From Thermoanaerobaculales bacterium (GTDB lineage: Bacteria > Acidobacteriota > Thermoanaerobaculia > Thermoanaerobaculales > Sulfomarinibacteraceae), in NCBI GenBank assembly GCA_021107705.1, contig JAIOSJ010000176.1, positions 1 through 46,161 of the forward strand: a stretch of 46,161 nt of DNA, given 5' to 3'. Under the pieces are notes generated by a model. That model was not told the DNA's origin. It ran no database searches and was given only the letters and a program-made list of their open reading frames with translations. A program made the position numbers and the translations under genes. This document shows, piece after piece, positions 1 through 46,161 of this stretch. Each line of letters starts with the position of its first letter. Within the stretch, counting starts at the first letter, position 1.

Positions 1-266
1 GCAAAAATCTCGGGCAATTCGTAAGAATGAAATTCTCGTATGGCTTCCGAAACACCGTCAAAGAAGCGTCGTGGTGTCTTGATGATGAGGAGGTACTCAG
101 TGTCTTCGCACACTTTTCCCTTCCAGCGATAAATCGAGCGCAGGCAGGGAATGATGTTGACACAGGTTGCCAGGCGACGATCAATGAGTTCTTCGGAGAT
201 CTCCACCGCCTGTTGCTCGGTGCCGACGGAGGTCAAAATAACGGTAAGGGCTTCCAAATCACTCAT
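1..266 (-). CDS. cutA: Divalent-cation tolerance protein CutA (3' end truncated by window start)
   Basis: Not in ORF track because partial. Reverse-complement translation from ATG at 266: MSDLEALTVILTSVGTEQQAVEISEELIDRRLATCVNIIPCLRSIYRWKGKVCEDTEYLLIIKTPRRFFDGVSEAIREFHSYELPEIF, matching the CutA pattern (RLATCVNI, Y.W.GK......E.LL..KT, HSYE.PEI). Confidence 0.93.
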   Translation of the reverse strand, partial: MSDLEALTVILTSVGTEQQAVEISEELIDRRLATCVNIIPCLRSIYRWKGKVCEDTEYLLIIKTPRRFFDGVSEAIREFHSYELPEIF

Positions 267-348
267 ATTTAAACGCTATCGCGGATCCTATCAGCCGTCA
301 AGAAGAGAAGCTCTGCTGCAGCAAATGGAGATGCTCCCGCGCGGCCGA

Positions 349-951
349 TCAGTATCGCCGCAACAATCCGACCACAACGCCTTGGATCAACACATTGGCG
401 GCCGGCTCAAGAATGGGTTCGAATCTTTCATTTGCCGGCTGAAGAAGAACCATCTCCCCCGGTCGGCGGAAAACCCTCTTGAGCGTGACCTCGCCGTCTA
501 CCAGGGCTACCACCATTTCTCCATCTCGAGCCTCATTGGTTCGGCGCACGATGACCTCGTCCCCGTCGTGAATACCATCGTCAATCATTGAGAGACCACG
601 AACTCGGAGAATGAAATTCTCGCCGCCGGCCATATCGGGCGGAACCTGTGTTCGACCCTCTTCAGCGAAACTTTCTATCGGAGAACCCGCGGCAACGGTA
701 CCTAGTATCGGAAGGGTCACTTGCGTTTCGCCAATGTCCGGCGACGCCAGGGTGAGGCCCCTTTTCTGATGTTTGTCTCGAATCAACAACCCCTTCTTAA
801 TCAAGAGGTTGACATGTTTCTGGGCAGAGGCGGTACTGGAGAAGCCGAATTTTTCGGATATTTCCCGGAGGGTCGGAGCCACTCCTTCGCCTTGGATCCT
901 GAATTCGATAAAACGAAAGATTTCCTGTTGGCGTTCGGTGAGATAGAACAT
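349..951 (-). CDS. lexA: LexA repressor
   Basis: N-terminal wHTH (LTERQQEIFRFIEFRIQGEGVAPTLREISEKFGFSS), Ala-Gly cleavage site (GTVAAGSPI), catalytic Ser and Lys regions (RGLSMIDDGI, ALVDGEVTLKR). Start set at MFYLTERQ rather than the upstream ORF-track Met. Confidence 0.95.
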   Translation of the reverse strand: MFYLTERQQEIFRFIEFRIQGEGVAPTLREISEKFGFSSTASAQKHVNLLIKKGLLIRDKHQKRGLTLASPDIGETQVTLPILGTVAAGSPIESFAEEGRTQVPPDMAGGENFILRVRGLSMIDDGIHDGDEVIVRRTNEARDGEMVVALVDGEVTLKRVFRRPGEMVLLQPANERFEPILEPAANVLIQGVVVGLLRRY

Positions 952-965
952 CAACCCCCCCCACA

Positions 966-994
966 AGGTTAGGCGAACACAAGGCATAAATCAA
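966..994 (-). promoter_or_regulatory. Candidate sigma70-type promoter for lexA (TTGATT-N17-TAACCT)
   Basis: Read on the minus strand just upstream of the lexA start; correct 17-nt spacing, weak -10. Confidence 0.35.
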
Positions 995-1031
995 GCGTTG
1001 TCTCGCCTTTTGGGTGATGATGGGAAAATGG

Positions 1032-1105
1032 TCGGGGCGAGAGGACTTGAACCTCCGGCCTCACGGTCCCGAACCGTGCGCTCTACCAGACTGAGCTACG
1101 CCCCG
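1032..1105 (-). tRNA. tRNA-Pro (anticodon CGG)
   Basis: Cloverleaf: CGGGGCGTAGCTCAGTCTGGTAGAGCGCACGGTTCGGGACCGTGAGGCCGGAGGTTCAAGTCCTCTCGCCCCGA; 7-bp acceptor, anticodon loop TTCGGGA, T-loop GGTTCAAGTCC. Confidence 0.95.
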
Positions 1106-1116
1106 ACGGGGCGCAT

Positions 1117-1145
1117 ATTCTAGACCAGGGCGGGCCAAAACGCAA
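1117..1145 (-). promoter_or_regulatory. Candidate sigma70-type promoter for tRNA-Pro (TTGCGT-N17-TAGAAT)
   Basis: Minus-strand hexamers with 17-nt spacer, 12 nt upstream of the tRNA 5' end. Confidence 0.5.
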
Positions 1146-1165
1146 TCAACACCATTCTTCCCGGC

Positions 1166-1195
1166 TTGACACCCCCGCTTTGGGCCGGGTAGGGT
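1166..1195 (+). promoter_or_regulatory. Candidate sigma70-type promoter for the NSS transporter (TTGACA-N18-TAGGGT)
   Basis: Perfect -35 hexamer, 20 nt upstream of the 1215 ATG. Confidence 0.5.
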
Positions 1196-1214
1196 TCTGG
1201 GCGCGAGGACACTG

Positions 1215-2621
1215 ATGGACAATCACCAGCAAAACGCGGAGCGTGCTCAGTGGGGGAGCCGGCTCGGCTTCATCCTGGCTGCCGCGGGGAGCGCCGTAGG
1301 GCTCGGTAACCTGTGGAAGTTTCCCTATATCACCTTCGAAAACGGCGGAGGGGCCTTTGTTCTGGTCTATCTCGGCGCCATCGTCCTGGTCGGCGCACCG
1401 ATCATGTTTGCTGAGATCCTTCTGGGACGACGGACCAAGCAGAATCCCGTCGGTGCCTTTCGCCTGCTGGGCCGGGGCCGGCCCGGGGGCCTAGCTTGGA
1501 CCGGGGTCGGCATCCTCGGTGTTGTGGCCGGGTTTGTGATCCTCTCATACTACAGCGTCGTGGCGGGCTGGACTCTGCGCTATATCGTGCTGGCGCTCTC
1601 GGGAAATCTCGCCCCCCTCGCCGGTGATCCGGCGGCCCTTCAGGCCTTTTTCGGCACCTTCCTCTCGAATCCGTGGCAACAGACCTTTTTCCATCTTCTT
1701 TTCATGGGCGCAACCGTGGGCGTTGTTTACCTCGGGGTCGGCCGCGGAATCGAGCGGGCCGCCAAGGTTCTGATGCCGATTTTGTTCGTGATTCTGCTCG
1801 GCCTGATTGTTTACGTCGTGTGGACCCCGGGTTTCCACCGTGCGTTGGTCTTTATCTTCCGGCCGAATTTCTCTGAGCTGACGAGAGGCGGGGTGTTGGA
1901 AGCGCTGGGACATAGCTTTTTCACCCTCAGTCTGGGGATGGGCGCGATGCTGACTTATGGCAGCTACATGCGGAAAAAGACATCGATTCCGCGGGCGGCC
2001 ATCACGGTCTGTATCCTCGACACGGTAATCGCGGTGATGGCGTGCGTCATCATGTTCTCCATTATTTTCAGCTTCGATTTCGAGATCGCCAAATCTTCGA
2101 CGATTTTGTTTACCACCCTTCCGGTGGTCTTTTTCAAGCTTCCTGGGGGCGTGGTGATCAGTGCCCTTTTCTACGTCTTGGTTGCCTTCGCCGCCCTTAC
2201 CAGCACGATCAGCCTGCTTGAAGTGGTCGCGAGTTATGCAATCGACGAGTTCGGGTGGGCGCGGCGCAGAGCCACCCTCATCATGGGCGGCGCCATCGGG
2301 CTTTTCGGCATTCTCAACGCCCTGAGTCTCGGCGGCGTCGGCGCGCTGTCCGAGATCAATTTCATCGGCCGACCCTCTACGGCGGGGGTTTTTGGAACCC
2401 TCGACTACCTCGCCAGTAACTGGTTTTTGCCGGTCGGTGGTTTTTTGGTCGCGCTGTTCGTGGGCTGGGTTCTGACCAAGGACGAAAACCGGCAGGAGCT
2501 TGAAACGGGGCATGGGCGTATGGCGACCTTCGGCATTTGGCGCTTTCTCATTCGCTTTGCCGCTCCCCTGGCCGTCGGCGCGATCATCGTCAGCGTCATT
2601 CTCGGGGCTGAATACCAGTAG
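1215..2621 (+). CDS. Sodium:neurotransmitter symporter (NSS/SNF) family transporter
   Basis: QWGSRLGFILAAAGSAVGLGNLWKFPYITFENGGGAFVLVYL is the NSS TM1 signature; multi-TM protein. Confidence 0.95.
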   Translation: MDNHQQNAERAQWGSRLGFILAAAGSAVGLGNLWKFPYITFENGGGAFVLVYLGAIVLVGAPIMFAEILLGRRTKQNPVGAFRLLGRGRPGGLAWTGVGILGVVAGFVILSYYSVVAGWTLRYIVLALSGNLAPLAGDPAALQAFFGTFLSNPWQQTFFHLLFMGATVGVVYLGVGRGIERAAKVLMPILFVILLGLIVYVVWTPGFHRALVFIFRPNFSELTRGGVLEALGHSFFTLSLGMGAMLTYGSYMRKKTSIPRAAITVCILDTVIAVMACVIMFSIIFSFDFEIAKSSTILFTTLPVVFFKLPGGVVISALFYVLVAFAALTSTISLLEVVASYAIDEFGWARRRATLIMGGAIGLFGILNALSLGGVGALSEINFIGRPSTAGVFGTLDYLASNWFLPVGGFLVALFVGWVLTKDENRQELETGHGRMATFGIWRFLIRFAAPLAVGAIIVSVILGAEYQ

Positions 2622-2682
2622 GGCCTGGAGACTGGCCCGAGATTTTCGTCAGAATGCGCCGTCATTTGGTTGGTTATCGGTG

Positions 2683-2703
2683 GGCTGAGGGCTGATGGCT
2701 GAC
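2683..2703. repeat. Heptanucleotide tandem repeat GGCTGAN x3
   Basis: ggctgag ggctgat ggctgac directly in tandem. Confidence 0.7.
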
Positions 2704-2707
2704 AGCT

Positions 2708-2749
2708 ACCCAGCGGAGCTGGAACCTCTTCGGTTTCGGCGCCGCTGGG

Positions 2750-2750
<1 letters not shown>
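2708..2750. terminator. Hairpin between convergent NSS transporter and atpC
   Basis: acccagcgg...ccgctgggt 9-bp stem with an inner aacc/ggtt pairing; abuts the atpC stop; no clear T-tract. Confidence 0.5.
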
Positions 2751-4587
<1,837 letters not shown>

Positions 4588-4599
4588 TCAATCAACTCC

Positions 4600-5469
4600 C
4601 TACTCTGCCGGCGCCTGTGCGCCGGAGACTATCTCAATCAGTTCCTTGGTAATGGCCGCCTGCCTGGTACGGTTGTATAACAGGGTGAGGCTGTCGATCA
4701 TCTCACCGGCGTTCTTGGTGGCCGCCTCCATCGCCGTCATGCGGGCCGCCTGTTCGGCCGCGGCCGAGTCGAGAAGTGCGGTCTGAACCCTTGCCTCGAC
4801 ATAACCCGGCAAAAGAGTGTCCAACAGAGCCGCCGGGTCGGGTTCGTAAAGGTAGTCAACCATCTCATCAGTCGGACCGCGTTCGTCCATCCGCGGCGGT
4901 TCGATGGGCAACAGCCTTTCGAGGGTGGTCTCATGGCGGATTAAATTGATAAATCGGTTATAAATGACCCAAACCCCGGAGACCTGGCCTGAATTGAATG
5001 CCTTTATGCACATCTGAGCTAAGCGCGGCCCGTCTTCCGGGCCGAGATTCGACATTATTTCCCGCTCCTCGTGGGCAACCGCATAGTCTTGGGCCTTGAA
5101 ATAGTCTGCGGCCTTACGGCCGACGGCCACGATCTCGGCTCCGTCCCATTGGGCTGGGGCGCGGAGTTCCCTCTCGGCTTCACGCAGAAGACTGGCGTTG
5201 AACGAACCGCACAGGCCCTTGTCCGAACTGATGACGACGACCCAAACATGCCCCGCTTCCCTACGTTTGAGCAGGGGGTGGTCATATTCGGTGCGGGAAG
5301 CGACCCGCGCCAAGACCTTCGCCAGGGTGTCGGCATAGGGGCGGGCCTCGGCGACGGCTGTCTGTGCACGGCGCAGTTTTGCCGCGGCGACCATTTTCAT
5401 GGCCTTGGTGATCTGGCGGGTTCCCTTGACCGAGCGAATCCGGCGTTGAAGGTCCCTAGTGTTCGCCAA
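4600..5469 (-). CDS. atpG: ATP synthase gamma subunit (probable TTG start overlapping the atpA stop)
   Basis: [35 protein letters not shown]...[11 protein letters not shown]...[24 protein letters not shown]-track ORF runs upstream to 5517; the start at 5469 is inferred. Confidence 0.95.
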
Positions 5470-6994
5470 GGCTCGCCTCCGGGTGCTCCTTGATGAACCG
5501 GTCAATCGCCTTGTCAATTGCTGTTGCGAGGGCCTTAGCCGTCGCCTCTTCCATTTTTCCGGTGGTGCGGATGGCGTCGAGCGTCTGTTGTGCCTCCTCC
5601 TGAACGCTGGTGTGGAGGAACGGTTCGAAGGCGCCGATTGCGGAAACTTTCAGGCGATCCAGGTGGCCCTTGGTTCCGGCAAAGATCGAAACCGCCTGTA
5701 GCTCAACCGAAAGGGGCCGATATTGACCCTGTTTGAGAATCTCCATCAGGCGTTCGCCTCGGGCGAGCTGGTTCTGTGTGGCCTTGTCGAGATCCGAGCC
5801 GAATTGAGCGAAAGCGGCTAGTTCCCGGTACTGAGCAAGATCCAGCCGTAGGGAGCCGGCGATAGCCTTCATCGCCTTGATTTGGGCATTTCCTCCAACG
5901 CGACTCACCGACAACCCGACGTTGACCGCCGGGCGTTGACCGGCGAAAAACAGGTCACCCTCCAAGTAGATTTGGCCATCGGTGATCGAAATGACGTTGG
6001 TCGGAATATAGGCCGAAACGTCCCCCATCTGAGTTTCGATCACGGGCAAAGCCGTAAGGCTGCCGCCACCTTCGGCATCATTGAGTTTGGCTGCCCGTTC
6101 AAGCAACCGTGAGTGCAGATAGAAAACATCCCCAGGAAAGGCTTCGCGGCCCGGTGGACGACGCAAAAGAAGAGAAATTTCCCGATAGGCCTGGGCGTGC
6201 TTCGTTAGATCGTCGTAAAAGATAACGGCGTGTTTCTTGTTGTAGAGGAAATACTCCCCAATGGCTGCGCCGGCATAGGGGGCGAGGTACTGCAAGGAGG
6301 CGGGCTCGGATGCCGTCGCCGAAACGATGATGGTGTGTTCCATCGCGCCATGTTTTTCGAGGGTTGAGATCACCTGGGCAACTGTGGACGCTTTCTGGCC
6401 GATCGCCACGTAAACACAGATATTCCCGGTGCCCTTCTGATTGATGATGGCGTCGAGAATGATGGCGGTCTTGCCGGTCTGGCGATCCCCGATGATGAGT
6501 TCGCGCTGGCCACGACCAATAGGGATCATGGCGTCGATGGCCTTGATTCCGGTCTGCATCGGCTCAGTCACCGGCTTCCGGGCGACCACGCCGGGCGCGA
6601 TGCGCTCGAGCGGGTATCGCTCAGTCGCCTGAACCGGCCCCTTGCCGTCGAGCGGGATTCCGAGGGGATTCACCACGCGGCCGACAACCCCTTCGCCGAC
6701 CGGGAGGTCGAGGATGCGCCCTGTCCGTTTGACCTCGTCGCCCTCCTTCACGAGGTGGACCTCCCCCATGAGAACACAGCCAACGTTATCGTCCTCGAGG
6801 TTGAGCGCGAGTCCGTAGACGTCGTGGGGCAATTGCACCAATTCCCCCGCCATCACTCCCTCAAGACCATAAACACGCGCAATTCCGTCTCCAACGCTGA
6901 TAATGGTCCCGACCTCGGACATGTCGATGGCGGTCTCGTGGCCTTCAATCTCGCGACGAATGATATCCGCAATTTCGGCGGCTTTGATCTGCAT
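5456..6994 (-). CDS. atpA: ATP synthase alpha subunit
   Basis: [53 protein letters not shown]. Confidence 0.99.
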
Positions 6995-7022
6995 ATAGAA
7001 CCCCTATTTCCCTTGGGTTTGT

Positions 7023-7556
7023 TTATTTTCTTTCTCGGCCCAGTTGCTGTAACTGACCGTCCAGTGATCCATCAAAAACACGGGAGCCCACCTGAACTCG
7101 AAATCCGGCCAGGAGCTCGGGCCTTTCCACAAAATCGGCAACCACTTCGGCGGCAACAACTTTTTTCATGGCGTCGAGTAGGGTCGCGCGAGCGGCTTCG
7201 CTCAAAGGCCCCGGCGTTTCGACGCGGGCGTGAACCCGCCCCAGTGCGCGATCGACGACATCTCGATAGGTCTTGGCGATTTTTTCCATATGTTCAAGAC
7301 GATAGTGCCGCTGCACCACATGAATGAACCGACGCACCACGTGCTCGGTACCGAGGGCATCCAACACGGCGTCTAAAATCGAAGTTTTGGCTTCTTGAGA
7401 CACGAGCGGCGTGACCATCACACGGAGAAGCTCGGGCACGCTGACAACGACCTCCGCCACCTGTTCGACGGGCCTGACCATTTCTTCCGCCGTCCTGGCG
7501 TCGGCAGCGGTGTCAAATAACGCCTTGGCGTAGGGGGCGGCTCGAAATCCAGCCAT
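7023..7556 (-). CDS. atpH: ATP synthase delta subunit
   Basis: AAPYAKALFDTAAD...; C-terminal ELLAGFRVQVGSRVFDGSLDGQLQQL; position between atpA and atpF. Confidence 0.93.
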   Translation of the reverse strand: MAGFRAAPYAKALFDTAADARTAEEMVRPVEQVAEVVVSVPELLRVMVTPLVSQEAKTSILDAVLDALGTEHVVRRFIHVVQRHYRLEHMEKIAKTYRDVVDRALGRVHARVETPGPLSEAARATLLDAMKKVVAAEVVADFVERPELLAGFRVQVGSRVFDGSLDGQLQQLGRERK

Positions 7557-7559
7557 CGC

Positions 7560-8126
7560 CTATTTCTCCTCCATCGCTTGCAGTGCGGTGACGCTACGTT
7601 CGAGAACCCGGGCTCGGTCGGCTTCGGTCATTTCTTTCTCCAACAAGGCGCGCGCTATCTTTGTGGTCAATTTGGTTGTCTCACGCGCCAACTGTTCGCG
7701 CGTTTCGGCCCCCCGCCGCTCGATTTCCTCGCTGACCCTGCGAAGAAACCTCTCCTCCTCGGCCGCGCCCTCTTCGGCTAGGCGCGCTGCCTCGGCTCGG
7801 CCCTGCTCCTCGGCCCGCACAGCCATGGCGGACACTTCGTTTTCTACCGACGCCAATCGCTTGGCAACCTCTTGTTTGAGCTCTTCGGCCTCTTGGAGGC
7901 GCGTTTTTGCCAATTCGAGTTGGGTCCCAATGCTTTCCTGACGAGCATCTAAGAACGCCGACACGGGGCGGCCGACAAAACGCGCCAGAAGGTAGAGAAA
8001 GAGGGTGAGATTCAAAGCAAGCCACAAGAAGACCGGAACCCCGAGCTTGGTCTCGCCGTGATCGACGAGAAAGGCCAGACAGAGCAAAACGACAAAGACC
8101 GCTATCCAGGCGCCCACCGTTTTCAC
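7560..8126 (-). CDS. atpF: ATP synthase b subunit
   Basis: TM helix followed by FVGRPVSAFLDARQESIGTQLELAKTRLQEAEELKQEV coiled coil. Confidence 0.9.
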   Translation of the reverse strand: MKTVGAWIAVFVVLLCLAFLVDHGETKLGVPVFLWLALNLTLFLYLLARFVGRPVSAFLDARQESIGTQLELAKTRLQEAEELKQEVAKRLASVENEVSAMAVRAEEQGRAEAARLAEEGAAEEERFLRRVSEEIERRGAETREQLARETTKLTTKIARALLEKEMTEADRARVLERSVTALQAMEEK

Positions 8127-8554
8127 GAAAGCACCTCCCGACCCACAAGTCGGGTGGCAAGTTCCTGCGCGAGCAACGTGGCCTGGTTATGAAGTTCCTT
8201 TCGCGCCGTTTCTGCCTCGCGAGCCAGGTCCGCAACAGCGACGCGAAGTTCTTCATCGGCCCTTTCGCGGGCCCCTTCCATACGTTGTCGGCGTGCCGCC
8301 TGGGCCTCGGCACAATAGGCTTCCCGTGCCCGGGAAGCGCTGCGAGCCGCTTCCGACAGTTCTTCCTCAAGGCGCGCCGTCGCCGAAACCAAGGCTTCGT
8401 TCTTTGCCGCCCATTCCTTTTCGGCGCTATCGATGCGCGAGTTCCGCTCCTCGAGAACCGTGGTCACGGGTTGAATGAGAAATCTATGGACCAACCACAA
8501 GGTCACCCAAAAACAAAGGATGATGAAAACAAGTGATAAATTCGGTGGGGTCAT
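8123..8554 (-). CDS. ATP synthase b'-type subunit
   Basis: N-terminal TM, QPVTTVLEERNSRIDSAEKEWAAKNEAL coiled coil; overlaps the atpF start. Confidence 0.85.
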   Translation of the reverse strand: MTPPNLSLVFIILCFWVTLWLVHRFLIQPVTTVLEERNSRIDSAEKEWAAKNEALVSATARLEEELSEAARSASRAREAYCAEAQAARRQRMEGARERADEELRVAVADLAREAETARKELHNQATLLAQELATRLVGREVLS

Positions 8555-8621
8555 TCGCCTCTCCTGGGGTCGGCTCTTCGGAAAAAGCCGGCCGCTTACG
8601 CCATGAGATCATCCTGCTGAG

Positions 8622-8999
8622 TCAGGGCGCCAGTGCTTTTCGGGCCGTCGTTGTTTTCCGGCTGTCGGTTCCTTCCATCTTGACCTTTCCTTCCAGAAAG
8701 GCCCCCTCTTCCATCACCAACGCAGGCGTGAAAATCTCTGCCCACACTTTGGCCGAAGCATGCAACACGACCTGTTCTGTCGCGCGGATCGTACCACGGA
8801 CCTCGCCGCCCACCACACATCGCGCGACCTCGATTTCGCCGTCAATGCTACCGCTTTCGCCAACCAAAAGTTCTGAGGCCGACTTAACCTGGCCCTCGAG
8901 GCGCCCATCCAGACGGAAGGACTGTTTAAATTCCAGCTCGCCTCGGATGACGCAATCTGCATCAACGAATCCATTCAGCGCATCATTCCCGCGTACCAT
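8622..8999 (-). CDS. Bactofilin family protein
   Basis: GFVDADCVIRGELEFKQSFRLDGRLEGQVKSASELLVGESGSIDGEIEVARCVVGGEVRGTIRATEQVVLHASAKVWAEIFTPALVMEEGAFLEG repetitive beta-helix pattern typical of bactofilins. Confidence 0.93.
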   Translation of the reverse strand: MVRGNDALNGFVDADCVIRGELEFKQSFRLDGRLEGQVKSASELLVGESGSIDGEIEVARCVVGGEVRGTIRATEQVVLHASAKVWAEIFTPALVMEEGAFLEGKVKMEGTDSRKTTTARKALAP

Positions 9000-9859
9000 T
9001 ATTCTTCCCCCACGAGGAGGTCGTAGACCCGCAAGAACTCGTCCTGGCTATCGCACTTCACAACGATTCGCCCTCCCCTGTTTGATACTTTAATCTCAAT
9101 TTTTGCTCCAAGCTTGAGAGAAAGCTTGTTTTCGGCGATTATTATATTTGGGTCGCGCGCAGGAGCCGCTTTTTTTGGGGCCCCTTTTTCTCCAGCCGCG
9201 CGGTTGGCCTGGCTCGCGGTGCGCTCGATTTCACGAACGCTCAGGTCATCGCGGATGGCCGCCTCGGCCCACAAGATCTGCGCTTCAGCGTCAGAAAAGG
9301 ACAATAGGGCGCGCCCGTGCCCGGCCGTGAGCCGCCCCGCCTCCACCATTTCTTGCACGGGCTCGGGTAATTTAAGGAGACGCAGGGCATTGGCGACCGT
9401 GCTGCGATCAAAGCCGACCTTTTCGGCAATCTGCGCCTGAGTCAACCCGCCCTCGGCCCGCAAGACGTGGTAGGCCCTCGCTTCCTCGAGGGGTGTAAGA
9501 TCACGGCGCTGAAGATTCTCCACCAACGCAATCTCCAGCGCTCGTTCTTCGTCCACCTGTTCGCGGATAACAACCGGTATTTGTTTGAGGCCGGCCTTCT
9601 TTGCCGCTCGCCAGCGGCGCTCCCCGGCAAGAATCTTGAACTTCCCGGAACCAAGTTCGCTGACGAGAAGCGGTTGCAGGATTCCGTGCTTTCGGATCGA
9701 GGCCGCAAGGGACTCCAGGGCTTCGTTCTCAAACCGGTTTCGTGGCTGCTTCGGGTTTGCGTAGAGCCGCTCCACGTCAATCTCGGCAAAGCCGGCCCGT
9801 GCGGTGGGCACGTCCGGCATAAGCGCCTTGAGACCTCGTCCAAGTGCCCTTTTAGCCAT
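8999..9859 (-). CDS. parB: Chromosome partitioning protein ParB
   Basis: KRALGRGLKALMPD, NPKQPRNRFENEALESLAASIRKHGILQPL, AGERRWRAAKKAG, HTH TQAQIAEKVGFDRSTVAN. Start at MAKRALGRG. Confidence 0.97.
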   Translation of the reverse strand: MAKRALGRGLKALMPDVPTARAGFAEIDVERLYANPKQPRNRFENEALESLAASIRKHGILQPLLVSELGSGKFKILAGERRWRAAKKAGLKQIPVVIREQVDEERALEIALVENLQRRDLTPLEEARAYHVLRAEGGLTQAQIAEKVGFDRSTVANALRLLKLPEPVQEMVEAGRLTAGHGRALLSFSDAEAQILWAEAAIRDDLSVREIERTASQANRAAGEKGAPKKAAPARDPNIIIAENKLSLKLGAKIEIKVSNRGGRIVVKCDSQDEFLRVYDLLVGEE

Positions 9860-10631
9860 AGTTGACCTCCAGCCGGGAGAGATATTCCCTCGCCAATTGA
9901 AGATATGCCTGGGCGCCCCGGCTCCGAAGATCATAGGCGTGAATTGGTCGCCCAAACGAGGGGGCCTCGGCGAGACGAATATTGCGGGGAATCACCGCCT
10001 CGAACACCAGGTCGCCAAAAACGCTTTTGACCTCGTCCGCGACCTGTCGTGCCAGGTTGGTCCGGTCGTCATACATCGTGAGCAACACTCCGTCCAAGAC
10101 GAGTCCCGGATTCAGGAACCGGCGCACCTCGTCAATCGTTTTCATCAGTTCGCTGACACCCTCAAGGGCGAAATACTCACACTGGATCGGGACAATCATC
10201 GCATCAGCCGCCGCCAACGCGTTAATCGTGAGCTGGCCCAGCGCGGGAGGGCAGTCAATCATCACAAAACGAAAGCCCTCCACCTTCTGGAGAATGTCCC
10301 GCATCCGAAACTCGCGGCCCACCATTCCCACCAATTCAACTTCGGCGCCGGCCAGGTCGGGGGTGCTGGGAATCAGAGAAAGGTGGGGGAACTCGGTCTT
10401 GTAGACGGCGCCGTCCAACTCGCCCTTGCCGGAAATGAGGGCGTAGGTTGTCGCCCCGCCTGTTGCTTCGCCGTCCACCCCGAGGCCGGAGGTGCAGTTT
10501 GACTGGGGGTCGAGGTCCACCAGAAGCGTCCTCTGTTCGTACGCCGCCAAGGCCGCGCCGAGGTTCACGACTGTCGTCGTCTTGCCGACGCCGCCCTTTT
10601 GGTTTGCTACTGCGAGAATTCGAGGTTTCAC
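9852..10631 (-). CDS. parA: Chromosome partitioning ATPase ParA (GTG start)
   Basis: KPRILAVANQKGGVGKTTTVVNLGAALA, DLDPQSNCTSGLG, IDCPPALGQLTINAL. Confidence 0.97.
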   Translation of the reverse strand: MKPRILAVANQKGGVGKTTTVVNLGAALAAYEQRTLLVDLDPQSNCTSGLGVDGEATGGATTYALISGKGELDGAVYKTEFPHLSLIPSTPDLAGAEVELVGMVGREFRMRDILQKVEGFRFVMIDCPPALGQLTINALAAADAMIVPIQCEYFALEGVSELMKTIDEVRRFLNPGLVLDGVLLTMYDDRTNLARQVADEVKSVFGDLVFEAVIPRNIRLAEAPSFGRPIHAYDLRSRGAQAYLQLAREYLSRLEVNYG

Positions 10632-10639
10632 GTGGAACA
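10624..10639. promoter_or_regulatory. parS: parS-like ParB-binding site overlapping rsmG stop and parA start
   Basis: ggtttcacgtggaaca (reverse complement tgttccacgtgaaacc) versus consensus TGTTTCACGTGAAACA, 2 mismatches. Confidence 0.8.
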
Positions 10640-11230
10640 CACCTGAACTTGGATAAGCCGACCCCGGTCGAGGCCGATCAAGCCCGAGCTTAACACACGC
10701 CACCCCTCAAGCCGGCCGAGTCGCTCTTCTTCGGCCTCGGTTCCCCAGATAGCAACCTTGCCCATGGGCGCCAACCTGGGCCTGGCCCAGGCCAGGAGTC
10801 CCGGGTATCCGCCAACGGCCCGCACGGTGATGAGATCTATGTTCTCAACGGCAAGGTCCTGAAAGCGCACCCGTTCGACCTCGGCCTTAAGCCCGAGTTC
10901 ACGAACCATCATCTTCAAAAAGGCCCAGCGCTTTTGGCGCGGCTCCACAAGCACTCCGGACCACGCCTCCCGAACACACAAAAGGGGGATTCCGGGCAGT
11001 CCCCCGCCACTCCCGATATCCACCAGTTTTCCCCGCGGGGGCATAATGGCCACGGCTGCAAGCGCCTCGAGAAGGTGACGATTGACGAGCTCTCTTCGGC
11101 CGGCGAAGCGAACGAGATTGTGCCGCTTGGACCAGCGCTCGAGATGTGCGGCGTAAAGGGCGAGGCGTTCGACCGACTGCTCCGGCGCCTTTCCGCGAAG
11201 AAGGCCTTCGTAAGTTGTCTCCCGGGTCAT
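10628..11230 (-). CDS. rsmG: 16S rRNA (guanine527-N7)-methyltransferase RsmG
   Basis: LVDIGSGGGLPGIPLLCV, RAVGGYPGLLAWARPRLAPMGKVAIWGT; position between mnmG and parA. Confidence 0.93.
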   Translation of the reverse strand: MTRETTYEGLLRGKAPEQSVERLALYAAHLERWSKRHNLVRFAGRRELVNRHLLEALAAVAIMPPRGKLVDIGSGGGLPGIPLLCVREAWSGVLVEPRQKRWAFLKMMVRELGLKAEVERVRFQDLAVENIDLITVRAVGGYPGLLAWARPRLAPMGKVAIWGTEAEEERLGRLEGWRVLSSGLIGLDRGRLIQVQVCST

Positions 11231-13095
11231 GGTTTGCCACCTTGGCCCCGAGTCGCCAAGCGCCCAGCCACGAGCGCCAGGGCGGCCGGCGTCATTCCGG
11301 CAAGCTGCGCCGCCTCAGACAACGTCCGCGGTCGCGTCCGCTCCATCTCCTCCATAATCTCCCGAGAGAGTCCCGAAATCGAACGAAAGCCAAAGCCGGC
11401 GGGGATTTTGACTCCCCGGAGCCGGACCAGGCGGCTCTGTTCCCTCTCCTGGCGCTCAATATACCCGCGGTACTTCAGCCGACCAATGACGACCTCCCGG
11501 TCTTCGGGCGCCAAATGCGCCAACCCCGAAAGCGTGTCGCCGACCCGGCGAATGTCAATATCTTGCCGGCGCAAGATCCCGGCCCACGTTGTCGGCGACC
11601 GCACCTCAACCCCGGTCATCCCGAGCACCATCTCGACCGTCTCGCGGTTGGGGTTGAGCTGGGTCGCCTCGAGCTGTGTTATGGCCTGTCGGCGGGCTTC
11701 CCAGCGGCACTGTTCCACGTGAAACACCCGCTCCGGAACGAGCCCCAGGCGGACCCCCGCCACCATGAGTCGTTCTCGGGCAGAATCCACGCCCAGCATC
11801 AGGCGGTTCTCCGCTCGTGATGTGAACATCCGGTAGGGTTCGCGGTGGTCCCTGGTGACGACGTCGTCTATCAAAACCCCAATATACCCTTCCGTCCGGT
11901 CAACCCGCGCGCCCTCTTTCCCGAGAACGGACGCTGCCGCATTAATGCCCGCCATCAGCCCGAGGCCCGCCGCCTCCTCATAACCAGACGTTCCCAGTAA
12001 TTGGCCGGCAAGGTAAAGCCCGGGAACCGCCTCGGCGGCCAAGTCAAAACCGACTTGGCGGGGCGCGACCACATCGTATTCCACCGCGTATCCGTAGCGA
12101 AGAAATTGGGCGCGCTCAAGCCCCGGAACGGCACGAACAACCGCCACCTGAACATCCTCCGGTAGAGACGTCGAAAGGCCGTTGAGATAGATGCTGTTAC
12201 CGGCGCGGGTCTCCGGTTCAACGAACACCGTGTGTTCTTTGTGATGGGGGAAGCGAACAATCTTGTCTTCAATCGAGGGACAATAGCGGGGGCCCACTCC
12301 TTCGATCTGCCCCGCAAAGAGGGGCGATCTTTCAAGGTTCTCTTCGATGATCGCCTGTACCTGCGGGGGGGTTCTCGCCACCCAACAAGGCGTGTAGTTT
12401 CGAACCCCAGTCGTTCTCCAGGAAAAACCCCTCGGCCTCTCGTCGCCAACCTGTTCCTCAAGGCGGGCGAAGTCGACGCTGTCTCGGTGAATCCGCGGCG
12501 GCGTACCGGTCTTGAACCGCCGCAACTCCAGCCCCGCACCAACCCAGCTCCGCCCCATGCCTATGCTGGGTCGCTCACCAAAACGACCGCCGGCCCGCCG
12601 ATCTTCGCCCGTGTGGAGAACGGCGCCCAAAAAGGTTCCGGTCGTTAGGACCACCGCCCCGGCTTTGAGGCGCCGGCCATCAGCCAGCACCACGCCGCAT
12701 ACCGCCTTCCCCCCAACAACCAGGTCCGTCGCCTCGCCCTCAATGAGGTCAATCCCTCGAGTGCCGAGAAGGAGCCGTCGCATGATGGTGGCATAACGAT
12801 CTTTGTCGCACTGGGCCCGTGGACCCCAAACCGCCGGCCCACGAGAGGCGTTCAGAAGCCGAAAATGAATTCCGGTCCGATCCGCGGCCCAGCCCTGAAC
12901 TCCACCGAGCGCATCTATTTCGGCCACAAGATGTCCTTTGCCGATGCCCCCAATCGATGGGTTGCACGGCATCTGACCGATTGTTTCCAGGTGCAGCGTC
13001 ACCACCGCCACCGAGGCGCCCATTCGCGCCCCGGCCATTGCGGCCTCAATCCCGGCATGGCCGGCGCCAACAACAACTACGTCCCATCGGTCCAT
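11227..13095 (-). CDS. mnmG: tRNA uridine-5-carboxymethylaminomethyl modification enzyme MnmG (GidA)
   Basis: DVVVVGAGHAGIEAAMAGARMGASVAVVTL, MPCNPSIGGIGKGHLVAEIDALGG, TGTFLGAVLHTG, YCPSIEDKIVRF. Start set at MDRWDVVVVG. Confidence 0.98.
   Translation of the reverse strand: MDRWDVVVVGAGHAGIEAAMAGARMGASVAVVTLHLETIGQMPCNPSIGGIGKGHLVAEIDALGGVQGWAADRTGIHFRLLNASRGPAVWGPRAQCDKDRYATIMRRLLLGTRGIDLIEGEATDLVVGGKAVCGVVLADGRRLKAGAVVLTTGTFLGAVLHTGEDRRAGGRFGERPSIGMGRSWVGAGLELRRFKTGTPPRIHRDSVDFARLEEQVGDERPRGFSWRTTGVRNYTPCWVARTPPQVQAIIEENLERSPLFAGQIEGVGPRYCPSIEDKIVRFPHHKEHTVFVEPETRAGNSIYLNGLSTSLPEDVQVAVVRAVPGLERAQFLRYGYAVEYDVVAPRQVGFDLAAEAVPGLYLAGQLLGTSGYEEAAGLGLMAGINAAASVLGKEGARVDRTEGYIGVLIDDVVTRDHREPYRMFTSRAENRLMLGVDSARERLMVAGVRLGLVPERVFHVEQCRWEARRQAITQLEATQLNPNRETVEMVLGMTGVEVRSPTTWAGILRRQDIDIRRVGDTLSGLAHLAPEDREVVIGRLKYRGYIERQEREQSRLVRLRGVKIPAGFGFRSISGLSREIMEEMERTRPRTLSEAAQLAGMTPAALALVAGRLATRGQGGKP
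11711..11726. promoter_or_regulatory. parS: parS site inside mnmG
   Basis: tgttccacgtgaaaca, one substitution from the canonical TGTTTCACGTGAAACA. Confidence 0.85.
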
Positions 13096-13106
13096 TTTCG
13101 TGCCCA

Positions 13107-14459
13107 CTATTTCCCCAAACAAAAAGAGGCGAAAACCGCATCCAAGACCGCCTCGGTGTCGATGAGACCAAGAAGCTCTTCGAGGGCCTCGCCGGCTTCG
13201 CGAACGTCTTCGGCGGCCACCTCTCGGGGGGCGAGGAGACTCCGCTCAAGGTGTTCCTGCGCTCGTGACAACGCCTCCTTGTGACGTCGGTTGATCGCCA
13301 CATTCCCGTCATGCGCCTGCAGGGGCGCGAGCACAATCCGCTCGATGGCTTCGCGCAACTCAGCCAAGCCGCCCTCCGCAACACACGACGCGGTCATAAC
13401 GTCCTCCCCGGTCGGCGCCACCTCCAATAAGTCGCTCTTGCTGATGACCTCCAAAATTCTGTCTTTTTCAACACCCCATAATTCAACGGTCTCTCTCGGG
13501 CTGTCTGCCGATCGTAACAACACAACCAGATCAGCACCGGCGGCCGCCGCTTCGGCGCGCCGCACGCCCTCGGCTTCAACAATATCCTCAGTGGAACGAA
13601 CGCCGGCCGTGTCTACCAAAACAACCGGAACACCACCCATGTCCAGCCCGGCCTCAAGCACATCTCTGGTCGTGCCGGGGCACGGAGCCACAATCGCCCG
13701 CTCACGCGCCAAGAGGGCGTTGAAAAGGGTCGATTTTCCGGAATTTGGTGGTCCCACAATAACCACTCGAGCGCCTTCTCGAACGCGCTCACCAACCACG
13801 AAAGAGGCAAGAAGACCGCGAACCGCCCCAATGCATTCCCCAAGGGCGCCACGAAGCTCTTCGTCGGAAAGGACCACTCCCTGATCAACGAAATCGAGCG
13901 ACGCCTCGATGCGCGCCCTCAGGCCCGTGATCTTTTCTCGTAACGGCGAAATCCGCCCCGAAAGGCTACCGTGCATCTGTTCCCGCGCAAGGCGTGCCTG
14001 CCATCTGGTCTCTGCGCGAACAAGCTCATTGACGCCCTCTGCCTGAACCAGGTCCATTTTCCCGTTGGCAACCGCTCTCTGTGTGAACTCCCCGGGCACG
14101 GCTCGGCGCGCACCCAAACTCACGCTGGTGGCAATCACTTCCTCGACCACCCACGGTGAACCGTGCACCACGGCTTCCAACATGTCTTCTCCGGTAAAGC
14201 TGCGCGGCGCCGCATATGGGGTGCAGACACCCCTGTCGATCTCCCGGCCATCACGCCCGAGGAGAGCGACGAGTTGCGCCTCCCGGGGCCGCGCCACGCT
14301 GAGCCGGGGACACAGCCGCTCCGCTACCGCTTGAATCTCCGGGCCGCTAAAACGAATAATCGCCAACGCCCCCGAGCCGTTTGCCGTGGCCTGCGCTACG
14401 ATCGTGTCAGCGCAGCCGGAAAGGACGGACGACAACCTGCTTGAGGAAGCCTTCACCAT
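13107..14459 (-). CDS. mnmE: tRNA modification GTPase MnmE (TrmE)
   Basis: DTIVAQATANGSGALAIIRFSGP, G1 GPPNSGKSTLFNALL, DTAGVRSTEDIVEAEGVRRA, C-terminal FCLGK. Exact start uncertain (overlaps jag). Confidence 0.97.
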   Translation of the reverse strand: MVKASSSRLSSVLSGCADTIVAQATANGSGALAIIRFSGPEIQAVAERLCPRLSVARPREAQLVALLGRDGREIDRGVCTPYAAPRSFTGEDMLEAVVHGSPWVVEEVIATSVSLGARRAVPGEFTQRAVANGKMDLVQAEGVNELVRAETRWQARLAREQMHGSLSGRISPLREKITGLRARIEASLDFVDQGVVLSDEELRGALGECIGAVRGLLASFVVGERVREGARVVIVGPPNSGKSTLFNALLARERAIVAPCPGTTRDVLEAGLDMGGVPVVLVDTAGVRSTEDIVEAEGVRRAEAAAAGADLVVLLRSADSPRETVELWGVEKDRILEVISKSDLLEVAPTGEDVMTASCVAEGGLAELREAIERIVLAPLQAHDGNVAINRRHKEALSRAQEHLERSLLAPREVAAEDVREAGEALEELLGLIDTEAVLDAVFASFCLGK

Positions 14460-15003
14460 CGGAAGCGGTCTCCACAGAGGGGTGGTCGGCGAGGGCGAGA
14501 TGAATTTCCCGCCGAGCCGCCGGAGTAAAGGGGCCCATTGTCACGGGGCCCCGCCGTTGGATTGCTCTCTCGGCGGCAGCCTCGGCATCCTCCTGCAGGC
14601 GCCCCGCTCGTCGCATTTTGAACCCATCCCCGTCGAGATGGACCGGTGCATGGCTTCTTAGTCGCCCGTTCATTATGCGATTACACAAGTATTGCAGCGA
14701 ATCCAGCCCTTTCCCAAGACCCGCAGTGAGGAGCCGAAAATCCTCGCCATAGAGTTCGCCGCCCAGATGCTCTTCCGCTTCTTCGATGCGCGCCCTAATG
14801 TCAAGGTCTCCGGCGTTAAACGCCTCCCGCAGAAAGAGTCCCAGGACCGCAACTGGGTCGAGAGCGGCTTCGATCGTCACGACCGCCGGGCTGTCCTCAA
14901 TCACCTCATACTGCAGTTCCTCGGTCCGTGCACCGAGCGCCAAACACGCCTGGTTCAGACATTCGTCAAGGGACCCACCCAAAAAACGTTCCGCGCCGTT
15001 CAT
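14407..15003 (-). CDS. Jag/KhpB RNA-binding protein (KH-R3H)
   Basis: Jag-N-like start, LGKGLDSLQYLCNRIMN KH core, R3H region GPFTPAARREIHLALADHPSVETASDGEG; located between mnmE and yidC. Confidence 0.92.
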   Translation of the reverse strand: MNGAERFLGGSLDECLNQACLALGARTEELQYEVIEDSPAVVTIEAALDPVAVLGLFLREAFNAGDLDIRARIEEAEEHLGGELYGEDFRLLTAGLGKGLDSLQYLCNRIMNGRLRSHAPVHLDGDGFKMRRAGRLQEDAEAAAERAIQRRGPVTMGPFTPAARREIHLALADHPSVETASDGEGFLKQVVVRPFRLR

Positions 15004-16661
15004 TATTTTTTCCTCTTTCCGCCGCCCCCGGCTCGCTTCCGCTCACCGATGAGACGGAGGGTAATCTCCTGTTGGAGAATCGAGACCACATTATTAGTCA
15101 ACCAGTACAGCACAAGCCCCGCGGGGAACCCAAGGAACATGATGCCGAAGACCAGGGGCATCATCCGCATCATTTTCATCTGCGCCGGGTCGCCGGCCTG
15201 TGGCGCAAGACGCTGCTGCAACCACATGGTCGCGGTCATGAGGACGGGTGTAATGTACAGGGGGTCCTTGGCCGAAAGGTCTACGATCCACAACATAAAA
15301 GGCGCATGGCGCAGTTCGATCGCGTGCGAAAATAGCGTGTAGAGCGCAAAGAGTAACGGCATCTGCACCAGCATCGGCAAACATCCGCCGACCGGGTTAA
15401 CGCCTTCCTCTTTGTACAGCGCCATCGTCTCCTGGTTCATCTTTGCCCGCACTTGCGGGTCCTTTTTGTTCTTCTTGTACTTTTCTTGAATGGCCTTGAC
15501 CTTCGGCTGGACCTTCTGCATTCGGCGCATTGACACCGTGGATTTGTGCATCAGGGGAAAAAGCACAATCCGAATCGCAATCGTCAAAAGGACAATGGCA
15601 TAGCCCCAGTTTCCGGCCCAGCCGTAGATCCAGCGAAGGATTTTCAAGAAGAAAACAGCAATAGGATGAAAAATGCCGAAACGAAGCGTATCTTCCAGGC
15701 CACCACCCTCGGTCTTGAGAAGATCAAACTCTTTCGGCGCCGCAAAGAGTTCGCCGAAATAGTTGCCGGTTTTTGACTTCAAGTCGCTCCTCAGGACGGC
15801 CACGGTCGTTGTTTCGCCATCCGCGTCGATCTCGTCCAAGCCGAGGGGAAGGATATGTATTTCGTCGATTTCCCCCGTGGTGCGAAAGACATTGAGAAAA
15901 TACGTGTCTTCAAACCCGACAAAAAGAAGATCTCTGCCACTGAGGCTCATGGCCGCGTCGATCTTCTCACGGCGATAGGTCTCGCGCTCTTCTCGTGTCG
16001 AGACCGTGACATCTCCCCATGTCGAAAAGCGATTGGCTCGCTCCACCGCCCCGGTGTTCCGCATCCCGGTACCAAGGCTCAGGGCGCCGGCCCTCATCGC
16101 ACCAAAGGACTCAACTGACACCTCAATGCCGTACCCCGTCGATCCAAGCTCAATAGTCTTGATGACGGTGTTTCCGGCGCCATCCGACCAGGTGAAAGAG
16201 GCCCGCCGTTCGCCCTCCTGGTCGGCCTTGTAAAGTCGATTATCCGGTCCGTCAGCAAAGACAAGTTGGAGCGGAAGCGTGCGCTCCGGGTGTTCCGCCG
16301 TCTGAACTAAGTCCAGTGGCTGCTTTTCGTCATCCGTAAAGCCATTGAGAATAAGCGCCGTCACCGCGGCGCCCCGGTTCGTCACGTGGACGTCCATCAC
16401 ATTGTTGTTGAGATGAAGCTCGTGAACGTCGGTGTCGGAAATTACGCCTTCTACCCCATCGTCCTCGCCCAACACCGGAAGGTCTGCGTATTCTTGGGCC
16501 GCCCCTTCTCTTCCCTGGGGGGCTTCTTCTTCCGTCGCCGTCGGTGCCGGTGGTCGCTGCACCGGTTTCGGTGGCGGAAAAATGACCGTCCAAAGAGCAA
16601 AGATTATCGCCGACAGGACGAAGGCAATCAGAATTCGTTTCTCCATCGACACAGCACTCAC
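15003..16661 (-). CDS. yidC: Membrane protein insertase YidC (with large periplasmic domain)
   Basis: MEKRILIAFVLSAIIFALW; GWAGNWGYAIVLLTIAIRIVLFPL, MQKVQPKVKAIQEKYKKNK, NPVGGCLPMLVQMPLLFALY. Confidence 0.98.
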   Translation of the reverse strand: MSAVSMEKRILIAFVLSAIIFALWTVIFPPPKPVQRPPAPTATEEEAPQGREGAAQEYADLPVLGEDDGVEGVISDTDVHELHLNNNVMDVHVTNRGAAVTALILNGFTDDEKQPLDLVQTAEHPERTLPLQLVFADGPDNRLYKADQEGERRASFTWSDGAGNTVIKTIELGSTGYGIEVSVESFGAMRAGALSLGTGMRNTGAVERANRFSTWGDVTVSTREERETYRREKIDAAMSLSGRDLLFVGFEDTYFLNVFRTTGEIDEIHILPLGLDEIDADGETTTVAVLRSDLKSKTGNYFGELFAAPKEFDLLKTEGGGLEDTLRFGIFHPIAVFFLKILRWIYGWAGNWGYAIVLLTIAIRIVLFPLMHKSTVSMRRMQKVQPKVKAIQEKYKKNKKDPQVRAKMNQETMALYKEEGVNPVGGCLPMLVQMPLLFALYTLFSHAIELRHAPFMLWIVDLSAKDPLYITPVLMTATMWLQQRLAPQAGDPAQMKMMRMMPLVFGIMFLGFPAGLVLYWLTNNVVSILQQEITLRLIGERKRAGGGGKRKK

Positions 16662-16686
16662 CCCCGATGCCCGCGCACCACGTAGA

Positions 16687-17187
16687 TTACTCTATTCTCG
16701 CGGCTCGCCGAAGCCTCTTCAGCCCCGCAAGATAGTCCCCTTGTAACTCAGGCCAGGGCACCGATTCACAACCTCTCCGGACATTGACCACGAGATCGAC
16801 GCCAAGCCCGGAAAGCGCTTCGGAATTGAGTCGAAAAAGCTCTCGAATACGGCGGCGACATCGCGTTCTCACGACGGCCGAACCCACCTTTCGGGAGGCC
16901 GTAATGCCCAAACGACAGCATCCGAGAACGGACGGCCTTGCAAACAACACAAGGTATCGCCCAATCACTCGCTCGCCCTCTCGGTATGTCAATTGAAAAT
17001 CAGCCCGTCGCTGAAGACGCTGCTTTCGGGTCAGGCGCCTGTTTGTCAGACGCTGACGCGTTTGCGCCCCTTCTTCCGCCGAGAATTCAAAACTCTCCGC
17101 CCCGTCCGAGAACGCATGCGAACCCTGAAACCGTGTTTTTTCTTGCGCCGCCTGTTGTTTGGCTGGAATGTTCTTTTCATGATTCAT
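16687..17187 (-). CDS. rnpA: Ribonuclease P protein component with N-terminal extension overlapping rpmH
   Basis: RnpA core [37 protein letters not shown] and [26 protein letters not shown]. No in-frame ATG, GTG or TTG between codon 1 and the RnpA core, so the ATG at 17187 is the likely start. Confidence 0.9.
17046..17180 (-). CDS. rpmH: 50S ribosomal protein L34
   Basis: Not in the ORF track (short). Minus-strand translation: [44 protein letters not shown], a full-length 44-aa L34, in a different frame inside the rnpA ORF. Confidence 0.97.
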
Positions 17188-17211
17188 TACACTCCGTCTA
17201 TCGAGCGATAC

Positions 17212-17240
17212 ACCCTAACTTACGTCTAATCAGCTGTCAA
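17212..17240 (-). promoter_or_regulatory. Candidate promoter for rpmH/rnpA (TTGACA-N17-TAGGGT)
   Basis: Minus-strand perfect -35 and 17-nt spacer, 25 nt upstream of the rnpA ATG. Confidence 0.6.
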
Positions 17241-17354
17241 GCCACCAACATGGTGACCGTTCGTGACAATATATCAAAAGGCCCCGAAGGTAAAGGCCGA
17301 GGATCTTTTTGTCTCGACCTTCACCTGCGACGAATGCTATGCTGGATCACTGCA

Positions 17355-18659
17355 ATGTCTATTTGGTCTGAACTACAGCCGCTCCTCCGCCAAATGATCG
17401 GAGATGAGGATTTCGAAACCTGGATTTCTCCTCTCCGGGCGCATAACGACAAGGACCAAACGCTCACCCTTTCGAGCGCAAATCCAATCGTCCTTGACTG
17501 GGTGAGAGATCACCTCTTAAGCGACCTCGCGGCCGTCGCGCGCAGTCGCTATGGCAGGACCTTTCGCGTTGTGTTGGTCAACGAAGAACAGGCAGAGCAC
17601 ACAAAACAACCGGTGACCACGGGTACGCCACCGCTCATATCCCAGCAGCCTTTAACCCCAAGTTTTTCATTCGACCGTTTTGTGATCGGGCCGTCGAACC
17701 AATTTGCCTGCGCCGCCGCGAGAGCCGTGGCCAACGGTCCTGGAGAAACTTATAACCCCCTCTTTCTCTATGGGGGTTCCGGTCTCGGCAAGACCCACCT
17801 CCTCCATTCCATTGCCCATCAGTCAATCAAGATCAATCCCGCCGTAAACGTCGTTTACATGACAACCGAACAGTTTGTTAATGACTTCATTACCTGTATT
17901 CAAAAAAAGAAGATGGATCTTTTCCGCCAAACCTTTCGTGTCGTTGATGTTCTCCTTCTTGATGATATTCAGTTCATCGCGGGAAAAGAACAGACGCAGG
18001 AGGAGTTCTTCCATACGTTCAACACCCTCCAATCGTCCGGTCGACAAGTGGTGTTCACCTCAGATTCTCGTCCGGCCGACATTCCCGGTCTGGAAGAAAG
18101 GCTCCGATCCCGTTTTCTCCAGGGTCTCATAGCAGACATTCAGCCGCCTGATCTCGAAACCCGTTGTGCCATCTTAAGAGAGAAAGCCCGCGCCATGGGG
18201 CGTGAACTGCCCGAGGATGTTGTTCTCTTTATTTCCCGCAAAGTAAAAAAGAATATTAGGGAACTCGAGGGCTGTTTAAACCGTACCCTCGCCTACGCTT
18301 TGTTGAAAAATGTTCCACTCACAACCGACATCGTTCGCCAAGCCTTGTTTGATTTACTTCCGGATCAGAGAGAAACCAACCCGACCGGCATCCTTCGCTT
18401 CATCGCCCAACACTACGGCGTCCGAGTCGCCGACATCAAGGGTCGCTCAAATAGGCCCTCGATTGTCTTGCCACGCCAAGTAGCCATGTATCTCGTTCAT
18501 GAAATTTTGGGTGTCAGTTACGCCGAAATTGGGCGTATTTTTTCCAAACACCATTCGACAGCAATGTACGCTGTCGATGCCGTCGAAAAGAAAAGACGGT
18601 CAAATCCTGATTTCGACGCCACCCTCACCTCTTTCACCGAACACTTTCAGAGTCACTAG
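17355..18659 (+). CDS. dnaA: Chromosomal replication initiator protein DnaA
   Basis: FVIGPSNQFACAAARAVA, LFLYGGSGLGKTHLLHSIA, LLLDDIQFIAGKEQTQEEFFHTFN, domain IV LPRQVAMYLVHEILGVSYAEIGRIFSKHHSTAMYAV. Start at MSIWSELQ. Confidence 0.98.
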   Translation: MSIWSELQPLLRQMIGDEDFETWISPLRAHNDKDQTLTLSSANPIVLDWVRDHLLSDLAAVARSRYGRTFRVVLVNEEQAEHTKQPVTTGTPPLISQQPLTPSFSFDRFVIGPSNQFACAAARAVANGPGETYNPLFLYGGSGLGKTHLLHSIAHQSIKINPAVNVVYMTTEQFVNDFITCIQKKKMDLFRQTFRVVDVLLLDDIQFIAGKEQTQEEFFHTFNTLQSSGRQVVFTSDSRPADIPGLEERLRSRFLQGLIADIQPPDLETRCAILREKARAMGRELPEDVVLFISRKVKKNIRELEGCLNRTLAYALLKNVPLTTDIVRQALFDLLPDQRETNPTGILRFIAQHYGVRVADIKGRSNRPSIVLPRQVAMYLVHEILGVSYAEIGRIFSKHHSTAMYAVDAVEKKRRSNPDFDATLTSFTEHFQSH

Positions 18660-18916
18660 AAAAGACTGTCCGCGTTACGGTTGTGCTGCTTTCTTGTGGA
18701 AATTCTGTGGTTTCCCTGTGAACAAGTGTGGAAAACTCCTGTTCCCCACAAGAACCCACAATAATTTCACACTTTTTTCCGCGCCCAACTATCAAGTTAA
18801 GCTTTTTGTTTTTAGGCTCTTCTGTACTTTTCCTATATTTCCGCTGCCTCGACGACTATGACGACTTATGTTAATTTCAATCAAGTAATATTTTGTCCTC
18901 GTCGAAGGGATCGTCG
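18660..18916. other. Candidate oriC (dnaA-dnaN intergenic region)
   Basis: DnaA-box-like words tgtggaaat (18696), tgtggaaaa (18728), ttccccaca (18743), followed by AT-rich DNA. Confidence 0.55.
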
Positions 18917-20020
18917 ATGGAAGTCACACTGCAGAAAAATTTGGTTCTCCAAGAACTCTCCATTCTTCAAGGCGTGGTTGAGCACCGAACAACAATTCCA
19001 ATCCTCGCCAATATTTTGGTTGAAGCGAGTGAGGATCGTCTCCGTCTCGTTGCCACAGATTTGGATATGACCATTCTCACCGAATGTGCCGCAGCCGTTC
19101 ATGCGGATGGACGGTTGACTTTGGAGAGCAAGGTTTTTCAGAGTTTGGTGAGGAACCTGCCGGCTGAAGAGTTCACCCTACGTCAAGATGGAGACGCGGT
19201 GGAGATATCGAGTGGTCGTTTTCGGTCTCGCTTATCTGTTGCGGATGCTTCGGGGTTTCCGACTGTGCCGGAGGTTCCTACAGGAGGCGAGTTTGATCTC
19301 CCGCTGGAGCTCTTTCAGCTTCTCTTGCGGCGGGTTGATTTTTCCATCACCAAGGACGACCCAAAATTTCAACTCAACGGCGCCCTTGTAAAACTACTGC
19401 CTGGGGAGATTGAAATAGCCGCCACGGACGGTCATCGTCTTGCGGTGGTTCGGGCCTCTGCGCCGGATGGACAACCGCCATTTGAACAGCAACTCTTCCC
19501 ACGAAAGCTCCTGACCGAGTTCAGTCGCTTTTCCGACGAGAAGGTTCGGATTTCGATGGGAGAAAATCATATTGGTTTCTTGATGGGGGACCGTACTCTT
19601 GTTTCCCGCATCGTCGATCTTCGCTTTCCTCAGTACGAGAGAGTCATTGTCAGAGACAATCCGTATCGCGCCCGAGTAAGCCGGAAGGAACTCCTTGATT
19701 CTTTACGTCGGGTCAGCCTCATGGCCCACGAAAAGGCGAAGGGTGTTCGCTTTGCTTTCGACCCTGCAGGCGAAATGACGTTGGTATCGATCGGTTACGA
19801 TCGTGGTAGTGCGGAAGAAACGCTGTCGGTTTCATATCAAGGCGAATCGGTCCAGGTGTCGTTGAATGCAGCCTATGTGATGGATGTTCTTCAGGTCCTC
19901 GATGTGGAGACCGTTGAATTGCAATTGAAAGACGGAAATACGCAGACGGTTCTGGTTCCGGTAGATGACGATTCGCGCCTGGAAGAATATATTTACGTCC
20001 TGATGCCGATGCGTCGTTAG
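18917..20020 (+). CDS. dnaN: DNA polymerase III beta subunit (sliding clamp)
   Basis: MEVTLQKNLVLQELSILQGVVEHRTTIPILANILVEA, NGALVKLLPGEIEIAATDGHRLAVV, C-terminal YIYVLMPMRR. Confidence 0.98.
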   Translation: MEVTLQKNLVLQELSILQGVVEHRTTIPILANILVEASEDRLRLVATDLDMTILTECAAAVHADGRLTLESKVFQSLVRNLPAEEFTLRQDGDAVEISSGRFRSRLSVADASGFPTVPEVPTGGEFDLPLELFQLLLRRVDFSITKDDPKFQLNGALVKLLPGEIEIAATDGHRLAVVRASAPDGQPPFEQQLFPRKLLTEFSRFSDEKVRISMGENHIGFLMGDRTLVSRIVDLRFPQYERVIVRDNPYRARVSRKELLDSLRRVSLMAHEKAKGVRFAFDPAGEMTLVSIGYDRGSAEETLSVSYQGESVQVSLNAAYVMDVLQVLDVETVELQLKDGNTQTVLVPVDDDSRLEEYIYVLMPMRR

Positions 20021-20078
20021 CAAACAAACAAACTCTTTTGTTCAGCCGCTGTTTTTTTTAGGTCTCAAGGTTCGGTAA

Positions 20079-23580
<3,502 letters not shown>

Positions 23581-23581
23581 C

Positions 23582-26074
23582 ATGAGCGACACATCACGGT
23601 TTTCTCGCGGAGAAAGCGTTCCCATCGCCATCGACGAGGAACTGAAGAACTCGTATCTCGACTACGCAATGTCGGTGATTATCGGCCGCGCGCTTCCCGA
23701 CGTACGTGATGGGCTCAAACCGGTTCATCGAAGGATTCTCTATGGGATGTGGGACGGCGGAAATACCGCCGGGCGCCCCTTTAAGAAGTCTGCTCGCATC
23801 GTCGGTGATGTCATGGGTAAATATCATCCCCACGGCGATCAGGCGATCTACGACACCGCGGTTCGTCTCGCGCAGAACTTCTCCATGCGTTATACCCTCG
23901 TTGACGGCCAGGGCAACTTTGGTTCAATCGACGGCGATGCTGCGGCAGCGATGCGGTACACCGAAATCCGGCTTACCCGACTTTCGCATGAACTCTTGGG
24001 CGACGATATCGACAAAGAAACCGTCGATTGGGCCCCCACGTATGACGGTTCGATGCAGGAGCCGCGGGTTTTGCCGGCTTCCTACCCCAACCTCTTGGTC
24101 AACGGCAGCTCAGGCATTGCCGTCGGCATGGCGACGAATATCCCACCCCACAACCTTGGAGAAATCGTCGATGCGGCAATTGCTGTCTGCAGGAACCCCG
24201 AACTTCCTTTTGAGGAGTTGCTTCGGTTGGTTCCCGGCCCAGATTTTCCGACCGCGGGTTTTATCCATGGGCGCCGAGGAATCGTGGATGCCTATCGGAC
24301 GGGAAGAGGCACCATTCGGATGCGGGCGCGGACGCGGATCGAGGAGGGCGAGGGCAAGCGGCGCACCGCCATCATCGTCGAGGAACTCCCATATCAAGTC
24401 AACAAAGCGACTTTGGTCGAAAAGATTGCGGCCCTCGTCCAAGCAAAGAAAATCGAAGGCATCGCCGATCTTCGCGACGAGTCCGATCGCGACGGCATTC
24501 GGGTTGTCATCGAACTCAAGAAAGAAGCCTTTCCCGAGGTTGTGCTCAACCACCTCTTTAAGCAAACCCAGATGCAGAACTCCTTCGGCATTATTTTGTT
24601 GGGGGTTTTGAACAACCAACCGAAGGTTTTCACCTTACAGGAGCTGTTACGTCATTTCATTGATCACCGGAAAGAGATCATCGTGCGTCGCACGCGGTAC
24701 GATCTTGCCCGGGCGCGGGAGCGGGCACACATTCTGGAGGGCCTGGTCATCGCCCTTGATCATCTGGACGAGGTTATTCGACTGATTCGCGCAGCCCAGG
24801 ACCCGGCGGCCGCGAAAAGTCGGCTGATGGAGACCTTTGGTCTGTCCGAGGTTCAGTCACAAGCCATTTTGGACATGCGGCTGCAGCGTTTGACCGGCCT
24901 CGAGCGGGAGAAGATCCTCGAAGAGTATCAAGAACTCCTGGTGATGATCGCCCGTTTCGAGGAGGTGCTTGCCGCCGACCACCTCGTTGAAGGGATCGTC
25001 ATTGAAGAACTCGAAGCGGTCAAAGAGAAGTTTGGCGATCAGAGAAGAACCGAGATTGTCGATGATTTGACCGACATTGTGATGGAAGACTTGATCGCCG
25101 AAGAGGAGATGGTCATTACCGTGACGCGGGGCGGCTATATCAAGCGCACGGCCCTCTCCGAGTACCGGGCACAGAGACGAGGTGGTCGCGGCAAGGTCGG
25201 GATGGCGACCAAAGACGCCGATGAGGTTTGGAAACTCTTCGTGGCTTCCACTCACGCGACACTCCTGTTCTTTACCGATACCGGCCGTGTCTTCTCGCGT
25301 CGCGTTTTCGAGCTGCCTGAAGTGCAGCCGAATGCGCGTGGTCGGGCGATGGTTAACCTTCTCGCCCTAGACGGTGACGAGCGAATAGAAACACTGTTGG
25401 CCGTCCGAGATTTCGCCACCCAGGAGGATACTTTTCTCTTCTTCGTTACCCGCCTGGGGCGGGTCAAGCGCACGCCCCTGAGGGACTATGCCAACATTCG
25501 GTCGACGGGCCTGCGCGCGGTCAGCATCAACGAGGGCGACGACCTGCTCGCCGTTCATATGACGAACGGCGATCATCATCTGTTCATGGGAACCCATGAA
25601 GGCCGGGCGATCCGGTTCCACGAGCGCGCCGTGCGACCCATGGGTCGGACCGCCGCGGGGGTGCGCGGAATCAATCTTCGGGCGGGAGATTGGGTCAAAG
25701 AAGTCGCCTCCTTCGACGCCCACTGTGAGGACGATATTCTTGTTGTCTCCGACCTGGGGTATGGAAAACGTACGCCGGTCTCCGAATTCCGATTGCAGGG
25801 GCGCGGTGGTTTCGGCGTAACGCTCATTCGCCTGACCGAGAAAACCGGTTCCGTCGCCGGCATCCGCTGTGTCACCCCAGCGGACCACCTCATGCTCGTC
25901 ACGGAGCAGGGAATCGTTATTCGGACCACGGTGGATGAGATCCGTCGTGCGGGCAGGGTCACCCAAGGAGTTCGTATCATCCGCGTCGGAGACGGAGACC
26001 GCGTTGTGTCGGTTGCCAAGATCGAGGAGCAGGATCCGATCGACGACATCGAGGAGGAAGTCGAGGACAGATAG
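23582..26074 (+). CDS. gyrA: DNA gyrase subunit A
   Basis: [44 protein letters not shown], GyrA-box-like [10 protein letters not shown]. Confidence 0.98.
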
Positions 26075-26251
26075 CCCGCACTTCTCACCAGGTTTCGTCG
26101 CGAGGGCTGCGAAGGGTCGTTAGATGTTGGGTTTTTCGGAAAGTGGGCGACGCAGTCGTAGTTGCACTCCGTCGAGGAGAACGATTTGCGAAAAGCACGA
26201 CAGATGGCTGCCCTGCGCCACCCGCAGCAGATACCTGGTGAGAATTGCGGG
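26075..26251 (+). mobile_element. MITE-like element copy A (177 bp)
   Basis: Left end cccgcacttctcaccagg (26075-26092) pairs with right end cctggtgagaattgcggg (26234-26251), 17/18; flanked by TA; near-identical to the inverted copy at 28351-28527. Confidence 0.85.
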
Positions 26252-26258
26252 ATAGGCG

Positions 26259-26834
26259 GTGGATCATCCCTGGTCGGTTCATCCGCCGCGAATCAAAGCC
26301 GTCGCGATTCTCCACCAAGAAGGTCTTTTTGGGGTGATTGCTCTTGTCGGCCTCAGTTTTCGTGACCCCGGGCCGCTCGCCGCCCTTCTTCCTCGGACCA
26401 CATGGATCGAGGCGTTTGCGGCAGCGCTGGTGGTTGCCGCCGGGAGTCTTCTCGTCATGTTTCTGGGGCTTCGAATTCCTGCGGTGCGAGACCTGGAACG
26501 TTGGCAGGTCCTTTTGGTCCAAGAGTGGTCTCTCACCGATGTCGTCGCCGTTGCCGTTTTGTCGGGTCTTTGTGAGGAGGCCCTGCTGCGGGCTCTTGCC
26601 GTGCCCTGGATCGGCGTCGTTCCGGCCGCGCTTCTCTTTGCGGCCCTTCATTTGGTGCCCGACCGGCGCCTCTGGGCCTGGCCCGTGATTGCCTTTGCGA
26701 TGGGTCTCGTGATGGGCCTGTTGTTCGAAAAATGGGGCTACCCGGCGGCGGCGATCGCGCATATTCTGGTCAACCTTCTCTCCTTGTTGAGGCTGGTTCG
26801 AAAGAGCCGGGCGGCCACAGAGCTTCCGCTCTGA
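26259..26834 (+). CDS. CPBP family intramembrane metalloprotease (GTG start)
   Basis: [20 protein letters not shown] (EExxxR), [23 protein letters not shown]. Confidence 0.85.
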
Positions 26835-26881
26835 ACCGGGACAGGACCAGGGTGTACAATGGCTCGGTTCGGGAGGTTGAG

Positions 26882-27769
26882 ATGCAGATCCTAAACGAAA
26901 AATTTCGTGTCAAAGCCGGTCTGGCTGAAATGTTGAAGGGTGGCGTCATCATGGATGTCACCAATGCGGAACAGGCAAAAATTGCCGAAGACGCGGGGGC
27001 TGTCGCGGTTATGGCCCTTGAGCGGGTGCCCGCCGACATTCGGGTTGAGGGCGGTGTCGCACGGATGGCGAGCCTGGAAAAGATCCACGAAATCCAAGAG
27101 GTCGTTCAGATCCCCGTTATGGCGAAATGTAGGATCGGACATATCGCGGAAGCTCGAATGCTTGAGGCGCTCGAAGTTGATTTCGTCGACGAAAGTGAAG
27201 TTTTGACGCCGGCGGATGACGAAAACCACGTCAACAAACACGCCTTTGAGGTGCCCTTCGTCTGTGGTTGCCGAAACCTTGGGGAGGCCCTTCGCCGAAT
27301 CGGCGAGGGCGCGGCGATGATCCGCACAAAGGGCGAGGCCGGTTCCGGCGACATCGTTGAAGGCGTTCGTCATATGCGGGCGGTTCAGCGTGGGATCCGC
27401 ACCGTGGGCATTCTTGACGAACACGAACTCATGGCCCACGCCAAAGAAATTCAAGCTCCCTACGAACTCGTTTCCTGGGTGGCGGAGAACGGACGCCTCC
27501 CGGTGCCCAATTTCTCCGCAGGAGGTGTCGCCACGCCGGCCGACGCGGCCCTGGTTATGGTGCTCGGCGCCGAGGCGGTTTTCGTTGGTTCGGGAATCTT
27601 CAAGGCTGACGATCCGGATCGCCGAGCGATCGCGATCGTTCAGGCGGTGACCCACTGGCAGGACCCCAAGAAATTATTGGAGATCTCCCGCGGGCTCGGC
27701 GAGGCGATGTCGGGCCTCGATTCAGGCAAGTTAACACCCGAGGAAATGCTCTCCCGTCGCGGGTGGTAA
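26882..27769 (+). CDS. pdxS: Pyridoxal 5'-phosphate synthase subunit PdxS
   Basis: [73 protein letters not shown]. Confidence 0.99.
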
Positions 27770-28350
27770 TGCTGCGCGTCGGCATCCTGTCTCTCCAGGG
27801 GGATTTCGCTGCTCATGCGCGTCTTGTGGACCGGTTCGGCGGCCAACCGAGCGAGGTGCGGACCGCTAAGGACTTGGCGGTCGTCGAAGCCCTAATTCTC
27901 CCCGGGGGGGAGAGTTCCGCAATGCTTCGATTGATGGCGCCGGAGAAGCTTGACGAGCGGATCAATGATCGAATCCGGGCGGGCATGGCTGTTTTGGCGA
28001 CCTGTGCCGGGGTCATTCTCCTCGCTCGCAAGGTCGAGCCGGACCAATCGAGCCTGGGTCTCCTGGATGTGGATGTCGCGCGAAATGCGTACGGGAGGCA
28101 GCTTCATTCGTCGATCGAAAGCCTGCGCCTGGATTCACGGCTTGGATCACCTGATGAGATGGAAGGCGTCTTCATTCGTGCTCCCCGAATCACCCGGGTC
28201 GGCAAAGGGGTGACCGTCCTTGCGTGGCGTGATCGAGACCCCGTGCTGGTCACGAGCGGGCGGGTTCTGGCGGCGACCTTTCACCCGGAACTGACCACGG
28301 AAAGCCGAGTCCACAAGTATTTCCTTCACCTGGTTGGATGCCATGGTTAG
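27769..28350 (+). CDS. pdxT: Pyridoxal 5'-phosphate synthase glutaminase subunit PdxT
   Basis: RVGILSLQGDFAAH, LILPGGESSAMLRL, ATCAGVILLA, ATFHPELTTESRVHKYF. Confidence 0.97.
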   Translation: MLRVGILSLQGDFAAHARLVDRFGGQPSEVRTAKDLAVVEALILPGGESSAMLRLMAPEKLDERINDRIRAGMAVLATCAGVILLARKVEPDQSSLGLLDVDVARNAYGRQLHSSIESLRLDSRLGSPDEMEGVFIRAPRITRVGKGVTVLAWRDRDPVLVTSGRVLAATFHPELTTESRVHKYFLHLVGCHG

Positions 28351-28527
28351 CCCGCATTTCTCACCAGGTATCTGCTGCGGACTGCGCATGGCGGCCATCT
28401 GTCGTGCTTTTCGCAAATCGTTCTCCTCGACGGAGTGCAACTACGACTGCGTCGCCCAATTTCCGAAAAACCCAACATCTAACGACCTTTCGCTGCCCTC
28501 GCGACGAAAGCCGGTGAGAAGTGCGGG
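28351..28527 (-). mobile_element. MITE-like element copy B (177 bp, inverted relative to copy A)
   Basis: Ends cccgcatttctcaccagg / gccggtgagaagtgcggg; reverse complement aligns to copy A without indels, about 12 mismatches in ~181 nt by hand; flanked by TA. Confidence 0.85.
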
Positions 28528-29480
28528 CTAGCCGGGACCTTCTGTTGGCGGCGAGCATCGATCCGCGCCAGCCGCCGGCCGAGGCTGCGGCGCTGATGGT
28601 TCGAACCATCCCCCTTCGCCACAACGAAGAACAGGCCGAGACTCCGGCCGCAGAGGTAGCGCGGGGCTGGTTTTCCGATCCACGAACCCTCGGTGATGTT
28701 TTGGCGGAGATCACCGGGGCTGAGGTGTTGGCCGGCACGGCCCTCGGGGGAGGATGGCCCTGGTTGCAGGTGGGTGATGTGGTCATCGCCCCAGGGCTTC
28801 CGGTCAAGGCTGGATCGACGGAAGAAGAGGGTCCGGACGGTGTTTATCGGGTCGCCGGCGAGAGGGTCCTCCGCGAAGCCGGTGGTCGCGAGAGGGTGTT
28901 TTTGGAAAAAATGGCGACTACGGGGAAGGCCGACTTCGACCTGCTCTGGTTCGGAGCCATGGAACGTTTCCTCGTGCGCGCCGGGCGCCTTGAGGTGGAG
29001 GACCTCTTTTGTCGCATGCTCATCCCGGTGCGGCAGGTCGATCTCGAGAGGCTCCTTGTCCGGGGGAAGCGGGTGGAAGCGGCGGTTCTTGACGGCGTTC
29101 CAACCGACGAACTTGAGGAGCGCCCGACCATCGAAGTGGCGCGCCCGGTCACCGCGACAAGTCCCCGTTGGCGAGATCCGGAGGCTTTCCTTTCCGCGCG
29201 AATTGACATCGCAGCGGTCACGGTCACCGGCGCCGCCCTCTCTCTTCGCTCCGAGCGCGGGGAGACGGCCAATTTTCTCTGTGAAAGCGGCCCGGCTGGA
29301 TGGCGCCTTGAATTGGAATCGGGCGCCTACCCGCTGGAGGCGATCACAATGCGAACGGCGGAGGACGATCTTGTGTTGACGGCGGAGGTTGGTTCCGAGA
29401 TCGACCTCTTACGGCCAGGAATGAGGGGCCGGTTGGCATTTGACCTCATATCGGATCTCGTGGAGCTTCAGAAATCGTAA
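28521..29480 (+). CDS. Hypothetical protein (start uncertain: GTG 28521 or ATG 28596)
   Basis: Long ORF between pdxT and a convergent MBL gene, no antisense competitor of similar quality; no family recognised. Confidence 0.65.
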   Translation: MRASRDLLLAASIDPRQPPAEAAALMVRTIPLRHNEEQAETPAAEVARGWFSDPRTLGDVLAEITGAEVLAGTALGGGWPWLQVGDVVIAPGLPVKAGSTEEEGPDGVYRVAGERVLREAGGRERVFLEKMATTGKADFDLLWFGAMERFLVRAGRLEVEDLFCRMLIPVRQVDLERLLVRGKRVEAAVLDGVPTDELEERPTIEVARPVTATSPRWRDPEAFLSARIDIAAVTVTGAALSLRSERGETANFLCESGPAGWRLELESGAYPLEAITMRTAEDDLVLTAEVGSEIDLLRPGMRGRLAFDLISDLVELQKS

Positions 29481-30247
29481 ACACGTCCCTGTTCAAGCTC
29501 CTCAATCGGACACGGAAGGGACACGGTTTTCAGCTGGTCGCGGAGTTCGTCGATATAGGGCGGCTTGAAGTGATAGAGAAAAACCCGTGACGGCTTCTTC
29601 AGCTTGGCGAGTTCCACCGCCAGAGTCGCCGGGGTGAGGTGGAGGCTGACGTCTGCGACGTTCTGAAGACGGTTTGGAAAGGAACACTCGGTGATGACGG
29701 CCTTGAGATTCTTGGCCGCGTTGATTTCTGTCCATAGCTGTTCCGTCGGCCCGGTGTCTGATGAAAAGGCAATCGTGGTGTCATCTTGGGTGAGAAGCAG
29801 GCCAATGGTCGGCACAGAGTGGTTTACAGGAACGGGGGTCACCTCAAGATCACCGCCCGCCAGGCCGGTGATTGTGAAGGAGTAACCCGCGGCGATTTCA
29901 ACGAAGCGAATCGACGGATAGAGATTGTTCGGGATGCGGCTGAAATCCGGCCAGGTGTCATTGTTGAAGAGATGGCGGCGGACATTGGCCAAAACCCTCT
30001 TTGTGGCGTAGATCGTCACCGCATGATCATTGTTGCCGAAGATGTTCTCGATCAAAAAGGGCAGTGTCGCAGTGTGATCCATGTGGGTGTGGGTGAGGAT
30101 AACGTGCTGGATTTCACCTTGTTCCTTGAGCGTCAGGACTCGCGTAATGGCCCCGGCATCCACAGCGACCGTGTCGTCGATCAGGAACGACGTCATTCGG
30201 CAATCCGGGCTGTCACCGCCAAAGCTTCCCAAAACACGAAACTTCAT
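29468..30247 (-). CDS. MBL-fold metallo-hydrolase, class-II cyclic-nucleotide phosphodiesterase-like
   Basis: VILTHTHMDHTATLPFLIENIFG (HxHxDH), AFSSDTGPTEQLW, FLYHFKPPY. Confidence 0.85.
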   Translation of the reverse strand: MKFRVLGSFGGDSPDCRMTSFLIDDTVAVDAGAITRVLTLKEQGEIQHVILTHTHMDHTATLPFLIENIFGNNDHAVTIYATKRVLANVRRHLFNNDTWPDFSRIPNNLYPSIRFVEIAAGYSFTITGLAGGDLEVTPVPVNHSVPTIGLLLTQDDTTIAFSSDTGPTEQLWTEINAAKNLKAVITECSFPNRLQNVADVSLHLTPATLAVELAKLKKPSRVFLYHFKPPYIDELRDQLKTVSLPCPIEELEQGRVYDF

Positions 30248-30328
30248 GAACTCAGTATACCTTTTTCCTTACTCGCCAATTTTACCAAAGGTCTTCATTC
30301 AGGAGCGTGTTTGGTTATGATGTGAGCG

Positions 30329-31369
30329 ATGTCGAATTCATCAACCGAGGAGCTTCGCTTGGCGCTGTTGCTGGCCGGTGGCGGAGCGAAAAGCCGACGA
30401 CAGGCGGCCCTGGTAGCCGAAGGGGGGCTGTCAGTCGATGCGCTGCAGGAGGCCGGGTGTCCTCGAGCCCTTCTCGTGGCGGTGAAAGAGGCACTTGGTG
30501 GGCCGGCCCAGAAAATGCTTGAGCGCGTCAATAACGCAGGTTGGCGGTGGTTGATTCCCGAAAACGACGAGTTTCCGGAGGCCCTCAAGCAGTCAGCCGA
30601 TCCACCTCTCGGCCTTTTTCTGAGAGGCCGGCTCGAAAAAGCGCCGGTCGCAGCGATCGTCGGCGGCCGCCGTGCCACCACCTATGGTCAGCAGGCGGCA
30701 CGTCTATTGGGAGAGGCGGTTGCGGAGGCGGGAGGCGTCGTGGTATCCGGAATGGCGCGAGGGATCGACAGCGCGGCGCACAGAGGGGCGCTTGGCGCGC
30801 ACGGAAAGACCTGGGCGGTTTGGGCGAGCGGGCCGGACAAGGTGTATCCGCCCGAACACGGCCCCCTCGCCGAAGAAATCGTCGAGAGCGGAGCACTTCT
30901 CACCGAATATCCACCAGGAACGCCACCACGAAAACACCATTTCCTCGAACGCAACCGTTTGATTGCCGGCTTAGCTCGGGTCGTCGTCGTGGTCGAGGCG
31001 GCGGCTCGGTCGGGCGCCCTCAGCACCGCGCGCCAGGCCCTCGATGAAGGGCGCGAGGTCATGGCGGTCCCCGGGAGCATTTTCTGTGAGGTGGCGGTCG
31101 GCCCCCATGGACTTCTGCGGGCGGGCGCGGCGCCGGTTACCAAGGCAGGGGACGTCATTGAGGCCCTGGGTCTCGAAGAAAGAGGGCGTGAAAGCGAAGA
31201 GGAGCATCCATTGTGTGGAGTTCTCGGTCCGGAGGAGGCGCTCCCGGTCGATGAAATCGCCCAGCGCATGGGTCGCCCAGTGGAGCAGGTCCTGGTCTAC
31301 ATCCTCGAGCTGGAACTCGAGGGGACGGTGGCGCGGTCGGCGGACGGAACCTATCGGCGGGGGCGATGA
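30329..31369 (+). CDS. dprA: DNA processing protein DprA
   Basis: VGGRRATTYGQQAA, VVSGMARGIDSAAHRGAL, FLERNRLIAGLARVVVVVEAAARSGALSTARQALDEGREVMAVPGSI; C-terminal winged-helix. Confidence 0.97.
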   Translation: MSNSSTEELRLALLLAGGGAKSRRQAALVAEGGLSVDALQEAGCPRALLVAVKEALGGPAQKMLERVNNAGWRWLIPENDEFPEALKQSADPPLGLFLRGRLEKAPVAAIVGGRRATTYGQQAARLLGEAVAEAGGVVVSGMARGIDSAAHRGALGAHGKTWAVWASGPDKVYPPEHGPLAEEIVESGALLTEYPPGTPPRKHHFLERNRLIAGLARVVVVVEAAARSGALSTARQALDEGREVMAVPGSIFCEVAVGPHGLLRAGAAPVTKAGDVIEALGLEERGRESEEEHPLCGVLGPEEALPVDEIAQRMGRPVEQVLVYILELELEGTVARSADGTYRRGR

Positions 31370-31375
31370 GCGCTT

Positions 31376-32731
31376 ATGAATATGAATGAGAACAAAAAAG
31401 AGGACCGAGGGGAGAGACCCCTGGTCGTGGGCGGTGGCTTGGCCGGCTGTGAGGCGGCCTGGCAGTTGGCGGAGGCTGGAGTAGACGTCGTCTTGACCGA
31501 AATGAGACCGATCCGGACCACGCCGGTCCACAAAACCGCCGACCTGGCGGAGCTGGTGTGCTCCAACTCGCTTCGTGGCGACTCTCCCACCAATGCCGTG
31601 GGCCTATTAAAGAGAGAGATGGCGGCGCTGAATTCCCTCGTGATTCAGATTGCACGCCGGACAGCGGTTCCGGCCGGTGGCGCGTTGGCCGTCGACAGGG
31701 AACTTTTTTCCCAAGAGATCACCCAGCGAATCGCCGACCATCCCAGGATCACCCTCGAACACAGGGAAGAGATTGACGTGCCGGAGGGCCCGGCCATCAT
31801 TGCGACGGGTCCGCTCACATCTTCCCGTCTTCATGAGGCCATCACCCAAAGGCTTGGGGAGGAGGCACTCTCCTTCTTCGATGCAATCGCACCGGTCGTG
31901 GCCGGGGACTCCCTCGACCATGACGTGCTCTTTCGGGCCTCGCGTTACGACAAGGGCGAGGGCGCAGACTACCTCAATTGCCCCTTCGGACGGGAAGAGT
32001 ACGAGCACTTTATTACTCAGTTGCTTGAGGCGGAAACGACTGAATTCAGGGACTTTGAAACTGCGGACCTGCGCTATTTCGAGGGCTGTCTGCCAATCGA
32101 GGTCATGGCGGAGCGTGGGAGGGAAACGCTTCGATTCGGACCGATGAAGCCGGTTGGCCTCATTGACCCGCGGACCGGCCTTCGGCCATGGGCCGTTCTG
32201 CAGCTTCGCCAGGACGACCTGGCTGCCGAGAATTGGAACCTCGTGGGTTATCAAACCAAGATGAAGCAGGGGGAACAGCGGCGAGTCTTTCGGCAGATAC
32301 CGGGATTTGAGCAGGCCCGGTTTGTTCGCTACGGGATGATTCATCGCAATACCTTTATCAACAGCCCGGCCCATCTCGACGCCGGACTTCGCCTGCGGCA
32401 CGAGCCGGGCGTCCGGGTGGCGGGGCAATTGACCGGAGTGGAGGGTTATGTGGAATCGGCAGCCACCGGTTTGATTGCCGCCCGCGGCCTCGTTGCGGAA
32501 CTCCGGGGAGGCGAGGTGACGCCCCCACCCCCGGAAACGGCTCTCGGCGCCTTGGTGCGACACCTGACTCAGCGGCCGGCGAAGGACTTTCAGCCCTCGA
32601 ACATCACCTGGGGTCTCATGGTCTGTCCGGAAGACCTGAGGAAAATCAGGTCCAAGAAGGAGAGGCGTCTTCTTCATGCCGAGCGGGCACTCGCCTCGAT
32701 TCGTCCATGGGCGGAGTCACTCTCTCCTTGA
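31376..32731 (+). CDS. trmFO: Methylenetetrahydrofolate--tRNA-(uracil-5-)-methyltransferase TrmFO
   Basis: VVGGGLAGCEAAWQLAEAGVDVVLTEMRP, LVCSNSLRGDSPTNAVGLLKREM, EGCLPIEVMAERGRETLRFGPMKPVGL. Confidence 0.98.
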   Translation: MNMNENKKEDRGERPLVVGGGLAGCEAAWQLAEAGVDVVLTEMRPIRTTPVHKTADLAELVCSNSLRGDSPTNAVGLLKREMAALNSLVIQIARRTAVPAGGALAVDRELFSQEITQRIADHPRITLEHREEIDVPEGPAIIATGPLTSSRLHEAITQRLGEEALSFFDAIAPVVAGDSLDHDVLFRASRYDKGEGADYLNCPFGREEYEHFITQLLEAETTEFRDFETADLRYFEGCLPIEVMAERGRETLRFGPMKPVGLIDPRTGLRPWAVLQLRQDDLAAENWNLVGYQTKMKQGEQRRVFRQIPGFEQARFVRYGMIHRNTFINSPAHLDAGLRLRHEPGVRVAGQLTGVEGYVESAATGLIAARGLVAELRGGEVTPPPPETALGALVRHLTQRPAKDFQPSNITWGLMVCPEDLRKIRSKKERRLLHAERALASIRPWAESLSP

Positions 32732-33631
32732 TCGTGGGTGGCTCCGGCGGTGGACCGCCATCAGGTGAGCGAGGTCAACGGTCGTGTATATCTGAGTGGT
32801 TGCGAGCGAGGCGTGGCCGAGCAATTCTTGGATCGCGCGAAGGTCCATGCCGGCTTCCAGGAGATGGGTGGCAAAGGCGTGGCGAAGGGAATGAGGGTGG
32901 AGATCAAGCCGGGCAGCCGAAAGCCGAACGGCGACATCCAGGATCCGTCGAATGGAGCGGTCGGTAAGGCGGCCCCCACGCTGATTCACAAACAGGGCGT
33001 CATCGCTCCAACCTCCCAGTCGACGCCATACGGCCCGTTCGGGCAGGTATGCTTCAAGAGCCGCTTCAGCGCAGGATCCGTAGGGAACGACTCGTTCCTT
33101 TCTTCCCTTTCCGCGCACCCGAAGAAGCCGCGCCCGCCGTTGAAGATCGCCCAGGTCCAGCGCCACCAGCTCTCCGACCCGTAGGCCCGCGCCGTAAAGG
33201 AATTCGACGATGGTCTTGTCCCGAAGGGCGGCGGGCGTTGACCCAAAGGCATCCAAGAGATCCTCGATGGCGGTCAGGGGAACCACGTCGGGAGCGCCAC
33301 GTTCGCGTCGAGGATGAGTGACGGTTTCGGCGGGATTGAAGCGAAGCAGGTTTTCGCCGACAAGAAAGCGGAAGTAGGTCCTCAGGGCCGCCAGGGCGCG
33401 TTCCATCGATCGAGGGCTTAGGCCCCCAGCGTGAAGATGTGCAAGAAAGGACCGGACGGCTGTCGGTCGCACCAGCCCGGGATCATTGTCGAGACCCTTT
33501 GTTGCGAAGAAAGAAAGCGCCCGCGCCACCTCCCGGCGATAGGCTTTCAGTGTGGCCGGCGCCAGGTTCCGCTCCCATTCAAGATGTTCAAGAAAGGACT
33601 GCAGCAACCAGGGGTCCTGTCGGCGACCCAT
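32717..33631 (-). CDS. xerC: Tyrosine recombinase XerC-like
   Basis: FLEHLEWERNLAPATLKAYRRE, YGAGLRVGELVALDL, VRGKGRKERVVP, HSLRHAFATHLLEAGMDLRAIQELLGHASLATTQIYTTV (R-K-HxxR-H-Y). Confidence 0.93.
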   Translation of the reverse strand: MGRRQDPWLLQSFLEHLEWERNLAPATLKAYRREVARALSFFATKGLDNDPGLVRPTAVRSFLAHLHAGGLSPRSMERALAALRTYFRFLVGENLLRFNPAETVTHPRRERGAPDVVPLTAIEDLLDAFGSTPAALRDKTIVEFLYGAGLRVGELVALDLGDLQRRARLLRVRGKGRKERVVPYGSCAEAALEAYLPERAVWRRLGGWSDDALFVNQRGGRLTDRSIRRILDVAVRLSAARLDLHPHSLRHAFATHLLEAGMDLRAIQELLGHASLATTQIYTTVDLAHLMAVHRRSHPRSRRE

Positions 33632-33634
33632 CTC

Positions 33635-34393
33635 CTATCCTCGCTCGGGGCCGGCGGGAAACAAGCCCGCCCAGCGCCGAAGGGAAATTCGGAAGAGGTC
33701 GCGAAACATCTGCAGGGAGTGGCGGCCCGGAAGAACCCGCGATTCTTCAACATGGCCCCAGCGGACCCCAACCTCCTGAATGGTCACGCCCCATACGCGC
33801 GCCAGGGCGAGATATTCAACATCATAGGCAAAGCCGTCTATTCGTTGTGCGGTCGCAAGGGCATGCGCGACCCATCCCGGAAAGAGCTTGAACCCACACT
33901 GGGTATCCCAAACCCCCCGTAAGACCAGCAACCGCACCAATAGATTGAAGGTGCGCCCCATGAGGTCGCGATAGAGGGGCTGGGGGGTTGAAATGAGTTC
34001 GCGGTCAAGGGCGCGGGAGCCGACGACAACACACGAGCCGGAGGATGCCCCAAGTAACGTCCGGACCTCTTCGATGGGTGTGGCAAGGTCCGCGTCACAG
34101 AGCAGAACCTGCTTTCCGGACGAAAGACTGAACCCAGATCGAACAGCCGCCCCTTTTCCGCGGTTGAAATCATGTTGACAGAGGTGAAGGCGAATGCCGG
34201 AAGAGGGAGAGAGGCCGCGAACAAAAGCGTCGGTGCCGTCGGTCGATCCGTCATCGACCACAATGATCTCGGCCGGCAGAAGGTCTGAAGATGACGCAAG
34301 AAAGCGATCAATCGAGGCCAGGGTCGCGGGCAGTCGCGCAGCCTCATTGAGGGCCGGAATAACGACGGAGAGCTTGATGTGGGCGTCAATCAT
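33635..34393 (-). CDS. Family 2 glycosyltransferase, dolichyl-phosphate glucosyltransferase-like
   Basis: KLSVVIPALNEAARLPATLASI, IIVVDDGSTDGTDAFV, NRGKGAAVRSGFSLSSGKQVLLCDADLATPI. Start trimmed to MIDAHIKL; the upstream part of the ORF is repeat-derived. Confidence 0.92.
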   Translation of the reverse strand: MIDAHIKLSVVIPALNEAARLPATLASIDRFLASSSDLLPAEIIVVDDGSTDGTDAFVRGLSPSSGIRLHLCQHDFNRGKGAAVRSGFSLSSGKQVLLCDADLATPIEEVRTLLGASSGSCVVVGSRALDRELISTPQPLYRDLMGRTFNLLVRLLVLRGVWDTQCGFKLFPGWVAHALATAQRIDGFAYDVEYLALARVWGVTIQEVGVRWGHVEESRVLPGRHSLQMFRDLFRISLRRWAGLFPAGPERG

Positions 34394-34411
34394 GATAGTG
34401 CCTGCAAACCA

Positions 34412-34562
34412 GGGGGGGGTGTAGAGCATTGAATCATCAGCGCCTTTCGGGTGTCGTTGGCCCCTTTTTGTTGAATCCTCGGCCCGTACAGGGAGTACTG
34501 CGCGTTGAAGGTGCCTCAATTCCACGTCACGACCCCCCGAAACCCATCCGCCGTCAATGTCC
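34412..34562 (-). repeat. Dispersed repeat family 2, copy 1 (boundaries approximate)
   Basis: Reverse complement ...ttcggggggtcgtgacgtggaattgaggcaccttcaacgcgcagtactccctgtacgggccgag...acacccgaaaggcgc... aligns to 37717-37855. Confidence 0.7.
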
Positions 34563-34768
34563 CACACCGTTCCTGGAGGAGTGGGTCGCCCCGATGATAC
34601 AATGAAGACCAGGCATATTCACAGAGCTGGAGGAAAACACGTGAGGCGGCTTGCCGAGGCCGGCAACCGAGCCTTGCCCCGCATTTTCGTTGGGTGTCTC
34701 TGCACAAGGAAGCCAACAGGTTGATCCCGGGATTGCGAAAAGGCACGGATACCTGCAGGGAGGACGGT

Positions 34769-34960
34769 ATGGATCACGAGCCGTGGGAATACAAGATTAT
34801 CAATATCCGATCGGAGAACTATCGCCTGGACCCGGTCTACGAAGATCGACTGAATGTGCTCGGCGAGGAAGGATGGGAGCTTGTCGCCATCACGGCGATC
34901 AATTTCAAGACCGGGGCAACGGACCATATCGGAATGGTATTCAAGCGAAGAAAGACTTAA
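34769..34960 (+). CDS. Small DUF4177-like protein
   Basis: MDHEPWEYKIINIRSENYRLDPVYEDRLNVLGEEGWELVAITAINFKTGATDHIGMVFKRRKT: WEYK...LN.LGEEGWELV. Confidence 0.75.
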   Translation: MDHEPWEYKIINIRSENYRLDPVYEDRLNVLGEEGWELVAITAINFKTGATDHIGMVFKRRKT

Positions 34961-35435
34961 TAGACCGACCGGCCGCAACCGTGAGGAGCGAACGGGATCG
35001 ACCGCCGGGGAGCAGAGGAACACCGAGCAGGAGGGCTGCGAAAAAGGCAGCGCCGACGGTCCAGCCGACCCGGGGCCCAGCCACCTCGTCGTCATAGACA
35101 AAGCCGGCGACCAACATTCCCGGCGTCCCCCGACGTACGCGAACGCAAAGGGCTGCCGCCATGCACCACCAGGCACACCCAACGGCGACGGCCCAGGGGA
35201 GAGCGGAGACCGTCAGGGGCTTTCCCGTTACGACGACTGCAGCAAGAGTTGCCGTCGTCATGGTCCCCGCGGCCACCAGGTCGGCCCACGCAGCAGCCAT
35301 TTGGGAGAGGAGACTGGGCCCTGCGGGGTCTCCGATTCCTGTGGCGGCCTCTCTCGATTCAGCCGAATCCACAAAGGCGCTCTCGGAGAGGCGATCCCAA
35401 CCCTCTGGCGATTCGGACATGGGTGGCGCCGTCAC
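34941..35435 (-). CDS. Small membrane protein, possibly RDD family
   Basis: Hydrophobic segments and RRGTPGMLVAGFVYDDEVAGPRVGWTVGAAFFAALLLGVPLL, weakly RDD-like. Confidence 0.55.
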   Translation of the reverse strand: MTAPPMSESPEGWDRLSESAFVDSAESREAATGIGDPAGPSLLSQMAAAWADLVAAGTMTTATLAAVVVTGKPLTVSALPWAVAVGCAWWCMAAALCVRVRRGTPGMLVAGFVYDDEVAGPRVGWTVGAAFFAALLLGVPLLPGGRSRSLLTVAAGRSIKSFFA

Positions 35436-37651
35436 CGGTTATCCAGACTGCCGACGAAGATTTCCAGCTGCATGTCGACCGGTCTGTTTTTATAGCTGGA
35501 GATAAAATCGAGAATGCGGGCGACCTCCTCATCGGTCGGTCGCCGAACCTTGAGCCGGCTCAAATGATTCCGCGCGCCGGTCAAGTTGTAGGACCGAAGT
35601 GCCAAGAGGGCGGCGTTGAAGAGGCTTTTGTCGATGATGGCGTCAAAGCCCGCCTGGTCAGGATGGCGCAGCGCCAACTCCTTGGCCATGGCTGCGCTCG
35701 TGGGATAGTCACCGCTGGCCATTGCGGAAAACAGAGAAACAACCTGCGGCTCAATCGAGGAGATCTCGTCTTTCAACGCTGCAAGCCCAGGGTCGCCAGG
35801 ATTGCTTTTGAGGCCGTCATTGACCTCCTCAAAGGCCAGCAGCCAGCGACCTTCGTCGATCAAGGCGCGCCCGCTGAGCACGGCCCCCGGGACGGGGGTT
35901 GGGGTGGGCGGAACCAGGGCAGCCTGATATTTGGAAATTCTCTTGTCGATTCGAATTTTTTCGATCCCTTCAGCAGGGAAGGTCTGGAGGATGTGAAGCG
36001 CATCCTGTCCATTTCCCTGTTTGAAGAGCGTGTCGGCCTCCTGGAGTAGTTCGCTCACGACATGGGCGCGGTGGTCTTCGTCTCCCCCGCCCGAAAACAG
36101 GCCAAGACCGAGCCACAGGGCGGCGAGAACAATCGCGAGACCCCCGGCGCCGAGCACCAGGATACGCCAGGGTATAGCGGCCAGCAGCCCCTGAGCCTGA
36201 GGACCTTCATCCCCCTGATCCAGCCCACCCGTCTGCAGACCCGCGGTAATCTCCTTGAGGGAAGGAAAGTCCTGTTGAAATAGGTCCTGCTGGGAATCGC
36301 TGTCCGAGGCGCCAGGTTCGATTTCCTCCGGCGGGGGCCCAGAAACAGGCGCTTCAACCGGCGGCGCCTCATCCGCGGCCTGATCGAATCGACCGATGAG
36401 TTCGAGGGCAGCGTCATGGCCGGGAACCGTGCTCAAAACGCCCTCGACAAGCTCCCGCGCCCGGTCCTCGTCCCCGGCGTCCCAACAGGACGCGGCCTCA
36501 TTCAAGAGTTCATTGATTCGTTCGGCGTGTTCCTGGGATGGTGTGTCCTTCGTTTCTTCGTGCGTGGCGTCAAATTGAGAGAAGCCGACCGGATCGGAAT
36601 CGGTAGAAAACAAATCGCCGATATCGCTTCCAGCATCGTCGAAGGCGGGACCGGGGAGGTCGGGATCTTCGTCAGTTGAGGAGCCCTCTTGTTGGTGTGG
36701 TTCGGGATCAAGTGTCGCCTCAGGTGAATCAACCGCCGCAGCCTCGTCCCGGTCCTCGTCACTGACTTCAAAGAGGTCGGAAAGATCGCTTGCCGATCGG
36801 GGCGCAGGTTCAGACGAGGGGTCGTCGGCGTCAACGGCCTCCCCATCTCCGGGTTCCTGAAAGGCGTCGGCAATATCCCAAGAAGCAGCTTCGGGCGCAG
36901 CAGGGGAGTCTGCTTCCACGACGTCACCTTCGGCCGGTGATTCCTCCGAACCCGCCTCATATTCAAAGGACGTGTCGGAGTCATGAGGGTCATCGGTTTC
37001 TCGGAAATCGACATCGGGCGGTGACGCCGAAGCCTCGGACTTTGCGATGGTGTCCGGTTCGGCCGCTGAGGGCGGAGCGAGCGGAGGAGATGACGCGGCG
37101 TGGGCCGCCTGAATCTCGGTCACTGTTTCCTTTATTCCCTTGTGGTGAGGGTTGAGAGCCTGGGCCATCATGACGAAACTGGCCGCTTCTTGAGGGTCAT
37201 TCCGGTTGATGGCCTCCTGGGCCTGGGCAAGAAAAGCCCCAACCTGGGTCGATGTCTTGAGGGCTTTCTCGATTTGTTCCTGAAGACTTCGGGCTTCGGG
37301 ATGGCCCGGAAGGTCGATGAGGACCTGGCCCACTTTCTCCTGCGCCTCAAGATAATTGTGTTGGTTGAACTCCTCTACGGCCTCGACGAGGAGGAGATTG
37401 ATGGTTCCTGTCGAGGGGGCCTCCAGGTTATCGATGATTCCGCCGAGATCGACTCCAGCCTGGCCGGCTTGTAATTGCCGCTGGAGTTCGAGGCCCGGAG
37501 CAAAGGCGGGATCGAGACGAAGAACGAATTCCAATCCAACGAGGGCCTCATCCTGTTGGTCTGCTTGAAGTTTCGACACGACCTGGCGAAAGGCGCTCAT
37601 GACCCTCTCTTGGGCCTGAGGAGAAAGCTCGGTATTTCCTGGATATGCCAT
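35432..37651 (-). CDS. Large TPR-type protein with acidic linker and one TM segment
   Basis: TPR-like helices at N- and C-termini (QADQQDEALVGLEFVLRLDPAFAPG), long D/E/S/P-rich middle, TM GAGGLAIVLAALWLGLGLF. Confidence 0.75.
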   Translation of the reverse strand: MAYPGNTELSPQAQERVMSAFRQVVSKLQADQQDEALVGLEFVLRLDPAFAPGLELQRQLQAGQAGVDLGGIIDNLEAPSTGTINLLLVEAVEEFNQHNYLEAQEKVGQVLIDLPGHPEARSLQEQIEKALKTSTQVGAFLAQAQEAINRNDPQEAASFVMMAQALNPHHKGIKETVTEIQAAHAASSPPLAPPSAAEPDTIAKSEASASPPDVDFRETDDPHDSDTSFEYEAGSEESPAEGDVVEADSPAAPEAASWDIADAFQEPGDGEAVDADDPSSEPAPRSASDLSDLFEVSDEDRDEAAAVDSPEATLDPEPHQQEGSSTDEDPDLPGPAFDDAGSDIGDLFSTDSDPVGFSQFDATHEETKDTPSQEHAERINELLNEAASCWDAGDEDRARELVEGVLSTVPGHDAALELIGRFDQAADEAPPVEAPVSGPPPEEIEPGASDSDSQQDLFQQDFPSLKEITAGLQTGGLDQGDEGPQAQGLLAAIPWRILVLGAGGLAIVLAALWLGLGLFSGGGDEDHRAHVVSELLQEADTLFKQGNGQDALHILQTFPAEGIEKIRIDKRISKYQAALVPPTPTPVPGAVLSGRALIDEGRWLLAFEEVNDGLKSNPGDPGLAALKDEISSIEPQVVSLFSAMASGDYPTSAAMAKELALRHPDQAGFDAIIDKSLFNAALLALRSYNLTGARNHLSRLKVRRPTDEEVARILDFISSYKNRPVDMQLEIFVGSLDNR

Positions 37652-37716
37652 CGTATGAAGAGGGTATCAAGCTGAAGCTGTTTGGGTCAAACGACGGGCC
37701 AGGAGGGAGCAGGAAA

Positions 37717-37855
37717 CTGACTGCGGCGGGGCTTCGGGGGGTCGTGACCCGCCGGTTGAGGCACATTCGCGCTGCAGTACTCCCCATATGGGCCGAGCAC
37801 GCAACGAAAAACGGCGTTCACGATACCCGAAAGGCACCGTAATTCATTGCTCCCC
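37717..37855 (+). repeat. Dispersed repeat family 2, copy 2 (boundaries approximate)
   Basis: gcttcggggggtcgtgac...ttgaggcac...gcagtactcccc...gggccgagcac...acgatacccgaaaggcacc aligns to the reverse complement of 34412-34562. Confidence 0.7.
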
Positions 37856-39967
37856 ACCCACCGGGGTCTCTGCCGGGTCCGTAATTGCGGCCCGGGTCAA
37901 GACGATGCGGGCCAAGGTCCCCCCCGAGGCGCGACTCATCAGATCCAGGGCACCCTCATGATCGCGCACGATGCGGTCAACAATCGCCAGACCCATGCCC
38001 GACCCACGGCCTTTGGTGGAGAAGAATGGGCGGGTCAGGAGCCGGATATCGTCGGTGGCCAACCCGGCGCCGTCATCCACCACCTCAATGACGATGTCAT
38101 CACCACGGCGCTCGGCCCGGACCTCGACCCGGCCGTTTTCTTCGATTGCCGCTGCCGCGTTGTCGATCAGATTCACGAGCGCCTGCCGTAACAGAACAGG
38201 ATCCACCATCGCCCAAAGAGGTTTTTCGGGGGAGTGCGCGACGATTTCAAGACCCTCCCTGAGGTCTTCATAGAGGGAAGTCGCCTCCCGCAGAAGATGA
38301 TCGAGGCGTAAGGGGCGAGGCTTCACAACAGGCATTTGAGCATATTGATGAAAGGCATCGACCAGGGCTTGGAGGCCGGAGACATGGGCGATGATGGCCT
38401 CGCAACTCGTAGAGAGGATCTGGCCGACTTCGCCGTCAATGACCTCGGCCCGGCGCTGAATTCGCTCAGCGGCAAGGAGAATTGGAGTAAGGGGGTTCTT
38501 GATCTCGTGGGCGATACGTTGGGCCACCTCGCTCCAAGCCGCCTGCCGTTGCGCAAGGAGCAACTCGGTGAGATCATCCATGGCGATTACAACACCCCCG
38601 CCGGGAAAGGGTCGCCGGGTGATCTCAAGGTGACGCGTCTCGGAATTGACTGTCAGCTCCACGTCGAAGTGGGTGCTTTCCGTTTTCTGCGACTGAAGCC
38701 GATCGTAGAGCCCCTCAAGCCCCGGCTGAGCAAGAGAAGCCAACGACTGCCAAGTGTTGCACCAGCTTTCGTTGCCCAACATTCGCGCCGCTGCGGCATT
38801 TGAGCGAAACCGCGAACAGTCAGGACTGAGGGCCAGGATTCCGGTCGGGATGGTCGCAAGTAGCGCTTCCAGCTCCTGGTTGGAGGAAAGAATTTCTTCC
38901 TTGGTTGCGCGAACCCGGCGGACCATGGCGTTGAAGGAATCAACCAAAATACCAACCTCGTCGGAGGCCGGAACCATGACCTCTTCAAGAGCATCCCCGG
39001 CGGCGATGCGGCGGGTTGCTGCGGTCACAACCAGAAGAGGTTCGGTAAATCGTCTTGAGAGGTAAAGGCCCACCCAAACTGTTGTAAAAAGCAGCAGCAA
39101 CGTTACCGACAGGAACACCAGGATTGTGGTTGCGGTCACCGTTCCCTGTTGCTGTTTCATGGACTGGTATTCGCTGTCGGCCGTGATTGCCCGATCGAGG
39201 TGGAGTCGGAGATTTCTTGGGAGGACCGCGCCGACGACAACCCTCCCGGAACCGGCGCCGAGAGGAGTCCACGCCCGCACCAGGAGGCCCCCCTGCCAGC
39301 GCTCGACCCGTACGCCCCGCTCCTCGAGCTTGTTCCAACGAAGAGGAGGCACAGTTTCCGGAATTCGACGCGCGTTGGTCACTGTTTCGACGAGGTCATC
39401 TCCCTCGAACAGGGTGACCAGATCGACACCCATCGTCCGTTGAAGATGAGCGATCCGGCTGGGACTGGGATCGGCAGCAAGTTCCTGAGCGGCGATCTTC
39501 ACCTGCTCCCTCAAGCGATCCTCCATGACTTCCCGCAGCTGAACGGCAAGTACGCGGCCACCGCTGAGGATTTCTTCGACCGGGGCGGAGAACCACCGAT
39601 CGATGGAGTGTTGGAGCAGATTTGTCGCGATGAGGAAAATAAAAATTACGGGCACAAAGGTCAGGGCCACGTAGGTCAGGACGAGCTTGGTGCGAAAGCG
39701 TGCGCCGAGAATGCCGGCACGTCGTTCGAGAATCAGTTTGACCAGGTTTCGCGCCAGGATGAAAGAGATAATCAGGATCAGAGAAATATCCAAATACCAA
39801 AGCACAAAGAGGAGGAGCCGATTGGTCAATTCCTCGGGAGATGCCGCCTGGGTTCGTTGGACGAGAAAGAAGGCGCCGGCCAGGAGAGCCAAGAGGAAGA
39901 GGAAGCCACCGAGGAGAAAGGGGTTCTCCTTGTGGTATCGGTTCCAGGCGCGGCCCAGTCGGATCAT
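37844..39967 (-). CDS. NtrY-like membrane sensor histidine kinase
   Basis: TM + HAMP (GLYLSRRFTEPLLVVTAATRRIAAGD), PAS-like region, H-box EVAQRIAHEIKNPLTPILLAAERIQRR, N-box LVNLIDNAAAAIEENG, G-box GRGSGMGLAIVDRIV. Confidence 0.93.
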   Translation of the reverse strand: MIRLGRAWNRYHKENPFLLGGFLFLLALLAGAFFLVQRTQAASPEELTNRLLLFVLWYLDISLILIISFILARNLVKLILERRAGILGARFRTKLVLTYVALTFVPVIFIFLIATNLLQHSIDRWFSAPVEEILSGGRVLAVQLREVMEDRLREQVKIAAQELAADPSPSRIAHLQRTMGVDLVTLFEGDDLVETVTNARRIPETVPPLRWNKLEERGVRVERWQGGLLVRAWTPLGAGSGRVVVGAVLPRNLRLHLDRAITADSEYQSMKQQQGTVTATTILVFLSVTLLLLFTTVWVGLYLSRRFTEPLLVVTAATRRIAAGDALEEVMVPASDEVGILVDSFNAMVRRVRATKEEILSSNQELEALLATIPTGILALSPDCSRFRSNAAAARMLGNESWCNTWQSLASLAQPGLEGLYDRLQSQKTESTHFDVELTVNSETRHLEITRRPFPGGGVVIAMDDLTELLLAQRQAAWSEVAQRIAHEIKNPLTPILLAAERIQRRAEVIDGEVGQILSTSCEAIIAHVSGLQALVDAFHQYAQMPVVKPRPLRLDHLLREATSLYEDLREGLEIVAHSPEKPLWAMVDPVLLRQALVNLIDNAAAAIEENGRVEVRAERRGDDIVIEVVDDGAGLATDDIRLLTRPFFSTKGRGSGMGLAIVDRIVRDHEGALDLMSRASGGTLARIVLTRAAITDPAETPVGGEQ

Positions 39968-39971
39968 GCTC

Positions 39972-40538
39972 TCAGCCGGAATCCGGAGTCGGTGACGAAA
40001 CGGGTGTGGTGGGGCTGTTGGATGACGCATCGGGGACGACGGAAACCGATACCCAGTCGGTTCCTTCGGTGTCCGGGAAGACGAGGAGGGTCGTGGAAAC
40101 CGAAAAGACCGCGCGTGCGCGGACATACAGGCGGGTGAGCTTGCGGATGTCCTTCAGGCCGAGGCGCACGGGAGGCGGTGTCGTCAACCACGAAACGGCA
40201 TCCTTGGCGGAATCGACCTCCGCTGAGGTGACGATGACCTCGTCGAGAAGGAGTTCACATTGGTAACGGCCGACAAGGGGGTCAAAGGCGACTCGGCTTG
40301 TGATCTCTCCCTTCCAGACTCGCCCGTCCCACATGAGGGTTCGGCTGCGGCGAACCCGCAACGGGTAGATGACTCGCACGACGGCGCCCGAGGGAAGGGC
40401 GTCGGTGAAGGTTTCCGGAAGGGGCTCTTCGAGGTGGAGTTGAATCTCCAGAGCGCCTCGAACCGGTGTAACGCCGATCGCCAGAGGCGCCGTCGCGAGG
40501 AGGGCCACAGACAAACCAAGGGAACCAAAAAAAAACAT
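39972..40538 (-). CDS. DUF4390-like protein
   Basis: Signal-peptide-like N-terminus; LEIQLHLEEPLPETFTDALPSGAVVRVIYPLRVRRSR; adjacent upstream of an NtrY-like kinase, a known context for this family. Confidence 0.65.
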   Translation of the reverse strand: MFFFGSLGLSVALLATAPLAIGVTPVRGALEIQLHLEEPLPETFTDALPSGAVVRVIYPLRVRRSRTLMWDGRVWKGEITSRVAFDPLVGRYQCELLLDEVIVTSAEVDSAKDAVSWLTTPPPVRLGLKDIRKLTRLYVRARAVFSVSTTLLVFPDTEGTDWVSVSVVPDASSNSPTTPVSSPTPDSG

Positions 40539-40570
40539 CGGCTGGATCTTACCAGTTGATGTGACGAATA

Positions 40571-42145
40571 GTGTCCAATAGAATCCAATTTATGGCTATA
40601 ACACTGCCGGGATGGTCGCCGGATCTGGAGAGATCCTTCAAAGAGGTGCTCTTTCGCTTCCTCGAGGAGGTGCATTGCACCAAGGCTGCGCTGTACTTGT
40701 TGGCGCCTGACGGCTCCTATTTGCTCGCGACACAGTACGGATTCGGTCGGCGGGACATGCTGGCCGATCGCCATGGCGCCACTTCTCCAATCGTCCTCAA
40801 GACGAGTAACGCGCGCGAAAAACCGCTCGCCATCAACCACCGGGATGAATTTTCCGAATTCTCCGAGGCCCTGAATCGAGCCTCGACAACCCGGATGCTT
40901 CTCGTTCCGGTTTGCGGGGCATCGCGGCTGGCGGGTTTTGTGGATGCGCGGGACAAGGGCAGGAAACATGCTTTTGAGGAGAGTGACGTGTCCACGGGCG
41001 CCGCCATCTCAAACGACCTTCTGCGCCTTATTCGAATGACCGGGGTCGTCGAGGGCATGGATGAGGCGGATCAGGCGCCAATCGGATTGCCGTTTACTGT
41101 TGAGCATTCCCGGATCGAGGCCGTGGTGCCGGGTCTGGTTCTTGATCAGATGGGGCTTTCTCGGCTTCACCGCGAGCTGAATGTGGAGATGGCGCGCGAG
41201 ACGTGCCTCACCGCCATCGGTTTGGCGGTCTTGGAAGAGGGCCGCGTGGGGGTGAAGATCCTGTTTGCCGAAGGGGCACAGGAAGAAGACCGAAGCCCGC
41301 TGCTCCATCATCAGGCCGAGGCCATGCGGCTGGCGGGATTTGCGCCGCTGGCGCCGGACACCTGGTTGATTCGGGCCGACATCTTTCCGAAACCGGTCGA
41401 TACCGCCGGGTCGCCGCGGGTTGTGGGCTCTGAAGTGGTGCTCTCGCGAGGATCCTGGTGTGTTGTCGTCTCTGTAATTGGAATGTCGGAATCTGGATGT
41501 GTGCCGCGAGTCTTGGGACGGATGGGTCGGCGGGTGGCGGAGGCTTCAGCCGGCGCAGACCACCGTTTTTCCCGCCGAAATCTGGCCCGGGGGCTCCTCC
41601 GGCCAGGTGGAGAGATTTACCGCGATCTCGAGAAACATGCTCTGGCAACCTCTCGGCTTTCGTGGTTGGTGACTCGGCAGCTGGGAGGAAGCGAGGCGTT
41701 TGCGGAGGAAGCGGCTCTCACCGGCCTCCTCCATGACCTGGGCATGGTCGACCTCGACTATGAACGGCTTTATCGGCATCCTTCGCCGGGCTCAGTTGAG
41801 AAGAGGATCTTCAGGGGGCACAGCGAAGCGGGCGAGCGTCGTCTTGGGGGCACTGGGCTGGAGTCCGTGGCCGATGCTGTTCGCCACCATCATGAGCGGT
41901 GGGACGGCGAGGGTTACCCCGACCGGTTAGCGGGGGAGAAAATTTCCATTCTGAGCCGGATTGTGCATGCAGCCGAGGTATTTGATGTTTTGACATCGAC
42001 CTGCAGTTACCGCCGCGCGATACCCGCTGACCGCGCCTTGGCCATCTTGCAGGCGGAGGCCGACCGGCAATTTGACCCCGCTGTCGTGGAGGCACTGACC
42101 CATGTGATCGGGGAAAACGCTCTGGTGGGGAGAGACCCACAGTGA
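40571..42145 (+). CDS. GAF domain plus HD-GYP-type phosphohydrolase
   Basis: GAF-like N-terminus; LTGLLHDLGMVDLDYERLY, HHHERWDGEGYPDRLAGEKISILSRIVHAAEVFDVLTS. Confidence 0.88.
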   Translation: MSNRIQFMAITLPGWSPDLERSFKEVLFRFLEEVHCTKAALYLLAPDGSYLLATQYGFGRRDMLADRHGATSPIVLKTSNAREKPLAINHRDEFSEFSEALNRASTTRMLLVPVCGASRLAGFVDARDKGRKHAFEESDVSTGAAISNDLLRLIRMTGVVEGMDEADQAPIGLPFTVEHSRIEAVVPGLVLDQMGLSRLHRELNVEMARETCLTAIGLAVLEEGRVGVKILFAEGAQEEDRSPLLHHQAEAMRLAGFAPLAPDTWLIRADIFPKPVDTAGSPRVVGSEVVLSRGSWCVVVSVIGMSESGCVPRVLGRMGRRVAEASAGADHRFSRRNLARGLLRPGGEIYRDLEKHALATSRLSWLVTRQLGGSEAFAEEAALTGLLHDLGMVDLDYERLYRHPSPGSVEKRIFRGHSEAGERRLGGTGLESVADAVRHHHERWDGEGYPDRLAGEKISILSRIVHAAEVFDVLTSTCSYRRAIPADRALAILQAEADRQFDPAVVEALTHVIGENALVGRDPQ

Positions 42146-42233
42146 TTTCCGGTGGATGGTTGTGTTCCTCTTCTCATGTCCCGACGGCCTCGGGGTGGTG
42201 GGAGAACATCGGGTGTCTTGAGTGGGGTGTGCG

Positions 42234-42692
42234 GTGAACCAAAGAGAACGCAAGATTCTGGCCACCAACCGGAAGGCGCGCCACGAGTACCATCTGTTGG
42301 AAACCGAAGAGGCGGGAATCGAGCTTCTCGGTACCGAAGTGAAGGCGATTCGGGCAGGGCGCGTAAACCTCAAGGAAAGCCATGTGGTTTTCGAGGGCGG
42401 AGAGGCGTACCTTGTCGGTTGTCACATCAGTCCTTATGAGTCGGCCGGCTATGCGACCCACGACCCAGTTCGGAGACGTCGACTTTTGTTGCAGAAAAGG
42501 CAGATTCTCCGACTTGCCGGCAAGGTTCAGGAGAAGGGCTATACCGTTGTACCCGTCGAGGTCGTGCTTGACGGAAATTGGATCAAGCTTCGCATCGCCC
42601 TCGCTCGAGGAAAACAGCTTCATGACAAGAGGGAGACCCTGCGGCAAAGGACGCTCGACCGCGAGGCCGAACAGGCCATGAAGGAGCGGTGA
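42234..42692 (+). CDS. smpB: SsrA-binding protein SmpB (GTG start)
   Basis: NRKARHEYHLLETEEAGIELLGTEVKAIRAGRVNLKESHV, HISPYESAGYATHDPVRRRRLLLQKRQI. Confidence 0.98.
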   Translation: MNQRERKILATNRKARHEYHLLETEEAGIELLGTEVKAIRAGRVNLKESHVVFEGGEAYLVGCHISPYESAGYATHDPVRRRRLLLQKRQILRLAGKVQEKGYTVVPVEVVLDGNWIKLRIALARGKQLHDKRETLRQRTLDREAEQAMKER

Positions 42693-42751
42693 GCCGGCAA
42701 AGATGTACAGTTCCGACAGCTCGAGTTTATCGGCCGCCGGCGGGGAGATTT

Positions 42752-45562
42752 ATGCGTGATGAGATCGTGATTCGCGGCGCTCGAGAACACAACCTTCAGA
42801 ACATTGACGTGAGCATTCCGAGAGATCGGTTAGTCGTTATCACGGGAGTCTCCGGTTCAGGGAAATCCTCTCTCGCCTTCGACACTCTTTTTGCCGAAGG
42901 CCAGCGCAGGTATGTGGAAAGTTTGTCGGCGTACGCGCGCCAGTTTCTCGACCAGACGGAAAAACCTGACGTCGATACAATCGAGGGTCTCTCCCCGGCG
43001 ATCTCAATCGAGCAGAAAACGACGAGCCGGAACCCACGATCGACCGTCGGAACCGTGACCGAAATTCATGACTACCTGAGACTTTTGTGGGCGTCGGTTG
43101 GAAAGGCTCATTGTCCGATTCATGGTGACCCGATTGAACCTCAGACCGTGGAACAGATGGTTGATCGCCTGCTTGCCTACCCCGAGGGAACCCGCTTTCT
43201 TGTTCTCGCCCCCCTGGTCCGTGACCGAAAAGGCGAACATCGCAGGCTCTTCGAACAATTGGCAAAAGAAGGTTTTATTCGCGCACGAGTGGATGGCCGT
43301 GTTCTGGATGTGGCCCAGACGCCTGAGCTTGAAAAGAACAAGAAGCACACGATCGAGGTGGTGATTGACCGGCTTTCGGTTCGAGGAGGTGTCGAAAGCC
43401 GGTTGGCGGATTCTCTGGAGACTGCGCTCAAGGTCGGGGATGGGCTGGTGCGAATCGCGATTGTTGATGGAGAGGAACTCCAGCTCTCGTCTCGCCACGC
43501 CTGTCCCGAGTGTGGGTTTTCCTTTGAGGAGATCTCTCCCCGGCTCTTCTCGTTCAACTCGCCCCACGGGGCGTGTCCGACGTGTTCGGGACTCGGATTT
43601 CAGCGCGAGGTAGACCCCGAACTCCTTATCGTCGATGGCACGAGGTCCATCGCAGCCGGTTGCCTGGCGACAGTTTCTCAAGGCACGAACTCGTGGTTCG
43701 GCCGGAAGTTGCAGCAGTTGGCTCAGACGGGCGGGTTCAGTCTGTCGATACCGTGGCGCGAACTCCCGGAAGAGGTTCGGCGGCTCATTCTGTTCGGGTC
43801 CGACGAAGAATTCGACTTTGTGTGGGAAGGTCGCAAAGGAGCGTATCGATTCCGTGACCGCCTGGAAGGACTGGTGCCACGGGTTGAGCGGCGCTACAGG
43901 GAAACCTCGTCCGAGGAGACACGACGGGACCTTGAGCGCTATATGTCTTTTGCGCCGTGTTCGGCGTGTCAGGGTGTCCGCTTGCGGTCGGAGGCGCTCG
44001 CAGTTCTCGTCGATGGCGCCAGCCTGGCGGAGATTTCGGCGATGCCGATCCATCGTGCCCGAGGGTGGTTTAGCGGCTTGAACTTGAGCGCCCGGGATGA
44101 AGAGATCGCTTGCAAAGTCCTGCGGGAGATCAACGACAGGTTACATTTTTTGGAGTCGGTGGGTCTGGAATACCTCTCGTTGGACCGTATGGCCAGGACC
44201 CTTTCGGGCGGTGAAAGCCAACGAATTCGGCTGGCAACCCAGGTCGGTTCCAAGCTGATGGGCGTACTTTACGTGCTCGACGAGCCCTCGATCGGGCTTC
44301 ACCAACGGGACAACCGGCGTCTTCTGGAAACCTTGGTCGGAATGCGTGACCTCGGCAACACAGTGGTTGTCGTGGAGCATGATGAAGAGACCATTCGAGC
44401 GGCCGACTGGGTCATAGACCTTGGTCCCGGCGCCGGTCGGCACGGCGGGCGAGTCGTTGCCGAAGGACCGCCGGAAAAGATCATCGCCGCCACGGACAGC
44501 CTCACGGGCAGGTACCTCGCGGGCAGTGAACGAATCGCAGTCCCAAAATGGAGGGAGACGTCGGAAGGAAGGCAGATGATCGTTCGGGGTGCGAGCGAAC
44601 ACAACCTCAAGGACATCGACGTGGAATTCCCGCTCGGCAGGTTGATCTGCGTCACTGGAGTTTCCGGGTCCGGGAAATCGACTCTGGTCAACGAAATCCT
44701 TCACAAGGCCGTTGGCCGAGAGGTCTATGGAACCTTGGCTCGCCCTGGTCGCCACCGGGGGCTTGAGGGGTCGGAGCATCTCGACAAGGTCATATCAATC
44801 GATCAGGGCCCGATAGGCCGAACGCCGCGCTCCAATCCGGCGACCTACACCAAGGTTTTTGATCCAATCCGTTCGCTCTTTGCCGGAACCACGGACGCCC
44901 GTGCCAGGGGTTACAAGCCCGGCCGGTTCAGCTTCAACGTCAAAGGCGGCCGATGTGAGGCGTGTCGGGGCGCGGGTCAGATTCGTATCGAAATGCACTT
45001 TCTTCCGGATGTCTTCGTCACCTGCGACGTATGCCGCGGACAGCGCTACAACCGAGAAACCCTCGAAGTCCAATACAAAGGATTCAATGTTGCCGAAATC
45101 CTCGATCTCACGGTGAGTCAGGCCGCCGAGATCTTCTCTCCCGTGCCGAAAGTGCGGAGAGTATTGGACACCTTGATCGCGGTCGGGCTCGGTTATGTAC
45201 ACCTTGGACAGGCGGCCACCACCCTCTCGGGCGGAGAAGCCCAGCGCATCAAGCTCTCGCGGGAACTGGCCAAACGAGCCACCGGGAACACCCTGTACCT
45301 TCTCGACGAGCCGACCACCGGCCTCCATTTCGATGATGTCAAGAAGCTCATCGGAGTTCTGCAGGCGCTTGTCGACCGTGGCAACACCGTGATCGTGATC
45401 GAGCACAACCTGGACGTCATCAAGAGCGCCGACTGGGTCGTCGATTTGGGACCGGGAGGTGGCGAAGAGGGTGGCTCGCTTGTCTCCGCCGGAACCCCGG
45501 CTGACATTTCAAGGTGCCCAACGTCCTTTACGGGGGCCTATTTGAGGGAACTGCTGAGGTAA
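42752..45562 (+). CDS. uvrA: Excinuclease ABC subunit A
   Basis: [62 protein letters not shown]; zinc-finger CxxC pairs; two ABC signature motifs LSGGE. Confidence 0.99.
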
Positions 45563-45689
45563 TTCGCAAAGAGGCGACCCGACAAACCTTGCTGAATTCT
45601 GGGGCAAGCGGCCTTTTGGCTTGACACCCGCAGGTTTTCCCCCTCACAATGGCTGTACAGCTGTGCTGAACGAATTGGAGGTTTTTGGA

Positions 45690-46073
45690 ATGAACAAAAC
45701 TGAAATGGCAATGAAGCTCGCGAAAAAGGCCGATCTCAGCCAGGGCCGGGCGGCCGAGATTCTTGAGTTTGTCTTTTCCGCACAACCACGCAAGGGCCTG
45801 ATCGCCACCGCGCTCGACGCGGGCGAAAAGGTTACGATCCCGGGGTTTGGTACGTTTTCAACCAAGTCTCGCGGTGAGCGCCAGGGCCGCAACCCCGCAA
45901 CCGGTGCGACCATCACCATTCCGGCGAAGAAGTATGTGCACTTCAAGCCGGGAAAAACCATGCGCGAGCGGGTGACCGAAGACCGACCAACTCCGGTTGG
46001 TCGGCCGAAAAGTGGGCGGTGCCACTCGGTGCCGCCCTTTTTCAATTTCACTGGTTTTCTCCGCCGACGGTAG
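45690..46073 (+). CDS. HU family DNA-binding protein with atypical C-terminal extension
   Basis: MNKTEMAMKLAKKADLSQGRAAEILEFVF...DAGEKVTIPGFGTFSTKSRGERQGRNPATGATITIPAKKYVHFKPGKTMRERV, then ~32 aa encoded by hairpin DNA. Confidence 0.92.
   Translation: MNKTEMAMKLAKKADLSQGRAAEILEFVFSAQPRKGLIATALDAGEKVTIPGFGTFSTKSRGERQGRNPATGATITIPAKKYVHFKPGKTMRERVTEDRPTPVGRPKSGRCHSVPPFFNFTGFLRRR
45983..46004 (+). repeat. Perfect inverted repeat (9-bp stem, 4-nt loop) inside the 3' end of the HU ORF
   Basis: ccgaccaac tccg gttggtcgg. Confidence 0.75.
46014..46042 (+). terminator. Rho-independent terminator located inside the HU ORF
   Basis: gggcggtgcc actc ggtgccgccc followed by ttttt; stem with two G-T wobbles. 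Confidence 0.75.
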
Positions 46074-46161
46074 CCCGATCTTCTCACCAGGTTTCGTCGC
46101 GAGGGCTGCGCAGGGTAGTTAGATGTTGGGTCTTTCGGAAATTGGGCGACGCAGACGTAGC
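46074..46161 (+). mobile_element. MITE-like element copy C (truncated by window end)
   Basis: cccgatcttctcaccaggtttcgtcgcgagggctgcgcagggtagttagatgttgggtctttcggaaattgggcgacgcag aligns with the left half of copy A, about 8 mismatches in 91 nt counted from the TAG. Confidence 0.85.

Follow-up and report, generated by a model that had tools for sequence, protein, structure and literature searches.

An rpmH gene nested in an extended rnpA frame of an acidobacterium, with a probable ribosome site in common

Background

In the stretch of acidobacterial DNA analysed here (46,161 nt; hereafter, the window), the gene for ribosomal protein L34 (rpmH) lies entirely inside the reading frame for the RNase P protein (rnpA), in another frame. 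The question raised by this locus is where translation of RnpA begins: at an ATG just upstream of the rpmH start, at a CUG near the rpmH end, or at both.

Results

Anatomy of the locus

The features of the locus are listed below.

17192..17195, minus strand: Shine-Dalgarno (SD)-like GGAG, common to both starts (from the sequence and its retention in relatives)
17185..17187, minus strand: proposed rnpA start ATG, at offset -7 from the rpmH start
17046..17180, minus strand: rpmH, ribosomal protein L34, 44 aa (PF00468, E=1e-19), wholly within rnpA
16687..17187, minus strand: rnpA, RNase P protein, extended frame, 166 aa (PF00825, E=1e-26)
17050..17187, minus strand: codons 1-46 of rnpA, the N-terminal extension, whose DNA also encodes L34; disorder predicted, stops avoided
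17047..17049, minus strand: codon 47, a CTG that shares bases with the L34 stop (CTGA); alternative start preceded by a weak SD
17032..17034, minus strand: codon 52, also a CTG; the other near-cognate alternative start
16711..17034, minus strand: conserved RnpA core (PF00825, profile match)
15003..16661, minus strand: yidC, the next gene (PF02096, PF14849)
17376..18659, plus strand: dnaA, divergent neighbour (PF00308)

The first-pass annotation had placed a full 44-aa L34, in a different frame, inside a 166-aa rnpA frame, with the rnpA ATG (17187) 7 nt upstream of the rpmH ATG (17180). This agrees with the coordinates (rpmH, 17180-17046, lies out of frame and wholly within rnpA, 17187-16687) and with both family profiles, PF00468 matching L34 over its full length (1-44/44) and PF00825 covering RnpA residues 52-159 of 166. 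The window rpmH is the sole L34 copy of the genome. No ATG, GTG or TTG was found in the window rnpA frame after codon 1 and before the core, as had been claimed; as for the rare alternatives proposed with it, CTG is present (codons 47 and 52) and no ATT occurs at codons 47-51. The GGAG motif (17195-17192) lies 4 nt 5' of the rnpA ATG, which is short for an SD, and 11 nt 5' of the rpmH ATG; the SD-like sequence precedes the early rnpA start and not codon 47. Most relatives have GTGAT upstream, which could partly be an extended SD, and the window has GTAAT with the ATG still kept.

The gene order, for which names were taken from translations (rpmH, rnpA, yidC and dnaA from domain profiles), is presumably parB-parA-rsmG-mnmG-mnmE-jag-yidC-rnpA/rpmH, with dnaA-dnaN-recF-gyrB-gyrA on the opposite strand. 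The gene set had been judged not to look like that of Thermus; the nearest DnaA sequences carry the names Holophagae bacterium and Thermoanaerobaculales bacterium, and the host is an acidobacterium, probably of Thermoanaerobaculia. Note that yidD is absent between rnpA and yidC (window 16661-16687), where the gap is just 25 nt. An Rfam search around the locus returned no RNA family, the folding energy of the leader was unremarkable (z=-0.08), and the 16S 3'-end pattern searched for in the host genome (for the anti-SD) was not found.

Start codon and reading frame in family f1

The comparison within family f1 covered 19 members with the locus; relative to rpmH, rnpA occupies frame 2 in 11 of them (the window included) and frame 1 in 8. 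At -7, 11/11 frame-2 genomes and 0/8 frame-1 genomes have an ATG (Fisher p=1e-5; the relatives share ancestry, and the locus counts are not independent). Among 175 distinct loci, which were not selected by this pattern, the -7 ATG was restricted to the same 11 and was found in 0 of about 160 others. The layout GGAG N4 ATG N4 ATG of the window is retained in the relatives, and the four spacer bases between the two ATGs vary (aatc, aacg, cacg, tatt, tgtt, tatc, aacc). In the tree of RnpA and L34, the frame-1 members group together (86/76), and the frame-2 genomes form no resolved single group.

Seven of the eight frame-1 members have an rnpA TTG 11 nt before the rpmH end, and the eighth has an in-frame ATG 41 nt before it. 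As for the frame-2 members, 5/11, including the window, have no later ATG, GTG or TTG; an ATG overlaps the rpmH stop in G013 and G018 (TGATG), and a TTG stands at about +14 in G006, G012 and G016. The family as a whole does not conserve these later starts. The remaining case is G007 (locus L042), which retains the -7 ATG and has a TAA at extension codon 11; here an ATG follows rpmH at a distance of 2 nt. A stop in the extended frame of a close relative had been named beforehand as evidence against the extended start; it occurs in G007 alone, together with this replacement start. Judged from its sequence, G007 is a natural loss of the nested start, in which the extension would be dispensable, and the replacement fits an extended start in the others, since the broken extension goes with a conventional start. 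Because of the stop in G007, the TGATG of G013 and G018 and the TTG of G006, G012 and G016, not every relative requires the extension.

The same later starts favour a view in which both kinds of start are used, the extended RnpA being made from the -7 ATG and a short isoform from CUG 47 or 52, or in relatives from an ATG or TTG where one is available: G013, G018, G006, G012 and G016 keep an open extension together with a later ATG or TTG. However, the window genome offers no evidence of a second isoform, and the later starts lack conservation within f1. We regard this view, which is compatible with our preferred explanation, as possible but doubtful.

Selection on the L34 codons and the nature of the extension

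A T in the third position of an L34 codon creates a stop in frame 2 if the next two bases are AA, AG or GA. At synonymous sites of L34 with this risk, T was found in 1/89 cases in the frame-2 f1 genomes, compared with 49/240 at other sites and with 8/62 at risk sites of the frame-1 sisters (p=0.004 for 1/89 vs 8/62). A test with alignment columns as units was chosen to blunt shared ancestry: T ever occurred in 1/11 risk columns vs 16/22 others in frame 2 (p=0.0008), and in 4/7 vs 20/25 in the frame-1 sisters (p=0.33). For an f1 gene, the probability expected for this frame to be free of stops across L34 is about 0.18; 10/11 were observed open. These codon patterns indicate that selection on L34 codon choice holds the second frame open. 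The expectation of an extended frame open and constrained in relatives was thus borne out in openness and in the avoidance of stop-risk T, and failed in G007.

As a protein, the extension looks disordered in the AlphaFold model (46 aligned sequences), in which pLDDT was 46-62 for residues 1-50 vs about 90 or more for the core. The invariant extension residues are M1, E4 and R19, which would be explained as the start codon or as sites where L34 fixes at least two of the three bases. Because the invariant residues lie at the start or at bases fixed by L34, a function of the extension itself is without support.

Parallel lineages

It had been suggested that the nesting may be an independent or wider occurrence, and two further lineages, f18 and f34, which represent two other orders of Acidobacteriota, have the same nesting. 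In f18, a TTG or GTG at -7 with rnpA in frame 2 and open was found in 9/10 members with rpmH, and 7/9 nested members are without a usable later ATG, GTG or TTG. The distance from the rpmH stop to the core changes in steps of 3, i.e. in frame, in f18, which alone is not diagnostic. Stop avoidance in f18 was no greater than in GC-matched controls (1/151 at GC3 > 0.85) and was excluded as evidence there. The tenth member, G383, is without the nested start (TAG at -4, TTG at +29); its near-identical rpmH locus is found on two contigs (L185, L187); strain variants or assembly contamination are possible.

In genus g71 of f34, a start at -13 was found in 32/32 distinct loci (ATG in 24, GTG in 8), the rnpA frame was open in 32/32, and T at stop-risk sites was found in 0/289 vs 165/776 elsewhere (p=1e-25). 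No ATG, GTG or TTG follows rpmH in 28/32, and L34 ends in TAA or TAG, so that there is no CTGA. Near-cognate codons are present in a few loci (CTG or ACG some 20 nt ahead of the rpmH end, rarely ATT or ATC) and are poor start candidates. The extended start is hard to escape in g71, and an extended start in the window gains credibility from this. In a pattern scan, almost every g71 genome had RTG at -13, as did some further genera of f34. The single GGAG ahead of both starts, which the first-pass annotation had noted, stands for f1 and does not extend to the other lineages, which apparently have one SD-like sequence per start: a GAGG-like sequence lies ahead of each start in several f18 members, and many f34 loci have a separate SD-like sequence for each. 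As a further observation, a near-invariant inverted repeat, TTTTCACTT...(A/G)GTGAA with a variable loop, lies directly before the rnpA start in g71 (L269-L292, L300-L316), some 35 to 16 nt 5' of the rpmH start codon; it may form a small hairpin or act as an operator.

The -7 DTG matches in f36, f46, f57 and others were rejected; rnpA is in another frame there or has conventional starts. A scan of 297 Acidobacteriota genomes for the Thermus spacing (-4) gave a single match, G144, which was also rejected, a TTG overlapping the rpmH stop as well; this locus (L268) has ATGCATG at rpmH with the rnpA frame open and is the sole such case in the 297 genomes. The different orders, the different offsets and the many intervening families without nesting point to three separate origins in Acidobacteriota.

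CUG codons and a leader frame

RnpA could instead start from CUG codon 47, coupled to the L34 stop (CUGA), or from CUG 52, in which case the frame from the upstream ATG would be incidental. The rpmH stop lies within CTGA in 11/11 frame-2 f1 members and in most of f18, and genus g11 of the sister family f2 appears to start rnpA at CUG: there the rnpA frame is closed until 8 nt ahead of the rpmH stop and is without any ATG, GTG or TTG, and a CTG at +16 has GGAGG or GGGGG 4-6 nt upstream. The g11 loci (L004, L005, L006, L010-L014, L016) suggest a conserved CUG start of an essential gene, and CUG initiation of rnpA probably exists in the order shared with f2. However, a CTG is forced wherever L34 ends in NNC-TGA, as it does in 7/8 frame-1 sisters, the position of the codon-52 CTG is not conserved among relatives, and g71 manages without CTGA and mostly without a later conventional start. 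A CUG start would be recognized by an SD before the CUG and a frame closed upstream; in the window the SD before codon 47 is weak (-2.1 kcal/mol) and the frame is open upstream. A CUG start also leaves unexplained both the -7 ATG, conserved only where rnpA is in that frame, and the stop avoidance upstream of codon 47. Exclusive use of a CUG is thus weakened for the window, and we consider it unlikely.

That the -7 ATG opens a short leader peptide or decoy frame tuning rpmH translation, its continuity with rnpA being incidental, is suggested by G007, which keeps the ATG with a 10-codon frame, and by two AUGs near enough to compete, but is very improbable given a frame open into rnpA in 10/11 frame-2 genomes of f1, in 9/9 of the f18 genomes that have the -7 start and in 32/32 loci of g71, and given the stop avoidance in f1 and g71, a leader having no need of the rnpA frame.

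Discussion

Proposed translation of RnpA and L34

The rpmH gene of the window is nested in rnpA, the upstream start is conserved together with the rnpA frame, and stops are avoided in the extension. Our preferred explanation, in which we have considerable confidence, is that translation of RnpA begins at ATG 17187, at a ribosome site that also serves L34, and yields a protein with a disordered extension, in a Thermus-like but independently evolved arrangement. One GGAG would serve two AUGs 7 nt apart; initiating ribosomes would split between them, and the same 135 nt would be read in two frames to give L34 and an RnpA bearing a roughly 46-residue disordered N-terminal extension. We infer that both starts are used and that the shared site would couple the dosage of L34 and RnpA; the extension may have little function beyond staying open.

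For the phylum as a whole, we think it likely that nesting of rpmH in rnpA is not peculiar to Thermus, arose about three times (at -7 or -13, with ATG, GTG or TTG), is kept by selection on L34 codon choice, can be lost once a late start appears, and makes two-frame initiation a general means of linking RNase P protein with ribosomal protein synthesis. The repeated independent cases and the sister lineages without nesting make a comparative system. They raise the questions of why L34 and RnpA should be co-initiated, how ribosomes are apportioned to two AUGs separated by 7 or 13 nt, and how the gene of a ribosomal protein can accommodate coding in a second frame. Many acidobacterial annotations may give RnpA a wrong start.

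Comparison with known systems

Nesting of this kind had been noted as described for Thermus, and PMC9841429 does describe the Thermus rnpA-rpmH site: according to its account of Feltens et al. (2003), the site is AUGGAUG with one SD. The same 2022 paper gives Thermus rnpA-rpmH as the only described bacterial case (PMC9841429), and our literature search, which covered papers outside subscription, found no report of the nesting in Acidobacteriota. As far as that account goes, the window resembles Thermus in that rpmH lies wholly inside rnpA in the same relative frame with an N-terminally extended RnpA (predicted for the window), and in one SD motif with two near-coincident AUGs (known for the window from its sequence). 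It differs from Thermus, as described there, in the offset (4 nt in AUGGAUG, 7 nt in the window, 13 in f34) and in phylum; some acidobacterial lineages further differ in their GTG or TTG starts, and f18 and many f34 loci in the separate SD-like sequences noted above. The ambiguous starts AUGUG and GUGUG of Escherichia coli (for example pqiA and tamA; PMC9841429) likewise have two overlapping frames at one initiation site; however, the start codons themselves overlap there, whereas in the window two core genes start 7 nt apart. The ordinary bicistronic rpmH-rnpA, found in most of the phylum including the frame-1 f1 members, shares the gene order and close packing, but its rnpA begins near or after the rpmH end, unlike that of the window. 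By its sequence-defined features, the window would belong with the Thermus nesting as an independent and apparently recurrent variant.
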